Part shown: piece after piece, positions 1 to 64,000 of the stretch
Numbering within the stretch: the stretch's first letter is position 1
Layout: each line of letters begins with the position of its first letter
NCBI RefSeq assembly: GCF_039851975.1
Contig: NZ_CP156660.1
Coordinates: 496,001-560,000 of the forward strand
Source: Desulfoscipio sp. XC116
GTDB taxonomy: Bacteria > Bacillota > Desulfotomaculia > Desulfotomaculales > Desulfallaceae
Reading direction: 5' to 3'
DNA: 64,000 nt
Notes under the pieces: generated by a model
Databases searched by the model: none
Told to the model about the DNA's origin: nothing
What the model saw: the letters and a program-made list of their open reading frames with translations, nothing else
Made by a program: the position numbers and the translations under genes

Positions 1-48
1 CTGTGGGCCGAGGGAAAACGCTTACAAGATAATTAAAAGGACGTTATA

Positions 49-77
49 AACACTCTCATACGAGGGTGTTTTTGTTT
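49..77 (+). terminator. Rho-independent terminator of an upstream gene
   Basis: A 9-bp stem (AACACTCTC / GAGGGTGTT, one G-T pair) with a 4-nt loop is followed by TTTGTTTT. It probably ends transcription from a gene lying left of the window. Bases 78-260 hold no recognisable gene, only the leader of the transporter that follows. Confidence 0.7.
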
Positions 78-260
78 TGTCGAGAAAGGTGGTGATTAGT
101 AGGTATTTGAACCTGTAGTTAGTTGGTAAATAAAAGAAAGGATGAGAATCTATTAGGATATCATACAGCCGCCCGGTCTTTTTTTATTTGCCTTGCCGCC
201 ATGAATAAAAGTTATTATACTTAGTTTAAGTTGGTTCAAATAACTTTTAGAGGGTTTTCC

Positions 261-1391
261 ATGCTGGTGCGAATACTTTACCTGATATCCAGACTTTTAC
301 CGGGCATTGCCCTGATGCTGGCGGTAGCCGTGCTGGCCAGAGGCGGCGCCGATCTGGGCTTTCCGCAGTGGCCGGGGCTGGAAACGATATTCGCCTCAAA
401 ACCGCTGACCGGCAAAATATTAATTGACGTACTGCACCTGAATTATATTCTTATTTCCATCTTAACCGGCATGCTGCTGAGAAACCTGGTGGGGTTGCCG
501 GAGGTGCTCGTGCCGGGCGTAAGGACTTCCCGACTGTTTATCAAAATTGGCGTAATTCTGCTGGGTTCGTTGTACAGCATTGCCGATCTGGCCAGCTTGG
601 GCTTGACCGCCTTTTTAATTATCTTTTTGTTTATTTCCCTGACCCTTTTATTTACCCTTTATCTCGGCCAAAAGACGGGCATGTCCCCCGCTGCCGCCTC
701 TTTGCTGGCGGCCGGCACGGCCGTTTGCGGGGTTTCGGCAATTGTAGCCGCGGCTCCCGCCGTCAGGGCTAAAATATCCGACGTGGCTTATTCCATAGCT
801 ACCATCCTTGCCGTGGGACTGATTCTTTTATTAACCTTCCCGACCATCGGCACGGTGCTGGGGCTGAGTCCCCACCAGTTCGGGGTCTGGGCCGGCACGG
901 GCATAGTCAATTCCGGCCAGGTGCTGGCAGCCGCCCTGGCCTTCGACCACGGCACCGCCCACAGGGTTTCCGAGAGTTTAAAAACGGGAGAAATTTTTAA
1001 TTTAACCAGGATCATCTTTCTTCCGTTTGTTGTGCTGGCCCTGGCGGTGTATAACAGCCGCCGGCTGGAGGATGAAGAAAATGAGTACGCCATACACACG
1101 AGTTTTTGGGACAAGTTTCCTTTGTTCGTAATCGGGTTTTTCGTTGTGGTGCTGCTGACCTCATTCGGCCTGCTGGGTGAAACATCCCCGCCATCCGCTG
1201 AGCTGGTGTTTATACGCAACCTTTACAACTGGTTCTTTGCCATCGGCCTTTCCGGCCTGGGTATGCAGATATCCCTGGGTGAATTGCGTAAAGCAGGCGG
1301 TAAACCGCTGGTGGTGGGGACAGCGGCCGCCGTGGTCAAAGCCGTGGGGGCGCTGGTGGTGGTGCTGCTGTTCATCAGCCGGCAATCGTAA
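261..1391 (+). CDS. UPF0324/YeiH-family putative sulfate exporter-type membrane protein
   Basis: This 376-residue protein is almost entirely hydrophobic, with about ten predicted membrane segments, and belongs by pattern to the UPF0324 (YeiH, Cons_hypoth698) family annotated as putative sulfate exporters. The diagnostic stretch is GTAVCGVSAIVAAAPAV near residue 155, matching the family's Gly-x-x-x-CGVSA signature. The substrate is unproven in the family. A TTG start at 231 is possible, but ATG 261 has AGAGGG six bases upstream and begins directly with a hydrophobic helix, so it is preferred. A second family member lies at 5973 on the far side of a two-component system, which suggests, by inference only, that the kinase and regulator govern transport of a sulfur oxyanion or similar anion. 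Confidence 0.85.
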   Translation: MLVRILYLISRLLPGIALMLAVAVLARGGADLGFPQWPGLETIFASKPLTGKILIDVLHLNYILISILTGMLLRNLVGLPEVLVPGVRTSRLFIKIGVILLGSLYSIADLASLGLTAFLIIFLFISLTLLFTLYLGQKTGMSPAAASLLAAGTAVCGVSAIVAAAPAVRAKISDVAYSIATILAVGLILLLTFPTIGTVLGLSPHQFGVWAGTGIVNSGQVLAAALAFDHGTAHRVSESLKTGEIFNLTRIIFLPFVVLALAVYNSRRLEDEENEYAIHTSFWDKFPLFVIGFFVVVLLTSFGLLGETSPPSAELVFIRNLYNWFFAIGLSGLGMQISLGELRKAGGKPLVVGTAAAVVKAVGALVVVLLFISRQS

Positions 1392-1456
1392 CGGCACGGA
1401 GCCGGACAGCTAAACTTTGGCGGGAGCGCCACCTCCGCCGAAGCGGAAAAGCAGAA

Positions 1457-1594
1457 GGGGTTGTTGCACAACGGGCTAAATAGTTCATAGTGCCGCAGCT
1501 TTTTATAAAGATACCAAATTATTATCGGAATAATTGGCTGAACTTAGGAAAGGGAGTATCGCTTACTACTCTAAGAAAGTAGTTTCGCGACACC
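1457..1594 (+). repeat. 138-bp dispersed repeat, copy A (IS-end-like)
   Basis: This segment is about 90 percent identical to the reverse complement of 23431-23567. It begins GGGGTTGTTGCACAACGGG, which looks like the terminal repeat of an IS1182/IS5-like element, but no transposase is attached. It ends near CGACACCCCC. It sits within a degenerate copy of the hairpin repeat seen at 23353, 24128 and 52455: the flank CTTGGAATT that follows it is shared with those copies. It supplies the DNA directly upstream of the 44-residue gene at 1639. Confidence 0.8.
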
Positions 1595-1638
1595 CCCTCT
1601 TGGAATTAGCTGAAGCTACCGGCGAGGAGGGAATTGTC

Positions 1639-1773
1639 TTGACAGACCGGCATGACCGGAACAATGATGAACAGGATAATTTAAATTTACTTTTAAATTC
1701 CGACCGCTTGGAAGATTACGCCGCTCTGGCCGTATCGGCACTGATTTTAATACTGGTGCTGCTGTTTCATTAA
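1639..1773 (+). CDS. Small single-pass membrane protein, 44 residues
   Basis: The start is TTG at 1639, chosen because GAGGAGGG lies 7-8 bases upstream; the reading frame is open further 5', but that part lies inside the dispersed repeat at 1457. The product has a polar, acidic N-terminal half (DRHDRNNDEQDN) and a C-terminal transmembrane helix (about residues 25-43, ALAVSALILILVLLF). No family is recognised. It follows the YeiH-like transporter on the same strand and ends tail-to-tail with the PAS sensor gene, their stop codons overlapping. It could be a small accessory subunit of the transporter, which is inference. Confidence 0.5.
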   Translation: MTDRHDRNNDEQDNLNLLLNSDRLEDYAALAVSALILILVLLFH

Positions 1774-3236
1774 CCCGGTTGGCCGCTGTCTTTTAAAAAC
1801 ACCACCGTACCGGCATAAAACCCGCCGGCATCGTACAGGGGCGCCAGTTCACAGTAAACATCCCCGAAGGATAAATCCCTTCTGGTTACAGAACCCGACC
1901 CGATGTTGCTTTCAACCAGTCCGGCCAGTTCAGTGTTCACATGATTAATATCGGCATCCGGCTTCACGCCGCCCAGGTAATAACTGGCCATCATGTTACA
2001 GGTAACCACCTTGCCGTCCTTATCCACAAAAACCACCCCGTCGGGAGAAAACTCAATTATCTTCTCCAGTGCCCGGCCGCATAGTTTTTCCTTTTCGTGA
2101 CTTAGACTGACCACCACCAGCGCTCCCAGCAGCCGGCCATTTTTCACAATCGGGGCGGAAATAATCTCCAGCAGGTTATTGGCCTTTTTTAAGGTCAGCT
2201 TGCTCTCAAGGCTATCCAAAGGCCCGGTTATTTCCTTCAGGGAGGTTTTCTTTAAAATTATTTCCTTTTCGGCAAACAGCTCATGAATAACATTGTTGGC
2301 AAACACCACTCTGTTAAACTTATTGGCAATGATGATGCCCTCTTTTAAATGGTTGAAAATATTAAAATCAATGTTTTCAAAATAGGACTGAATATTGTTG
2401 GCGTTCAGCAATTCTACGATAAACTGGTAGATCAAGAAATAAAGTGTAAACAGCAAAAACATGATGGTGATAATTCTGTAAGCGGCAAAATTGCTTTGCC
2501 GGTCAAAAAAGTAGACCTCCAGGGAGGAGTTTTCCAGGTCCGCCCTGCTGACATTATAACGATCGGCCTGGAACTTGAATGTTTCAGCGCCGGGGCGGAA
2601 ATTGGCCAGGGAAGCCTGCTCAAAGGGCCAAACCAGCGGTACCCCCGCCCGGTTCAGGACCCCTGCTTTGACCTGACCGGTATTGTACTTGAGCATAAAC
2701 TGATTTATAAAATCATTAACATTGAAAATAATCACCAGATAATGCTTGCCCGCCTGCCCCGCGGCAACTGCGGCAACTCCCACCTGGTCCAGGCGGCCGT
2801 TTTTTTCCACGCCGAAGATATAGGGAATGCCCTGTGCGCTGCCGGCCAGGGCACCCCGGTAGAACCCGGGTTCATCTGCTCCGGGGTTATTTCCTCCGGA
2901 TGCGTTTCCATTAAACGAGCTGATTATTTTTCCCGTCCGATCCAGCAGGCAGACGGCTGTAATCCTTTTATCCCTGCCGGCAACCGACCGCAGCGTTTGG
3001 CCGGTCGGCCGGTTTTCGTCCTCAACGAAATTGGCCGCGTCCTCGGTCAACAGCTGCAGGTCGCGCAGGTAAGAGTATACTTCGGTTAACACGATCTGCC
3101 TGATATTGTCCCGGCTTTCCGTGACCACCCTGTTAATATAACGGAATTCCAGAATGAAAAAAAAGATTATCAGCGTTAACAAAAAGATTACGGCAAAGTA
3201 AGCAAGAATCTTTTTTTTGCTGGTCAAGGTCTCCAC
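1770..3236 (-). CDS. Membrane-bound PAS-domain sensor without a kinase domain
   Basis: The 488-residue product has an N-terminal membrane helix (about 9-30), an extracytoplasmic region of about 220 residues resembling a Cache/double-Cache sensor, a second helix (about 255-277), and then two cytoplasmic PAS-like domains (about 293-375 and 385-485; the second contains IIEFSPDGVVFVDKDGKVVT). It stops there: there is no HisKA, HATPase, GGDEF or methyl-accepting output. The GTG start lies directly after the stop of the regulator gene, so it is the third gene of the operon. It may pass a ligand signal to the kinase encoded two genes upstream, acting as an accessory sensor. That role is inference from its architecture and position. 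Confidence 0.75.
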   Translation of the reverse strand: METLTSKKKILAYFAVIFLLTLIIFFFILEFRYINRVVTESRDNIRQIVLTEVYSYLRDLQLLTEDAANFVEDENRPTGQTLRSVAGRDKRITAVCLLDRTGKIISSFNGNASGGNNPGADEPGFYRGALAGSAQGIPYIFGVEKNGRLDQVGVAAVAAGQAGKHYLVIIFNVNDFINQFMLKYNTGQVKAGVLNRAGVPLVWPFEQASLANFRPGAETFKFQADRYNVSRADLENSSLEVYFFDRQSNFAAYRIITIMFLLFTLYFLIYQFIVELLNANNIQSYFENIDFNIFNHLKEGIIIANKFNRVVFANNVIHELFAEKEIILKKTSLKEITGPLDSLESKLTLKKANNLLEIISAPIVKNGRLLGALVVVSLSHEKEKLCGRALEKIIEFSPDGVVFVDKDGKVVTCNMMASYYLGGVKPDADINHVNTELAGLVESNIGSGSVTRRDLSFGDVYCELAPLYDAGGFYAGTVVFLKDSGQPG

Positions 3237-3851
3237 TTATTGAATCAACCCCTTTTTGACCGCGGAGGCCAGGGCTTCCTCAATGGTATCCACGCCCATT
3301 TTAGTGCAAATTCCCTTGATCCTTCTTCTTAAGGTCGAGATACTGATAAACAGGGCGGCGGCAACATTTTTCTGGCTTTCACCGCCGGCAATCATGTGCA
3401 GTATCTGTATTTCAAACTCCGACAGTCCCGTTCCCGAAAGTCCCATCAAGGCCTGCATGTTCAGCCCGGGATAAAGGTAACGGCCGTCCCGCAGCGTAAT
3501 ATGGATAGCCGATTTGATTTCGTCAAAAGAGGCGTACTTGGGGATAAACCCATGCACACCGTGCTCCAGGGCTTTTTTAATAAACAGCGCATCGTCATAG
3601 GTGGTCAGCGCGATAAATTTTACCCGTGAAGCCTTTCGCCTGATTTCCTGACACAGCTCCAGCCCATCTCCGTCGGGCAGTTTTATGTCCAGCAGGATAA
3701 CATCCACATCATCCGGCAGGTTGGTCCTGGCCTGGGCACAGGTGCCGGCCTCGGCCACCACCGCCATCCCCTCTTCCATTTCAATCAGCCTTTTCAGGCC
3801 TTCGCGCACTATATTGTGGTCTTCCACCAGCATTATCCTTATCTTACCCAT
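3237..3851 (-). CDS. NarL/LuxR-type response regulator
   Basis: An N-terminal receiver domain (1-120) has the acidic pair in MLVEDH, the phospho-acceptor Asp in VILLDIKLPDGDG (about residue 54), a Thr in ALTTYDD and the Lys in FIPKYAS. A C-terminal LuxR/NarL helix-turn-helix follows (about 145-200: LSEFEIQILHMIAGG, then ISISTLRRRIKGI). It should be phosphorylated by the kinase encoded upstream and act as a transcription factor. ATG 3857 overlaps the kinase stop codon (TAATG), but AAAGGA is only two bases before it; ATG 3851 has the better eight-base spacing and gives 204 residues. The gene is translationally coupled to the kinase gene. Confidence 0.9.
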   Translation of the reverse strand: MGKIRIMLVEDHNIVREGLKRLIEMEEGMAVVAEAGTCAQARTNLPDDVDVILLDIKLPDGDGLELCQEIRRKASRVKFIALTTYDDALFIKKALEHGVHGFIPKYASFDEIKSAIHITLRDGRYLYPGLNMQALMGLSGTGLSEFEIQILHMIAGGESQKNVAAALFISISTLRRRIKGICTKMGVDTIEEALASAVKKGLIQ

Positions 3852-3856
3852 ATGCA

Positions 3857-5461
3857 TTATCCTTTCGGCTGGGCGGGAATGGTCAAGGTCAGGGCAAAAC
3901 CGCTTTCATCGCCGGCGTATACCATGTCGCCGCCGATTAAATTGGCCCTTTCCTTCATACCCCACATTCCTTTGCCCGCCGTTAAATTTTCCGGCGGCCG
4001 GCCGTTGTCCATAATTTCTATCTTCAGAATATCGTTTTCAACTTTAAAATAAATGTCCACTTCTGTGGCGCTGCTGTGTTTGACCACATTGCTCAACGCC
4101 TCCTGGATTATTCTGTAAATAACAATTTCCGCAGTTTTACGCACATTAAAGGTCCGTTCCTTGTAAAACATGTACACCCTGACACCCTGCATTTGTTCGA
4201 AATTGGACACATAAGACTCCAAGGCCTGGATCAGCCCCACTTTGTCAATTAAGTACGGGTGGATGTCATTCATAATACTGCGCATATCCATGGCGGCATT
4301 CTGGCAGTGTTCCCTCAGTTTGGCCAGGTCGGCGTAAACCTCCTCGGGGATTTGTCGGTGCGCCCGCAGTATATAGTCCAGCGAGTGGATGATGGGGGAC
4401 ATGCCCCTGCCGATCCAGTCATGTATTTCAATGGATATTTTCTTGCGCTCCGCCTCAATGGTGTCAAACAAATACTGCTTATTTTTGTGCATCTCCACGG
4501 GATGCGCCAGCATGGCCGCCCCGGTCAGCTTATTAAAATCCAGCAGCGGGTAGTAATCAATATTGATGAATGTTTTTTCTTCCGCTTCATTTAAAATAAC
4601 CTGGTTATTTAATATCTTTTTATGGTCCAGCAGTACATTAAATAGCGGTTGGGTCAACCCCTGAGTTTTGGGATATTTCACGTGCAGGCCGTTAAGTGAT
4701 TCGGCCTCGATTGCAGAAACGGGAATATGCATCAGCTCCGCCCAAGCCGGGTTGACCCGGGTGATGTTGCCCCTGGGATCGATTACCAGCGCGGCATCCC
4801 TGGTGTGATCAAGCAGCTTTTGCGCGTGACTGTAGTTTATCGACAGGGGGTAAAGCAGATGCCGGGCGCCCAGCGCCGTAACGCCCAGAGCGAGCAAAAC
4901 CAAAACAGACGCTAAAAAACCGGTTTTATCCAGTAATTGCTCTTCACCGGCAGCCGTTTTGGCAACGGTGCTTTGATGTTCAATCAGCAAGCGCCGGGAT
5001 GTATCCAGCAGCTGCATAGCCAGCAGGTCATACTGCTCCCGGTACAGCGCCTCGAAATCCTCCCGATTGCCGGACCGGATAAGCGGCGCCACTTCTCCGC
5101 GCACATAGGCAACGTAATCCTGGGTTAACAGGACCATTTTTTTCAACTCGGCTTTTCTGGCCTCTTTATCAGCCCGATTAATCAGGTCCAGCTCTTTTTT
5201 AATTAATGTGGTGCTCATTTCATTAAATTTGTCTAAAAAATTTTGGTCATTGTACGAAATATAGGCCTGGGCATAGTAAACCAGCAGCCCTATATCCGGT
5301 GACAGGGCGTAATTTTCCGCCAGCAGTTCAAAATTGCCGGACAGGGCTTCAATCTTCGCCGCCGTTACCTGCGTGCCGTACAGGTGCAATGCCGGCACGA
5401 GCAATAACAGAACCAGGGTGGCGTAAAACCAGTTGCGCACGCTTTTGCTTATGGCCATCAT
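3857..5461 (-). CDS. Sensor histidine kinase, HisKA_3 (NarX/DegS-like) type
   Basis: The 534-residue protein has an N-terminal helix (about 10-30), an extracytoplasmic helical region, and a second helix (about 183-200) leading to a PAS domain (about 215-325, RDAALVIDPRGNITRVNPAW). Next come a HisKA_3 dimerisation segment with the phospho-accepting His in SIEIHDWIGRGM (about 345) and a HATPase_c domain (about 430-530) with the N-box IIQEALSNVVKHS and G-box GKGMWGMKERANLIGG. It autophosphorylates and passes phosphate to the adjacent regulator. The start has AGGTGGTGGGGTG upstream. It is the first gene of a three-gene operon lying between two YeiH-type transporter genes. Confidence 0.92.
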   Translation of the reverse strand: MMAISKSVRNWFYATLVLLLLVPALHLYGTQVTAAKIEALSGNFELLAENYALSPDIGLLVYYAQAYISYNDQNFLDKFNEMSTTLIKKELDLINRADKEARKAELKKMVLLTQDYVAYVRGEVAPLIRSGNREDFEALYREQYDLLAMQLLDTSRRLLIEHQSTVAKTAAGEEQLLDKTGFLASVLVLLALGVTALGARHLLYPLSINYSHAQKLLDHTRDAALVIDPRGNITRVNPAWAELMHIPVSAIEAESLNGLHVKYPKTQGLTQPLFNVLLDHKKILNNQVILNEAEEKTFINIDYYPLLDFNKLTGAAMLAHPVEMHKNKQYLFDTIEAERKKISIEIHDWIGRGMSPIIHSLDYILRAHRQIPEEVYADLAKLREHCQNAAMDMRSIMNDIHPYLIDKVGLIQALESYVSNFEQMQGVRVYMFYKERTFNVRKTAEIVIYRIIQEALSNVVKHSSATEVDIYFKVENDILKIEIMDNGRPPENLTAGKGMWGMKERANLIGGDMVYAGDESGFALTLTIPAQPKG

Positions 5462-5972
5462 TTTTCACCCCACCACCTATTTCACTATTATACGTTTATT
5501 TCCTTTGTGAATCATAATTATCTGCTAATTGAACCAAAGTGTTCGCCCTCTTGCATCATTGTATCCAAGTAGCAAGCAGAAAAAATCATCCTGCGCCCCA
5601 AGGATATGAAAGCGCTAAGAAATAAGATAAAATTTTTATAGTAATTATTAGCTTTAATTATTTCAGTTATAAGCTCCTGTAATATTGTTTGCACAGCTTT
5701 AGCCCCGGTAAGTGTATGGTGCCTGTTAACTGCCGGCTGTTACAGGCCCTTTTTACTTATCACTGATCAACTGATTATTTGAATTTATTTTATCTCGTTA
5801 ATCGCCCCGCTAAGACTCCCGCCTCGCATAAGGAAAGGGGATACACCCGCTGAAGCTTGGGTATTTCTCCGGGGACGGGAATGTTCCAGCTATTGGAGTT
5901 AAGCGGCGGTAAACTCGAAGTAAGTGCGACATTAGTGCATTGCATAAGTGCATTTAAAGGAGGAATTATGCT
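5462..5972. other. 511-bp divergent intergenic region and leader
   Basis: This space separates the kinase operon (leftward) from the second YeiH-type gene (rightward) and must hold both promoters. It is AT-rich in its left half. The right part contains a G/C-rich stretch (5817-5915) that could fold, and a short direct repeat AGTGCATT-GCATA-AGTGCATT just before the ribosome site AAAGGAGG at 5956. It is a likely regulator binding region. No known riboswitch class was recognised. Confidence 0.4.
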
Positions 5973-7310
5973 ATGTCCAACAAACCTGCCGTAAGCGGAG
6001 GTTGGTCAGACCTTTACAAAAAAGAAGATTGGTGGGCGGTATGGCTTGGACTTGGCCTGGTAATCGCCGCGCTGTTGCTGTGGTTTTCCGGCAGTTCCAT
6101 CAGCCCCGTCAGTGTATCCATCCCCAAGTGGTCGGAATTTGGCAGCGTTATCTCATTCTTGGGCGCTAATTTCGGTTCGCTGGTATTCATGTTTATAGCC
6201 TTCGCGGTGGTTTTCTCCATCGCCGTGAAAATTCTGGGACACCAATTAAGCGAGTTCATTCCCGGCTTTATCCTAATTTTTATCGCCAGCGTACTGGTCT
6301 CAATTTTCGGCGCCTGGGAATGGGCCGGCAAATATAACCTGGAGGCTCCGCTGGTAGCCCTGGCCCTGGGGCTTATCATCGGCAACATTGTAAAAATGCC
6401 CAAGTGGATGGAAGCTTCATTGCGCACAGAGTTTTACGTTAAAGTAGGTATTGTTTTGCTGGGCGCCACCTTGCCTTTTACCAAAATCGTGCAGGCCGGC
6501 CCGGTGGCTTTTACCCAGGCTACAATTATTGCCGTTTCCACATTTTTAGCCATTTATTTTGCGGGTTCCAGGTTGTTCGGCCTGGATAAAAGATTTGCCG
6601 CCACTCTGGGCGCCGGCGGTTCCATTTGCGGCGTTTCCGCCTCCATCGCCATCGGCGGCGCGGTAAAAGCCGATAAGCAGCACGTGTCCGTAGCCATATC
6701 ACTGGTGGTTGTCTGGGCTATTATCATGATTTACGCTCTACCGGTATTCATCTCCGTCTTTGGCATTCCTGCCGGCCCCGCAGGGGCCTGGATCGGCACT
6801 TCGGAATTCGCCGACGCCGCCGGTATGGCCGCGGCGGCTGCCATTGGCGATCAGGCCATCACTACCTTTACATTAATGAAGGTTGTGGGCCGTGATATGT
6901 TCGTGGGTATCTGGTGCTTTATCCTGGCCATTATTTCCATTACCATGTGGGAGAAGAGGGAAGACGGGACCAAACCCCAGGCTTCGGAAATCTGGTTCAG
7001 GTTCCCTAAATTCGTACTTGGCTTTTTTGTGGCCTCCGCGTTGATCACAATGGTTATCGCCGGCAGCGACGCGTCAACATCCCAATCGATAACTGATAAT
7101 ATTATTAAGCCTATTACCACTTTAAGAACCTGGGCTTTCATCTTCTGTTTCCTGGCCATCGGCCTGACCACTCGTTTTAAAGAGCTGACCTCGGTGGGCT
7201 GGCGTCCCTTTGCGGCCTTCACCACCGGTGTATTAATCAATGTGCCGCTGGGCTACATTTTCTCCATCCTGATTCTGGGCGGCTACTGGGCTGCCGTTGC
7301 CGTCAAGTAA
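5973..7310 (+). CDS. UPF0324/YeiH-family putative sulfate exporter, longer paralogue
   Basis: This 445-residue polytopic membrane protein has about eleven predicted helices. The family signature GAGGSICGVSASIAIGGAV lies near residue 212. Compared with the copy at 261 it has an extra N-terminal region of about 60 residues with a Trp-rich start (YKKEDWWAVWLGLGLV) and an additional helix. It starts at ATG 5973 with AAAGGAGG nine bases upstream; an overlapping ATG at 5968 is out of frame. It is monocistronic, ending at the strong hairpin at 7338. Family members are called sulfate exporters, but direct evidence of substrate is thin. Its placement beside the two-component operon suggests control by it. 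Confidence 0.87.
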   Translation: MSNKPAVSGGWSDLYKKEDWWAVWLGLGLVIAALLLWFSGSSISPVSVSIPKWSEFGSVISFLGANFGSLVFMFIAFAVVFSIAVKILGHQLSEFIPGFILIFIASVLVSIFGAWEWAGKYNLEAPLVALALGLIIGNIVKMPKWMEASLRTEFYVKVGIVLLGATLPFTKIVQAGPVAFTQATIIAVSTFLAIYFAGSRLFGLDKRFAATLGAGGSICGVSASIAIGGAVKADKQHVSVAISLVVVWAIIMIYALPVFISVFGIPAGPAGAWIGTSEFADAAGMAAAAAIGDQAITTFTLMKVVGRDMFVGIWCFILAIISITMWEKREDGTKPQASEIWFRFPKFVLGFFVASALITMVIAGSDASTSQSITDNIIKPITTLRTWAFIFCFLAIGLTTRFKELTSVGWRPFAAFTTGVLINVPLGYIFSILILGGYWAAVAVK

Positions 7311-7337
7311 TTCAATTCAACCCGGCAATTGCCAGAT

Positions 7338-7379
7338 AAAAGTCCCCGGACACGCACTATCGTGCGCCGGGGACTTTTT
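7338..7379 (+). terminator. Strong terminator after the YeiH-type gene
   Basis: AAAAGTCCCCGG pairs with CCGGGGACTTTTT, with an inner CGCAC/GTGCG stem stacked above it. The symmetrical A and T tracts make it able to act in both directions. An open frame running through it is not treated as a gene. Confidence 0.92.
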
Positions 7380-7491
7380 GCCGCAATTGCAGCCGTAATA
7401 ATTTGGCACGTCATTTTACTCTACGGCGGCGCAGCCGGCTGCAGCGAGCAGGCTGCGCCGCAGGTTGATGAAGCACAGGGAACAACAGCTG

Positions 7492-7860
7492 CTACAGCAG
7501 TCCCCACTTGCGCTCATACTCCACCTTAAGTACAAATTCGTCATCGTAAAAGCCGTTTTCCCTAAGCAGTTTCAGTGCGTCGTTAAAATCGAAGGAGTCG
7601 GTTTCCATAATTACCCTATCTTTTTTGCCGCTTATTCCCCACCGATTGTGGGCCGCCAGCAGGATTTCCATCATGCCGGCGATACGGTCCAACCGCTTGG
7701 CCAGGAAAGCGCCTAAATTCCTAATCTCCCCAGGGCCAACCGCGGCGGCATTAACAACCCGGTTCAACGGAGGTTCTTCTCCCGGCCGCCACTTTCTTTT
7801 TTCATAAAATTCAAAGATAAATTTGGCTTTTTGGATGCAGGTAATATTATTTTTATCCAT
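7492..7860 (-). CDS. Hypothetical protein, 122 residues
   Basis: A soluble, charged protein of 122 residues begins MDKNNITCIQKAKF. The start at 7860 is chosen because GAAGGG lies upstream; the frame stays open another 23 codons but without a ribosome site. It has a helical middle (EIRNLGAFLAKRLDRIAGMM) and an acidic-aromatic C-terminus (GFYDDEFVLKVEYERKWGLL). No family is recognised. It stands alone between the YeiH terminator and the UspA-like gene, transcribed toward the former. The codon pattern and a plausible ribosome site support it being real. Confidence 0.6.
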   Translation of the reverse strand: MDKNNITCIQKAKFIFEFYEKRKWRPGEEPPLNRVVNAAAVGPGEIRNLGAFLAKRLDRIAGMMEILLAAHNRWGISGKKDRVIMETDSFDFNDALKLLRENGFYDDEFVLKVEYERKWGLL

Positions 7861-8160
7861 TGTTTTCCCTTCGGCCTTTCGCAACAATTTACGGACGTTT
7901 AAACCGCCGGGCACTCCGACCGTTCTCACGGCTTTGCCCGATCCTTAAATCATGTCCGCACAAGGTTTTTTGGATTTATTATTGAAGTTTATTATATCAT
8001 GCAACGCGGCACAGTAGTCACATTTAATACTTTCGGATTCCCCGGACCGGCTTTTAGTTGACGGGTATAGCGCCGTTTAAACAGTTTGATCCCGTTAACC
8101 GCCGGTTGGTGGACATAATATTATCATCGTAAACGCCATAGCGCTGAAAGAAGGGATGCC

Positions 8161-8616
8161 ATGCCGTCGCAAATATTATATGTAACCGACGGCTCACCGT
8201 CGGCCCGCGAAGCAGGCTTGACGGTACTGGAACTGGCCGGTTTATGGGACGCGTCCATACGGGTCGTTTTTATCATTGATCAAAGCTGGAGTCATATCCT
8301 GGGAGATGAGTGGATGAGCGGGGCCGTTACCCGGGCCAAATTTTTCAGCTGGCTCGGAAAAGGTTTGCAAAAACAGGCTTCCGCCGTGCTGGATGAATTT
8401 TGCGATCTGGCGAAATCCCATCGGGTGCAAGTGCGGCAGCAACTGCTGGTGGGCAATACCGCAAAGCTGCTTATTTCTCTTGCCCGGGAAGCGGACCTGC
8501 TGGTGCTGCCCAATCCTTACGCAGCCGGACATCCCGCCGAGGGCGGGTTGAAATTCAATCTCAACAAGCTGATCCGGGCGATCAAATGCCCCGTCTGGCT
8601 GGGCAACCAAGTGTGA
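8161..8616 (+). CDS. UspA-like universal stress domain protein
   Basis: The 151-residue protein begins with the typical USP strand-helix opening (ILYVTDGSPSAREAGLTVLELA) and ends with the family's closing strand (IRAIKCPVWLGNQV). It is a single-domain cytoplasmic member of the UspA superfamily. The Gly-x2-Gly-x9-Gly-Ser/Thr ATP-binding signature of the nucleotide-binding subgroup is not visible: the equivalent stretch reads VGNTAKLL...LVLPNPYAAGH. It may therefore be a non-ATP-binding form. Start ATG 8161 has AAGGG just upstream. It is monocistronic, closed by the hairpin at 8666. No partner is evident. Confidence 0.75.
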   Translation: MPSQILYVTDGSPSAREAGLTVLELAGLWDASIRVVFIIDQSWSHILGDEWMSGAVTRAKFFSWLGKGLQKQASAVLDEFCDLAKSHRVQVRQQLLVGNTAKLLISLAREADLLVLPNPYAAGHPAEGGLKFNLNKLIRAIKCPVWLGNQV

Positions 8617-8665
8617 CCTGCATTAAATCAAGTAAGGGGCTGTAATAATTAAGAATTGATTTTCT

Positions 8666-8697
8666 AATGCCGGCGCCAATGCCGGCATTTGTTTTTT
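8666..8697 (+). terminator. Terminator of the UspA-like gene
   Basis: AATGCCGGC and GCCGGCATT form a 9-bp stem with a 6-nt loop, followed by TTGTTTTTT. Confidence 0.85.
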
Positions 8698-8749
8698 ATG
8701 GGGGTGATTTTAGGGTTTGAGATAGTCCAGGGAAGCTGCGGCCTACATG

Positions 8750-8764
8750 CATATGTTGCAATAA
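8750..8764 (+). repeat. 15-bp direct repeat, left copy
   Basis: CATATGTTGCAATAA occurs here, upstream of the secreted-protein gene, and again exactly at 11821-11835 downstream of it. Both copies lie shortly after a terminator and a G-rich run. It may be a regulatory site or the trace of a mobile segment; function is unknown. Confidence 0.5.
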
Positions 8765-8865
8765 TTATGGTCCAAAGAAAATGCTATTTAAAATCGTTAT
8801 TACTTAACAGTTAACTATCTTTAATATTGTATAATTTGCCATCATAGGGAGGAGACGGAAAGAAT

Positions 8866-9018
8866 ATGGTGAACAATGTAATAGTAGGAACACCTTATGG
8901 TTTCTTTATGAAAATTGGTCAAAATAGGCTACAAAGGAGGAAAATATATTGGGTAGGGTTATTGGAAAAAGTGAATTTATTTTATTGGTTGTTACTCTTT
9001 TCTCTCTTTTTACGGTAA
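8866..9018 (+). CDS. Possible 50-codon leader ORF overlapping the next gene
   Basis: An ATG at 8866 preceded by GGGAGGAG opens a 50-codon frame that overlaps the start of the long secreted-protein gene by about 70 bases in another frame. The encoded peptide ends in a hydrophobic run (FYWLLLFSLFL). The ribosome site of the main gene (AAAGGAGG, 8933-8940) lies inside it. It may be a chance frame, or a leader whose translation affects the downstream start. No family recognised. Confidence 0.25.
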   Translation: MVNNVIVGTPYGFFMKIGQNRLQRRKIYWVGLLEKVNLFYWLLLFSLFLR

Positions 9019-11654
9019 TTATGCCGGTCGTAAGTTTCGCAGCTGACAATGATTATACGAAGTACAGCAGCACTTACGCCTATATTACTGCTGATGACAA
9101 CCAAGAAGCAGGTACTGCCACTGTAAGAAGTGATGATTCTGTAGAAGATAATGTTTATGCAATTCAAATCAAGTTATCATTGCCCGACGGCGCTGAATTC
9201 ACTGATAAGCCTGTTGCTAGCGGTGATTATGCCTGGAATAAATTCGTAAGCGGAGCCGGTAATTATGGCTTTGTTAAATCTTATTCCAATAGTATAACTA
9301 TAAAAGGCTTTGGTGCTGCAGTAGCTGACTGGGACAATACTTACGTAACGTTTGATTTCTCAGAACCTTTTACCCTTGACATTGATTCGGACTTTACAGG
9401 CAACCTGGAAACAACAATTGAGGTTTGGGGACTCACAGGTAATGATCCCGACGATCCTAGTACAATTGCATGGAGTGAATCTGATACAGTAACCATAGCT
9501 AAGGTTGGAGGAGACAGTAACGTTCTTGTATCCGCAAAGTCTTCGAAAACCGTTAGCACAGGCAGCAATAAAAAAGGTGCAGAAATCAGGGTTTATGAAA
9601 CTCAACCTAAAAACCTTGGATCTGATGCAACAGATGGAATTGAGGAAGTATATTTTGATATTTTGACCAGTGGCGTTACTTTTAACGACACTCAAGATGA
9701 ATGGCAAGCTGCAAGTTTTGGTGCTGCTAGTACTCTTAATGTGAACCCTGATGATGATCAACAAATTATTTTCACGCCTGAAAAACAATCTTCCATCTTC
9801 CCTGGGAATATGACATTTACTCCGTATCTTGACGTAGACTCCGATGTAACTGGCGACATTAAAATTCGCGTAACCAGTAAAGACGGTACTGTCGATAAAA
9901 CCACTGTGGTTGCAGCTACTGTAACCGGTATTGGTGCGAGGGCAAGAATTGAACAGCTTGAAAACAATGATACCGTTATATCAAGCGGTGAAATAGCCGA
10001 CTTGGATGTTTCATTTAAAATAGTAACCGAAGGCGGCTCTACTTTCAAAGCCAGCGACATAATGACTTTTAGGCTTAATGAAGGGAAGTTCGCCACAGAT
10101 CCCAGAGTTAATTCAGATAAAGCAACAGTAAGGCGTTACGATAATAATAAGGCTTTTTATGTTTACTTTAATAGTGAAATAATAGGTGAAATAACTTTGG
10201 ATAGTTTTAAAATTACCCTGGATAACGATGTTGAACCAGGTGACATTACCTTGACCATAAGTGGCGATTATGGCGACTTGGGGGATGTAACCATCGGTAT
10301 AGCGGCTTTGCCCATAATAGTAAAAAGCACTGAACCAAGCGATAAGGCTACTAATATCAAGACCAATAATAATATTCAGGTGAATTTTAACCAAAAAATA
10401 CAAAAAGGAAATGACTTTAACCTTATTGGAGTTAAAGACAATGATAACAATGCGGCTAATGTAATTGTGTTTATTGAGGATAAGAATCTTATAATTAGCC
10501 CGGTTGATAGCCTTGGTTACAGTACAACTTATACCGTTAACATACCCGCTGCAGCAATAAAGAATTTAACAGGTAACACACTTAATAACGACGTTAAATT
10601 TACCTTTACAACTAGATCTAACTCAAACGTGGGTGGTGGTGCCGGCCCCGGCGGGGGAGGTAATTATGATCCCCCAAAGGATTCCGTTAATGACATTAGC
10701 GAAAAAGTGAATGATCTTCTGAAAAATGCCGGCAGAGGGGATACGATAACAATAGATTCCGCCGAAATTGGGCCTAAAGTTATCAACTATGCAACTCTAC
10801 ATAAAATTACAGAAGCAGGTTGTAACTTCTCTATAGATTCACAAGAGGCAAAGGTTAATCTGGCTTTTGAGCCCGGAGCTTTGTTGGTTCCTGAAAGGGA
10901 AGTTGGAGAAAGTGCTCTAATTGAGATTTCAGCTTTAATAGCTAACGAGGATGAGGATCAAGATGCAAAAAACTATGCTATTTCAGTTGGCGGTAAGGTT
11001 TTACGTGCTTATAATTTCAATATAAGCGTTAAAGAAACTGAAGAAGCTGATGGCACAGAGATTCATACCTTAAACGGCAATGCTAATGTGGTGCTGGACC
11101 TTTCAGACATGGATTTAGATGAAGTTAATACCGACCTTCTAACAATTATGCACAAGCAATCTGATGGTACATGGGTGGAGATGGAAAGTGTTTATGACCC
11201 TGTAACCAAGACTTTAAGGTTTAACACTAATAGTTTTTCAATGTTTGCAATAATTGAAAGGATGGAAAAAGAAAGCAAAATAATAAAGTTAACCGTTGGT
11301 CAGACGGAAGCCATTATAGATGATAATATATACGTATTGGATACGGAACCTTACGTAAGTACAGATGCTGATAGAATATTTGTTCCATTGCGCTTTATTA
11401 GCGAAACCTTGGGAGCCAAAGTGGATTGGGTTGATCTGAAAAACACTATTATCATTAAGGACAATAATAACGAGATCACATTAACCATAGGCTCTAAGGA
11501 TGTTTCGGTCAATAACCATGCTACAGCTATTGACTGTGCTCCCGAATTGCTTCCGTCCGGGAAAATTTTTGTACCTCTTCGATTTATAAGCGAAACATTA
11601 GGTGCAACGGTGGAATTCGATCCAAGCACTAAACAGATAACCATTAATAGATAA
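8949..11654 (+). CDS. Secreted protein with Ig-like (SbsA/Big_5) domain and C-terminal copper-amine-oxidase-like domain
   Basis: The 901-residue protein opens with a signal peptide (hydrophobic LLVVTLFSLFTVIMPVV, cleavage likely near residue 32 after SFA). Residues about 33-450 are beta-rich and unassigned. About 455-560 resemble an SbsA Ig-like domain (STEPSDKATNIKTNNNIQVNF, ending TLNNDVKFTFTTRS). A glycine-rich linker (about 566-577) leads to another unassigned region. The last 115 residues form a Cu_amine_oxidN1-type domain with two copies of FVPLRFISETLGA. Such C-terminal domains are common on exported proteins of Desulfotomaculum-like Firmicutes and do not imply amine oxidase activity. 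The start is TTG 8949 with AAAGGAGG eight bases upstream. A cell-surface or S-layer-associated role is inferred. Confidence 0.8.
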   Translation: MGRVIGKSEFILLVVTLFSLFTVIMPVVSFAADNDYTKYSSTYAYITADDNQEAGTATVRSDDSVEDNVYAIQIKLSLPDGAEFTDKPVASGDYAWNKFVSGAGNYGFVKSYSNSITIKGFGAAVADWDNTYVTFDFSEPFTLDIDSDFTGNLETTIEVWGLTGNDPDDPSTIAWSESDTVTIAKVGGDSNVLVSAKSSKTVSTGSNKKGAEIRVYETQPKNLGSDATDGIEEVYFDILTSGVTFNDTQDEWQAASFGAASTLNVNPDDDQQIIFTPEKQSSIFPGNMTFTPYLDVDSDVTGDIKIRVTSKDGTVDKTTVVAATVTGIGARARIEQLENNDTVISSGEIADLDVSFKIVTEGGSTFKASDIMTFRLNEGKFATDPRVNSDKATVRRYDNNKAFYVYFNSEIIGEITLDSFKITLDNDVEPGDITLTISGDYGDLGDVTIGIAALPIIVKSTEPSDKATNIKTNNNIQVNFNQKIQKGNDFNLIGVKDNDNNAANVIVFIEDKNLIISPVDSLGYSTTYTVNIPAAAIKNLTGNTLNNDVKFTFTTRSNSNVGGGAGPGGGGNYDPPKDSVNDISEKVNDLLKNAGRGDTITIDSAEIGPKVINYATLHKITEAGCNFSIDSQEAKVNLAFEPGALLVPEREVGESALIEISALIANEDEDQDAKNYAISVGGKVLRAYNFNISVKETEEADGTEIHTLNGNANVVLDLSDMDLDEVNTDLLTIMHKQSDGTWVEMESVYDPVTKTLRFNTNSFSMFAIIERMEKESKIIKLTVGQTEAIIDDNIYVLDTEPYVSTDADRIFVPLRFISETLGAKVDWVDLKNTIIIKDNNNEITLTIGSKDVSVNNHATAIDCAPELLPSGKIFVPLRFISETLGATVEFDPSTKQITINR

Positions 11655-11755
11655 TAATTTCCTTGATATAAGCAATGTTGTTTTTCTTTGAGTAAATTTA
11701 ATATCATGTATGACATTCATTATTAATAGTCAAAATGCCGATTCAAGGCTTCAAG

Positions 11756-11786
11756 CTCCGTAAATATACGGAGTTTTTTCTTTTTT
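11756..11786 (+). terminator. Terminator of the secreted-protein gene
   Basis: CTCCGTA and TACGGAG form a 7-bp stem with loop AATA, followed by TTTTTTCTTTTTT. Confidence 0.9.
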
Positions 11787-11820
11787 AAGGGGGGATGCCA
11801 ATGGTTATGTAGACTTCATC

Positions 11821-11835
11821 CATATGTTGCAATAA
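11821..11835 (+). repeat. 15-bp direct repeat, right copy
   Basis: This is an exact second copy of the CATATGTTGCAATAA at 8750-8764, about 35 bp after the terminator at 11756. No gene follows it now; the IS21 remnant begins just downstream, so a gene once served by this copy may have been lost. Confidence 0.5.
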
Positions 11836-12020
11836 GCAGGCTACGAAGGTGTGTGATCATTAAAATGAGTATTCCGGAGCAAAATTCATCACCTGTCCGG
11901 TACATGGAAATCAACATTCCGGGTTTTGGGAGATCATGATTCCGTTAAACGGAAATCAGTTTCTATAAATCTTATAATGGAATTATGCATCGCAAGATGT
12001 AAATCCATTATAAGGATGTC

Positions 12021-12775
12021 ATGATTATGACCAAGTATCGAGAAATCCTAAGGCTAACCAGTCTTGGATTCACCCAGCGCAACATCATGCAAAGCTGCAA
12101 TGTTGCACAGAAAACTGTTGTCAAAGTCCAGCATCGTGCAAAAGAATTAAATCTTGCATGGCCATTGGACGAACTCATGACGGATAAGGCTTTAAAAGAT
12201 TTGATGTTTCCTAAAGCAGGCAAAGACATTAGAACCAAAAGGATGCCAAATCTAACCTACATCCGCAAAGAACTATTCCGTAATGGGGTCAGCAAAAAGC
12301 TCCTGTGGACAGAATACATGGAGGATTGCCGCCTGAACGGCCAAGAACCACTCATGTATTCGCAGTTCTGCTATTACATCCAGCAGGACGAGCAGAAACG
12401 CCGTGCTACCATGCACATCAACCGCAAACCAGGGGAACAAGTTGAGGTTGACTGGGCGGGAGATCCAGCACACATCATTGATCCGGATACCAGTGAAATC
12501 ATCAAAGCCTACATCTTTGTCGGTGTTATGACCTACAGCCAGTATACCTACGCGGAAGCATTCATCAATGAAAAGCAGCAGGCATGGATCAGTGCCCATA
12601 TCCACATGTACCAGTATTTCAACGGTGTGGCAAAAATCCTAGTACCCGACAACGCAAAAACGGCCGTGGTACATAATGGCGGATGGTATAATCAGCAGCT
12701 AAATGCCGTCTACCATGAGATGGCTGAACACTACAGCACAGCCATTATACCTGCAAGGGTTTGCCACCCCAAAGA
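12021..12775 (+). pseudogene. istA: IS21-family transposase IstA, 3'-truncated
   Basis: The first about 250 residues match IstA: an N-terminal helix-turn-helix (LTSLGFTQRNIMQSCNVAQKT) and the start of the DDE core (GEQVEVDWAGDPAHI with the first Asp, and VPDNAKTAVV with the second). IstA is normally about 400-500 residues, and istB should follow; both the third acidic residue and istB are missing. The homology stops after ICHPKD-type sequence at about 12775, where the RIT element A end (TTATTC...) begins; the frame then runs 15 codons into that element. A hairpin (CTTATAATGG/CCATTATAAG, 11973-12014) precedes the start, as expected for an IS left end. Confidence 0.85.
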
Positions 12776-12917
12776 TTATTCTCAAAATGGTATTATCTTT
12801 AAAATCAGCAAAACTGCTTAAGCATATAGCCAATCAATAGCTGAAAATTGAAGATAATAATCCATATATAGTGCTATCCTTTAGACAGCCTGATACAGGC
12901 CTGAAGGAGGATAACAT

Positions 12918-14501
12918 ATGACAAAACTAGAAACTGTCATCAATACCCTTTTGCAGCAGTTGAAATTTGAACTTGCCAATGAAACTTGGGAGTCTAGACG
13001 TCGTTATTTCAACCAAATGCTAAAGTGTGCTAATTCACTTGGCATTACGGAACCGTGCGCGGAGCTGTATGATACATTCATTAGAGATGACAATGGTTCG
13101 ACGGAACGCCACGCACTGCATGTTCGCTGCGTAAGACTGGTTGACGCATTAGCATGTACACAAGCCCAAGATGAATACGGCATACCGTTCAACGAACCAC
13201 CCATGCCGGATGATGCAAAAGTTCATGAGTTTTTTCAGGGCCGAGAGTTCCCAATAGCAGCAGACGTGCGTATTGATCACCTCATTGTCAAGGCTGAGAT
13301 TGAAATGAAATACCTCAATCTCACGGATTCTACTATCGGGCAATACAAGCATTCCTGGATGGACATACGACGCTATTTTTATGATGCTGGTATTCTTGGA
13401 TATGATGAAACATTGATGAAATGCTTCATCCAAGAAATAAACAACTTACGTAATAGTGGATCCATGAAGGAATGGAAGTGGAAAATTAACCGTAAGGCGG
13501 CACGTGTCCTGATGGAAGTTGCAAATACAGGGTGCTTCCTGTGGGGAATGATCAACCGAGATGCCAACTGCAACAGCTTAGAGACAGAATCTATTCGTTC
13601 ACAGTACCTTGTATCGTTGGAACAGCGTAATCTCAGCAAATCCACAATCGACCTGCACGATTATGTATTCCGAAAAACCGTGGAGTTCACCGAGATAGAA
13701 ACTCTAAAGGATTTACTATCTCTAACACCCGAAAAGATCCATCTTGTCATTACAAAATTTGCATGCATCTGCAATAGGCGGAGCATGGCAACTATACTTC
13801 CAATCCTGCGTTCACTGTTGGCGTTTTTTTTTACAGTTGGCCTGATCAAAAAGGATTTGTCCGGCCTTGTAATGGGAGGTTTTGTACAGCGGGGCTCGGT
13901 TGCCGCATATATTTCTGAAAAGGATCAGACAGAACTGGTTGCATATCTGGCTAGAGAGTCTAAACGCACAAAAGCAGTAATTCTTCTTGCCATGAATTTG
14001 GGATTGCGTGATTGTGATATCTGCAATCTCACTTTTCAGGCGATTGACTGGCGAAATGATAAAATCAGGCTGATCCAGAAAAAGACAGGTGAACCTCTCG
14101 TACTACCATTGCTCCCGGATGTAGGCAACGCACTAATGGATTACATTCTGAATGAGAGACCGAAACGAGCTGACCATTACCCCTATATATTCTTACGGAA
14201 ACAGGCGCCTCACAATAAACTGACTTCAGTTTACTCAATCTGTTCCGGACTGCTTGGTTGCCTGGGGATTAAGCCGGTAAACGGTACTGCTACGGGCGTG
14301 CACCTTTTTCGGTATTCCATGGTACATAGACTTCTTGCAGCTAAAGTACCTCACCAAGTCATTACTGATGTGCTTGGACATACCTCAAAGGAATCCGACA
14401 AGCCTTATCTGTCCATGGAGGAATCCATGCTCCGGATGTGTGCTCTGAATCTATCCGTCATAGGCAGGGTTTCATGGAGGGGTGGTGCTTCTGATGACTG
14501 A
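12918..14501 (+). CDS. Tyrosine recombinase, RitA-like, of element A
   Basis: The 527-residue protein has an extended N-terminus (about 150 residues longer than the RitA of element B), a core-binding region and a C-terminal catalytic domain. Visible catalytic boxes are MNLGLRDCDICNL (Arg I, about residue 362), the Lys-containing hairpin RLIQKKTGEPL, HLFRYSMVHRLL (HxxR), GHTSKES (GH) and KPYLS (Tyr). All appear present, so it may be active. Start ATG 12918 has GGAGG eight bases upstream. It overlaps the following ritB-like gene by eight bases, the tight coupling typical of recombinase trios. Confidence 0.85.
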   Translation: MTKLETVINTLLQQLKFELANETWESRRRYFNQMLKCANSLGITEPCAELYDTFIRDDNGSTERHALHVRCVRLVDALACTQAQDEYGIPFNEPPMPDDAKVHEFFQGREFPIAADVRIDHLIVKAEIEMKYLNLTDSTIGQYKHSWMDIRRYFYDAGILGYDETLMKCFIQEINNLRNSGSMKEWKWKINRKAARVLMEVANTGCFLWGMINRDANCNSLETESIRSQYLVSLEQRNLSKSTIDLHDYVFRKTVEFTEIETLKDLLSLTPEKIHLVITKFACICNRRSMATILPILRSLLAFFFTVGLIKKDLSGLVMGGFVQRGSVAAYISEKDQTELVAYLARESKRTKAVILLAMNLGLRDCDICNLTFQAIDWRNDKIRLIQKKTGEPLVLPLLPDVGNALMDYILNERPKRADHYPYIFLRKQAPHNKLTSVYSICSGLLGCLGIKPVNGTATGVHLFRYSMVHRLLAAKVPHQVITDVLGHTSKESDKPYLSMEESMLRMCALNLSVIGRVSWRGGASDD

Positions 14502-15254
14502 TTATATATTTAAAAGCCTCCTTGGTGTTTGCATTAGAGACTTTATCAGCCAGAAACGGGCATTAGGTTATCCTTACCAGTCTTCAGCACGAATACTGTA
14601 TCACTTTGATTTACTTGTGGCTGAGAAGTTCCCGGGAGAGAGCACAATCACACAAGAAATGGGCTCTACGTGGATCCATTCAAAGCCTGGAGAGCATCCA
14701 AACGGCCTTTTAAGGAGGGTTACTCCGGTAAGGCAGCTTGGTAAATACATGAAAGGGCTCGGATACAATGTTTATGTTATTCCCGGTCATATCCCGGATA
14801 GGCAAGTTAAGTATGAGGCCCATATTTATACGACCGCAGAGTTGAAAGCCTTTCTCAAGGCCATTGATCATTGCCCTCCTTCACCATTTTCTCCGACCAG
14901 GAGATATGTCATGCCGGTCATTTTCCGCATGCTATTCTGCTGCGGGCTGCGTTCCTCGGAAGCACGCCTACTGAAAAAAGAGGATGTTAACCTCGAAACA
15001 GGAAAAATATCCGTCCGGGAATCCAAAGGCTGGAAAGCCAGGATCGTATTCATGAGCGAAGATCTGCAGAAAGTATGCAGGGAGTATGATTCTATAATGG
15101 AATCCATATTGCCTGGTAGGCAGGCATTTTTCTCGAATAAAGATGGAACTTGTTACAATAAGTCAGTTATTGATTGCTGGTTCCATGAGTTCTGGGACAA
15201 ACTGCCAGAAGCTAGGGCGGTTACAGGAAACCCCGCAAGAGTGCACGACTTCCG
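14494..15254 (+). pseudogene. Tyrosine recombinase, RitB-like, of element A, cut at the catalytic box
   Basis: ATG 14494 (GGAGGGG upstream) gives a normal recombinase up to VHDFR: core-binding region first, then FCCGLRSSEARLL with Arg I. The frame then enters element B (YPYINKIRTF...SKTA) and stops at 15300. The GH box and nucleophilic Tyr are lost, so the product is inactive. The cut is directly after the codons for Asp-Phe and within the Arg of the HxxR box, the same position at which the unrelated ritB on the other side of element B is cut. Confidence 0.85.
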
Positions 15255-15284
15255 TTATCCGTACATAAATAAAATCCGAACCTT
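15255..15284 (+). repeat. Left terminal inverted repeat of RIT element B
   Basis: These 30 bases are the exact reverse complement of 18661-18690. They start TTATCCGTAC and end CCGAACCTT. They lie in frame with the broken ritB of element A. Confidence 0.92.
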
Positions 15285-15373
15285 CAGTAAAACAGCGTAA
15301 TAATAAGCCTTTCCCCAATAGAAAGGTATGGATTTTATTTTCATGCTGTATACTCCGAGCAGGAGGTGTACAG

Positions 15374-16615
15374 ATGAATACACAAAATCTAAGGGATAAT
15401 TATCCCAAACTAATCGGCTACATGGAAAGGGCCGGTTATAGTGCCACATATATAATAAAAGTGCGGCGCGAGATAAACCACATTCTCTCCAGGGCGGATT
15501 CAAATGGTTGGACGTCGTACAAGGATATTTATCAAGAGTACGCGAATAAATCCACTTCCCGGAGCTATCTGCGCAACATACTAAATTGCCTTGGTATTAT
15601 TGAGCGATTTGACAATCGCGGTCAGTACCCTGATGGACGGCATCGGCAGCAGATCATCAAGCGCGGCCTGTATCACTTGTTGTTGCCGGAGTTCAAAGCG
15701 GTAGTTGACTGTTATCGGGCATCAGAAAGCAGGCGGAACAAGAAGGCAACCACGATCATATGCGAAGCGAGTCACGGCGCGAGTTTTTTGTACGCTTTAC
15801 AGCAGAAAGGCATTAATACTTTCGGTGCGATTACAGAGGCGGATGTGTTATCTGTTTTCATTGGCGAGGACGACACACTGCGCCGGAGCTGCTCATACAA
15901 AAAAGACATCGCAGCAGTTCTCAAAGCCTGCATAAGGGAGAACCCTGAATACTCTGAGTTTACGAGAATACTGGCTTACCTGCCTGAATTGCGCGAACAC
16001 CGCAAGAACATCCAGTATTTGAAGCCGGATGAAACGGATCAGATAAAACAGGCTCTCGAAAATGAGTATTCGAGGCTTTCGCTCAGAGACAGGGCGGTTG
16101 GTTCACTGGTTCTTTATACCGGGCTGCGTTGCTGTGACATTGCAGGTCTGAAAGTCAATGATATTGATTGGGAAAAAGAGCTAATCTGTATCAAACAGCA
16201 GAAGACTGGCGCTCCCCTTGAGTTGCCGCTTTCTGTTATAGTAGGCAATGCCGTCTATGACTATCTTGTGTCCAAACGCCCGGAAACCGAGTGTGAATTC
16301 ATATTTATCTCTGAAAATCGGCCATATGGGCGTTTGTTGAGCGGAAGCATCGGCAATATTTCCGACAAGATAATGAAAGCCGCAAACATCAGACAAAACG
16401 CTGGCGACAGCAAGGGATTTCACATGTTTCGCCACCGCGTGGCAACAGAGCTTCTTGGCGGCGGTGTCCCGCAACCTGTTATCAGCAAAGCACTTGGTCA
16501 TACGTCCCCCGATTCCCTGGAAGCATATCTCAGCGCCGACTTTAAACATCTCAAAGAGTGTGCGCTCAGTATAGAACGGTTTCCAGTGCCGGAGGGGGTG
16601 TTTGCACATGAGTGA
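15374..16615 (+). CDS. ritA: Tyrosine recombinase RitA of element B
   Basis: The 413-residue protein has an N-terminal SAM-like DNA-binding part and a C-terminal catalytic domain with LYTGLRCCDIAGL (Arg I, about 254), CIKQQKTGAPL (Lys hairpin), HMFRHRVATELL (HxxR), GHTSPDS (GH) and EAYLS (Tyr). The full catalytic set is present. Start ATG 15374 has AGGAGGTG upstream. The stop overlaps the ATG of ritB. In RIT elements all three recombinases are thought to act together in moving the element. Confidence 0.9.
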   Translation: MNTQNLRDNYPKLIGYMERAGYSATYIIKVRREINHILSRADSNGWTSYKDIYQEYANKSTSRSYLRNILNCLGIIERFDNRGQYPDGRHRQQIIKRGLYHLLLPEFKAVVDCYRASESRRNKKATTIICEASHGASFLYALQQKGINTFGAITEADVLSVFIGEDDTLRRSCSYKKDIAAVLKACIRENPEYSEFTRILAYLPELREHRKNIQYLKPDETDQIKQALENEYSRLSLRDRAVGSLVLYTGLRCCDIAGLKVNDIDWEKELICIKQQKTGAPLELPLSVIVGNAVYDYLVSKRPETECEFIFISENRPYGRLLSGSIGNISDKIMKAANIRQNAGDSKGFHMFRHRVATELLGGGVPQPVISKALGHTSPDSLEAYLSADFKHLKECALSIERFPVPEGVFAHE

Positions 16616-17573
16616 GTTCATATCCTCCATTGCACCGCTCATGCGTGCGTTTGTTGCCTTTCGGAAGGCTTCTGGACGTTGGAATGAAGCCTCTTACGAA
16701 GTTAATCTGAGTCTGTTCGACAAGTATTGTGATAAGCATTTTCCCAATGTTTCTGAGTTGTCACAGGACATGGCGGATTCATGGTGCGCCCAGCGCGAAA
16801 CGGAAGCAAACAATTCATGCCGATCAAGAATATATCCTGTTGTCAGCTTCATACGTTATCTGCGCAAACGCGGGATGACTTTCGTTACGGAGCCAACAGT
16901 ACCACAAAAAGAGCCGAGAGACTATATCCCACACGCGTTTACTGAAGCGGAACTACAGAACTTCTTTATGGCTTGTGACTCAATATCCGCCGATCCGCCC
17001 ACAGAAGAACAGTTGTCGCGGCGGATAACAGTCCCCGTATTCTTCCGGCTGCTGTATTCAAGTGGAATCCGAACGAATGAGGCACGGGCGCTGATGCGTG
17101 AAGACGTCGACCTTGACAGCGGTGTTGTGAACATCCGCTACTCCAAGGGTCATGCGCAGCATTATATTGTGCTGCATGATTCTATGCTTTTATTGATGCG
17201 GCAGTACGATGGAGCCATTGATAAAATGTACCCGAACCGGGTCTACTTCTTTCCTGCCAGAAAAAGAAACGGAGGCTTCCACAGAGCATCCTGGGTACAA
17301 CGAAATTTCCACAAAGTGTGGCGTCAGCATAACTGCGGAAACGTTGTCCCATACGAACTCCGACATAATTATGCCGTTGAGAACATCAACGGTTGGACGG
17401 GCGTAGGGTTTGATTTTAACGCGAAACTGCTTTACCTTAGCAAGAGCATGGGTCATAGCGTTTTGGAAAGTACGAAATACTACTATTCGCTTGTTCCTGG
17501 GCTGGCCGACATCATTGAAGCTCAAACCGACGAGGGCGATGTCATCCCGGAGGTGAACTATGAGAGCTACTAA
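16608..17573 (+). CDS. ritB: Tyrosine recombinase RitB of element B
   Basis: The 321-residue protein uses ATG 16608, with GGAGGGGG nine bases upstream; a TTG two codons earlier has poor spacing. Catalytic boxes are LYSSGIRTNEARAL (Arg I), YSKGHAQHYI (hairpin), YELRHNYAVENI (box II, with Tyr in place of the first His), SMGHSVLES (GH) and YYYSL (Tyr). The Y-x-x-R variation of HxxR is shared with the ritB of element C (YDF...). It overlaps ritA by 8 bases and ritC by 14 bases. Confidence 0.9.
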   Translation: MSEFISSIAPLMRAFVAFRKASGRWNEASYEVNLSLFDKYCDKHFPNVSELSQDMADSWCAQRETEANNSCRSRIYPVVSFIRYLRKRGMTFVTEPTVPQKEPRDYIPHAFTEAELQNFFMACDSISADPPTEEQLSRRITVPVFFRLLYSSGIRTNEARALMREDVDLDSGVVNIRYSKGHAQHYIVLHDSMLLLMRQYDGAIDKMYPNRVYFFPARKRNGGFHRASWVQRNFHKVWRQHNCGNVVPYELRHNYAVENINGWTGVGFDFNAKLLYLSKSMGHSVLESTKYYYSLVPGLADIIEAQTDEGDVIPEVNYESY

Positions 17574-18606
17574 CGAGTCCGTCGTTATTGCGAGGCACAT
17601 TAACGCTTTTCTGAACGAATATGTTCCTTCCCAGAAGACCAGGAGCGCCCACACATTGAAAGCATATAGTGATGGGCTCAGTTTATATGTCGGCTTTCTT
17701 GAAACGGAAAAAGGCATAAAAGCAAGCACTCTCAACGGTGCTTGCTTTTGCGCCGTTAACATTGAGGAATGGCTTGTTTGGCTGATGGAGAGTCGTACGT
17801 GCAGCCCTGAAACATGCAACAATCGGTTGGCTTCGCTTAGGGCTTTTCTCAAGTACCTAGGCGGCAGAGACGTTTCATACCTTCACTTGTCGCAGGGCGC
17901 GTCACAGATTGAGCGAAGGAAAGCACACGCCAAAAAAGTGACTGGCATGAGTAAAAAAGCGGTGAGTGCCTTGCTTGAAGCCCCTGATCCGACTACAAAA
18001 GCTGGTCGCAGGGATATTGCCTTGATGGTCGTCATGTACAGCACCGCCGCACGGATAGACGAAATATTGTCTATGAAAGTTGAGCAACTACACTTGGATG
18101 TTGATAAGCCAAACATCACAGTCATCGGCAAGAGGGGCAAAATCCGAACGTTGTATTTGTTGCCAAAGGCCACAGCCCACCTTAGGGCGTACATCAAGGA
18201 TTTTCACGGATCAGCACCTAATCCGTCATCTTTCGTGTTCTACTCAAGGAACACGGGTTCTACAGGGAAGATGAGCCAAAATGCTGTGAACAAACAGCTT
18301 CGCAAGCACGCACAAGTGGCGCGATCAGTCTGCGACGAAGTCCCCACAGACATTCACGCCCATCAGCTGAGGCACGCCAAAGCCTCTCACTGGTTGGAAG
18401 ATGGTATGAATATCGTCCAAATATCTTTCCTCCTTGGTCACGCTCAGCTTCAAACGACGATGGTTTATTTAGACATAACCACTGAGCAGGAGGCAAAGGC
18501 ATTAGCAACGCTCGAAGATGATAACGACAAATCTACACCTAAAAAGTGGCGCAATGCAGACGGCACCTTGTCCATGTTCTGCGGTGTGCGAGCAATGAAG
18601 CGGTAA
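17560..18606 (+). CDS. ritC: Tyrosine recombinase RitC of element B
   Basis: The 348-residue XerC/D-like recombinase has an N-terminal SAM-like domain and a catalytic domain with YSTAARIDEILSM (Arg I), VIGKRGKIRTLYL (Lys hairpin), HAHQLRHAKASHWL (HxxR), LGHAQLQTTMVYL (GH and Tyr). All boxes are intact. Start ATG 17560 has CGGAGGTG upstream and lies inside the end of ritB, so translation is coupled. It is the last gene of the trio; the right terminal repeat begins 55 bases after its stop. Confidence 0.9.
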   Translation: MRATNESVVIARHINAFLNEYVPSQKTRSAHTLKAYSDGLSLYVGFLETEKGIKASTLNGACFCAVNIEEWLVWLMESRTCSPETCNNRLASLRAFLKYLGGRDVSYLHLSQGASQIERRKAHAKKVTGMSKKAVSALLEAPDPTTKAGRRDIALMVVMYSTAARIDEILSMKVEQLHLDVDKPNITVIGKRGKIRTLYLLPKATAHLRAYIKDFHGSAPNPSSFVFYSRNTGSTGKMSQNAVNKQLRKHAQVARSVCDEVPTDIHAHQLRHAKASHWLEDGMNIVQISFLLGHAQLQTTMVYLDITTEQEAKALATLEDDNDKSTPKKWRNADGTLSMFCGVRAMKR

Positions 18607-18660
18607 ATATTATCCGAACCTTTTGCTCGGAACTTTCTTTGATTATCATGATTTTGGCGA

Positions 18661-18690
18661 AAGGTTCGGATTTTATTTATGTACGGATAA
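18661..18690 (-). repeat. Right terminal inverted repeat of RIT element B
   Basis: This is the exact reverse complement of 15255-15284. Read leftward it joins the cut ritB of element C after the bases TTCAG, the equivalent position to the left junction (TTCCG). Confidence 0.92.
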
Positions 18691-19436
18691 CTGAAATCGT
18701 ATGCCCTTGGTCTTGAAGCGAGTACAAAATCCGGATACGCCAGCTTCCAGATGCGGCGGAAGTTTCCGGAAATTGCCCCCGAGCCATAGCAGGTATCTCT
18801 GCTTGGGAAAAAATATTTCCTGGCGGGGAATAAGAAAGAAATGGAGCTCTCATATCTCTTTAGATAACCTGAAAGCTCAGTGCTGATATATATCCTCCGG
18901 TTCTTCGGACCTTTAGACTGCCTGACATCAAGAAAACCGGCATCTAAATGGACATCTTCATAAAGCAAAGTCCTTACTTCCTTGCATCTCATGCCGCAAC
19001 AGTACAGAAGCCGGAACATTGCGGGAATTACAAGTTCGCGCCCTTTAAAGCCTGGATGCGCCTTGATGGAATCGCATTCTTCGAAAAAACGTCTGATTTC
19101 TTCAGCAGTAAAAAAATATGGCGGCTCCGGTGTCTGCTGAGTAACGGTTTTAGGCGGTATGATATATATGTCCGCATACCCGTGTTTTATTAGAAAGCGT
19201 CCGAACTCCCTAAAAACCGCCACTACACCGTAAAGGGAGCCCGGTGAATCTGCCACGGTATCAAGATATCCCATGACACTTTCTTTATTTGGGAGTGTTT
19301 CTCCTGTCCGGTTTTTTTCAGTATATCCTACATAATTCATCAAGTAGTAGCCCGAGGTCTCATAGATGCAGCCCAGGCGCTGTTTGTAGAGGATGAATTC
19401 CTCTGCCAATGAACGCAGTGTATGTTCCTTAATCAT
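18691..19436 (-). pseudogene. Tyrosine recombinase, RitB-like, of element C, cut at the catalytic box
   Basis: Read leftward from ATG 19436 (GGAGGTG upstream), about 248 residues of a ritB-type recombinase are intact, including LYCCGMRCKEVRTL (Arg I), up to AYDF. The right end of element B follows, and the frame continues antisense to ritC until 18465, which is an artefact. The GH and Tyr boxes are gone. It is only distantly similar to the ritB of element A, so the two flanks are different elements, not two halves of one gene. Confidence 0.85.
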
Positions 19437-20155
19437 GGCACACCTCCGGAATAGGAAGCGTGCATTCGGCAAGCTTTGCATTCTCGGTGGAAAGATACAA
19501 CACCATGACACTGTTTGGATTTCCATGCCCGGGGGTTTCAGAGATCACAGACAGGGGAATTCCGTGCCGGAGCATCCTTGAAGCGGTGCTATGTCTTGTA
19601 ATTCTTGTGCCATAAATTCTGCCGTTTGCTTTAATGCCGGCATCCAATATGATATGGAGCAGCACATTTCTGCAGCCTGAGTGTGTTTTCAATGGTGCAT
19701 ATGGTGCATTATCTGAAAGGAAGACATATTCAGAGTCCGATGCCGGGCGCTCTGAAAGCAGGTAGTCGATGAGCGCATTTCCAATAGATGACACAAGCGG
19801 TATATTTATTGATTTTCCTGTTTTTTCTTGAACGATATGGATGTAATCATGTCCCCAGTCGATATCTCCCAGCTTGAGATTGCAGATATCCACAGCGCGC
19901 ATACCTGTTTCAAGCGCAATTAGGCTGAGCGCTTTGTTTCTAAATGAAACATTTCCTGATTCCAGATATTTTAACACCTTATCATGCTCTTCATCGGAAT
20001 AAACTTCAAGGATGTCTCTTTTCTTTGGTAAGTGTTCCGGTAGTTCTGATTCGAATCTTGCGGTGGATTCGTGCATCCTGAGGAACATCTTCAGCCCCGG
20101 TAGATGGGAGCCGAGGCTTGTTGGCTGGTAATGCTCCCTGCATACCAACGTGATA
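19429..20155 (-). pseudogene. Tyrosine recombinase, RitA-like, of element C, 5'-truncated
   Basis: About 240 C-terminal residues of a RitA-type recombinase are present: ALETGMRAVDICNL (Arg I), VQEKTGKSINI (hairpin), YGTRITRHSTASRML (box II, where the first His is replaced by Arg), ETPGHGNPNS (GH) and LYLSTE (Tyr). The N-terminal domain is missing because the gene joins the ExeA-like ATPase fragment near 20155-20165. Its stop overlaps the start of the ritB-like gene by eight bases, the trio arrangement again. Loss of the His and of the N-terminus make it inactive. Confidence 0.8.
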
Positions 20156-20167
20156 AAGGTGACAGTG

Positions 20168-20599
20168 TCGCCGCTTATCGTAGACGAAGCGCATCTTTTG
20201 GACAAAGAAATGTTAGAAGAGGTAAGGTTCCTTTTAAACTTTAAAATGGATGCCCAAAGCCCTATGGCACTAATTTTGGTGGGTCAGAGCGAACTGTGGG
20301 ATAAGTTCCAGCTTCAAGCGTACGCCGCCATCCGCCAACGAATTGACCTGCAGTGCAAACTGCCGCACCTGGATCGAGCCCAGGTCGGGGAATATATTAA
20401 TCGGCACCTGGCTTATGCCGGTGCCGAACACGATATCTTTTCAGATAATGCGGTTGATGAAATTTTTCGGTATTTCAGCGGTGCGGCCAGGCTTGTTAAC
20501 AAGGTCTGCAGCCATTGCATGCTCTATGGAGCTCAAAACGGCCGTCGGATTATCGATGATCGCATGGTGAAGTTGGTTATCCAGGGAGAATTGTTATAA
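20168..20599 (+). pseudogene. ExeA/TniB-type transposition ATPase, 5'-truncated
   Basis: The fragment begins at the Walker B region (LIVDEAHLLDKEMLEEVRFL) and continues through sensor-1-like LILVGQSELWDKF to the end (VIQGELL), about 143 residues. The N-terminal half, including the Walker A motif, is missing. Such AAA ATPases accompany DDE transposases in several IS families. Bases 20600-20720 downstream contain several short repeats around GTCCGTCAATTCATGGAC, which may be the IS end. It marks the right edge of the mobile-element accretion. Confidence 0.75.
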
Positions 20600-20810
20600 T
20601 TCTCCCTGCCCCGGGCGGGTGGTCACTGAGTCCGTCAATTCATGGACAATTAACGCCGTCTATTGCTGGACGTTACAGACCGTCAGTAACAGTTAGCCGA
20701 CATAACTAGAAGTGGAACCAACACATTTGATGTATTGAAATGATAATGATGCAAATCAGGTTGATTATAGGTAAAAAAGTGATTGTTTATATAATCCGCT
20801 TATAATAAAA

Positions 20811-20846
20811 GACCCGCATGGCAAAAAAACTGTCATGCGGGTTTGG
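20811..20846 (-). terminator. Terminator of the TrmO-like gene
   Basis: ACCCGCATG and CATGCGGGT form a 9-bp stem. Read leftward it is followed by CTTTTATT, fitting the gene transcribed on the minus strand. Confidence 0.75.
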
Positions 20847-20851
20847 GTTAA

Positions 20852-21328
20852 TTAAAAGTTAAATTCGCTTTTCCAGTCAAAATCGCCGGACTTTTCACAG
20901 CTTTTGGGCCAATGGCTGCACCATTGGGGGACAATAGGTGCCTCCACACGGTCAAGACTGGGGATATAGGGTTTGATGTCCAATACGGGGCTGTCGTTGT
21001 CGGCGTCAATGTATGCCAATCCGATCACGGCGTTCTCCTTGTCTATATAGGTTACCTGGGCGCAGGAAAGCGCCAGGGGATTAGGGCGTTCCGGCGAACG
21101 GGTCGCAAAGGTGCCAAGAAGAGCGGGACCATGGGTATAAGGACTTTTTACCGAAAGCTTTGTCCGCGAAGCCTCATTGTCGCAGCCGCTGAACCACCAG
21201 AATACCTGCAGATAACCAAAGCTCTCCAACACTTCCAAGGCAGGCAGATATGATCTGTTCAAAACGATATGCGTTTCAGACTGATTGTTAACAATTTTTC
21301 CAACTGGTTTTACCGTCATTTTTTCCAT
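20852..21328 (-). CDS. TrmO/TsaA-family SAM-dependent methyltransferase (UPF0066)
   Basis: The 158-residue protein carries the family signature GTFATRSPERPNPLALS (about 72-88) and the following strand with a conserved DxKPYIP motif (SPVLDIKPYIPSLD). TrmO proteins methylate N6-threonylcarbamoyladenosine 37 of some tRNAs. Short, stand-alone members in anaerobes often sit near metal or cofactor genes and may have other methyl targets, so the tRNA role here is not certain. It is monocistronic, with AAAGGAA before its ATG. A perfect 14-bp palindrome lies in its promoter region. Confidence 0.75.
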   Translation of the reverse strand: MEKMTVKPVGKIVNNQSETHIVLNRSYLPALEVLESFGYLQVFWWFSGCDNEASRTKLSVKSPYTHGPALLGTFATRSPERPNPLALSCAQVTYIDKENAVIGLAYIDADNDSPVLDIKPYIPSLDRVEAPIVPQWCSHWPKSCEKSGDFDWKSEFNF

Positions 21329-21352
21329 AAATAAATTCCTTTCGTGGTTTAT

Positions 21353-21366
21353 TTACGGTACCGTAA
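21353..21366 (-). promoter_or_regulatory. Palindrome in the promoter region of the TrmO-like gene
   Basis: TTACGGTACCGTAA is a perfect 14-bp dyad 25 bp upstream of the start codon. It is a candidate operator for a dimeric repressor; the cognate regulator is not identified. Confidence 0.4.
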
Positions 21367-21714
21367 TTCTCAGTATAACGATAGTTTTTTATACTTCAAG
21401 CCTTTTTTTAACTGCATGCTGCCTGGTCGCAGCGATTCCCGCCGATTATCCTCGGTACCGGGGAAAAGGTTGCAATAAGCTCTACGGTTTTTAAATTCAC
21501 CCTGCCGCTGTATGGTTCACCGGCTGCTCAGTCAAGTAACTGCCTGCCCGAGCAGGAAAATGGATAAAAAGCATCAATCGGACGCGCCTTTAATATTCTC
21601 AGACTTTTTACCGTTGGGTTTATTATCCTTTGGGAACAAACTTTGGCATTGGAACGTCGGAACAATAAAGGGCGGTAGCATCAAAGGATGAAAATCCGGG
21701 GACCTTATGCTATT

Positions 21715-21764
21715 CTGAGCGTTAGTAAGAGGTCTTAGGCCCCAGATTCTCTACTAACGCTCAG
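21715..21764. repeat. Intergenic inverted repeat with 13-bp arms
   Basis: CTGAGCGTTAGTA and TACTAACGCTCAG are perfect arms around a 24-base centre, in the 518-bp space between the TrmO-like and YcdB-domain genes. It has the look of a dispersed REP-like repeat rather than a terminator, since no T-run follows. The rest of 21367-21846 shows no gene. Confidence 0.55.
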
Positions 21765-21846
21765 GATGACACTTTTAATACTTATTTGCGGGATAGGAAA
21801 TTGCAAACCGGGAAAATACGAACAGGATTTTGCGAGGTGATAACTT

Positions 21847-23352
21847 ATGGAACATAGATACGACAAATTTCGGGAAAAAGCGTCGTCCATTGTTCCCATC
21901 CCCGAGAATTACCATTTGCTAGTTGAAGACAACGTAGCGGATGAAAGGTTTTTTATTTGGGAGGACCCTCAACATCCGGAAGCCGATATTAAAGTAACCT
22001 TAGATTTGCAAACAGGCGCACTGATGAAATTATTAGTCGGCGAGAAGCAAGATAACGCTCATACCGATACGGATTGTGCCACCCCCTCTGCCGGTCAGGC
22101 AAAAAGAACTGCTGATGAATTTATCAAGCAATATCTGCCTGATCTCCGGGGAGAATATACGTGGGTTTATATCGAAGCAGGCCGGCGCCATATGCATATC
22201 AGCTACCGGCAGGAAACAGGCGGCCTGCCCCTTCCTTTCACGGGATGCGACTGTATCGTGGACAGCGGTGGGAACATTACGGACTTTGAGCATTACGGCC
22301 GCAAAAATAAACCGGCGTGGCCGGCGTCTATTGCTGATGTAAAAACAGTTAAACAGCAAATAGTGGGAGACCTGCGCATGAAGCTGTGCATTGTGCGCCT
22401 CTACCCATCTATGCACGAAGTTGAAGACCTGGAATACCGTCTGGTTTACGAGCCGGCGCCGTGCTTCCGTTCTTTTAACGCGGTAACGGGTCGCGATCTT
22501 TTTGGGCCTGATCACTATTGGATGCCGCACAGCCATCCCGTACCCCCTCCGCAGACAGTACCGGAGCAACAGGACAATAATATCGAAGAATTGATCGGTG
22601 TCGATCCTCATTTGTTTGTCTTGGTTCGAGAGCAGGAAGACGAAAAAAGTATTCGCTATGTCTGGAAGGAAAAAGAGCATGCGCATCAACCGGCTGCAAT
22701 CGCGGAAGATCGTTCCTTTAAGGCATACTGGCGCAAGAAGCTCCCTGGCATATGGTTGTTGGGTAACTCCATTGTAGCCGTGGTCGAAAAAAGCACCGGG
22801 CGCCTTCGCCAATTGTATAAAGACTATGCTTGCGCAGGAAACCTTGCACTGAGCCGGGATGAATGCTTGGAGAAGGCGTTGCATTTCTTGCAGCGTGTCT
22901 TTCCCGAGTACCCGCATTATCTCCGACTTCAGGAAAATGAAGAACCGGAGGATGGCCAACGTCCGGACCGGGAATTTTTTGCTTTTGACATTTACGTTAA
23001 CGGTATCCCCATACACTTGGAAACTGTAAGGGTAGGTGTGCATACCGCGACCGGAGAGATTGGCATTTACAGTGGTGTTTCTTTTGAAATGATTTCGATG
23101 CTGGCCGGGCGTAATTTCCAGCCCGGAATTACTGAACAAGAGGCGTTAAAACTCTATTTGGGACATTTGGATGTGGAACTGGTATGGCTTGAACGCAAGG
23201 AAGAAGATTTTTGCGGGTATCAGTTGATTTATCGCCCGACAACCTCAGCGGATCGAACTGTCTCTACCCCTGAATATGGTGAACGGCGTGGAGTTCAATA
23301 TATTGATGCGTGCAGCGGCAAACTGATCTGGAGCGGAGTTGTGAAAAAATAG
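21847..23352 (+). CDS. YcdB/YcdC-domain protein
   Basis: The 501-residue soluble protein resembles the YcdB/YcdC repeat family of Bacillales and Clostridia. It contains two similar halves, each with an Asp/Glu-rich PepSY-like helix followed by a strand set (for example TADEFIKQYLPDLRGEYTWV near 88 and CLEKALHFLQRVFPEYPHYL near 340). No signal peptide or membrane helix is seen, unlike many relatives that carry one. The function of the family is unknown. It starts at ATG 21847 with GCGAGGTGA upstream and appears monocistronic. Confidence 0.6.
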   Translation: MEHRYDKFREKASSIVPIPENYHLLVEDNVADERFFIWEDPQHPEADIKVTLDLQTGALMKLLVGEKQDNAHTDTDCATPSAGQAKRTADEFIKQYLPDLRGEYTWVYIEAGRRHMHISYRQETGGLPLPFTGCDCIVDSGGNITDFEHYGRKNKPAWPASIADVKTVKQQIVGDLRMKLCIVRLYPSMHEVEDLEYRLVYEPAPCFRSFNAVTGRDLFGPDHYWMPHSHPVPPPQTVPEQQDNNIEELIGVDPHLFVLVREQEDEKSIRYVWKEKEHAHQPAAIAEDRSFKAYWRKKLPGIWLLGNSIVAVVEKSTGRLRQLYKDYACAGNLALSRDECLEKALHFLQRVFPEYPHYLRLQENEEPEDGQRPDREFFAFDIYVNGIPIHLETVRVGVHTATGEIGIYSGVSFEMISMLAGRNFQPGITEQEALKLYLGHLDVELVWLERKEEDFCGYQLIYRPTTSADRTVSTPEYGERRGVQYIDACSGKLIWSGVVKK

Positions 23353-23590
23353 TGAACTCGTTCGGCTTAAACTGAATAACGGGGCTTCAGATGGGGACGT
23401 TGCCCCATCTGAAGTAAAAATAGGAACGGGAGTGTCGTAAAACTACTTTCCTAAAGTAGTAAGCGATACTCTCTTTACTAAATTCAGTCAATTATTCCGA
23501 TAAAAATTTGGTATCTTTATAAAAAGCCGCGGCACTATGAACTATTTAGCCCGTTGTGCAACAGCCCCGTCTTGGAATTTGATAAATTAA
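23353..23590 (+). repeat. Hairpin repeat, copy interrupted by the 137-bp element
   Basis: A perfect 12-bp hairpin (CTTCAGATGGGG/CCCCATCTGAAG, 23385-23414) is followed by TAAAAATAGGAAC. After the inserted 137-bp element comes CTTGGAATTTGATAAA. The same order without the insert is seen at 52455-52562, and inverted at 24128-24243. No gene is supported in 23353-24269. Confidence 0.75.
23431..23567 (-). repeat. 137-bp dispersed repeat, copy B (IS-end-like)
   Basis: This is the inverted partner of 1457-1594, about 90 percent identical. Here too it sits inside a hairpin repeat, but in the opposite orientation. Confidence 0.8.
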
Positions 23591-23927
23591 GTCGTGTTAT
23601 ATTAACGATCCCCATAAGTTTAGGGTTTGGTTGGTATGTTTTCTAAAGTTGAGACGTCAGGTGTAGCTCGTATAAATCCGGTAAATATGTATAAATTGAT
23701 ACAATGTTTGGCGGGCAGTAATTGTTGTGTTATTGCTGGGATGGAAAAGGCGGATCGAACCAACTAAAGAGCAGGCGCAAAAGATGTTCCATTAAGATGA
23801 AAAAAGATGAAAAAATTTTTTATTAGACGAGTAAGAATATTATAACTTGCTTATTTTTGTCCATGGACGAAATGTCACGGGCAAAAGCCTTTTGTGTTAG
23901 CCCATCCTAAGCGGAAATGCCTAAAAT

Positions 23928-23976
23928 CCGTTAAAATAGCACTGTTGACAGCCTTTAAGAGGTATGATATTGTGCA
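23928..23976 (+). promoter_or_regulatory. Duplicated promoter module, copy 1
   Basis: TTGACA (23945-23950), a 17-base spacer and TATTGT form a candidate sigma-A promoter. The surrounding 49 bases recur with about 80 percent identity at 33506-33554. Both copies lie 100-150 bp upstream of a GTTAGR-N4-YCTAAC palindrome. Confidence 0.55.
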
Positions 23977-24110
23977 GATGTTGGAAAAAAACTGTTTCGG
24001 GTTTTTGGATAAGCAAGCTTGTTTCGGCAAGGATTGCTGGATATTGTTGGCGTTAGGCAAGGGAACGATCGCAAATCGGTACGGGAAATCTCATTTTTTT
24101 TAATTAACCA

Positions 24111-24126
24111 GTTAGGGTGACCTAAC
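24111..24126. promoter_or_regulatory. DtxR-type operator 1
   Basis: GTTAGGGTGACCTAAC resembles the half-sites of DtxR/IdeR iron boxes (TTAGG...CCTAA). It lies between the promoter module and the YbaN-ABC fusion gene. Sister sites are at 29078 and 33653. Confidence 0.65.
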
Positions 24127-24127
24127 T

Positions 24128-24243
24128 CTATCAAATTCAAGATTCCCACTGCTATAAGTGGGAGTTCCTATTCCTACTTCAGGTGGGGTAAAATCCCCAT
24201 CCAGAAGAAGTCCCGATGTGCGGCTTTGCTTTAGTTGAACGAG
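24128..24243 (-). repeat. Hairpin repeat, inverted copy
   Basis: Read leftward, a CTTCTGGATGGGG...CCCCACCTGAAG hairpin is followed by TAGGAATAGGAAC, a second hairpin TCCCACTTATAGCAGTGGGA, and CTTGAATTTGATA. It matches the layout at 52455-52562 and separates the operator from the ABC gene, so it is probably transcribed in the leader. Confidence 0.7.
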
Positions 24244-24269
24244 TTTATTTTGAGGCGGGGGATGCGGCA

Positions 24270-26414
24270 ATGGCTAGGGTTGTATATATCTCGTTGGGTT
24301 ATGTCTGTATTATCTTGGGGGCCATTGGAGTGGTGCTGCCGCTGCTGCCTACCACTCCGTTTCTGCTGGCGGCTGCTTTTTGCCTGTCGCGCGGTTCAAA
24401 GCGATTTCACCGCTGGTTTACAGGTACGGCCCTGTACCGCAACCATCTGGAGGATTTTGCCCGGGATCGCGCCATGACCCTAGCAGCCAAAATAAAGATT
24501 TTGGGCCTGGTTTTCGGCTTGCTCTTGCTGGTTTTCTTGCATACCGATAAGGTTATAGTCAGGGCCGCTGTCGTTTGCATGGCCGTTATAAAATATTACT
24601 ATTTCTTTTTTAAAATTAAGACGATTCAAGCGCCGTTTAAATTGCCCACCGCTGCTTCCGTACCAAGAAGGCTGCTGTCCCTGGTGCGGGAAGCGGGAAA
24701 ATATATCATGCTCACCGTGCTGTTCCGATGGCTGGGGCTTCTTTGCAGCGTGACGGCTGTAGCGGCAATGGCCTGCCTGTTGCAGCGAAGCTTGGAGCAG
24801 GCGCTTCCCTCCGCCCTTTTGCCTCAATTGCTGCTGCTTATCACCGGGGCGGTCGCCCTACGCTTCTTCTGTATCTGGCTGAGTGCGGAATTTTCGCACC
24901 GTGTGGCGGTGCAGGCCAAAGGGGTGCTGCGTTCTCGGATTTACGACAAAACTTTAAAAATGGGCCCGGCCTACAGGGAAAAAATATCGACGGCCTCTCT
25001 GCTGCAGATGTCGGTGGAAGGAGTGGAGCAACTGCAGGTCTATTTGAGCGGTTATCTGCCGCAGTTTTATTACAGCGTGCTGGCGCCGGTTACGCTGTTC
25101 GCGCTGCTTTCCCTGATCAGTATTAAAGTGGCGCTGGTGTTCCTGCTGTGCGTGCCCCTGATTCCCTTGTCCATGCTGGCGGTGCAAAAGGCTGCCAGGA
25201 GGCTGATGCGGCGGTACTGGGGGAAATATACCGACCTGGGTCAAGACTTTTTGGAAAGTCTGCAGGGACTGACGACGCTGAAAATCTACAATGCGGACCA
25301 AGCCAGGCACGAGCAAATGAATGCTTCCGCCGAAAGCTTTCGCAAAATCACCATGAGAGTTTTGCGCATGCAGTTAAGCTCCGTTACGCTCATGGACCTG
25401 ATTGCTTATGGCGGGACGGCGGTGGGCATCATTGTTGCCCTGACGGAGGTAAGACAGGGCAACATGGCCCTGTGGAGCGGCATTTGTGTAATTCTGCTTT
25501 CTTCGGAGTTCTTTCTGCCGCTTCGCTTGCTCGGCTCATTATTCCACAGCTCCATGAACGGCATTGCGGCGGGAGAAAAGATCTTTGCTTTTCTGAATAT
25601 GGAGGAGCCCGGGAAAAAAAACGGGGTGTTGGAAGACTTCGATATTCGGCTGACCAACTGCCGCTTTTCCTATGACGGGCGCCGGGAGGCGTTGAAAAAC
25701 ATCTCTTTACATATCCCCGTCGGAAGTTTTGCGGCCATTGTGGGCGAGTCGGGCTCGGGGAAAAGCACACTGGTGGGTATCCTGGCCGGGACGCGCCGGA
25801 ACTATACCGGCTCCGTGCGGGTTGGAGGTCGGGAACTTAACAGTATAGGTGAGGAGAGCATTATGCATAGCATAAACCTGGTGGAGCATGACAGCTATGT
25901 CTTTAAGGGGACGGTGGCGGACAATCTCTTAATGGGCTGTCCCGGGGCCTCGGCAAAGGATATGCTGGAGGCGCTTAAAAAAGTAAGGCTGTACGATTAT
26001 GTAATGACTCAGGGCGGGCTGGATATGCAAATCCGGGAACAGGGATCAAACCTGTCGGGGGGGCAGCGGCAGCGTTTGGCCGTGGCCAGGGCCCTTTTGC
26101 ACGGAGGTGATATCTACATATTCGACGAAGCTACCTCCAACATGGACGCCGAAAGCGAGGAAGGCGTGCTGGAGGCGCTGGAAGCACTGGTGGGGAAAAA
26201 GACCGTCATTTTAGTCACTCACCGTCTGGCGGTGGCCGGCAGGGCGGACAGGATTTTTGTCTTTAAAGACGGGGTATTGACGGGGAGTGGAGCGCATGGC
26301 GCGCTGTATCGGCAAAACACATATTACGCCAGCCTCGTTGATACGCAGTACAACGAGGAAAATTTATTGGAAGTTAAGGAAGGTGGACTATGCGCAGAAG
26401 CTGGCTATCCATAG
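24270..26414 (+). CDS. Fusion of YbaN (DUF454) domain to an ABC exporter-type half-transporter
   Basis: Residues 1-120 form a YbaN/DUF454 membrane domain (LGAIGVVLPLLPTTPFLLAAAFCL is characteristic). It is followed by a six-helix ABC exporter-type membrane domain (about 145-440) and an ATPase domain with GESGSGKST (Walker A, about 507), LSGGQRQR (signature) and IYIFDEATSNMDAES (Walker B). It resembles CydD/IrtA-like half-transporters and should pair with the next gene, which it overlaps by 25 bases. ATG 24270 is preferred over an upstream frame inside a hairpin repeat. The operator at 24111 and the ChuW-like and flavodoxin genes downstream suggest heme or iron-compound transport. The direction of transport is not evident. 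Confidence 0.82.
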   Translation: MARVVYISLGYVCIILGAIGVVLPLLPTTPFLLAAAFCLSRGSKRFHRWFTGTALYRNHLEDFARDRAMTLAAKIKILGLVFGLLLLVFLHTDKVIVRAAVVCMAVIKYYYFFFKIKTIQAPFKLPTAASVPRRLLSLVREAGKYIMLTVLFRWLGLLCSVTAVAAMACLLQRSLEQALPSALLPQLLLLITGAVALRFFCIWLSAEFSHRVAVQAKGVLRSRIYDKTLKMGPAYREKISTASLLQMSVEGVEQLQVYLSGYLPQFYYSVLAPVTLFALLSLISIKVALVFLLCVPLIPLSMLAVQKAARRLMRRYWGKYTDLGQDFLESLQGLTTLKIYNADQARHEQMNASAESFRKITMRVLRMQLSSVTLMDLIAYGGTAVGIIVALTEVRQGNMALWSGICVILLSSEFFLPLRLLGSLFHSSMNGIAAGEKIFAFLNMEEPGKKNGVLEDFDIRLTNCRFSYDGRREALKNISLHIPVGSFAAIVGESGSGKSTLVGILAGTRRNYTGSVRVGGRELNSIGEESIMHSINLVEHDSYVFKGTVADNLLMGCPGASAKDMLEALKKVRLYDYVMTQGGLDMQIREQGSNLSGGQRQRLAVARALLHGGDIYIFDEATSNMDAESEEGVLEALEALVGKKTVILVTHRLAVAGRADRIFVFKDGVLTGSGAHGALYRQNTYYASLVDTQYNEENLLEVKEGGLCAEAGYP

Positions 26415-28045
26415 CGACGAGACTGACAGCCCTGATCGGCTCGCTGCTGCCGGTGATGTTGATAGCGGTTGTCCTGGGTGTGTTGGGTTTTTTAAGCGCG
26501 ATTTTCCTAATTATTTTCGCGGCCTTTGCCCTGCTCAATATTATCGGCGTTGCGACGACCTACACAACCATCGCACTGCTTGGCGCTATTGTTCTTTGTG
26601 CGGGGCTGCGGGGGGTTTTGCGCTACGGTGAGCAGCTGGCCGGCCATTATCTGGCCTTCAGGCTATTGGCCGTTCTTCGGGACAAAGTATTTTTCGCGCT
26701 TCGGCGGCTGGCGCCGGCCAAGCTGGAAAAAAGGGACAGCGGAGATCTGGTTTCTCTTATTACCGGCGATATAGAACTTCTGGAGGTGTTTTACGCCCAT
26801 ACTGTGGCGCCGGTGCTCATTGCGCTATGCACCTCCATCCTGATGACGCTGTTCATCGGCTCCATGAATGTTGGACTGGGTCTTGTGGCGGCCGTGGCTT
26901 ACATTACCGTGGGGGTTTTGATTCCCGCTTGCAATTCCCGCACGGGCAAAGCCCGTGGCGTTAAATACCGGGCGGTTTTAGGTGCGGCAAACAATTATTT
27001 TTTAGAAAGTCTTTTGGGCATCGGTGAAATTATCCGGTATGGTCGCGGCGCTTCGAGAAAAGAAGCCCTGTCCCAAATAACCGCTCGGTTGGATCAAGAA
27101 CAGGCGCGTTTAAAGCGCCGCGAAGGTTTGACCGGGGCGGCCACCGATACGGCGATCATGTTTTTTTCCGGGGTAGTGCTCTGTCTCGGACTGCACATGG
27201 TGTTTTCCGGCCGGCTGGAATTTCACCGGGCGTTGCTGGCCACGGTGGCCATGCTTAGCTCGTTTGGCCCGGTTGTGGCGCTGAGCAACCTGTCCGGCAG
27301 TCTGCTGCAAACAATGGCGGCCGGGGCCAGGGTGCTGGATTTGCTGGAGGAAGAACCGGAAACACCGGAGGTGCAAAAAGGGGCGGAGGTGTGTTTCAAC
27401 GGCGCGTGCTGCGAAAACGTGGGTTTTGCTTACGGCGGGGAAGATATCTTGCGCAAGGTGCATTTCAATCTGCCGAAAAATAGGATTACCGGCATATGCG
27501 GCAAAAGCGGCTCCGGTAAATCGACGCTCTTAAAGCTTTTGATGCGGTTTTGGGATGTCAGGGAGGGTTGTATCCGCATTTCGGGCGAGGATATCCGGTG
27601 CGTAAACACCGAAAACCTGCGCTGCCTGGAGGGCTACGTTACCCAAGATACATTTTTATTTCAGACCACCCTGGAAAACAACATCAGGCTGGCCAAGCCC
27701 GAAGCGTCCATGTCCGAGGTCCGAAGAGCGGCGGAAAGCGCCGGTATCCACCGGTTTATCCGATCGCTGCCCAAAGGTTATCAAACCCGGGTCGGCGAGC
27801 TGGGGGAGGGGCTTTCCGGCGGTGAGCGCCAGCGCATCGGGCTTGCCCGGGCATTCCTGCACGGAGCGCCGCTGCTGCTCCTGGATGAACCCACCAGCAA
27901 TCTGGACAGCTTAAACGAGGCTTCCATTCTGAAATCGCTGCGGAAAGCCGCCGGGGACAGGGCCATCGTGCTGGTGTCCCATAGGGCTTCCACCCTGAGG
28001 ATCGCCGATATGGTTCACCGCATGGAATGCGGCAGGCTCTCTTGA
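26390..28045 (+). CDS. ABC exporter-type half-transporter (CydC-like partner)
   Basis: The 551-residue protein has six membrane helices (1-290) and an ATPase domain with GKSGSGKST (about 370), LSGGERQR and LLLLDEPTSNLDS. The Q-loop (TQDTFLFQ) and H-loop (LVSHRAST) are present. It pairs with the YbaN-ABC fusion to form a heterodimer; its ATG, with GGAAGGTGG upstream, lies inside the end of that gene. CydDC and IrtAB are the nearest known architectures: CydDC is a thiol/heme-linked exporter, and IrtAB imports siderophores despite an exporter fold. Context here favours heme or siderophore handling. Confidence 0.82.
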   Translation: MRRSWLSIATRLTALIGSLLPVMLIAVVLGVLGFLSAIFLIIFAAFALLNIIGVATTYTTIALLGAIVLCAGLRGVLRYGEQLAGHYLAFRLLAVLRDKVFFALRRLAPAKLEKRDSGDLVSLITGDIELLEVFYAHTVAPVLIALCTSILMTLFIGSMNVGLGLVAAVAYITVGVLIPACNSRTGKARGVKYRAVLGAANNYFLESLLGIGEIIRYGRGASRKEALSQITARLDQEQARLKRREGLTGAATDTAIMFFSGVVLCLGLHMVFSGRLEFHRALLATVAMLSSFGPVVALSNLSGSLLQTMAAGARVLDLLEEEPETPEVQKGAEVCFNGACCENVGFAYGGEDILRKVHFNLPKNRITGICGKSGSGKSTLLKLLMRFWDVREGCIRISGEDIRCVNTENLRCLEGYVTQDTFLFQTTLENNIRLAKPEASMSEVRRAAESAGIHRFIRSLPKGYQTRVGELGEGLSGGERQRIGLARAFLHGAPLLLLDEPTSNLDSLNEASILKSLRKAAGDRAIVLVSHRASTLRIADMVHRMECGRLS

Positions 28046-28110
28046 TTAAGCCGCTCGCTGCTTGTTGGGACTTGCGATTTTTTTTTAAAGGTGGTATTTT
28101 GTAACTGTAA

Positions 28111-28125
28111 TGAGATTGATTCTCA
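28111..28125. promoter_or_regulatory. Fur-box-like site upstream of the DtxR-like regulator
   Basis: TGAGATTGATTCTCA matches the 7-1-7 Fur consensus TGATAAT-N-ATTATCA at 11 of 14 positions. It lies just upstream of a TATACT -10-like box (28147-28152). It suggests iron control of the regulator gene. Confidence 0.45.
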
Positions 28126-28184
28126 ATATCATTTGATGAATTAGTTATACTGTCTGTTTTCGAGGGCTGAAAGGAGTGGATAAG

Positions 28185-29036
28185 ATGAGGATCACACTCG
28201 GACAGGCACGTTATCTGCTGGTGATTTGCCGTCTGCAGGGCAGGGACCGCACGATGACGAAAATAGCGGAGGAATTGAAGGTAAGCAAGCCCAGCGTGAC
28301 GAGTATGATTAATACCTTTGGCGAAAAGGGGCTTGCTAAAAAAAGCCCGGTACTTGCTTTGACGGCGCAGGGTAAGGCTATCGCGGATAAAATCATGAAT
28401 ATACAATCCGTGATCTTCGCCTATATTTCGCGTGAAATGGGGATCACCGAGGAAGAGGCCGATAACGATGCGCTGGTGCTGATGTTTGAAATGTCGGAAA
28501 GATTTTTAACCGGCTTAATTAAAAAAATAGAAACAGATGCGGCGCGGGCCAAGCTTCGGGATTTTGGGGGCCATGCATATCTCAGCAGTTTTCAGGGTAT
28601 TCTGTCAGACGGAATTTACGAGATTCCCTTTAAACTGTTGAGAAAAGGTGACGGCCGGCTTTCTATGGGGGACAAGGGGTTTATGCACCCGGCCAAGCTT
28701 GTGGTAGCGGATGGGTGCGGGATAATTAGTTTACGTGCTGTGCCGCTGAAGCATAGGACATTGCAGGGGTATGTGCTGAAAGGCAGGCTGGCCAAACTTT
28801 ATTATTGGAACGGCGAAAACTATGCCTAAGCTCTGGAAGAAAAAGACATCTATTCTTTTCCGGTGATGAACATGCATTGGAACTATGACGAAGAAAAAGG
28901 TATGGATTTCGGTATGATGCATATTAAAGTACGGGCCAGCGTCGGGGTTGTCAATATGCCGGAAAGCTTTGCCGATCTGGCCATCTATCTGGAGGCGAAA
29001 ACTTTTTTTCAAGGTTTTTTTTCAAGAACAGGTTAA
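28185..29036 (+). pseudogene. DtxR-like regulator with C-terminal domain, interrupted by an in-frame TAA
   Basis: ATG 28185 (AAGGAG eight bases upstream) opens a DtxR/MntR-type winged helix (KIAEELKVSKPSVTSMINTF) and dimerisation helices (about 20-110). A second domain begins with IPFKLLRKGDGRLSMGDKGF. TAA at 28827-28829 stops the frame at 214 residues. The same frame continues for 68 codons to 29034, and that extension aligns with the C-terminus of the intact paralogue at 30931 (IKVRASVG versus LRIRAEVG). The stop therefore splits one domain. The gene may be a recent pseudogene, may be read through, or may make a shortened regulator. Confidence 0.75.
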
Positions 29037-29077
29037 GCCAATCTAAAGGCAAGAATGCATCATCTTTTAACATTTTA

Positions 29078-29093
29078 GTTAGATTATCCTAAC
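29078..29093. promoter_or_regulatory. DtxR-type operator 2
   Basis: GTTAGATTATCCTAAC lies 51 bp upstream of the flavodoxin start. It shares the GTTAG...CTAAC arms with the sites at 24111 and 33653. Confidence 0.65.
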
Positions 29094-29144
29094 ACTTATT
29101 TGGTATTGAGCGGCACACAACACAATGCACAGGGAGGTCGGTTG

Positions 29145-29660
29145 ATGAAAATATTATTGACGTATTCGAGCCGGACAGGAAATACGGAAAAAGTGGCCCG
29201 GGCAATCCGGGAGGTGCTTCCCGCAAGTGCGGATTTCTACAAAATGAGCGAGGCGCCCCAACCGGAAGAATATGATGTTGTGATTGTTGGGTTTTGGATT
29301 GACCGGGGGATGCCCGATAAAGAAGCCCTGAGCTATATTGACACAATTAAAAACAAGCGGGTGGCCTTTTTTTTCACTCTGGGCGCCAGGCCCGATTCCG
29401 CTCACGGGCAAAAATGCTTTGAGCGGACCAGAAGTCTGCTTAAAGACAATCTGTTGCTTGGAGAGTTCGCCTGCCAGGGGAAAATCGATCCAAAGCTGAT
29501 TGAGTCCTTTAAATCCTTGCCGCCGGAGCATCCCCACGCCATTACGGAGGGAAGCCTGGAGCGTTACGCTGCGGCCGCTATCCATCCCGACGATACTGAT
29601 TTGCTCCGGGCCGGAGAAACTTTTCTCAATATATTTTTACAGGTGAATGGGGAGAAATAA
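29145..29660 (+). CDS. Flavodoxin-family protein
   Basis: The 171-residue protein begins with the FMN phosphate-binding loop MKILLTYSSRTGNTEKVA and continues with YDVVIVGFWIDRG and VAFFFTLGARPDSAHG, the flavodoxin fold. It is longer than classic short flavodoxins, with a C-terminal helical extension. ATG 29145 is chosen for GGGAGG nine bases upstream. It abuts the radical SAM gene with no gap, so it probably supplies the electrons for that enzyme's SAM cleavage or for product reduction. It lies directly behind DtxR-type operator 2. Confidence 0.85.
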   Translation: MKILLTYSSRTGNTEKVARAIREVLPASADFYKMSEAPQPEEYDVVIVGFWIDRGMPDKEALSYIDTIKNKRVAFFFTLGARPDSAHGQKCFERTRSLLKDNLLLGEFACQGKIDPKLIESFKSLPPEHPHAITEGSLERYAAAAIHPDDTDLLRAGETFLNIFLQVNGEK

Positions 29661-30881
29661 ATGTTTGCGCACAGATTGAAGAGCCATCATGAATTGTATA
29701 ACATCACTAAAGCTATGGCCATCAGGGTAATGGATGTCGACGAGTATCTCAAAAGCATTGCCGGAGCTGCCCGGGAAGCCGTAATTTATATTCACATCCC
29801 CTTTTGCCGAAAAATTTGCTCTTTCTGCAATATGATTAGAACCCTGGGACCGGCCGGCGACGACTATGCCAATCTGATCGTCAAAGAGATAGAGCGTTAT
29901 CAGGCACTGGATTATGTTCGCCATTTGACCTTTCAAGCAGTGTACTTCGGTGGCGGAACTCCCACCACTTTGAGCAACCGGAGCGTCAAAGAGATCCTCA
30001 TGGCCCTGCGAAAAAACTTCCGTTTGGCGGATGACGCGGAAATCACTCTGGAGACTACTGTTACCGAGTTGACAGAGGATAAAATCAGCAGTCTGCAAGA
30101 ATGGGGCGTAAACAGGATCAGCATCGGCATCCAAACTTTCAACGACCGGGGCAGGCAGCTGTTGGGGCGGGCGGGGAGCGGGAAAAGCGCCTACCAAAAA
30201 AATTTGCAAGTTAAATCCCGGGGCTTTGAAAATGTGAATATTGATCTCATTTATCACTATCCCCGCCAGACCGGGGAGGAGGTGGATGAAGATCTAAACA
30301 TGATTTTTTCTCTGGGATTGGCCGGCTTTTCTTTTTATTCTCTGATTGCGCGGCCTGATTCCCGGTTGATTAATGTTGAGGAAAAAGGAAATGACACGGA
30401 CCTGGCCTTGTTCGAACGCATATACGCCAGAGCCCTCGACGCGGAGTTTTCCATTCTGGAGCTTACCAAACTGACCCGGTATGACCCCTACCGATATATT
30501 ACGTCCAGGCACGGCGGAATGGACACCCTGGCGCTGGGCGCGGGGGCGGGGGGAAATTTTGCCGATATAACCTATATGAACCCCATTGCTCTCGAAAGTT
30601 ATCAACATTATATGGAGAGCGGATCCGACAAAAAACGGATGGGCGTAATCACTAAAAATCAACATCAAGCCGTTTCCAGATTGATCGGCGCGGTGCAGCA
30701 GTGCAGAATTCCCCGCCATGCATATGCGGACATGTTTGGCGAGAATATCCGGAATCTTGTGGCGCGGCTTTTGAAAGAAGGCTATGTTACTGAGGAAGAG
30801 GATGCCTACCAATTGACTAAAAAGGGAATTTATTGGGGCAACAATATTTGTGACGCTATTTTGATGAATTTGCATGTATAA
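29661..30881 (+). CDS. ChuW/HutW-like radical SAM heme-degrading enzyme
   Basis: The 406-residue protein is a HemN-type radical SAM protein with IHIPFCRKICSFCNM (CX3CX2C cluster motif, about residues 50-57), YFGGGTPTTL and ISIGIQTFND. The region LALGAGAGGNFADITYMNPIALESY matches the ChuW/HutW branch, whose members open the heme ring anaerobically by methyl transfer to give anaerobilin, rather than true coproporphyrinogen dehydrogenase. It follows the flavodoxin with no gap and sits among iron regulators and an ABC transporter, which supports iron release from heme. A diverged fragment of a second copy is at 34095. Confidence 0.75.
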   Translation: MFAHRLKSHHELYNITKAMAIRVMDVDEYLKSIAGAAREAVIYIHIPFCRKICSFCNMIRTLGPAGDDYANLIVKEIERYQALDYVRHLTFQAVYFGGGTPTTLSNRSVKEILMALRKNFRLADDAEITLETTVTELTEDKISSLQEWGVNRISIGIQTFNDRGRQLLGRAGSGKSAYQKNLQVKSRGFENVNIDLIYHYPRQTGEEVDEDLNMIFSLGLAGFSFYSLIARPDSRLINVEEKGNDTDLALFERIYARALDAEFSILELTKLTRYDPYRYITSRHGGMDTLALGAGAGGNFADITYMNPIALESYQHYMESGSDKKRMGVITKNQHQAVSRLIGAVQQCRIPRHAYADMFGENIRNLVARLLKEGYVTEEEDAYQLTKKGIYWGNNICDAILMNLHV

Positions 30882-30930
30882 CGGGCGATATGTCCCGGCG
30901 CTAGGATAGCATTTCAGGGGTGAGGTGACG

Positions 30931-31749
30931 ATGGATTTTACGCCTAAACAGCTGCAATACCTGTTTTACCTGGATTTTTACCAAAATAGCGGCAGGCTTG
31001 TATCCGACCTGGCGGAGCAATTGGGGGTGTCAAAGGCTGCCGTGTCCCAGTTGCTTGACTTTTATGAAACAAAAGGGCTGATTAAACGCGACCCCTCCGG
31101 AGGCACCAGTCTGATAGGCGAAGCAAAGGCGGCTGCGGCGACGGTAAAAGAAAAATACGAGCTGATCCGTCCCTTTTTCCGACGGATGCCGGAGCTGACG
31201 GTAGAGATGGCAAGGCAGTGCGCGCTGCGGTACGTCTGTTGGATGCCGCGGGAAAGCGTAGACGGGCTGGCGCGGGCACTGATAGAAAAAGACAAATTAA
31301 ATGGCGTCCGTTGGGATCTGTACGATCAGGCGGCGGGCCGGAGGTTTCCCTTTGCTGATGGAAAATGTCAGGTCCCTTTCGACGTGTTTAAGAAGGACAG
31401 CGATGAAATTTCCATGGGCGACAAAGGTTTCGTTAAACCCGCCCAAATGACGGTGCTAAACGGCAGGGGCGCCATTACGCTGGTTTCCAGGGAAATCCGT
31501 TATCGGAGCAAGGCGGGAGCTTCTTTGCGCGGCAGACTTACCCGGCTGAGTTGTCTGTACGGCGGTGGTTTTGTACAGGTAAAACCGAAAAAAAACAAAT
31601 ATCTCATTCCTCTCCATTATATCCGTAAAATAAGCCGGGTGCCGGACGGCACTCTTTGCGGGACCCTGCGGATTCGGGCCGAAGTCGGCAGGTGCGCCGG
31701 ACATATGCCTCCAAGCGAAGCGGATATTTTATTCAGGTTTACAAAATAA
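30931..31749 (+). CDS. DtxR-like regulator with shared C-terminal domain, intact copy
   Basis: ATG 30931 is preceded by GAGGTG and gives 272 residues. A winged helix (DLAEQLGVSKAAVSQLLDFYETKGLI, about 27-52) and a helical segment are followed by a second domain (about 145-272) beginning VPFDVFKKDSDEISMGDKGF and ending ADILFRF. The last domain is the same as in the interrupted regulator at 28185 and is not recognised. The usual metal ligands of DtxR (Cys102, His79, His98 region) are not obvious, so the effector could differ, for example heme or a tetrapyrrole. It may bind the three GTTAG/CTAAC operators. Confidence 0.65.
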   Translation: MDFTPKQLQYLFYLDFYQNSGRLVSDLAEQLGVSKAAVSQLLDFYETKGLIKRDPSGGTSLIGEAKAAAATVKEKYELIRPFFRRMPELTVEMARQCALRYVCWMPRESVDGLARALIEKDKLNGVRWDLYDQAAGRRFPFADGKCQVPFDVFKKDSDEISMGDKGFVKPAQMTVLNGRGAITLVSREIRYRSKAGASLRGRLTRLSCLYGGGFVQVKPKKNKYLIPLHYIRKISRVPDGTLCGTLRIRAEVGRCAGHMPPSEADILFRFTK

Positions 31750-31909
31750 TTTTTTTATTTTTTTTTGGGACCGGGTTAAGTCTTATTAACTTGCCTTTGT
31801 TTTATGGGGCATGGAGAAATCATGAATTGCAAGGATATTAAAATAGCCTTGCGACATTAATATGAAGATTATGACATACTGCCGAAAAATTGCCGTAAAT
31901 GCCAGTTAG

Positions 31910-31938
31910 TTGACAGGTGAGGAAGGCTGTGCTATATT
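31910..31938 (+). promoter_or_regulatory. Consensus-like sigma-A promoter facing the decayed region
   Basis: TTGACA, a 17-base spacer and TATATT are a near-perfect match. The upstream bases resemble the duplicated promoter modules at 23928 and 33506. It now points at the IS1634 remnant and the fepC fragment, suggesting that it once drove an iron-uptake gene. Confidence 0.6.
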
Positions 31939-32041
31939 CTAAACCTTATTTTTGGAAGCCAAAAATAACCAAATAGTCCGCAAGACCTGTAATTATAAGG
32001 GCTTGTGGACTTGTTCTTTTGCGAGGAGTTGTAGTGTAATT

Positions 32042-32328
32042 TTAGTGTTTTTTGGTTTTCCCAAAATTTTTTTTAATTTCTTGAAGTGTCATGGCTTTTC
32101 TGCCAAAATCCGTACCGAAAACGGCATTGCACTCATCCGTGACCTCGTCGGCAAAATCAAACAACCATAAATTTTGATCTAGGTGACTGCATGCTACATT
32201 CTGCAGAGTTTCTGTTATTTTGGATATAGTATATTTGCCGCCGAGTCTCATTTCAACGATTCTTGCAATCAAAAGGGCGATAAAACAGATAAGGAAATGC
32301 GCATTGATATGTTCATTGGTTACAGGCA
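32042..32328 (-). pseudogene. IS1634-type transposase, C-terminal remnant
   Basis: Read leftward, about 93 codons beginning LPVTNEHINAHFLICFIALLI and continuing RIVEMRLGGKYT to the stop at 32042 match the C-terminus of IS1634-family transposases. Everything upstream is missing, and the frame joins the fepC fragment near 32325. The longer open frame to 32602 is antisense to fepC. Confidence 0.6.
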
Positions 32329-32782
32329 GCACAGTCGGGAGGACTGGGATATCGTTGATTGGGCCATGGAAATAACCGATGTGTATAAATTCAGGAACAA
32401 GCCCATTTCCTCCCTGTCCGGAGGGCAGCGGCAGCGGGTCTGGATTGCTATGGCCCTGGCCCAGAAGACAAATATTCTGCTGTTGGACGAACCCACCACT
32501 TACCTGGATATCCGCTACCAAATCGAGATGCTGGAGTTGATTAGAAAACTGAACCGGGAGCTGGGTATGACCATTGTCATGGTGCTGCACGACATCAACC
32601 AAGCCGTTTATTACAGCGATGAGATCATCGGCATGCAGGGCGGCAAAATTACGGTGGCGGGTGATACCGATCGGGTGGTTAACAGTGATATTTTATATGA
32701 GATATTCCATGTGCATCTGGATATCCTGGAAACGGAGCGGGCCAAGTTTGTGGTGACGGTGAGGAACGGCGGTTCAGCTTAA
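32325..32782 (+). pseudogene. FepC/FecE-type iron-complex ABC ATPase, 5'-truncated
   Basis: The fragment starts near QHSREDWDIVDWAM and contains SLSGGQRQRVWIAMALAQ (signature), ILLLDEPTTYLDI (Walker B) and VMVLHDINQAVYYSDEIIGM (H-loop), typical of siderophore or heme importer ATPases. The Walker A half is lost at the junction with the transposase remnant. The permease and binding-protein genes are not found. It belongs to the broken second iron locus. Confidence 0.85.
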
Positions 32783-32848
32783 CCGCTAACCGGCAAGAGA
32801 TACTTTGAAAAATGACCTTTCATGTCCCGGCCGTATGACGGCTATCGG

Positions 32849-32890
32849 ACTCCCAAGACTCCTGCTTTAATATGGGAGTTTATTTTTTTT
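32849..32890 (+). terminator. Terminator after the fepC fragment
   Basis: ACTCCC and GGGAGT pair across a 19-base loop, followed by TTATTTTTTTT. Confidence 0.5.
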
Positions 32891-32982
32891 CCGGCCAATC
32901 GGCTGCTTCACCGATATTCCATTGGTTTATAAAAAATCCTTCATGGCATTGATTGAATAGTTGCTGATACGTGTTCAATGGC

Positions 32983-33090
32983 ACAGGCGTCCCTATCGGC
33001 AATAGTGAGTTTAATAGGCAAGTTTTTGTGAAAAACTGCCGGATTACGTGTGTTCACCATGTCCCTGTTGGTGCCGGCTTTTGTTATCCC
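32983..33090 (+). repeat. 108-bp duplicated segment, copy 1
   Basis: The segment from ACAGGCGTCCC to TTGTTATCCC recurs at 35510-35618 with only a few changes and one single-base indel. In one frame both copies give VFTMSLLVPAFVIP, and copy 1 continues as PIPASEAVDEARFDM before a stop, so they look like pieces of a membrane-protein gene that I do not recognise. Bases 32783-33600 contain no intact gene. Confidence 0.75.
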
Positions 33091-33273
33091 AGCCGGCGGT
33101 TCCATCACCATTCCGATCCCTGCGAGTGAGGCCGTGGATGAGGCGCGATTCGATATGTAATTTGATGTTTTACCGGATTCTGCCAATGCTCATGTTTATG
33201 CGCCGGCCATTATGGATCTGGACTTTCTCTAAAAGCGGAAGAAGTAACTCGATTTGACCGACTGACATTTAGG

Positions 33274-33315
33274 AACGCAAACCGCCGTTTAATTCCGGCG
33301 GCGGTTTGCGTTTCG
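33274..33315 (+). terminator. Strong hairpin terminator in the decayed region
   Basis: AACGCAAACCGCC and GGCGGTTTGCGTT form a 13-bp perfect stem ending in a short T-run. It appears to be left from the end of a lost gene. Confidence 0.7.
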
Positions 33316-33505
33316 CTGTTTCTGACGCGACAGGGATTTATCTGTCCGGTGGAGCCTACGGCGGCGGTGGTAGGTATCGGTTTGCCCGGAATTTTTTTCG
33401 GCGAATATGTTAGCGTATCCTAGCCTCCTCGCTGCTGCTCATAAATGAAATGCCGGGGATCAGCGTTTTTTGAATTAGGCCGTCTTAATCAAAAACGGCA
33501 GAAAC

Positions 33506-33554
33506 CCGCTAAAATAGCCTTGTTGACAGGCCCAAAGAGGTATGGTAAGGTGCA
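33506..33554 (+). promoter_or_regulatory. Duplicated promoter module, copy 2
   Basis: TTGACA (33523-33528), a 17-base spacer and TAAGGT, in a 49-base context about 80 percent identical to 23928-23976. It precedes DtxR-type operator 3. Confidence 0.55.
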
Positions 33555-33652
33555 TTATTATAAGCGTTCCCTGAGGTCCTGAAGGGGCAGGCCTGCCTTT
33601 TGTCAACGTACGTTCTTATCATAAACAAGCGCTTATTTTTTTTTGCACCGTT

Positions 33653-33668
33653 GTTAGGACGATCTAAC
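33653..33668. promoter_or_regulatory. DtxR-type operator 3
   Basis: GTTAGGACGATCTAAC lies immediately before the ATG of the LRR fragment. It is the third member of the GTTAGR-N4-YCTAAC set. Confidence 0.65.
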
Positions 33669-33671
33669 CCC

Positions 33672-33983
33672 ATGAGTATGCAATCTTGTGGCCTGACGCG
33701 CTTCACCACAGACCTGTCCAATACAAAACTGTCAACCCTGGATCTCTGGGGTAACCAGCTGAACGAAATGCCTTCCGCGAATTTATTGCCGGCTACGTTG
33801 GAATCGCTGGATCTGACAGGAAACTTGTTTACAGACGTGGATAACGCTACCGCCGCAAGCTATGCGAAAATGACTGCTTTGAAAACGCTCAGACTTGAAG
33901 GCGTTCCGTTTATCATATTCCCGTCCGGCCTCATCAAAAACCTGCCCGCTGCTAACGAGCCTGAATGCGCGTTTTGGAAATAA
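33672..33983 (+). pseudogene. Leucine-rich-repeat protein fragment
   Basis: About 103 codons from ATG 33672 encode two to three LRR units (LSTLDLWGNQLNEMPS, LESLDLTGNLFTDVD, LKTLRLEGVPFIIFP). No signal peptide or ribosome site is seen, and the N- and C-terminal parts of a normal LRR surface protein are absent. LRR modules occur on Gram-positive heme-binding surface proteins, so with the operator in front this may be a remnant of a heme receptor; that is inference. Confidence 0.5.
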
Positions 33984-34094
33984 AACAGACAGGTGGGAAG
34001 GACGCGTTCTTTCTGTCTGCCCGCTGTTTCCGTGTTTGCCTGACATACTCCGGATAAAGGCTTCCCGGTTTAATCCGGTTTAACTCAAAATAAA

Positions 34095-34259
34095 AACTAT
34101 CAAAATTATGTGGAGAGCGGGTCCGACAAGAAGCGGATGGGCGTAATCACCCAAAAACAACATTAAGCCGTTTCTAAATTAATCGGCGCCGTGCAGCGGT
34201 GCGGCATTCCCCGCCGCGTATATGATGACGTGTTTGACGGGAATGTCCGGGATTGTTAA
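34095..34259 (+). pseudogene. Fragment of a second ChuW/HutW-like gene
   Basis: Fifty-four codons (NYQNYVESGSDKKRMGVIT...) align with residues about 312-366 of the radical SAM protein at 29661 at roughly 65 percent identity. An internal TAA replaces Gln where the intact gene reads NQHQAVS, and the fragment stops at 34259. Nothing else of the gene remains nearby. Confidence 0.8.
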
Positions 34260-34363
34260 CCTCTATGCTTTGTTCTGAGCCAAAGATATAATCTCTTTCA
34301 AAAAACAGCAATAATGGATATAATAAGGACAATAAAATTTTATAAAAAAAGCTGGTGGTAGCT

Positions 34364-35365
34364 ATGACTGCGGGGCGGGAAAAACACCTTTTAAGCCCCT
34401 TAATAGACCTTGTATTTAAAGCACTGTTTGCCCGGGAAGAACCAAGGAGCAGAATTATCCTCATTGATTTTCTAAACTCCCTGCTGGGTCTGCACAAAGA
34501 CAACAAAATAACCGCCATTACCCACTTGAACCCTTTTAGCTACAAGGAATTCAGAGGAGATAAAGGCTCCATCCTGGACATTAAAGTTATGACCCAGACC
34601 GGGGAAAGAATAAACATTGAAGTTCAGGTCAACGACGTCGACAACTTCCGCAAAAGAAGCTTATACTACTGGGCCAAGATGTACTCGGAAACCATCGCCG
34701 AATCCGAAACCTATGCCACCCTGAAGAAATCCATCGTAATCAACATCCTGGACTTTGATATCATCCATGAAACCGACAGATACCATACCCAATACAGCAT
34801 TTTAGAAAAGGACGACGGTTTTTTATTAGTAGAGGATTTGGAAATACACTATTTTGAACTTAAAAAATTCACCGCTCAGAGTAGACTGGGAGGAATGGAA
34901 TCGGTGGAAAAGTGGCTAACCTTTATGAAAGAAGCGGGTAAACCAGGTAGCGAAGAACTGCTCAAGGAATTGGCGAGCCAAAAGGAGGAATTGGCCATGG
35001 CTATGGAAATTCTGGGAGAAATAAGTGCCGATGAGAAATTGCGACAAGAAGCCTATGCTCGGGAGAAGGCCAGATTGGATGCCGTATCCAGAATCAAGTA
35101 TGCAGAGTTAAAAGGGATGGAAAAGGGCATTAAAGAGGGCATAGAAAAAGGTATGGAAAAAGGCATGGAAAAAGGTAAAGTTGAAGGCAAGGCTGAATTG
35201 CTGATTAAAATGGTTTCAAGACGGTTCGGTAGCCTGCCGGAAGAGTTGCAGGTATTAATGAAAAGAGCTGATGATAAGGTATTGGATTTAATTGGGGAGA
35301 AAATTTTCGATCTGCAGGCTCCTGATGATATTTTAAAATACTTAAAGAAAGAGCTTGGAAATTGA
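34364..35365 (+). CDS. Rpn/PD-(D/E)XK nuclease-family putative transposase
   Basis: The 333-residue protein opens LSPLIDLVFKALFAREEPRSRIILIDFLNSLLG, the standard start of the Rpn/PF12784 family (recombination-promoting nuclease). The nuclease core follows with the acidic residue in SILDIKVMT and the INIEVQV strand (E-x-Q). A Lys/Glu/Gly-rich repeat (KGMEKGIKEGIEKGMEKG, about 255-275) precedes a C-terminal helical end. ATG 34364 is the likely start; GTG 34355 is possible. These genes occur in multiple copies in genomes and are linked to DNA breakage and horizontal exchange. Confidence 0.85.
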   Translation: MTAGREKHLLSPLIDLVFKALFAREEPRSRIILIDFLNSLLGLHKDNKITAITHLNPFSYKEFRGDKGSILDIKVMTQTGERINIEVQVNDVDNFRKRSLYYWAKMYSETIAESETYATLKKSIVINILDFDIIHETDRYHTQYSILEKDDGFLLVEDLEIHYFELKKFTAQSRLGGMESVEKWLTFMKEAGKPGSEELLKELASQKEELAMAMEILGEISADEKLRQEAYAREKARLDAVSRIKYAELKGMEKGIKEGIEKGMEKGMEKGKVEGKAELLIKMVSRRFGSLPEELQVLMKRADDKVLDLIGEKIFDLQAPDDILKYLKKELGN

Positions 35366-35558
35366 AGGCATAAGCAGCTATTTCGGCATTTTAGTGGATG
35401 ATGACTCTACGGAACTGCATGATGCTGATGAAGAAAGAGGTATCGGTTTCCCTGTACTCGGCGCGATGCTGCTGGGGCTTTTTCTGCTGGCCGTGAATCT
35501 GGGGAGCATACAGGCGTCTCTATCGGCAATAGTGAGTTTAATAGGCAAGTTTTTGTGA
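35355..35558 (+). CDS. Doubtful small membrane ORF, 67 codons
   Basis: A TTG start within the end of the Rpn gene opens a frame with an acidic N-terminal half and a hydrophobic run (PVLGAMLLGLFLLAVNLGSI), stopping inside the 109-bp duplicated segment at 35510. No ribosome site is convincing. It may be a broken piece of a membrane-protein gene related to the remains at 32983. Confidence 0.2.
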   Translation: MEIEGISSYFGILVDDDSTELHDADEERGIGFPVLGAMLLGLFLLAVNLGSIQASLSAIVSLIGKFL

Positions 35559-35618
35559 AAAACTGCCGGATCACGTGGTGTTCACCATGTCCCTGTTGGT
35601 GCCGGCTTTTGTTATCCC
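35510..35618 (+). repeat. 109-bp duplicated segment, copy 2
   Basis: Near-identical to 32983-33090; see that entry. It lies between the Rpn gene and the TraB terminator. Confidence 0.75.
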
Positions 35619-35629
35619 GGTCGCTTGGC

Positions 35630-35660
35630 AAAAAGCGGGGCCCGATTAAGGTGCCCCGCT
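35630..35660 (-). terminator. Terminator of the TraB-family gene
   Basis: AGCGGGGC and GCCCCGCT pair; read leftward the stem is followed by TTTTTGCC. Confidence 0.75.
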
Positions 35661-35677
35661 TATATATTCTGCAGTAT

Positions 35678-36868
35678 TTAAAAAAAAGTACTAAAAAACA
35701 GTCTGAGCACATCCGCTCCCCCGATATAAGTGCCCAAGGAGCTTCCAATATTGGCGAGAACCACCACTAGAAGGACATGAGTTACTTTATTGCGCCAAAA
35801 GCCCTTGAGGGAACAAATATCCTCGGATATGGTTTCAAAATCTTGCACATTTGGCTTTCTGATAAAAGCCTCGGTGAGACCGGCAAACCATCCCGCCGCC
35901 AGCATGGGATTCAGGGAAGTTATAGGTGCGGCAACCAGGGCCGTCAATACACTTAAAGGGTGGCCGAAGGCAATTAAAGCACCCAGTGCGGATAACGTAC
36001 CGTGCCAGAGAACCCAGCTTAACAGTTGATCAATCCCTGCGGACCTATCCACGGAGAATGTAGAAATAATGATCGCCATTATCACCAGCGGGATGCCCCA
36101 GCCGATAATTTTATTAATTATGGGAGCCGGCGCAACCAGTGACAGTTGAGTCAGATCGTGATCATGATGAAGTTCTTTTTTAATGCCGGGTACGTGGCCG
36201 GCCCCCAATACCGCCACTATCTTGTTCCCCGAGGCTGTTTTTATTTTCTCTGCCAGGTACTGGTCTCTTTCATCGATCAATACAGACTTAAACTTGGGTG
36301 AAACCCGGGATAGCTCGTTTAACGCCGCGGTTAACATGTCCTGGCTTTTTATTTTCTCCAGTTCTTCTTCGCTTATTTCTTCCTTGTCAAACATGGATAA
36401 GATAATTTGGAATAGTAGTTTCATCTTTCCCCAGAAGCTTACACTCCGCCATAACCGGAGCATGGTGGTGTGAATTTCCCGGTCGGCCAGACACAGGGAT
36501 GCGCCAACTTCATCGGCTGACGTAATACCTTGAATCATTTCCTGACCGGGTTGAACCCCAAACTGCTGAGCCAGTCTTTTCTGGTAGGAAGACAGCATTA
36601 AATTAACCAGCAGCAACAGGGCTTTGCCATCTTTAATAATTTTAAAAATGTCTGTGTTTTTCCACCTATCGGCATCGGTAATGGATTGGTACCGGGGCTG
36701 GCATAACTCTACGCAAACGGTATTGGGTTTTTCCGACTGGATAACTTCTTTAACCTCATCGACACTCTTTGGGGAAACATGGGCCGTACCGATAAGGATT
36801 ATTTCCCTGCCGCTCAGTTCTATGCGGTGTACGTTGTCACTGTCAGTGCTCAAATAATCACTTCCCAA
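35678..36868 (-). CDS. TraB/PrgY-family membrane protein
   Basis: The 396-residue protein has the TraB-type N-terminal domain with GTAHVSPKSVDEVKE (about 27-41), CVELCQPRY and GAGHVPGIKKEL, which carry the conserved His and Glu residues proposed to form a metalloprotease-like or metal-binding site. The C-terminal third has four membrane helices. PrgY of Enterococcus, in this family, restrains peptide-pheromone signalling; for most members the role is unknown. The start is uncertain: TTG 36868 or TTG 36853, the latter after GGGAAGTG. It is transcribed alone. Confidence 0.85.
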   Translation of the reverse strand: MGSDYLSTDSDNVHRIELSGREIILIGTAHVSPKSVDEVKEVIQSEKPNTVCVELCQPRYQSITDADRWKNTDIFKIIKDGKALLLLVNLMLSSYQKRLAQQFGVQPGQEMIQGITSADEVGASLCLADREIHTTMLRLWRSVSFWGKMKLLFQIILSMFDKEEISEEELEKIKSQDMLTAALNELSRVSPKFKSVLIDERDQYLAEKIKTASGNKIVAVLGAGHVPGIKKELHHDHDLTQLSLVAPAPIINKIIGWGIPLVIMAIIISTFSVDRSAGIDQLLSWVLWHGTLSALGALIAFGHPLSVLTALVAAPITSLNPMLAAGWFAGLTEAFIRKPNVQDFETISEDICSLKGFWRNKVTHVLLVVVLANIGSSLGTYIGGADVLRLFFSTFF

Positions 36869-37374
36869 AGTCGTATTTATGGTGAAACAACTATAATAAT
36901 ATCATATTTGCGGATTATTGCTATAACGATGCTTAAAAATTAACGAAATCAATGTCTGGCTTGATGATCTTGGTTATTATGAACCAATGAGCATAGGGGA
37001 GGCGGTAAAAGGTGACAGGGCAAATAAAAGCTTTAGTTGATCGGATGATTATATTCGGCATATTTATCAATCGGATGATGAATATGCCGATGACGAATAT
37101 GCAACTGAAGTGATTTTTGTCACTGCATTGACCGGTGGATTGAGGGCCGGCAGCCCGATGTTGGCGACCGGGCCGGGACGGTGATTTGTTGGATTGGGGT
37201 GAACGTAATCATGTGGACGCCCGGAGGATAGAAGCACCGCAGTCTCTAATGGTGTTGCCGGGAGATTTCGGACCTTGCTTAAATTTGGGGGACTGTCTGT
37301 TTTAAGGGATTTTGGGAAGGGCCTTCCGGTCCTTCCCAAAGACTTCACCATTTTGGTCCGCCGTTCCCGGCGGG
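36869..37374. other. 506-bp intergenic region without a supported gene
   Basis: It holds the promoter of the TraB-family gene on its left. A hairpin TTGGGAAGG/CCTTCCCAA (about 37314-37343) near its right edge may close the leftward VanW operon, though no clear T-run follows. Short frames here show no family or ribosome site. Confidence 0.5.
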
Positions 37375-38727
37375 TTACTTGCTGGGATTGGACCCTTCGG
37401 TGCCTACTAAGATTACCTTGCTTTCGGGTGGATAATAATCCCTGGTTATTAATTGCCTGGTTTCGCCAAGAGGACCTTTGATCACTTTATAAACAAAAGC
37501 CACATAGCCCCGCCTTCCCGGGCTTTGCAGCACCTGAGTGCCCTGGGGCAGACCGGGTTCCTGATGAATTAAGGTTTCGGGGGTAACAATCTGAATATTT
37601 GTATCAATATCAATGCGTGGTTCATTATCGTTCATTACGCCCCAAATCTTAACCTGCAGTTTGCGGTTCATAAGAGTTCCGGTAACGAATACCGGATAGT
37701 CGCGGTTATTGCGGAAACGCAAGTCTATTTGCCCGTCCACAACCGTTGCATCCAGACCGGGGGGTACATAGCCTACCGGCCTGGTGTGAGGCTGACGTTC
37801 CATTATCTCCAGGTTCGCTGTCAGCAGTGCGTTGTATAGGGTGGTCGATACCTGGCAGACTCCACCGCCCAATCCCGTTATAGTTTTGGAACCATCTATA
37901 ACGGGAGCGTTTTTAAAGCCGTTTTCGGCCGATCTTTCGCCGATTCGCTCATTAAATGAGAATATCTCATCCGGTTTAACAAGCGTATTGTGCAAAGCAT
38001 TGACGGCCAAAGTAATATTAGCGGTACGGTCTGTCTGGGTTGGGTTTAATTCAGTCTCGCATTCACCCAGTATATTACGAAGCGGTTCTAAATCTTTTGC
38101 GGCAGCCGGTGCCTTCTTTGGGACAATAATTGCCTGAATGCTGTCGGGTAAAGGTGGTGTTATAGCATCTATCTGTCGCATTGTAGCAGGTATGTTTAGA
38201 AACTGCCCGTTTTTTTCAGGCACCAGCATGCGCTCGTTTTCGTTGCCGATCAGCGTGGCACTCAAGGGTATCACGTCGACCGAACTTTTCAGCTCTTCCA
38301 ACCGATTCGCCATTTTATCATGGTTGAATTGAAATGTTAGGGGGATATCATGTAACCCCGCCAGCAGCGCCAGTTCGGTGAGCTTCCCAGTCAATCCCGT
38401 GGCTTGCTTTTTAAGATCAAGCGCTTCTTCGATGGCGTGATCGTAGTTCAGTTCAGCATCCACGGACTCGGGTCTTACGCTGATGTTCTTTTCGCCTGCC
38501 TGTATAACCAGCGGAACTTCGAGTCCATTATTAAAAGTCTCTCTTAAAAGTTTTTCGGTTTGCTGCCTGGTAAGGCCGCCCACGGGCACCCCGTTTATTT
38601 TTATTCCCCGGGGAATACCCCGGTCATTCCGATAATCATTTAGCGCCAGCCAGGCGGTTAGTGTCAATACTGTTTGTGCGCAGATTAAGGCTGCAATGAT
38701 GCCGGATTTTAGATATGCTGTCCGCAT
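37375..38727 (-). CDS. VanW-family cell-envelope protein
   Basis: The 450-residue protein has an N-terminal membrane anchor (about 9-30), a peptidoglycan-binding-like domain PF12229 (about 45-180, GVPVGGLTRQQTEKLL) and the VanW domain (about 215-380) with SFNERIGERSAENGF, GLGGGVCQVSTTLYNA and the DLRFRNN strand. It is expected outside the membrane acting on the cell wall; the biochemical role is unknown. It is the third gene of a leftward operon with the Pro-Glu-rich TPR protein and the PRC-barrel protein. Confidence 0.88.
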   Translation of the reverse strand: MRTAYLKSGIIAALICAQTVLTLTAWLALNDYRNDRGIPRGIKINGVPVGGLTRQQTEKLLRETFNNGLEVPLVIQAGEKNISVRPESVDAELNYDHAIEEALDLKKQATGLTGKLTELALLAGLHDIPLTFQFNHDKMANRLEELKSSVDVIPLSATLIGNENERMLVPEKNGQFLNIPATMRQIDAITPPLPDSIQAIIVPKKAPAAAKDLEPLRNILGECETELNPTQTDRTANITLAVNALHNTLVKPDEIFSFNERIGERSAENGFKNAPVIDGSKTITGLGGGVCQVSTTLYNALLTANLEIMERQPHTRPVGYVPPGLDATVVDGQIDLRFRNNRDYPVFVTGTLMNRKLQVKIWGVMNDNEPRIDIDTNIQIVTPETLIHQEPGLPQGTQVLQSPGRRGYVAFVYKVIKGPLGETRQLITRDYYPPESKVILVGTEGSNPSK

Positions 38728-38738
38728 GAAATCACTGA

Positions 38739-39536
38739 TTATTCCACGAACATAGTTAATTCAACGTATTTGTCAGCCTTTAAAGCGTGTTCGATAATAT
38801 CTTCTGTTATTGTCGCGCCTTCGGTGATTATAATGTTGCCTTTGGCATCGACAATCGTTTTGCCGGCTTTTTTACCGGTTAGATACTGGCGCTGTTTCTC
38901 ACTGAACAGTTCCAGCGGGTCCTTTTCTCCAAGCGGCTCGTCATTATCCTGTGTGTTAATCGTTGAGCCGGTAACAGCATCCTGATTTATATCCACCGGG
39001 GGTGAGGTGGTAAGGTTATCGGCTTGGGGCTGCCCTGGGCCGGGTTCCTTTTTCAGAGATGTATCGGTGTTTTCGGTTACTACTAGGTATTTGTGGCCGA
39101 AAGTAATTATTTGGTCTGCCGGAATTATGCCGATCGGTTCAGTGCCATCCCGGGGTACTAACTCACATCCGGTAATTTTGCCGGACGGCTGAGTAAAGAA
39201 TAATTCCGATACTGTACCCAGCAGTCGTCCGTCCCTGGTCATTACGCTCGAGTTTAAAACCTTTGTTTCTTCTTGCAATAGTTTGACAGCCTGACTGAAC
39301 TGGGAGACAGGTTTTACATTAGCCGCCTTTTCAGTGGTTAACGCGTTCGCACCGATGGCGGTAACATCACTGAAAGCAATACATTTTTTCTCAAGGAACC
39401 ATTGATCGCCATTCAAAAGCAGATATTCGATTCTACCCTCAGCCGGGTTGATAACTGTCGAATAAGCTTGGGCAACGAAATCTCCCTCATTTACGGCAAG
39501 CACCGGTAAACCTATTAGATCCTTTGTCTTCTTCAT
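38739..39536 (-). CDS. PRC-barrel domain protein
   Basis: The 265-residue protein has two PRC-barrel domains: about 5-75 (LIGLPVLAVNEGDFVAQAYSTVINP) and about 92-160 (VMTRDGRLLGTVSELFF, IIPADQIITFG). A low-complexity linker rich in Asp, Thr and Pro (about 165-210) leads to a short C-terminal domain (KKAGKTIVDAKGNIIITEGATI) resembling the hinge of polymer-associated proteins. PRC barrels commonly anchor envelope or cell-cycle factors. It lies 11 bases upstream of vanW and 15 bases downstream of the TPR gene. Function is not assignable. Confidence 0.75.
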   Translation of the reverse strand: MKKTKDLIGLPVLAVNEGDFVAQAYSTVINPAEGRIEYLLLNGDQWFLEKKCIAFSDVTAIGANALTTEKAANVKPVSQFSQAVKLLQEETKVLNSSVMTRDGRLLGTVSELFFTQPSGKITGCELVPRDGTEPIGIIPADQIITFGHKYLVVTENTDTSLKKEPGPGQPQADNLTTSPPVDINQDAVTGSTINTQDNDEPLGEKDPLELFSEKQRQYLTGKKAGKTIVDAKGNIIITEGATITEDIIEHALKADKYVELTMFVE

Positions 39537-39551
39537 GTTTTTACCCCCTTC

Positions 39552-40778
39552 TTAATGTGACTCTTGCAGCTGATTAATTTTTAGTTCTAACTTTTCAACT
39601 TTTTCTCCATCTAAATCGGCACGCCGGCTTTTTATTAATGTGTTCAGAATTTCTGTCGCCTGCCAGAACTGGCCCGCTTCCCGGTAAATTTCACTAACCT
39701 CTACCGCCAGCAGTAGGGCCAGTTTGGTGTTGGGCCGCATTTGCAGCGCTTTTAGAAAGGTGGTTGCCGCGCCTAAATAATCACCGTTCTGTTTACTGGC
39801 GAAACCCAGTTCTATAAACCGGTTTAAATCTGTTCGATTAGTTTCAACCCTATCGGAATCGGGTTCCGTCACTTCATCAGCGGGTTCCGTCACCTCACCG
39901 GGTGAAAAATCTTGATGCCGATGGTTAGTTTGCGGAGGGGTATTCTTATTCTTGTCATATGTAAAAACGGCCGCTGGTTCGAATGCAGGCTCAGGTACAG
40001 GCACGGGCTCAAGTACAGGCTCAGGTGTAGACTCAGGCTCAAGTACAGGTACAGGCTCAGGCATAGGTGCAAGCTCAAGTACAGGCACGGGCACAGACTC
40101 GGGCACAGGCTCAGGCATAGGTCCGAGCTCGGGATCAGGTTTTATTTCCATGACCGGCGGTTCCGGTTTTTTAACATGCCCGCTCAAATCGGGGTTGTCG
40201 GGTAAGCCGTTTTTCTCCTCTGTTACACCTGGAAGCGAATCCGTAATTTCAAGCAGCGGGTGTATAAGTTCGGACTTGGTTGCGGACGTTTCCTTGTTTT
40301 TAGCCGCTGTGGCTTCCGGTTCTGTTTCTGGCTCTATAGTGGGGATTGAAACTTGTTCGATCTGTGCGCACATCACATTTGCTGTGCTTTGTTCAAACTG
40401 CTCGTATGCAGTTGCTGTTGTTGCCGTTTCAAGCAACGGTACTTCGTTGGCAGTTTTTAAGTCGCTCGTTTGCTCTTCTTTGCTATCCGGATGATTTGTT
40501 GGCGCAGCGTTTAATTTTAGGGCAAGGCATTTTTTATTAACTAAAGTTAACAGCACTGAGCAGAAAAGAATAATAAAAATAAATGTTATTACTAGTTGAG
40601 GGTAATCCAGAATAACTATCAGATAAGGAAAAGCTATTGCGCATAAAAAAGCAACCAGTACCGTCATTAATAGTACCGGCGTCGTAATGGCGATTTTATG
40701 CCGCATTGAAAACAACAGGCACATAAAAAGCAAATTAATTAGAGCAACAGTAAGAACGAAAGAGAACATGTAGTTCAT
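39552..40778 (-). CDS. Membrane protein with Pro-Glu repeats and a TPR C-terminus
   Basis: The 408-residue protein has three N-terminal helices (about 4-24, 30-52, 55-82), then a long acidic, proline-rich cytoplasmic or periplasmic region with tandem EPVPEP-type repeats (about 213-265). A C-terminal tetratricopeptide-like domain follows (about 320-400, NRFIELGFASKQNGDYLGAATTFLKAL). It is first in the operon with the PRC-barrel and VanW genes and probably acts as a scaffold for envelope proteins. No homologous named family is recognised. Confidence 0.65.
   Translation of the reverse strand: MNYMFSFVLTVALINLLFMCLLFSMRHKIAITTPVLLMTVLVAFLCAIAFPYLIVILDYPQLVITFIFIILFCSVLLTLVNKKCLALKLNAAPTNHPDSKEEQTSDLKTANEVPLLETATTATAYEQFEQSTANVMCAQIEQVSIPTIEPETEPEATAAKNKETSATKSELIHPLLEITDSLPGVTEEKNGLPDNPDLSGHVKKPEPPVMEIKPDPELGPMPEPVPESVPVPVLELAPMPEPVPVLEPESTPEPVLEPVPVPEPAFEPAAVFTYDKNKNTPPQTNHRHQDFSPGEVTEPADEVTEPDSDRVETNRTDLNRFIELGFASKQNGDYLGAATTFLKALQMRPNTKLALLLAVEVSEIYREAGQFWQATEILNTLIKSRRADLDGEKVEKLELKINQLQESH
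39985..40140 (-). repeat. Imperfect tandem repeats coding for Pro-Glu
   Basis: Six- and twelve-base units of the type GGCTCAGGTACA are repeated about twenty times and encode the EP/VP repeats of the protein at 39552. They are coding repeats, prone to length change. Confidence 0.75.
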
Positions 40779-41031
40779 CTCCGATTGCAGGTTTTAATTA
40801 TTTTTCGACCTAATGAGCAATTTTTCCTCTAAAAGCATTAAAATCTTTATTATGTATAACCTGCCTGTTTACAAAAACGGAAGTGGCCGGATTGGGAACC
40901 TTATGACAACACGGGGCAAAAGTTAAGCTATATAAATGTTCAAACTCTATTAATGAAAATATCGGTATAAACGATATTTTATTGAGAAAGCTTGGGTAAC
41001 TATTATAAGAAAAGGAAGGGAAATCACGACC

Positions 41032-41071
41032 AAAAAGTGCCGGGCGAGGCTTGACCCCGACCCGGCACTTT
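41032..41071 (-). terminator. Terminator of glpX
   Basis: AAAGTGCCGGG and CCCGGCACTTT form an 11-bp stem; read leftward it ends in TTTTTGG. The space 40779-41031 holds the promoter of the TPR operon and no gene. Confidence 0.85.
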
Positions 41072-41095
41072 GCAAATGATCGTTACTTTCTTTGG

Positions 41096-42073
41096 TTACT
41101 TTTCCTTGATCAGTGAGTAATGCGGCTTATACCTCAGGTTATGTACCGTGTTGATAAAGCGTACCGTGCGGCTCTTGGCCCGCATTACCAGCGAGTAAGT
41201 TTCAGCCAGTTCGCCGCCCTTGAAGCGAACTCCCTTGAGCAACTCGCCATCGGTGACACCGGTGGCTGCGAATATGGCATCGTCCCCGCGCACCAGGTCG
41301 TCCATGGTTAAAATGCGGTTGGGGTCTTCAACGCCCATACTCAGGCAGCGCCGGTATTCACTGTCATCCTCGGGTACCAGCCGGGCCTGCATTTCACCGC
41401 CCAGACATTTAAGTGCCGCGGCGGCAATTACTCCTTCGGGGGCGCCGCCGATGCCGGCGCAAATATCAATGCCGGTGTCGTCAAAGGCGGTGGCCAGTGC
41501 TGAAGCCACGTCACCGTCGCCAATGAGGCGCACCCGGGCTCCCGCTTTGCGTACCGCATCAATTAACTTTTGGTGCCGGGGACGGTCCAGGATCATTACC
41601 GTACAGTCAACGATGCGCTTGTTGTTGACTTTGGCTACAGTCTCCAAAGTTTTTTCGATAGGATCATCAAGGTTGATTTTACCGGCGGCCCGTGGTCCCA
41701 CGGCCAGTTTATGCATATACATATCCGGGGCGTGCAGCAGATTGCCTTTATCGGCAATAGCAATTACCGACATGGCGTTGGGCAGTCCTTTAGCCAATAT
41801 GTTGGTGCCTTCCAGCGGGTCCACTGCAACATCCACCTCGGGGGTGGGGGAGTTGCCTACTTTTTCGCCGATATATAGCATGGGAGCTTCGTCCATTTCA
41901 CCTTCTCCAATTACCACGGTACCATTCAAGCATACTGAATCGAACATGGTGCGCATAGCGTTGGTGGCGGCTCCGTCAGCCTCGTTTTTGCGCCCGCGGC
42001 CCATCCATTGGGCGGAAGCCAGGGCGGCCATTTCGGTAACGCGCACCAATTCCAGCGTCAGTTCTCTTTCCAT
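41096..42073 (-). CDS. glpX: Class II fructose-1,6-bisphosphatase
   Basis: The 325-residue protein matches Glp[18 protein letters not shown] (about 25-41), [18 protein letters not shown] (metal ligands) and [12 protein letters not shown], plus [20 protein letters not shown]. It hydrolyses fructose-1,6-bisphosphate to fructose-6-phosphate in gluconeogenesis, in the cytoplasm. Length is normal. The ATG has AAAGGAG ten bases upstream. It is monocistronic, divergent from argH. Confidence 0.96.
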
Positions 42074-42540
42074 AAATGCTCGTCTCCTTTGTTAATAAAC
42101 TGTTTAATTGATTTTATTTTAACATATTTAAACGCTAATTGGTTATATAGTATAACGTTTTTTTAAATAAGAGCCTAATATTTTGCATCCTTAAGGCCCG
42201 GTCGGGGGCATCTGGCTGTTAAATAAGGCATTGTAGGTTATAATTAATTATAATTACCCGCTGCCTGCCTTTGCAAGATGCAAAAGCCAATCGGTTGACA
42301 TATATTTATATGCGCCGCCGTGGCGATCGTTTGGGAGTCTATTCAAGCAGCTTATTTTGCAAAAAGTATATTAACAGTTAAGGCAAAATATACGGGTTGG
42401 GCTGATTATTTTTTTCGACCTTTTTCCAACTCCGGCATGACCGTGTTATAATATTTTAGCATGAATCTTGGTAAAATGAAGCAGCGGCGGCGAATAAAGC
42501 TTTCTTGCCGCTAAAAGTTAATTTAAAAGAGGTGGATTTA
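42074..42540. promoter_or_regulatory. Divergent glpX-argH intergenic region with an argH promoter
   Basis: A candidate sigma-A promoter for argH is TTTCCA (42423-42428), 18 bases, TATAAT (42447-42452). The glpX side is very AT-rich. No ARG-box or leader structure was recognised. Confidence 0.5.
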
Positions 42541-43929
42541 ATGGCCAAGCTATGGAGCGGGCGGTTTCAAAAGGAGACGGACCGGCTGGTGGACGACTTT
42601 CATTCTTCCATTTCCTTTGATAGCCGTCTTTATAAATATGATATTACCGGCAGCATTGCTCATGCTAAAATGCTGGCGCAGGCGGGCATTATCAGTCACG
42701 GGGATGCCGATGCCATTGTCGGTGGCCTGTCGGACATACTGGCCGATATCGAAGCGGGCCGGGTGGCGTTTTCCGTGGCCGCCGAGGACATTCATATGAA
42801 TGTGGAGCAATTATTAATAGAAAGCATTGGTGATGTGGGCAAAAAACTGCATACTGCCCGCAGCCGCAATGACCAGGTGGCGCTTGACGTGCGCATGTAT
42901 CTGCGTGATGAGCTGGACACGGTAAGGCGACTGCTGGCCGAGCTTGTGGCTGTACTGCTGGATATGGCGGAAAAACACCTGGATACCGTAATGCCCGGCT
43001 ATACGCACCTGCAAAGGGCCCAGCCGGTTACTCTTGCCCATCACCTGCTCGCTTACTGCCAGATGTTCGGGCGGGATATGGACCGTTTGGCGGATTGCCG
43101 CCGGCGGGTAAATGTACTGCCTTTGGGGGCCGGGGCGCTGGCCGGTACCACCTTTCCCCTGGACCGGGAGTATGTGGCCCGGGAGCTGGGCTTTGACGCT
43201 GTTACGGAGAACAGTCTGGATGCGGTGAGCGACCGGGATTTTGCCGTGGAATTTGCCGCCGCCGCATCCCTTATCATGGTGCACTTGAGCCGCTTTTGCG
43301 AGGAAATAATTCTCTGGTCCTCGGCGGAATTTGGCTTTATCGAGCTGGATGATGCCTATAGCACGGGGAGCAGTATGATGCCCCAGAAAAAGAACCCGGA
43401 TGTGGCGGAGCTGATTCGCGGTAAGAGCGGCCGGGTATTTGGGGATTTGACCGCTCTTTTAACTATGCTGAAGGGGCTTCCGCTGGCCTATAACAAGGAT
43501 ATGCAGGAGGATAAGGAAGCTCTGTTTGACACGGTGGATACCGTGCGGAAGTGTTTGTTGATTTTCCGGCCCCTGGTGGCTACCATGCGAGTTAAAAAGG
43601 AAGACATGTCCCGTGCGGCCCGGGGTGGGTTTACCAATGCCACCGATCTGGCCGATTATCTGGTCCAGTGTGATGTGCCTTTCCGGGAGGCCCATGCCAT
43701 TGTGGGGCGGGCGGTAGCTTACTGCCTGGAACATAAAAAATCTTTGGACGAGTTGAGCCTGGAGGAATTGCGCGGCTTTTCCCCATCCATTAACGGGGAT
43801 GTCTATGCGGCCATTGATGTGGCTCATTGCGTTGCGGCCCGCAGTGTTATGGGCGGCCCCGCTCCCGGGGCGGTGCGGAAAGCTATTCGGGCGGCCCGGG
43901 AGCGGCTTCAAGTTGTTGTGCCGAAGTGA
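42541..43929 (+). CDS. argH: Argininosuccinate lyase
   Basis: The 462-residue protein shows the fumarase/aspartase superfamily signature [18 protein letters not shown] (about 279-296, with the catalytic Ser loop) and typical openings [14 protein letters not shown] and [13 protein letters not shown]. It splits argininosuccinate to arginine and fumarate. ATG 42541 is chosen for AGAGGTGG and the canonical N-terminus; the frame is open 12 codons further. It stands alone, without argG or other arg genes in the window. Confidence 0.96.
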
Positions 43930-44082
43930 ATTGTTGCCTAAGCTGAACGATTAAGTTTCCATGTAGCTTTGGATGTCGTGTTATAGCTATTGGCATCTTT
44001 GCGTTCTTGTGCCATAATGAGTGGATTAGTTATCATATTTAGACATGTTGATATTCACGTTAACACTAAGGAAGGTATACTT

Positions 44083-45645
44083 ATGAACTGGCAGCAAATG
44101 GTTTTGTCGGTGCTGGCGGGGGCCGTTATCGGTTATATCACCAACTGGATTGCCATTCGCATGTTATTTCGGCCTCTGTACGAAAAAAGGTTGTTGGGCT
44201 TGCGAGTACCCTTTACCCCGGGGGTAATTCCCCGCGGGAAAGGGCGCCTGGCCGGTGCCATCGGCGAGGCGGTGGGCGGTATGCTGCTCACTGAGGAAAA
44301 GGTGGTGCGGCATTTGCTGCAGCCGGAAGTAGAAGAGCAAATGCGGTGCTATCTGGCCGATGGCGTGACTAAAACACGGGAACGTGGGATTGGTGTTGGC
44401 GAAGCGTTGGGCGACCCCGGGGGAGAGTCGCAGTTTTTCCTGAAGTTAACTGAACTGTTTTCCGGCCTGGCGGTAAAGCTGGTCCGGGGTGACGCATCCC
44501 GCCGGGTGGCGGGCCAACTGGCGCGGGAAGTTGCGGATTATCTGCTTGATCGGACTGTCGCAGATACGATTGACGCGTTAAATGCGGCCGGCTCAGGTGA
44601 TGCGTTGTTGGATGCTCCGGAGCAGCTGCCTGCGGTATTATTGCAGCAGCCGGCCGTGCAGCAGGAACTGCAGCGCCGTTTGTCCGCGGCAATCGAAAAC
44701 TTTCTCAATAGCTCTCGGACGGTTGGTTATTACTTACCCGGTGCCGTGCAAGAGGGTATGCACCAGTTTGTTGAAGACCAGGCCCCCCGCATTATCGCGG
44801 CGATTGAGCAGTATGTCAATTCCCCGGGGGCCCGGCAAGCCATAAAAGGCCGCATCGAGGAATTTTTTGAAAGCACGACCATCAAGCGGTTTGTCAATGG
44901 GCTGTTTCAGCTTATGGGCAATGGCAGCGATATGCTGGTGCAGCGGCTGGCTGTGGAAATAACCCGGTTTTTCGCCGATGAAAAGAACCGGGCGGAAATT
45001 GTCAATCGCTTGCATTTGCTGGTGGATGAAACGCTGGAAAAAAGTATTAGTGATATTGTCGCCGGTTTGGATGACGCCGGTAAACGGGAAAAGGCCGCCG
45101 AGATAGCCGCCCGGGCTGTGGACAAGCTGCGCGATCCGGCTGTAGCCGCTGCCTTGACCGGTGCCGCCGGGGAATTGATTGACGGAAACCGCGGCCGGAC
45201 CTGGCGGGAGCTGCTTGACCGGGCTAATCCCGACTGGCCTGCGCAGCTGGCGGTTTTTGGCGAGCGTTTGGTGAAAAATTTATGGGAACGGGATGCGCTG
45301 GCGCAGGGTGTGGATGCGCTGGTGCGGCGGGAAATAGCAGCGGTTTGGCAACTGCCGCTGAGTCGTGTGCTGGACCTGCTGCCCGACGGTTTTATAACCG
45401 ATTCCGATGAAACGGTCACCAGGCTGTACCGCTATCTGGTGCGGAAACAGGCACCGGGGCTGCTGCGGTTTATTGATATCAGGGGCATGGTGCGGCAGCG
45501 GGTGGAGGAGCTTGATGAACTGCAGGTGGAGGAAATGCTGCTCGGTATCATGCGCCGGGAACTGGTGGCTATTACCTGGCTGGGGGGGCTGCTGGGGGCT
45601 GTGCTGGGCGTGGTTACTGTTGCCATGCAATATATAATGAAATAA
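44083..45645 (+). CDS. DUF445-family membrane protein (YheB-like)
   Basis: The 520-residue protein begins with a membrane helix followed by YITNWIAIRMLFRPLYEKR and VPFTPGVIPRGKGRLAGAIGEAVG, the DUF445 signature. A long helical soluble part follows, and a second membrane helix lies at the extreme C-terminus (TWLGGLLGAVLGVVTVAM), repeating the layout of the family. YheB-type proteins are sporulation- or envelope-associated in Firmicutes; no activity is known. ATG 44083 is preferred, with GGAAGG upstream. Confidence 0.85.
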   Translation: MNWQQMVLSVLAGAVIGYITNWIAIRMLFRPLYEKRLLGLRVPFTPGVIPRGKGRLAGAIGEAVGGMLLTEEKVVRHLLQPEVEEQMRCYLADGVTKTRERGIGVGEALGDPGGESQFFLKLTELFSGLAVKLVRGDASRRVAGQLAREVADYLLDRTVADTIDALNAAGSGDALLDAPEQLPAVLLQQPAVQQELQRRLSAAIENFLNSSRTVGYYLPGAVQEGMHQFVEDQAPRIIAAIEQYVNSPGARQAIKGRIEEFFESTTIKRFVNGLFQLMGNGSDMLVQRLAVEITRFFADEKNRAEIVNRLHLLVDETLEKSISDIVAGLDDAGKREKAAEIAARAVDKLRDPAVAAALTGAAGELIDGNRGRTWRELLDRANPDWPAQLAVFGERLVKNLWERDALAQGVDALVRREIAAVWQLPLSRVLDLLPDGFITDSDETVTRLYRYLVRKQAPGLLRFIDIRGMVRQRVEELDELQVEEMLLGIMRRELVAITWLGGLLGAVLGVVTVAMQYIMK

Positions 45646-45711
45646 GGTTAAAAACTGTTGACCTTGATTATGTTTTTACTGTATACTGAGATGTAGATTT
45701 CATTTAATATT

Positions 45712-46000
45712 AAAGGTTATGAAGGGGATCAATACCTGCAGGCCGCGCCAACAGAGAGCTGGGTTGCTGAAAGCCAGTGCCGGAACAGGTTGAGGCATCG
45801 CCCCGGAACTGCTTTGTCGAAAGGCTGTCGCCTGGTAGGCGAAGTCGGGAACAGGTGGCCCGTTATTGCCGTCGTGTCGCTGACACACTCAAGGGGCTTT
45901 CGCCGCCGGGCGGAAGCAAGCAGGGTGGTACCGCGGGAGGAATTTAGCGCCTCTCGTCCCTGGTGTTTATTCACCAGGGACGGGAGGCTTTGTATTTTAT
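45712..46000 (+). promoter_or_regulatory. T-box leader (probably Ile) with terminator
   Basis: The T-box sequence AGGGTGGTACCGCGGG lies at 45922-45937 and the stem I AGAGAG...GCTGAAAG features at 45755-45785. A GC-rich terminator (45950-45987, arms CTCGTCCCTGGTG/CACCAGGGACGGG) is followed by CTTTGTATTTTATT. Uncharged tRNA binding should favour the antiterminator and turn the operon on. In stem I, the specifier loop between CAGGT and CCCC reads UGAGGCAUCG, so AUC (Ile) is the most plausible codon; that reading is not certain. It controls the ilv-leu operon. Confidence 0.93.
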
Positions 46001-46044
46001 TCAGTATTCTTATGAGATCGGTGATTTGTTTTTAACATCAAACT

Positions 46045-46206
46045 GGAGGGAAGTGTACCTAGGGTTCCGCCTCTTCATTGAGGGACTGGACCAAGCGGTA
46101 CAGACCGCCGGGCTTAATTGCCGGAGGTTACACCGTGGGGATAAAAGACCCAAGCGGATAGGTTCCACCCTTGGAAAATATCAGCGGGGTCTTATTTATT
46201 TTTATA
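46045..46206 (+). promoter_or_regulatory. ppGpp riboswitch (ykkC subtype 2a) with terminator
   Basis: Signature elements of the ykkC aptamer class appear in order: CTAGGGTTCCG (46060-46070), GGACTGGACCAAGCGG, and GGGGATAAAAGACCC (46137-46151). The closing stem is ACCTA (46057-46061) with TAGGT (46159-46163). AAGACCC (46145-46151) can instead pair with GGGTCTT (46187-46193), followed by ATTTATTTTT, making a terminator that excludes the aptamer's 3' part. The variant ykkC class upstream of branched-chain amino acid genes is known to sense ppGpp; guanidine and PRPP are the alternatives for related aptamers. Confidence 0.88.
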
Positions 46207-46343
46207 GATTTTTTTAAGTTGGTACGGGGGGTGAAAAAACAGCGGCTGTTAATTAACCGGTAGTGGCGGGTAAATTTCGACATTTAGTGGTCATATTTGG
46301 GTTTAACCTAAAATTAACTGAATCATAACAGGAGTGTGAAGTT

Positions 46344-47222
46344 ATGGGCCTTATAATTTATTTGGATGGTAAATATGTACCTGAGGAAGAAGCGGTTGTA
46401 TCGGTATTTGACCATGGTTTACTATACGGTGATGGTGTGTTCGAGGGCATTCGGGCTTATCACAACCGGGTTTTTAAACTGCCCGAACATCTGGAAAGAT
46501 TGTATGAATCAGCCCGCACCCTGACACTGGCCATTCCCGTCAGCATCGAGGAAATGCAGGAAGTCGTGCTGGAAACCCTGCGCCGTAATAATTTGCGGGA
46601 TGCTTATATCCGTTTGGTGGTAACCAGGGGTAAAGGTGATCTGGGTTTGGACCCCCGCAAATGCTCGCGGGCCACTGTATTCTGTATTGCGGCTTCCATT
46701 CAGCTTTATCCGGAGGAATTGTATGAGCAGGGTTTGGAAATGGTCACTGTGGCCACCCGGCGCAACCTGGCGGAGGCCTGTAATCCCAGGGTTAAATCTC
46801 TCAACTACCTGAACAACATTTACGCTAAAATTGAAGCTGCTTTAGCCGGTGTGCCCGAGGCTATTATGCTCAATCAAGAAGGTTATGTAGCCGAGGCTAC
46901 CGGAGATAACCTTTTCCTGGTTAAAAAAGGCAAGCTTATTACTCCGCCTATCTATGTGGGGCTGTTGGAGGGTGTTACCCGCAATGCCGTAATAGATTTA
47001 GCCCGGCAAAAAGGCATTGTCGTGGAGGAAAAAGTATTTACCCGGCATGATGTGTATAATGCCGATGAATGCTTCCTTACCGGTACGGCGGCTGAATTAA
47101 TCCCCTGCGTGCGGGTGGATGGCCGCACTATCGGCAGCGGCAAACCCGGCGAAGTATTTCGGAGCTTGCTTAAAGACTTCCGGGCACTGACCAAGCTGGA
47201 CGGACCGGTTATATTTGAGTAA
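46344..47222 (+). CDS. ilvE: Branched-chain amino acid aminotransferase
   Basis: The 292-residue class IV PLP enzyme has the family features FDHGLLYGDGVFEGIRAY (about 21-38), NPRVKSLNYLNNIYAK with the PLP Lys (about 153), EATGDNLFLVKKGKL and GLLEGVTRNAVIDLA. It catalyses the last step to Val, Leu and Ile using glutamate. It is the first gene after the tandem T-box/ppGpp leader, with AGGAGTGTG before its ATG. Normal length. Confidence 0.94.
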   Translation: MGLIIYLDGKYVPEEEAVVSVFDHGLLYGDGVFEGIRAYHNRVFKLPEHLERLYESARTLTLAIPVSIEEMQEVVLETLRRNNLRDAYIRLVVTRGKGDLGLDPRKCSRATVFCIAASIQLYPEELYEQGLEMVTVATRRNLAEACNPRVKSLNYLNNIYAKIEAALAGVPEAIMLNQEGYVAEATGDNLFLVKKGKLITPPIYVGLLEGVTRNAVIDLARQKGIVVEEKVFTRHDVYNADECFLTGTAAELIPCVRVDGRTIGSGKPGEVFRSLLKDFRALTKLDGPVIFE

Positions 47223-47323
47223 ATGATTTATTCACTAAACCATAATTTTGATTCGGTCTTTGTATTTGGGTATAACTATCGTTATTTGCAAACAGGTTTG
47301 CTGTTTGGATAGGAGGATTAAAA

Positions 47324-48988
47324 TTGCGCAGCGATGCTATGAAAAAGGGGCTGGAAAAAGCCCCCCACCGTTCTTTGTTCAAAGCGCTGGGTATGACCGA
47401 GCAGGAACTGGAGCGGCCCATTATTGGCGTAGTCAATTCATTTAACGAAATAGTGCCCGGACATCTGCACCTGCGCGAAATCACCGAGGCGGTCAAGGCC
47501 GGTATCCGCATGAACGGCGGCACCCCCATGGAGTTTCCCGCCATAGCGGTGTGCGACGGTATTGCCATGAACCATGAGGGCATGAAATATTCCCTGGCTA
47601 GCCGGGAAATTATTGCCGACTCGGTGGAAGTAATGAGCATGGCTCATCCCTTCGACGGCCTGGTGCTGGTTACGGCTTGCGACAAGGTGGTGCCCGGCAT
47701 GCTGATGGCCGCGGCCCGGATTAATATACCCGCCATTGTAGTCAGCGGCGGGCCAATGCTGGCCGGTCGTCATGCAGGCCGGGATGTGTCCCTCAGCAAC
47801 ATATTCGAGGCTGTGGGTGCGGTGCGGGCCGGTAAAATGACCGAGGCCGAACTGGCTGAAATTGAAGAATCGGTGTGCCCGGGATGTGGTTCTTGTGCCG
47901 GTATGTTTACCGCCAATTCCATGAACTGTCTCACCGAGGCCCTGGGCATGGCCTTGCCCGGCAATGGGTCGCTGCCCGCGATTTCCGCGGCGCGCCGGCG
48001 CCTGGCTAAATTGAGCGGTATGCGGGTGGTCGATTTAGTGCGGGAAAATCTGTGTCCTTCGGATATTATGACCGCTAAGGCATTCGCCAACGGTTTGGCC
48101 CTGGATATGGCCCTGGGCTGCTCCACTAATACGGTGCTGCATTTGCCCGCCATTGCCCACGAGGCCGGGGTGGAAATAAACCTGGATATTATAAATCAGG
48201 TCAGCGGGAAAACCCCCAACCTGTGCAAACTCAGCCCCATGGGGCCGTACTTTATGCAAGATTTGGATGAGGCCGGGGGGGTATCCGCCGTGCTCTGTGA
48301 ACTGATAGCCCACGGGCTGGCTGACGGCAGTGCGGCAACCGTTACCGGTAAGACGCTGGGCGAAAATGTGTCCGGCGCGGCGATAAAACGCGGTGAGGTT
48401 ATCCGCGGCGCAGCCGACCCGTACAGTCCCAGCGGCGGTATTGCCGTGCTGTACGGCAGCCTGGCCCCCGGCGGAGCGGTGGTGAAAAAGGCCGGGGTAG
48501 CCCCGGAAATGCTCAAACACCGCGGGCCGGCACGGGTGTTTAATTCCGAGGATGAGGCCTGCCGGGCCCTTATAGATAGGCAAATCCAAAAGGGCGACGT
48601 TATTGTTATCAGATACGAAGGGCCCAAGGGCGGTCCGGGTATGCGGGAAATGCTTACCCCCACTGCTACGGTTGCCGGATTGGGAATGGATAAGGATGTG
48701 GCATTGATTACCGACGGGCGGTTTTCCGGAGCCACCCGGGGGGCTTCTATCGGACACGTTACTCCCGAAGCCGCCGAGGGCGGTCCCATTGCTGCGCTTA
48801 AAGACGGCGATCTAATTGAGATTAATATACCCGAGTGTAAGCTGGATGTGCTTTTAAGCGATGAAGAGCTGGCCGCCCGGCTGGGCCGGTGGGTGAAGCC
48901 CGAGCCCAAAGTGCGCAAAGGCTACCTGGCCCGGTATGCCCAACTGGTCACTTCGGCGGGTACCGGGGCTGTTTTGAAAAAACTATAG
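47324..48988 (+). CDS. ilvD: Dihydroxy-acid dehydratase
   Basis: The 554-residue protein opens [17 protein letters not shown] from a TTG start with AGGAGG upstream. Iron-sulfur ligands are visible in [10 protein letters not shown] and [43 protein letters not shown] near the C-terminus is the second family signature. It dehydrates dihydroxy-isovalerate and dihydroxy-methylvalerate in Val and Ile synthesis. It lies 101 bases after ilvE. Confidence 0.97.
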
Positions 48989-49064
48989 GCTAATGACAGT
49001 TTCGCAACATACTTAAGAAAGCAACCTGGGTTTTCCATGATTGAGAATATGTGTAGTATACCAA

Positions 49065-49098
49065 GGTCCGGCCGACAAAATAATGTTATGGCCGGACC
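49065..49098 (+). other. Hairpin in the ilvD-ilvB spacer
   Basis: GGTCCGGCC and GGCCGGACC form a 9-bp perfect stem with a 16-base loop in the 140-bp spacer. No T-run follows, so it is more likely an RNA-processing or stability element than a terminator. Confidence 0.5.
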
Positions 49099-49128
49099 CC
49101 CAAATAATTTACCGGAGGTGGAAGGGGT

Positions 49129-50787
49129 ATGCAAAAAACCGGGGCACAAATCCTGGTGGAAAGTCTCCTGGCCGAGGGGGTGGATACTATTTTCGGCTAC
49201 CCGGGAGGGGTGGTGCTGCCGATTTACGATGTGCTGTATGATGCCGATATCCGGCATATATTGACCCGGCACGAGCAGGGCGCTGCCCATGCCGCCGATG
49301 GCTATGCCAGGGCCTCCGGTAAACCCGGAGTTTGTCTGGCCACGTCGGGGCCCGGGGCGACCAATTTAGTTACCGGCATTGCCAACGCTTATATGGATTC
49401 AGTTCCCATGGTGGCTATTACCGGGCAGGTGCCGACCTCTTTGTTGGGCAAGGACTCTTTTCAAGAGGCCGATATTACCGGCATAACATTGCCCATTACC
49501 AAACATAATTTTATAGTTAAAGACGTCAATGACGTTGCCAGGACGGTGCGGGAGGCTTTTTATATCGCCACCAGCGGCCGGCCCGGCCCGGTGCTTATCG
49601 ATATGCCCAAGGATGTGTCCGTGGGCGTGGCGGAGTACACGGACCCGGGGCCGGTGCAGCTGCCGGGATATAAAACAAATAACGAGCCGGATACCGAGCA
49701 AGTGGCCAGGGCCGTCAGGGCGATTGAAGAATCCGAGCGGCCCGTTATTTATGCCGGTGGCGGAGTAGTGAGCGGCGGAGCGCACGGAGAGCTGTTGGAG
49801 CTGGCTGAAATGCTGCTGATGCCGGTGGCTACCACACTCATGGGCCTGGGTGGTTTTCCCGGCAATCATCCGCTGTCGGTGGGCATGCTGGGCATGCACG
49901 GCAGTAAATACGCCAATTACGCCATCAACGAATGCGATTTGCTGATTGGCGTGGGAGTGCGTTTCGATGACCGGGTGACCAGTAAGCTTGAGGAATTCGC
50001 CCCCGGTGCCGTCATCATGCATATTGACATAGACCCGGCGGAAATAGGGAAAAATGTAGGGGTGGATATTCCCCTGGTGGGTGATGTCCGGCTTACCCTG
50101 CGCAAAATAATTGAGCGTCTCAGGCCCAGGCTGGCCAGTCAATGGCGGGATAAAATCGGGGTCTGGAAAAAGGAGCACCCCTTTGAATTTGTGGAAAACG
50201 GGCGCATTAAGCCCCAGGAGGTTATCCAGGAGATTTTCAACGTAACTAAAGGCAATGCCCGGATTACCACCGAAGTGGGGCAGCACCAAATGTGGGCCGC
50301 CCAGTATTACACCTTCACCCGGCCCCGGACTTTCATATCATCCGGCGGACTGGGCACCATGGGGTTCGGTTTCCCCGCGGCCATCGGCGTGCAGGTGGCC
50401 TGTCCGGATGAGACGGTTATTGATATTGCCGGGGACGGCAGCATTCAGATGAATATCCAGGAGCTGGCCACGGCGGTGCATTATAATTTGCCCGTGAAAA
50501 TAGCCATTATGAACAACGGTTTTCTGGGTATGGTCCGGCAGTGGCAGGAGCTGTTCTATAACCGCCGTTATTCCTACACCGAGCTGGATAACCCGGACTT
50601 TGTCAAGCTGGCCGAGGCCTATGGCGCCGTGGGCATACGGGTGAGCAAGAAATCAGAAGTACGGCCCGCCCTGGAGGAAGCCATGGCGTCGGCCAAACCG
50701 GTGGTGCTTGATTTTCCCATTGAGCGGGAGGAAAATGTATACCCCATGGTTCCCCCCGGCGAGCCCATCCATAAAATGCTGGGATAG
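49129..50787 (+). CDS. ilvB: Acetolactate synthase, large subunit
   Basis: The 552-residue TPP enzyme has YPGGVVLPIYDVL and RHEQGAAHAADGYARASG (catalytic Glu) at the N-terminus, the FAD/middle domain, and the TPP-Mg motif IAGDGSIQMNIQELATAVHYN...MNN near 440. It condenses pyruvate with pyruvate or 2-ketobutyrate. Its regulatory subunit ilvN follows after 11 bases. A second catalytic paralogue is encoded at 52625. Confidence 0.96.
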   Translation: MQKTGAQILVESLLAEGVDTIFGYPGGVVLPIYDVLYDADIRHILTRHEQGAAHAADGYARASGKPGVCLATSGPGATNLVTGIANAYMDSVPMVAITGQVPTSLLGKDSFQEADITGITLPITKHNFIVKDVNDVARTVREAFYIATSGRPGPVLIDMPKDVSVGVAEYTDPGPVQLPGYKTNNEPDTEQVARAVRAIEESERPVIYAGGGVVSGGAHGELLELAEMLLMPVATTLMGLGGFPGNHPLSVGMLGMHGSKYANYAINECDLLIGVGVRFDDRVTSKLEEFAPGAVIMHIDIDPAEIGKNVGVDIPLVGDVRLTLRKIIERLRPRLASQWRDKIGVWKKEHPFEFVENGRIKPQEVIQEIFNVTKGNARITTEVGQHQMWAAQYYTFTRPRTFISSGGLGTMGFGFPAAIGVQVACPDETVIDIAGDGSIQMNIQELATAVHYNLPVKIAIMNNGFLGMVRQWQELFYNRRYSYTELDNPDFVKLAEAYGAVGIRVSKKSEVRPALEEAMASAKPVVLDFPIEREENVYPMVPPGEPIHKMLG

Positions 50788-50798
50788 GAGGGGTAGAT

Positions 50799-51320
50799 AT
50801 GCTGAGGCATACTCTGGCGGTGCTGGTGGAAAACAGCCCGGGCGTGCTGGCCCGGGTGGCCGGCCTGTTCAGCCGGCGCGGATACAATATCGACAGCCTG
50901 GCGGTGGGGCGCACCGAAAGTCCCGACGTGTCCCGGATGACCATCGTTGTTGACGGTGACGAAAGGGTTTTGGAGCAGGTCACCAAACAGCTGCACAAGC
51001 TGGTGGATGTGATTAAAATAAATGATATTACCGTTGATGAATATGTTGACCGGGAACTGGTGTTAATAAAGGTAAACGCGGACTCCGCCCAGCGGGGCGA
51101 GGTGATGCAGATTGCCGATGTGTTCCGGGCCCGTATCGTGGATCTGGGCCGCAAGACACTAACACTGGAGTGTACGGGTAACGACGGTAAAATAAATGCT
51201 TTTGAAGAATCCCTGCGCCCGTACGGCATCAAGGAACTGGTACGCACAGGCAAAATTGCCATGCTTAGAGGTTCAAAATATACAGGATACCAGGATAACG
51301 GTACCAAGGAGGAGATTTAA
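50799..51320 (+). CDS. ilvN: Acetolactate synthase, regulatory small subunit
   Basis: The 173-residue protein begins with an ACT domain ([30 protein letters not shown] in part) and has the C-terminal IlvN domain ([22 protein letters not shown]). It binds valine to feedback-regulate IlvB. ATG 50799 has AGGAGGGG upstream. It sits between ilvB and ilvC at 5-11-base spacing. Confidence 0.96.
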
Positions 51321-51325
51321 TAACT

Positions 51326-52321
51326 ATGGTTAAGGTTTATTACGATCAAGATGCAGACTTAGCGGTGCTCAAAGGTAAAAAGATTGCTATCATGGGTTAC
51401 GGCAGCCAAGGGCATGCCCAGGCTCAGAACTTAAAGGACAGCGGTTTGGATGTAGTGGTGGGTTTGCGCAAGGACAGCGCCAGCTGGCCCAAAGTCGAAG
51501 CGGACGGCCTGACTGTAACCACGGTGGCCGAGGCCGCCAATCAAGCTGAAGTGATTCAAATATTGCTGCCCGACGAAACCCAGGCCCGGGTTTACGCCGA
51601 GGAAATCGCGCCTTATCTCACCGAAGGCAAGGCATTAATGTTCAGCCACGGCTTTAATATTCACTTCGGGCAAATTCAGCCGCCTAAAAATGTGGATGTG
51701 TTTATGGTGGCTCCCAAGAGTCCCGGTCACATGGTGCGCCGGATGTACGTGGATGGCCAGGGAGTGCCGGGGCTGATGGCCGTGCACCAGGACTACACGG
51801 GCCGGGCCCGGGAAACCGCCATGGCGTATGCCAAGGGCATTGGCTGTACCCGGGCGGGGGTATTTGAAACTTCCTTCGCCGAGGAAACTGAAACCGACCT
51901 GTTCGGTGAGCAGTGCGTGCTGTGCGGCGGTGTCAGCGAGCTGATCAAAGCCGGGTTTGAGACCCTGGTGGAAGCGGGCTACGCCCCGGAGATGGCTTAT
52001 TTTGAGTGCCTGCATGAAATGAAATTGATCGTGGACCTGATTAACGAGGGCGGCCTCGGCTGGATGCGCCACTCCATCAGCAATACCGCGGAATACGGCG
52101 ATTATATGGTGGGACCCCGTATCATTAATGAAGAGACCCGGGAAGAAATGCGGGCCGTGCTGGCGGAGATTCAAAACGGAGTGTTTGCCAAAGAGTGGAT
52201 GCTGGAAAACCAGGCCAACCGCCCGGTATTCAACGCGATTCGCAAGCAGGAGAAAGAGCATCTCATTGAAGAGGTGGGCGCTGAGCTGCGGGACATGATG
52301 CCCTGGCTGAAGAAAAAATAA
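51326..52321 (+). CDS. ilvC: Ketol-acid reductoisomerase, class I
   Basis: The 331-residue protein has the NADPH-binding [17 protein letters not shown] (about 25-41) and [14 protein letters not shown], then the metal site [19 protein letters not shown] and [16 protein letters not shown]. It converts acetolactate or acetohydroxybutyrate to the dihydroxy acids. Class I length. AGGAGGAG precedes its ATG. After it comes a 300-bp gap with repeats before the second ilvB. Confidence 0.97.
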
Positions 52322-52329
52322 GCCGACTC

Positions 52330-52368
52330 GGTACCCGGTACGGTACCGCCGGTACCGTACCGGGTACC
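52330..52368 (+). repeat. Perfect 18-bp palindrome after ilvC
   Basis: Two 18-base arms rich in GGTACC are separated by GCC, so the RNA would form a very stable hairpin nine bases after the ilvC stop. No T-run follows. The flank AGATGTTGAAAGATTGCGAG with heptad repeats GCGAGTT resembles the DNA beside the hairpin at 58725. Confidence 0.8.
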
Positions 52369-52454
52369 AGATGTTGAAAGATTGCGAGTTGCGAGTTGCA
52401 AGTTGAAAACGAACAGGGGTAACGCCCAATAAGTAATTTTAGCTGCGGCAGTAA

Positions 52455-52562
52455 ACTCGTGCGGCTAAAGCTGAACATCGGGACTTTAGATGGGGTTTTA
52501 GCCCCATCTAAAGTAAAAATAAGAACTTTCGCTTATAAAAGTGGGAGTCTTGGAATTGGATA
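52455..52562 (+). repeat. Hairpin repeat, uninterrupted copy
   Basis: CTTTAGATGGGG/CCCCATCTAAAG (52484-52513) is followed by TAAAAATAAGAAC, a weaker second hairpin (TTTCGCTTATAAAAGTGGGA) and CTTGGAATTGGATAAA. It is the clean form of the repeats at 23353 and 24128 and lies between ilvC and the second ilvB. Confidence 0.75.
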
Positions 52563-52624
52563 AAGAGCTTGGATGATATAATGCGCTATAGTATCGAGAG
52601 AATATGTTTTGAGGGGGACTCGCC

Positions 52625-54292
52625 ATGGAAATAACGGCTGCCCAAGCCCTGGTGCAGTGCCTGGAAAAAGAACAAGTGGAAGTGATATTCGGCTATCCCG
52701 GTGGCGCCACCCTGCCGTTGTACGATGCCCTATATGATTCGCCCATCCGGCATGTGCTGGTGCGGCATGAACAGGGGGCGGTGCACGCGGCTGACGGGTA
52801 TGCCCGGGCTACCGGGCGAGTGGGCGTGGTGATGGCCACCTCGGGACCCGGGGCCACCAATCTGGTCACCGGTATAGCCAATGCATACATGGACTCCATA
52901 CCCCTGGTTCTTTTCACCGGCCAGGTGCCCACCAACCAGGTGGGTACCGATGCTTTTCAGGAAGTGGATATCACCGGCATTACTATACCGGTAACCAAAC
53001 ATAATTACCTGGTTAAGGATGCCGCCCAACTGCCCCGGATCATTAAAAACGCGTTTCACATTGCCGCCACCGGGCGGCCCGGTCCGGTGCTGATCGACCT
53101 GCCCAAGGACGTGGCCCAGGCCATGATTAAATTTCAATATCCTGAAACAGTGCAGCTGCGCGGCTACAGGCCTACTTTTCGCGGCCATCCCCATCAGATT
53201 GCCGAGGCGGCCCGGCTGATCGGCCGGGCCGAAAGGCCGGTGATTTACGCCGGGGGCGGCATATTAGGCAGCCGGTCCAGCGCGGAGCTGCTGGCTCTGG
53301 CTGAGACCATCAATGCGCCGGTCACCAATACCTTCATGGGCCTGAGCAGCTTTCCCGGTGATCACCCGCTGTTTCTGGGCATGCTGGGGCTGCATGGCAA
53401 ACGATCCGCCAACCTGGCGGTAACCAACTGCGATTTGCTGATTGCCCTGGGTGCCCGGTTTGACGACCGGGTGACCGGCAAGGTTGCCGAGTTCGCGCCC
53501 CGGGCCGGAGTCATTCACGTGGATATCGACCCGGCGGAAATAGGCAAGAACATACCGGTGCACGTGCCCATTGTGGGCGATGTGAAACAGGTACTGCAGG
53601 AACTGCTGCCCCGGCTGAAAAAAAGAACCGATACCCGGTGGCTGGAGCAGATCCAGGCGTGGCAGAAGGAATATCCGCTGTTCTACGATGCCGGCTGCAG
53701 TGAGCTTAAGCCCCAATACGTGGTGGAGAAGCTGGACGAGATTACCGGGGGCAATGCCGTGGTGGCCACCGATGTAGGTCAGCACCAAATGTGGGTGGCT
53801 CAATTCTACCGGTTTAAACGCGTCGGCGGTTTAATTTCCTCCGGGGGTCTCGGCACCATGGGGTTCGGGCTGCCTGCAGCCATGGGCGCCCAAGTGGGCT
53901 TGCCCGGCGAACAGGTGATTCTGGTGGTGGGTGACGGGGGGTTCCAGATGACCATGCAGGAACTGGCCACCATTGTGGAACAGAAGCTGCCCCTGAAGAT
54001 GATTATTTTAAACAATTATGTGCTGGGCATGGTGCGCCAGCTGCAAAAGGTTTATTGCCAGGGCCGGTACATGGCCGTGGATTTCCGGTTCCATCCGGAC
54101 TTTGAAACGCTGGCCCGGGCATACGGAATTAAAGGATATACCATGCGCACCAAGGAGGAAGTGGACGAACTGCTGCCCCGGGCCCTGGCTGAGCCGGGGG
54201 CGGTTTTGATTAATTGTCTGGTTAGCGCCGAGGAAAATGTCAGTCCCATGGTGCTGGCCGGTAAATCCATCACTGAAGCTATTGATTGTTGA
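52625..54292 (+). CDS. ilvB: Acetolactate synthase-type large subunit, second copy
   Basis: The 555-residue protein is a full paralogue of the ilvB at 49129: YPGGATLPLYDAL, RHEQGAVHAADGYARATG (catalytic Glu), and GDGGFQMTMQELATIVEQK with NN for TPP-Mg. No small-subunit gene follows it. It could share the IlvN at 50799, be insensitive to feedback, or prefer a different keto acid pair. It comes after a repeat-rich 303-bp gap and may have its own promoter; TATAAT occurs at about 52576. Confidence 0.9.
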   Translation: MEITAAQALVQCLEKEQVEVIFGYPGGATLPLYDALYDSPIRHVLVRHEQGAVHAADGYARATGRVGVVMATSGPGATNLVTGIANAYMDSIPLVLFTGQVPTNQVGTDAFQEVDITGITIPVTKHNYLVKDAAQLPRIIKNAFHIAATGRPGPVLIDLPKDVAQAMIKFQYPETVQLRGYRPTFRGHPHQIAEAARLIGRAERPVIYAGGGILGSRSSAELLALAETINAPVTNTFMGLSSFPGDHPLFLGMLGLHGKRSANLAVTNCDLLIALGARFDDRVTGKVAEFAPRAGVIHVDIDPAEIGKNIPVHVPIVGDVKQVLQELLPRLKKRTDTRWLEQIQAWQKEYPLFYDAGCSELKPQYVVEKLDEITGGNAVVATDVGQHQMWVAQFYRFKRVGGLISSGGLGTMGFGLPAAMGAQVGLPGEQVILVVGDGGFQMTMQELATIVEQKLPLKMIILNNYVLGMVRQLQKVYCQGRYMAVDFRFHPDFETLARAYGIKGYTMRTKEEVDELLPRALAEPGAVLINCLVSAEENVSPMVLAGKSITEAIDC

Positions 54293-54307
54293 TATGGGGG
54301 GATCCGC

Positions 54308-55840
54308 ATGAACAACCGGGTGTATATTTTTGACACTACTCTGCGTGACGGGGAGCAATCCCCGGGGGTGAGTTTAAATGTCAGCGAAAAGTTGGAGATT
54401 GCCAAACAACTGGCCCGGCTGGGTGTGGATATTATTGAGGCGGGTTTTCCCATCACCTCTCAGGGTGATTTTGAAGCCGTAAAAAGCATTGCCCGGGAGG
54501 TGCGGGGGGTAACCGTGGCCGGGCTGGCCCGTCCCAATTTTGCCGATATCGACCGGGCCTGGGAGGCCGTCAAACAGGCCGATCAGGCGCGTATCCACAC
54601 TTTTATCGCCACTTCGGATATTCATCTCAAGCACAAGCTGCGTATGAACAGGGAACAAGTGCTGGAGGCCGCCGTGGCGGGGGTAAAGCGTGCCAAAAGC
54701 TATACTGCCGACGTTGAGTTTTCCGCCGAGGACGCTTCCCGCAGTGATTTGGATTTTTTATGCCGGGTGTTGGAGGCGGTCATTGGGGCGGGAGCAACCA
54801 CCGTTAATATACCCGACACCGTGGGCTACACCACTCCGGATGAATATGCCGAGTTTATCCGCAGTATTATGACCCGCACCAAAGGCATTGAAAGAGCCAT
54901 CGTCAGCGTGCACTGCCATGATGACCTGGGCTTGGCCGTGTCCAATTCCCTGGCGGCGGTGCTGGCCGGAGCCAGGCAAGTGGAAGGGGCCATCAACGGT
55001 ATCGGGGAAAGGGCGGGCAACGCTTCTATCGAGGAATTTGTCATGGCTTTATATACCAGGCGTGACCGGTACGGTCTGGAAACGGCCGTCAATACCGAAG
55101 AAATATACCGCACCAGCAAGCTGGTGAGCAAACTCACCGGCATGGATATTCAGCCCAATAAGGCGGTGGTGGGCAAGAACGCCTTTGCTCACGAATCGGG
55201 CATTCACCAGGACGGGGTTTTGAAAGAGCGCACCACCTATGAAATTATGAACCCGGCCATGGTGGGCCTGTCCCACAGCAATTTGGTGCTGGGCAAGCAC
55301 AGCGGGCGGCACGCTTTCCGCTCCCGGCTGGTGGAATTGGGCTTCGTATTAAATGAAGATGAGCTGAATAAAGCTTTTGCCCGTTTCAAGGATTTGGCCG
55401 ACCGTAAGAAGGAAATCACCGACCAGGATATTGAGGCCATTGTAGAAAACGAGATTCGCAAAGTGCCGGCTGTCTATGAACTGTCCTACTTGCATATCAG
55501 CAGCGGCACCACGGTGGTGCCCACAGCCACGGTCGGCTTGGCCAGGGGCGAAGAAATGCTGGAGGAGGCGGCCTGCTGCGGTAATGGCCCGGTGGACGCT
55601 ATCTGCAAGGCGGTGGACAAAATAACGGGCTACAGCTGCCGGCTGGCCAGCTGGGGCATTAACGCCATCACCGCCGGTAAGGACGCTCTGGGCGAAGTTA
55701 CTTTGCGTATAGCCGAGAACAATCACGAAAAGCTGTACATGGGCCGGGGCATCAGTACCGACGTGCTGGAAGCCAGTGCCCGGGCTTATGTCAACGCAGT
55801 CAATAAAATGATTTACGAAAAAGATAATCACTGTGATTAA
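54308..55840 (+). CDS. leuA: 2-Isopropylmalate synthase
   Basis: The 510-residue protein has the DRE-TIM barrel motif [15 protein letters not shown] at the start, [21 protein letters not shown] (metal ligands), and a C-terminal LeuA regulatory domain (about 390-505). It condenses 2-ketoisovalerate with acetyl-CoA, the first step to leucine. GGGGGG-type ribosome site precedes ATG 54308, 15 bases after the second ilvB. Confidence 0.96.
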
Positions 55841-55854
55841 AATGGGGGTGACAA

Positions 55855-57120
55855 ATGATGGCCATGACCATCACCGAAAAGATACTGGCCGCTCATGCCG
55901 GGATGGACCGGGTGGAGCCCGGGCAGCTGATTAATGTTAAGGTTGATCTGGCTCTGGGTAATGATATCACCGCCCCCGTAGCCGTCCGTGAATTTGAAAG
56001 AATAGGCGTTAAGACAGTTTGGGACCGGGAGCGGGTGGTAATTGTACCCGACCATTTCGTGCCCAACAAGGATATCAAGTCGGCGGAGCAGGTTAAAGGA
56101 TTAAGGGAATTTGTCCGCAAGCATAACCTGACCCATTTTTACGAAGTGGGCCGCATGGGCGTTGAGCACTGCCTGCTGCCCGAGCAGGGGCTGGTGGGAC
56201 CCGGCGATCTGGTTATCGGCGCCGACAGCCATACCTGCACCTATGGTGCCCTGGGGGCATTTTCCACCGGGGTGGGCAGCACTGATCTGGCTGCGGCCAT
56301 GGCTCTGGGGGAAACCTGGCTCAAGGTGCCCGAAAGCATTAAATTTGTTTATAATGGCGAACTGCCCCGCTGGGTGGGCGGTAAAGACTTGATACTGTAT
56401 ACTATCGGCCGGATAGGCGTTGACGGGGCGCTGTACATGGCTATGGAATTTGCCGGCCCGGCTGTTGAGACTTTGGGTATCGAAGGGCGGCTGACTATGG
56501 CCAATATGGCTGTGGAGGCCGGGGCTAAAAACGGTATTGTGCCCCCGGATGAGATAACCCGCCGCTATGTTGAAGGTCGGGCCAAACGGCCCTATAAGTT
56601 TTATCAAAGCGATGCGGATGCCCGGTATGCTCAAGTTATCGAAATTGACGTCAGCAAGCTGGAACCCCAGATAGCTTTTCCCCACCTGCCCGAAAATACG
56701 CGCCCGGTAAGCGAGGCCGCCGATGTAATCATCGACCAGGTGGTCATCGGGTCCTGCACCAACGGCCGCCTGTCGGATTTGCAGCTGGCCGCCGAGGTGC
56801 TTAAAGGGCGCCGGGTAAATAATAATTTGCGGCTGCTGGTTATTCCCGGCACCCAGGATATTTACATGCAGGCGCTGCGGGAAGGGCTGGTGGAACAGTT
56901 TATCGAGGCCGGCGCGGCGGTGAGCACGCCCACCTGCGGGCCCTGCCTGGGCGGGCACATGGGCATTTTGGCCAAAGGCGAGCGGGCCCTGGCTACCACC
57001 AACCGCAATTTTGTCGGCCGGATGGGCCATCCGGAAAGTGAAGTATATCTGTGCAACCCGGCAGTGGCGGCCGCCTCGGCGGTGCTGGGCCGTATTGCCG
57101 CCCCGTGGGAGGTGGAATAA
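55855..57120 (+). CDS. leuC: 3-Isopropylmalate dehydratase, large subunit
   Basis: The 421-residue aconitase-type protein has [34 protein letters not shown] and [12 protein letters not shown], which supply the three Cys ligands of the [4Fe-4S] cluster. The short length indicates the archaeal/clostridial LeuC type, which also serves citraconate from CimA. Three possible Met starts (MMAM); the first is used. It runs directly into leuD. Confidence 0.96.
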
Positions 57121-57121
57121 T

Positions 57122-57634
57122 ATGCTGCTGCAAGGCAAGACATGGAAATTCGGCGCTGATGTGGATACCGATGCCATCATACCGGCCCGGTACTTAAATA
57201 CCTCCGATCCGGCCGAGCTGGCCAAACACTGCATGGAGGATGCCGATCCGGGGTTTCCCGGCAAAGTACAGCCGGGCGACATAATTGTGGCCGATAAGAA
57301 CTTCGGCTGCGGCAGTTCCCGGGAACACGCCCCCATAGCCATTAAGGCGGCCGGGGTAAGCTGTGTAATCGCCAAATCCTTTGCCCGGATATTCTACCGC
57401 AACGCCTTTAATATCGGATTGCCTATATTTGAGTGTCCCGAGGCGGCCCTGGCCATCCGGGAAGGCGATGCGCTAACCGTGGATTCGGCGCAAGGTTTGA
57501 TTAAAAACCTGACTAAAAACGAAACCTACCAGGCTACCCCGGTGCCCGAGTTTATGCAGCAAATCATTGCCGCCGGAGGGCTGATCGGCTATGTATCGGA
57601 AAGACTGCGGGGAGCGGAACAAGGAGTGAAATAA
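57122..57634 (+). CDS. leuD: 3-Isopropylmalate dehydratase, small subunit
   Basis: The 170-residue swivel-domain protein has [15 protein letters not shown] and [13 protein letters not shown], the LeuD signature. It pairs with LeuC. ATG 57122 is one base after the leuC stop, with GGGAGGTGG upstream; the frame is open further 5' but overlaps leuC. Short type, as expected with this LeuC. Confidence 0.96.
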
Positions 57635-57636
57635 AA

Positions 57637-58713
57637 ATGTATACTATCACGTTATTGCCCGGAGACGGTATCGGGCCGGAGGTGGTCGCCGGGGCCGTGC
57701 AGGTGTTGCAGGCGGTGCAAGAGCACACCGGTGAGGAGTTTGTGACGCGGGAGGCCCCATTTGGCGGCAATGCTTACGATAAAACAGGCACCCCGCTGCC
57801 TGAAGAAACACTTAAGCTTTGCCTTGCCGGGGATGCCGTGCTGCTGGGAGCGGTGGGCGGTCCCAAGTGGGATCATCTGCCCGTGCAGCAGCGCCCCGAG
57901 GTGGGTGCGCTGCTGCCCCTGCGCAAAAATCTGGAGGTATTCGCCAACCTGCGCCCGTCGATTGTTTTCCCGGCCCTGGCTGATGCCAGCACCCTGAAAC
58001 GGGAAGTTGTGGACGGACTTGATATAATGGTGGTGCGGGAACTTACCGGAGGTATCTATTTTGGCTCCAAACACCGGGAAACGCTGCCGGAAGGCGGTGT
58101 CAAGGTGGTCGAGACATTAGAGTACACCACCGGGGAAATTGAGCGGGTGGCCCGGGTGGCTTTTGAACTGGCCCGTAAAAGGACCGGCAAACTTACTTCG
58201 GTGGATAAAGCCAATGTGCTGGAAAGCTCGCGTTTGTGGCGGGAGGTCGTATCCGGCCTGGCCGGGGAATATCCCGATGTGGAACTTGACCACATACTGG
58301 TAGACAACTGTGCCATGCAACTGGTGCGCTATCCCAAACAATTCGACGTGCTGCTTACCGAGAACATGTTTGGCGATATATTAAGCGATCAGGCTTCACA
58401 ATTGACCGGTTCCATCGGCATGCTGCCCTCGGCCAGCCTGGGCGGTAAAGTGGGGCTGTATGAACCCATACACGGCTCCGCCCCGGACATAGCGGGACAA
58501 AACCTGGCCAACCCCATAGCCACTATCCTTTCGGTGGCTATGATGCTGCGCCACTCCTTTAACCTGCCACAGGCCGCCGAGCTGGTGGAACAGGCCGTAG
58601 CCGGCGTACTGGACGAAGGTTACCGCACCGCCGACATTATGCAGCCCGGTATGCGGCAGGTAGGCACAGTGGAGATGGCCGAGCTAATTGGGGTCAGGCT
58701 TAAACTTTCTTAA
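57637..58713 (+). CDS. leuB: 3-Isopropylmalate dehydrogenase
   Basis: The 358-residue protein has [12 protein letters not shown] at the N-terminus, [10 protein letters not shown], and [25 protein letters not shown] (metal site), then [15 protein letters not shown]. It oxidatively decarboxylates 3-isopropylmalate with NAD; with LeuCD it can also process the methylmalate made from citramalate. It follows leuD by two bases. Confidence 0.97.
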
Positions 58714-58724
58714 ACTTGTTGATA

Positions 58725-58783
58725 GGTGCCGGGTGTTGAAATGTTGAAAATCTAAGATTTTCAACATTTTAGCACCCGGCACC
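58725..58783 (+). repeat. Long two-part hairpin between leuB and cimA
   Basis: GGTGCCGGGTG/CACCCGGCACC and ATGTTGAAAATC/GATTTTCAACAT are nested arms with a small internal loop and a 3-base cap. No T-run follows. It resembles the palindrome near 52330 in sequence type and position, 11 bases after a stop codon inside the same operon. Confidence 0.75.
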
Positions 58784-58926
58784 GGAGCCTGCCTTTTCGA
58801 ACACCCACTTTAAACTATAACAACGGCTGGTCTGAACCCGCGGGAAATCCCGGGTCGAAAAAACAGGTGATTGTTTCCTTCCCGGGCCGGCGGTAAACTT
58901 TTTTCAGGAAAGGAACGGAGATAGAC

Positions 58927-60543
58927 TTGCCAAGAGTGGAAATATATGATACGACCTTGCGGGACGGGAACCAGGGAGAGGGTATTTCCTTGTCCGCTAA
59001 GGATAAAGTTAAAATAGCCCTCAGACTGGATGAACTGGGCTTTCATTATATTGAGGGGGGCTGGCCGGGTTCCAATCCCAAAGATTTGCGTTTTTTTGAA
59101 CTGATTAAGGAACACCGGCTGAAAAATGCCCGCATCTGTGCTTTTGGCAGCACCAGAAAATCTGGTATGGCCGCTGACCGAGATGAAAATTTGCAGCAAA
59201 TTGTCCGTTCCAATGTACCGGTGGCCACAGTATTTGGCAAAACATGGGACTTTCATGTCCATCATGCTTTGCTGACTACTTTAGAAGATAATCTAAACAT
59301 GATTCAAGAATCGGTGGCTTATTTAAAACAGCAAGGCATGGAAGTATTTTATGATGCCGAACATTTTTTTGACGGCTTTGCGGCAAATCAGGAATATGCT
59401 TTGGCCACATTACAGGCGGCTAAAAACGGGGGCGCCGCCCGGATTATCCTTTGCGATACCAATGGCGGACGGCTGCCCAATGAAATTTATGATATGGTAT
59501 CGGCGGCCGGCCGGGTTTTAGACGTGCCTTTAGGGGTGCACTGTCATAACGACGGCGAACTGGCCGTGGCCAACTCACTGGCCGCCGTGCAGGCCGGGGC
59601 GATCCAGGTGCAGGGCACCATTAACGGTTATGGCGAGCGCTGCGGCAATGCCAACCTGTGCTCCATTATACCCAATCTGGCCTTTAAATGCCGGCTGCCC
59701 AGCATACCCGGGCAAAGCCTGGCCGAGCTGACGGAGCTGTCCCGGTTTGTCAGTGAGTTAGCCAATATGCACCCTATGGATAACCAGCCCTATGTGGGGG
59801 GCAGTGCCTTTGCCCACAAAGCCGGGGTGCATGTTAACGCGCTGTTGAAAAATCCTCACACCTACGAGCACATTGAGCCCGAAATGGTGGGCAATCGGCG
59901 CCGGGTGCTGGTTTCCGACCAGAGCGGCTTAAGCAACTTGCAGTATAAGTACCAGGAGCTGGATTTGGGGCTGGGTTTGGACAAAGAGGAAAACCGCAGG
60001 CTGCTGGAGGAGTTAAAAGAGCTGGAAAATCAGGGCTATCAATTTGAAGGCGCCGAGGGTTCGTTTGAACTGCGCCTGCGCAAGGCCTTCCACGGTTATC
60101 AGGAGCCGTTCTCGCTGGAGAACCTAAAAATTTTGATCGAAGTGCGTGACGGCAGCGTTTATTCCGAGGCCATTATCAAGATTAATGTCAACGGTCAGGT
60201 GGTGCATACCGCCGCCGAGGGCAACGGCCCGGTTAACGCCCTGGACAATGCGCTGCGCAAGGCCCTGGAGGGTTTTTACCCGGAAATTTCCGGTATGCAG
60301 CTTAACGACTATAAAGTGCGGGTGCTGGATGAAAAGGACGGCACCGGAGCCGTGGTGCGGGTACTGGTGGAAACCGGAGACGGACACTGTTCCTGGGGTA
60401 CGGTAGGGGTAAGTCCCAATATTATCGAGGCCAGCTGGGAAGCTTTGGTGGATAGTATCGCCTATGGTTTGTTGCGACAGCGGAATAAGGATGAATTGGA
60501 TACCAAAAAAATGATTACCGGGGTTTTCCGCGGTAAATGCTAA
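58927..60543 (+). CDS. cimA: (R)-Citramalate synthase
   Basis: The 538-residue DRE-TIM enzyme begins IYDTTLRDGNQGEGISLS, and has FHYIEGGWPGSNPKD, a CimA-type feature, HCHNDGELAVANSLAAVQAGA (metal ligands), and a LeuA_dimer-like regulatory domain (about 395-530). It makes citramalate from pyruvate and acetyl-CoA, giving 2-ketobutyrate for isoleucine through LeuCDB without threonine deaminase. The TTG start has GGAACGGAG upstream. No ilvA is present in the window, in keeping with this route. Confidence 0.94.
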   Translation: MPRVEIYDTTLRDGNQGEGISLSAKDKVKIALRLDELGFHYIEGGWPGSNPKDLRFFELIKEHRLKNARICAFGSTRKSGMAADRDENLQQIVRSNVPVATVFGKTWDFHVHHALLTTLEDNLNMIQESVAYLKQQGMEVFYDAEHFFDGFAANQEYALATLQAAKNGGAARIILCDTNGGRLPNEIYDMVSAAGRVLDVPLGVHCHNDGELAVANSLAAVQAGAIQVQGTINGYGERCGNANLCSIIPNLAFKCRLPSIPGQSLAELTELSRFVSELANMHPMDNQPYVGGSAFAHKAGVHVNALLKNPHTYEHIEPEMVGNRRRVLVSDQSGLSNLQYKYQELDLGLGLDKEENRRLLEELKELENQGYQFEGAEGSFELRLRKAFHGYQEPFSLENLKILIEVRDGSVYSEAIIKINVNGQVVHTAAEGNGPVNALDNALRKALEGFYPEISGMQLNDYKVRVLDEKDGTGAVVRVLVETGDGHCSWGTVGVSPNIIEASWEALVDSIAYGLLRQRNKDELDTKKMITGVFRGKC

Positions 60544-60585
60544 TGAGATGACCGGAATTTGTCTTCCGGGCCGGAGGTAAAGAAC

Positions 60586-61398
60586 TTGACGATGCAAAAA
60601 TACCGACAGTTGAAGGACCATTTGCGGGCCTTTAAAAGCATGCTGGTAGCCTTCTCCGGCGGGGCGGACAGTACCTTTCTCCTTGATGCGGCTATCGACG
60701 TACTTGGAGCGGACAATGTGCTGGCGGTTAATTTCCATGCTCCCTTTCATGAGGAAAACGAATTAATTGAAGTGCGGGAACTGGCCGCCCACTTTAATTG
60801 CCGGCTGGAGGTTATACGGGACAGCGGTTTGTTGGATAATGCCGATTTCTGTGCCAACCCGCCCGGCCGGTGTTACATTTGTAAGGGTACTATTTTAGCC
60901 GCATTACTGGCACTGGCCGAACAAGAAGGCCTGGACGCCGTGGCTGAAGGCTCCAACGCCGATGACTCGCGTGATTATCGCCCCGGCGGGCAAGCGGTGC
61001 GGGAATTGCATGTGCTAAGCCCTTTGCAGAGCGTTTGCTTTACCAAGCAAGAAATCAGGCAGTTGTCCGGAGAGCGGGGACTGCCCACCTGGAACAAACC
61101 CTCCTCACCGTGTTTATGCTCGCGCATTCCTTACGGCAGTCCGATTACATATGCAAAACTGCGGCAAATTGAGTATGCGGAAAGTTTCTTAAAGGATGCC
61201 GGTTTCCCCGAGGTGCGGCTGCGGCATCACGACTGTTTGGCCCGCATTGAAATACCCGCCGATAAAATGGCTGATTTATTGGACGGGCAAATGCTGTCCC
61301 GGGTGCAAAGCTGCCTGAGAGGCCTGGGGTTTCAATACATAACTTTAGACCTGCACGGCCTAAGAAGCGGCAGCTTAAATGAAATATTGCGGGTTTAA
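60586..61398 (+). CDS. larE: ATP-dependent sacrificial sulfur transferase LarE
   Basis: The 270-residue PP-loop protein has VAFSGGADSTFLLDAA (about 25-40) and CYICKGTILAAL, EGSNADDSRDYRPG and SPCLCSRIPYGSPIT. LarE transfers sulfur to the pyridinium dithiocarboxylate precursor of the nickel-pincer cofactor. The extra Cys next to the sacrificial-type Cys (CLC) suggests the iron-sulfur LarE variant that recycles sulfur, which is inference. TTG 60586 is eight bases after GGAGG and is preferred over ATG 60592. It follows cimA by 42 bases. Confidence 0.9.
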   Translation: MTMQKYRQLKDHLRAFKSMLVAFSGGADSTFLLDAAIDVLGADNVLAVNFHAPFHEENELIEVRELAAHFNCRLEVIRDSGLLDNADFCANPPGRCYICKGTILAALLALAEQEGLDAVAEGSNADDSRDYRPGGQAVRELHVLSPLQSVCFTKQEIRQLSGERGLPTWNKPSSPCLCSRIPYGSPITYAKLRQIEYAESFLKDAGFPEVRLRHHDCLARIEIPADKMADLLDGQMLSRVQSCLRGLGFQYITLDLHGLRSGSLNEILRV

Positions 61399-61500
61399 GC
61401 AAGCTCCGGCAATCATGCCTGGCCTCTTAAAATAGGTTATGGTAATGTATTGCCGTTTTTTATTTACCATATAATTATAGAAGCATAAGAGGGTGCGAAA

Positions 61501-61968
61501 ATGGTTTATTCTGAAGAAGTGCTGGTTATGGAAACCGCTGTTGACGATATGAACTCGGAATTTTTTCCATATCTGGTGGACCGGCTGTTGGAGGCCGGCG
61601 CCTTGGACGCTTACTTGCAGCCCATTATTATGAAGAAGGGGCGGCCCGGGACTATGCTTACGGTGCTGGCCAGGGAGGACAGGCAAGACGTTCTTTTAAA
61701 AATTATTTACTCGGAAACATCTACTCTGGGGGTGCGCTTGCGTACTGAACGGCGCATTTGCCTGCACCGGGATTTTCTCACGGCGCAGACTGACTATGGT
61801 GCGGTGCGGGTTAAACTGGCTCTGGAAGAACCCGGGGAACAGCCGCTGAGGTACGCCCCGGAGTTCGAGGACTGCCGGGCCAGAGCTCAAGAGCACAGTG
61901 TGCCGGTACAAAGTGTATACCGGGCGGCAATGCTGGCGGTGGAGGACTCGTTAAAAAATAGTAAATAG
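61501..61968 (+). CDS. larC: LarC C-terminal domain (LarC2) as a separate protein
   Basis: The 155-residue protein matches the C-terminal part of LarC/DUF111: VLVMETAVDDMNSEFFPYLVDRLLEAGALDAYLQPI, MKKGRPGTMLTVL and STLGVRLRTERR. Full LarC is about 400 residues, and in lactobacilli is made from two frames (larC1/larC2) by frameshifting; here no larC1 frame precedes it within the 102-bp gap. LarC inserts nickel into the pincer cofactor. It may work with a LarC1 encoded elsewhere. ATG 61501 has GAGGGTG upstream. Confidence 0.85.
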   Translation: MVYSEEVLVMETAVDDMNSEFFPYLVDRLLEAGALDAYLQPIIMKKGRPGTMLTVLAREDRQDVLLKIIYSETSTLGVRLRTERRICLHRDFLTAQTDYGAVRVKLALEEPGEQPLRYAPEFEDCRARAQEHSVPVQSVYRAAMLAVEDSLKNSK

Positions 61969-62040
61969 TAACAGCACTCGTTTTCGTTGCAGGCCATGTG
62001 TTAAAATATTATAAGTAAAGTGTATTTATGGAGGCAAAGG

Positions 62041-62877
62041 ATGGAATACCTCAGGGTGCTGAAAGATAACCTCAGTCTTAATTTGGACTTGTTTAATATA
62101 GTCAGTATTATTGATATTTTAATCGTGGCCTTTGTACTTTATCGTTTAATTATGCTTATCCAAGGCACACGGGCTGTGCAATTGATTAAAGGTTTGGTGG
62201 TTCTGCTCGTAGCCACCGCGGTGAGCAGTCTGCTTAATTTGAACACCGTGCATTGGTTGCTTAGATATACTATGACAGGCCTGTTTGTGGCGCTGCCCAT
62301 TGTATTTCAGCCGGAGCTGCGCCGTGCTCTGGAAAAGCTGGGCGGCGGCGACTTCTTTGCCCGTCCGCTGACTCAGATGGCCGAAGGTGATCGGAGTGCC
62401 TTAATTAATGAGGTGGTGCGGGCGGCCCTTAATATGTCCGCTACCAGAACCGGGGCGCTGATTGTACTGGAACGCACCATAGGCCTGCAGGAATTTGCGG
62501 ATACGGGTGTCAAGATAGACGGTATGGTATCAGCGGAGCTGCTGATGAACATTTTTATCACCAAGTCGCCGCTGCACGACGGAGCCGCCATTATCCGGGG
62601 AGACAGGCTTGTCGCCGCGGCCTGCGTTTTGCCGTTATCCGAAAGCAGGGAATTAAGCAGGGAGCTGGGCACCAGGCACCGGGCCGCCGTGGGATTGACG
62701 GAGCAATCGGACGCTCCGACGGTGGTGGTATCGGAAGAAACGGGCAATGTATCCATGGCCCTGGAAGGAACCCTTTACCGGCGTTTGAATGAGGCGGGAT
62801 TGCGTGAGCTGCTGATTAAGTTTTTACAACCTGCCACCACACGCAGTGCTCTGTCTTCACTGTGGCAGAGGAGGTGA
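62041..62877 (+). CDS. cdaA: Diadenylate cyclase CdaA (DacA)
   Basis: The 278-residue protein has three N-terminal membrane helices (about 18-90) and a DisA_N cyclase domain with the catalytic SPLHDGAAII (DGA) and GTRHRAAVGL (RHR) motifs. It makes c-di-AMP from ATP at the membrane. ATG 62041 is chosen for GGAGGCAAAGG upstream and a canonical start (MEYLRVLKDN). It is immediately followed by cdaR. Confidence 0.95.
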   Translation: MEYLRVLKDNLSLNLDLFNIVSIIDILIVAFVLYRLIMLIQGTRAVQLIKGLVVLLVATAVSSLLNLNTVHWLLRYTMTGLFVALPIVFQPELRRALEKLGGGDFFARPLTQMAEGDRSALINEVVRAALNMSATRTGALIVLERTIGLQEFADTGVKIDGMVSAELLMNIFITKSPLHDGAAIIRGDRLVAAACVLPLSESRELSRELGTRHRAAVGLTEQSDAPTVVVSEETGNVSMALEGTLYRRLNEAGLRELLIKFLQPATTRSALSSLWQRR

Positions 62878-62878
62878 T

Positions 62879-63838
62879 ATGCCGATGGCTTTTCGCTGGC
62901 GGGATAATTCCATAAGGATACTGGCTGTTTTTATGGCTTTGGTGCTCTGGGTATATGTGACTAATGAGCAAAACCCGGTAATCAACCGCACCTACCATAT
63001 TCCCCTAACGGTACAGGGAAAGCCAACAGGTTATGTGACAAGCGGAGTGCCGGAAAAAATATATATTAAGGTGCAAAGCCCCAAAAGCATTGGCGCTACC
63101 CTGGGGGCGGGTGATTTCACCGCCCGGGTAAGCCTTTTGGGTATTACAGAGGGTGAGCGGGAGCTGCCCGTACAGGTTACCGCACCTCCGGGTGTGGAGG
63201 TGCTGCAGGTAACGCCTCAGGCGGTTCGGGTTCTGGCGGACAGGATAACAGAAAAGAACGTACCGGTAGCGCTTAACCTGAAAGGGAAAGTCTCGCATGG
63301 ACTGCAAAAAGGCGAGCCTGTTTTAAAACCGCCGGTAGTAACTTTACACGGACCCAGTAAGCTGTTGGCCGAAATTAACCGTATCGGCGTTACGGTGGAT
63401 GTTTCCGGAGCGGCTGACACTTTAGTACGGGATGTGGCCGTACAAACAGGTGTTAAGGGCGTAACCGTCAGTCCCGGCCGGGTTTCGGTGACTGTGCCGG
63501 TGGCGTCATTGCCTGCCGGTGAATTGCCTGTACGCGTTAAGCTTACCGGTGAACCGGCGGAGGGGTATGCGGCGGGTGATCCTCTGGTGCAGCCTGCTTT
63601 TGTACAGGTGACCGGGCCGCAGCAAGTGCTTGACAGCCTTATCTCGGTGAACACTATGGCGGTCGATATCTCCGGTGCCGCTGAAAATGTGGAAAAAGAA
63701 GTTGTGCTTATGCTGCCGGACGGGGCTGTATCGGTACGGCCCGACCGTGTGCATGTTACGGTGCGTATTGCGCCGGTGGAAACGGAACAGCCGCCGCCAC
63801 CGGTGGAAGAAGAGAACCCGGAAAGTGAGAACGGTTAG
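62879..63838 (+). CDS. cdaR: CdaR, YbbR-domain regulator of CdaA
   Basis: The 319-residue protein has one N-terminal membrane helix (about 8-25, SIRILAVFMALVLWVYVTNEQ) and three to four YbbR repeats outside the membrane (for example YHIPLTVQGKPTGYV, VPVALNLKGKVSHGL, LPVRVKLTGEPAEGY). A Pro-Glu-rich tail ends it. It modulates CdaA activity in Firmicutes. ATG 62879 lies two bases after the cdaA stop, with GGAGGTG upstream. glmM, the usual third gene, is not in the remaining 160 bases. Confidence 0.93.
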   Translation: MPMAFRWRDNSIRILAVFMALVLWVYVTNEQNPVINRTYHIPLTVQGKPTGYVTSGVPEKIYIKVQSPKSIGATLGAGDFTARVSLLGITEGERELPVQVTAPPGVEVLQVTPQAVRVLADRITEKNVPVALNLKGKVSHGLQKGEPVLKPPVVTLHGPSKLLAEINRIGVTVDVSGAADTLVRDVAVQTGVKGVTVSPGRVSVTVPVASLPAGELPVRVKLTGEPAEGYAAGDPLVQPAFVQVTGPQQVLDSLISVNTMAVDISGAAENVEKEVVLMLPDGAVSVRPDRVHVTVRIAPVETEQPPPPVEEENPESENG

Positions 63839-63862
63839 CCTAAAGACGGTAATTTTAAATGT

Positions 63863-63902
63863 CCCGGGACTTCTCAATAAGGAGGATCCCGGGTGTTTTT
63901 TT
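63863..63902 (+). terminator. Terminator after cdaR
   Basis: CCCGGGA and TCCCGGG, extended by CTTCT/GGAGG, form the stem, followed by TGTTTTTTT. It ends the cdaA-cdaR unit, separating it from anything to the right. Bases 63903-64000 hold no gene. Confidence 0.88.
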
Positions 63903-64000
63903 GGGGGGATAAAAACTTTTGTAAATATTATTATACAAAATATTTTTAAAAAATTTAAATACTTGCAGGAGAAAAATAAATCACAATAGAAAATTATACA

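Follow-up and report, generated by a model that had tools for sequence, protein, structure and literature searches.

T-box leaders paired with ppGpp aptamers have been described before. PMC9481103 lists T box-Leu/ppGpp (16) and ppGpp/T box-Leu (15) arrangements as AND gates with separate expression platforms, which agrees with an earlier note on this DNA that mentioned reports of such tandems; the same T-box/ppGpp gate appears in Fig. 6C of PMC5912903. The words 'specifier' and 'anticodon' are absent from the main text of PMC9481103. A 2025 survey (PMC12452182) describes 'T-box + guanidine' tandems before branched-chain amino acid (BCAA) operons.

The leader described here lies in a window of 64,000 nucleotides from Desulfoscipio sp. 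XC116. In common with the AND gates of PMC9481103 and PMC5912903, it has a T-box and a ppGpp-type aptamer in one leader, a BCAA context and, within a single 5' untranslated region, two ON elements that each have a terminator of their own, an arrangement predicted here from sequence and conservation. It differs from them in carrying AUC, an isoleucine codon, rather than a leucine codon and in preceding an 11-gene cluster that ends in cimA. With the ppGpp riboswitch of Clostridiales bacterium oral taxon 876, as presented in PMC10687018, it shares the fold, the competition of terminator with P1, the BCAA context and the lack of G at position '96', all read here from sequence alone. The PRPP riboswitch of subtype 2b (PMC6031431) has the same fold and most of the same conserved bases, whereas here '96' is A and the genes are those of BCAA rather than purine synthesis. 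The tandems of PMC12452182 join a T-box to an RF00442-type element before the same genes and are probably kin of these loci, but in the class studied here the binding-site bases do not support reading such elements as guanidine sensors. The tandem type is known, and what is new here is the reading of isoleucine: no T-box-Ile/ppGpp pair was found in the literature searched, where the primary ppGpp-riboswitch paper is represented by later ones. What follows supports a predicted RNA gate with two inputs before a large BCAA cluster and identifies the amino acid that it would sense as isoleucine. We regard it as very probable that a tRNA-Ile T-box and a ppGpp aptamer stand in series here and act in an AND-like manner over eleven genes.

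At Rfam gathering thresholds, cmscan of the whole window returned zero matches, and both elements came from a permissive covariance model (CM) search of positions 45600-46400. Positions 45710-45964 of the plus strand match the T-box model RF00230 over its full length (1-219 of 219) with 90.7 bits and E 2.4e-20, 2.3 bits short of the gathering score of 93, and the T-box that the earlier note placed before ilvE was thereby recovered. This stretch runs from Stem I to the antiterminator and is read as a sensor of uncharged tRNA-Ile. The CM alignment places the specifier codon AUC at 45797-45799 and the T-box sequence, AGGGUGGUACCGCG, at 45922-45935; the bulge of the latter, UGGU at 45926-45929, is complementary to the ACCA end of tRNA-Ile. 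Stem I, the T-box sequence and the alternative antiterminator and terminator hairpins are all present by CM match and predicted folds, the specifier suits the regulated pathway, and the cognate tRNA-Ile(GAU), with the 3' end ACCA, is encoded in three places in the genome.

Upstream of the T-box, a pattern scan found a sigma-70/A-type promoter, TTGACC-18-TATACT, at 45658-45687 on the plus strand (10/12 matches). It is the only promoter-like match in 45500-46400, and because shuffled sequences give 0.9, the scan alone is not above chance; the weight of the promoter lies in its conservation, as all tandem loci of the class but one (23 of 24; the exception is L066) have TTGACN-17/18-TATACT ahead of the T-box. 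The open reading frame upstream of the leader (44080-45642, 521 amino acids) has no NCBIfam match at E 1e-10.

Each element is followed by a predicted terminator of its own, as the earlier note had proposed. Terminator 1 (45949-45988, plus strand), found by pattern scan and folding, has 17 pairs followed by a T-run, and the predicted fold of 45945-46000 has an energy of -37.8 kcal/mol. The antiterminator (45921-45962) takes up the CCUCUCGUCCCU strand, which is also the 5' arm of terminator 1. Terminator 2 (46145-46193, plus strand) is followed by AUUUAUUUUUAUA, a U-rich tail; it is missing from the list produced by the simple pattern scan and was found by folding, with -23.6 kcal/mol for 46140-46200. 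Its predicted 5' arm takes in the 3' strands of aptamer helices P4 and P1. By a loose automatic criterion of a hairpin with a T-rich tail, terminator 1 is present in 24/24 tandems and terminator 2 in 23/24, the one miss (L047) being a contig end.

All 24 tandem T-boxes of the class carry AUC as the specifier (15 genomes of family f1, six of f9, two of f5 and one of f18), while the preceding base is C in 14, G in nine and U in one, and the following base is G in 22 and A in two. Because AUC is constant and the base before it varies, leucine, methionine and histidine readings of the tandem T-box were ruled out. As a control on register, ten T-boxes of the same genome were aligned to the CM, with the valS leader (L155) read by eye and L154 and L156 left out. 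Eight of the ten gave the codon expected from their genes: UAC for tyrS, UUC for pheS, AUC for ileS, AUG for metG, ACC for thrS, GGG for glyQ, CUC for the acyl-CoA ligase-leuS operon and UUC for DAHP synthase. Of the remaining two, the serA-operon T-box (L159) lacks a clear codon and L160 shows UUC before open reading frames that match no family at E 1e-60. With the valS leader, which reads GUC, the register yields a ninth expected codon, by eye. The earlier suggestion that the tRNA was "probably Ile" has held up, and the conclusion that the leader would read isoleucine is well supported by these comparisons.

The second element, at 46048-46158 on the plus strand, matches RF00442 (Guanidine-I, ykkC fold) over the full model in the permissive search, with 56.7 bits against a gathering score of 63 and E 2.5e-9. 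RF00442 is the only family that matches it; the other permissive matches in 45600-46400 (S774, mir-296 and SNORD87, E 0.13-0.82) are taken as chance. The earlier note had named this element a ppGpp aptamer and had held that covariance scoring as a PRPP or guanidine aptamer would speak against that. Formally the scoring came out so, with RF00442 alone matching, but the subtype bases point to ppGpp.

Those bases are set out in PMC6031431. Guanidine-I RNAs have A at '49', where the PRPP and ppGpp classes have a pyrimidine; PRPP aptamers, unlike ppGpp aptamers, conserve G at '96', and replacing this base by A (G96A) switches the specificity about 40,000-fold; an added end helix is not part of guanidine aptamers. 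In the aptamer annotated at 46046-46170 (plus strand) from the RF00442 match, covariation in 23 relatives and a residue table, alignment mapping puts C46096 at '49', C46131 at '75' and A46153 at '96', the last placed by aligning the sequence to purE-type RNAs rather than to the structure of the crystallised T. mathranii RNA. The pyrimidine at '49', C at '75' and lack of G at '96' are those given for ppGpp subtype 2a in PMC6031431; the G of PRPP subtype 2b and the A of guanidine-I are both absent. By its subtype bases, then, the second element appears to be a ppGpp-type aptamer.

The same genome holds a second RNA with the ykkC fold (L001/L158, C1:2006361-2006474, minus strand), which has the PRPP signature and precedes purE (TIGR01162); open reading frames resembling purB, purC and purF also lie downstream, purE being the only one identified by family model. 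Where the ilvE leader has A46153, the purE leader has G at the aligned place, a natural contrast within one genome, A versus G at one base, between ppGpp-type and PRPP-type aptamers.

To examine the fold itself, all tandem aptamers but L119, which has a long insertion, were aligned (23 of 24) and counted against a reference structure written from the known fold on the window sequence. Over 35 pairs and 23 loci, 97.1% of cells are paired, and sliding the partners by one column lowers this to 47-55%. Both the ykkC fold and the added end helix are present, the latter paired at 93.7% over the 23 loci. Eight pairs changed on both sides, against a shuffled mean of 2.3 and with none of 500 shuffles as high, and 18 further pair types were seen, a number equalled in 3/500 shuffles. 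These counts are inflated because the aligned sequences are related, and the writing of the structure on the window sequence favours the result as well.

The pairing of these two elements can be followed across the class. An RF00442 search of 113 class genomes gave a match in 62, and 107 loci remained when eight of the weakest of the listed matches, three without the core motif (L014, L051 and L110) and two duplicates were set aside. The ppGpp signature, C at '49' and A before GCGG, occurs at 23 loci (junction CCC-AA in 14, CCC-GA in six and CCC-A in three), and every one of these has a T-box motif 102-205 nucleotides upstream. L060, with the shortened junction CCC-G-GCGG, was counted as the 24th tandem by its T-box and ilvE. 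Downstream, ilvE follows in 23 of the 24 tandems, and the remaining one (L047) ends at the contig edge. The T-box motif gave 25 matches, of which 24 were kept, as the loose motif at the guanidine-I locus L023 fails to align with the rest. Loose downstream matches to the motif at L066/L172 and L186 show no leader in their context, and L058 also has such a match. The tandem, with the same pair in the same order, is therefore present in 24 of the 113 class genomes (the same 15, six, two and one of the four families), and because of this shared order and the covariation of the aptamer we do not regard it as a product of chance.

The PRPP signature CCC-N-G-GCGG occurs at 62 loci, with purE or purB first downstream in 44 and none of the tested genes in 18. 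Looser and more distant T-box motif matches occur at seven of these 62; at three of them, L024, L094 and L116, a CM scan finds no T-box. The scan does place a purine aptamer directly upstream of the PRPP-signature RNAs at L024 and L094, which we take to be the known guanine-PRPP pair. A further 14 of the 107 loci have A at '49', the guanidine-I type. Seven loci fall outside all three groups: L067, L114 and L117 with G at '49', L088 and L092 with CCC-A-GGAG, and L107 and L120, whose junctions could not be parsed. By sequence, the G at '49' in the first three, unlike the ppGpp, PRPP and guanidine groups, may perhaps mark the NDP-sensing subtype 2c.

Downstream of the leader, NCBIfam models scoring over their cut-offs name eleven genes from ilvE through cimA, all on the plus strand, as the earlier note had described them. 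The cluster begins with ilvE, the branched-chain aminotransferase (46344-47222; TIGR01122, 338 bits), followed by ilvD, dihydroxy-acid dehydratase (47342-48988; TIGR00110, 790.5 bits), ilvB, acetolactate synthase large subunit (49129-50787; TIGR00118, 864.3 bits), ilvN, its small subunit (50799-51320; TIGR00119, 220.2 bits), and ilvC, ketol-acid reductoisomerase (51326-52321; TIGR00465, 484.9 bits). A second ilvB-type large subunit, ilvB2 (52625-54292; TIGR00118, 818 bits), precedes leuA, 2-isopropylmalate synthase (54308-55840; TIGR00973, 747.5 bits), leuC (55855-57120; TIGR02083, 710 bits), leuD (57125-57634; TIGR02084, 249.5 bits) and leuB (57637-58713; TIGR00169, 501.3 bits), and the series closes with cimA, citramalate synthase (58927-60543; TIGR00977, 731.1 bits). 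The eleven thus include two acetolactate synthase large subunits and one identified small subunit gene.

A single transcript over all eleven genes is plausible from this arrangement. Between 46200 and 61600 there are 26 terminator-like matches (shuffles give 19.5, sd 5.0), and none of the eight on the plus strand lies in a gap between genes. The ilvC-ilvB2 gap (303 nucleotides) and the leuB-cimA gap (213 nucleotides) hold palindromes without T-runs, as judged by eye, and further transcription starts could lie in these two gaps. Only 15 nucleotides after cimA comes larE, which with an open reading frame carrying a larC2 domain occupies 60559-61968; these are nickel-pincer cofactor genes.

We propose that one transcript from the promoter at 45658-45687 would meet two ON attenuators in series. 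Uncharged tRNA-Ile(GAU) would pair at two places, the AUC specifier and, by way of its ACCA end, the UGGU bulge, and its binding would favour the antiterminator over terminator 1. Binding of ppGpp to the ykkC-2a aptamer would then stabilise P1 and P4. Terminator 2 requires the 3' strands of these two helices, so the polymerase would read through when ppGpp is present. For another ppGpp riboswitch, ppGpp was shown to stabilise P1 against the terminator (PMC10687018). The genome encodes a RelA/SpoT protein (a frame of 726 amino acids, E 3.4e-44). Full expression of ilvE-D-B-N-C-B2-leuA-C-D-B-cimA would require release at both terminators, placing a specific sensor of isoleucine shortage in series with a general sensor of the stringent response. 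With two ON attenuators in a row, overall read-through would be the product of the two fractions, which would make the gate AND-like. Uncharged tRNA itself raises ppGpp through RelA, and the response may for that reason be graded instead of a strict AND. Joining a specific sensor to a general one would hold a costly cluster silent whenever something other than a lack of isoleucine makes ppGpp rise. Since cimA provides the pyruvate route to isoleucine, that amino acid would seem a suitable reporter for a cluster that ends in this gene.

Other identities for the two sensors have to be set against this account. A T-box specific for tRNA-Leu, the published reading of such pairs, would fit the leuABCD genes within the downstream cluster and Table 2 of PMC9481103, which gives both orders as T box-Leu; with AUC at all 24 class loci, and with one register giving CUC for the leuS operon and AUC for ileS in the same genome, we consider this reading highly improbable and retain isoleucine. 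For the second sensor, the family name favours a guanidine-I riboswitch, RF00442 being the sole matching family, as do the T-box and guanidine pairs described before BCAA operons in PMC12452182. The base at the '49' equivalent is nevertheless C and not A, the end helix is kept at high pairing over the 23 relatives (though the window copy has one A-C mismatch there), and the 14 class loci that keep A at '49' have none of the tested BCAA or purine genes downstream, all of which leaves this identity with almost no probability. A PRPP riboswitch of subtype 2b is also most improbable, even though it has the same fold and is told apart from a ppGpp aptamer mainly by a single base: none of the 62 class loci with CCC-N-G-GCGG has a T-box motif 80-260 nucleotides upstream, none has ilvE first downstream, A stands at '96' in 23 of the 24 ilvE-type loci, and a separate purE-type copy with G exists in the same genome. 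One locus outside the class, L225, has a PRPP-type junction before a T-box and an ilvB-like gene, so base and gene context can disagree. Guanidine-I and PRPP identities were accordingly ruled out on binding-site bases and gene context, with L060 and L225 as the exceptions, and the ppGpp call of the earlier note is favoured by the C46096/A46153 signature and the tandem context in the class.

A different objection accepts both elements as real and supposes that only one of them is functional or rate-limiting, so that there is no AND gate. It draws strength from the expectation that uncharged tRNA-Ile and ppGpp should rise together. Both sensors are kept, however, in 24 genomes of four families of the order, with terminator 2 in 23, and because sensors and predicted terminators are conserved together a dead element is not expected; we therefore think this objection unlikely to be right and continue to favour two working sensors in series. 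A practical consequence of the preferred reading is that, where RF00442 is the only basis of annotation, a stringent-response switch can end up labelled 'guanidine', as may have happened in the 2025 survey.

Related pairs occur more widely. A scan of named genomes with a 22-base core pattern gave 34 stretches, including some from Desulfoscipio geothermicus, Sporotomaculum syntrophicum, Desulfotruncus, Desulfofundulus, Desulfovirgula and Carboxydocella; Sulfobacillus and further Bacillota have the T-box after the aptamer. Several of the stretches come from the same genomes as the class relatives. In these 34 the T-box motif lies upstream in 19 and downstream in six, is doubtful in one (L167, whose context is unlike a leader) and is not seen in eight, one of which (L173) is cut by a contig end. 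L184 places a ppGpp-type core before ilvD, ilvB, ilvN and ilvC with no T-box motif within 900 nucleotides, a single-sensor version. A scan of the phylum with aptamer model R1 matched 225 of 398 genomes at E 1e-5, a mixture of types; among the 30 loci listed from it, the T-box is upstream in nine, downstream in one (L225) and absent in twelve, and eight could not be parsed.

The amino acid read by these pairs seems to go with their order. Specifiers were assigned by CM alignment for L166, L186, L191, L192, L195, L197, L204, L205 and L208 and by eye for L185, L193, L196, L206 and L207. Outside the class, T-box-first pairs read AUC at L204, L205 and L208 and at L195, L206 and L207, the last three being of the Carboxydocella type and perhaps one genome repeatedly. 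L186 and L192, on contigs of named genomes, are T-box-first tandems before ilvE with the valine specifier GUC. The six ppGpp-first pairs, before ilvC or leu genes, all carry the leucine codon CUC (L166, L185, L191, L193, L196 and L197). Their junction, CCC-GU-GGCAAG, is unlike GCGG; they are taken as ppGpp aptamers because of their genes and the 22-base core that they share. L225 (genome G462), with its PRPP-type junction, G at '96' and a following CUC T-box before the ilvB-like gene, was set apart from this group. It is likely, in our judgement, that the T-box half is not fixed to leucine, with isoleucine or valine in T-box-first pairs and leucine in ppGpp-first pairs, that the gate either came together on more than one occasion or switched amino acid when another end product became critical, and that the leucine-only label needs correcting for the T-box-first half.

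One further T-box of this genome, outside the window, contains a tRNA gene. L157 (3434-3730, minus strand; C1:2722933-2723229) is, at 144.7 bits, the best of the genome's 15 T-box matches, and it stands before the acyl-CoA ligase gene and leuS with the specifier CUC. A complete tRNA-Ala(GGC) gene, CCA end included, takes up the loop of the helix that directly precedes the antiterminator. No report of a tRNA-Ala gene inside a T-box was found in the literature, judged by titles. The insert is present in 13 of 16 family genomes (this one and 12 others by ARAGORN); L243 and L244 give no tRNA call and have an insert resembling a decayed remnant, and in G011, an 86% complete genome, a full match of the tRNA-bearing T-box was not found. 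It also occurs in all seven loci examined from three other families of the order, and within the family two different tRNA-Ala bodies occupy the same T-box slot. Excision of the tRNA-Ala would separate the sensor from the antiterminator.
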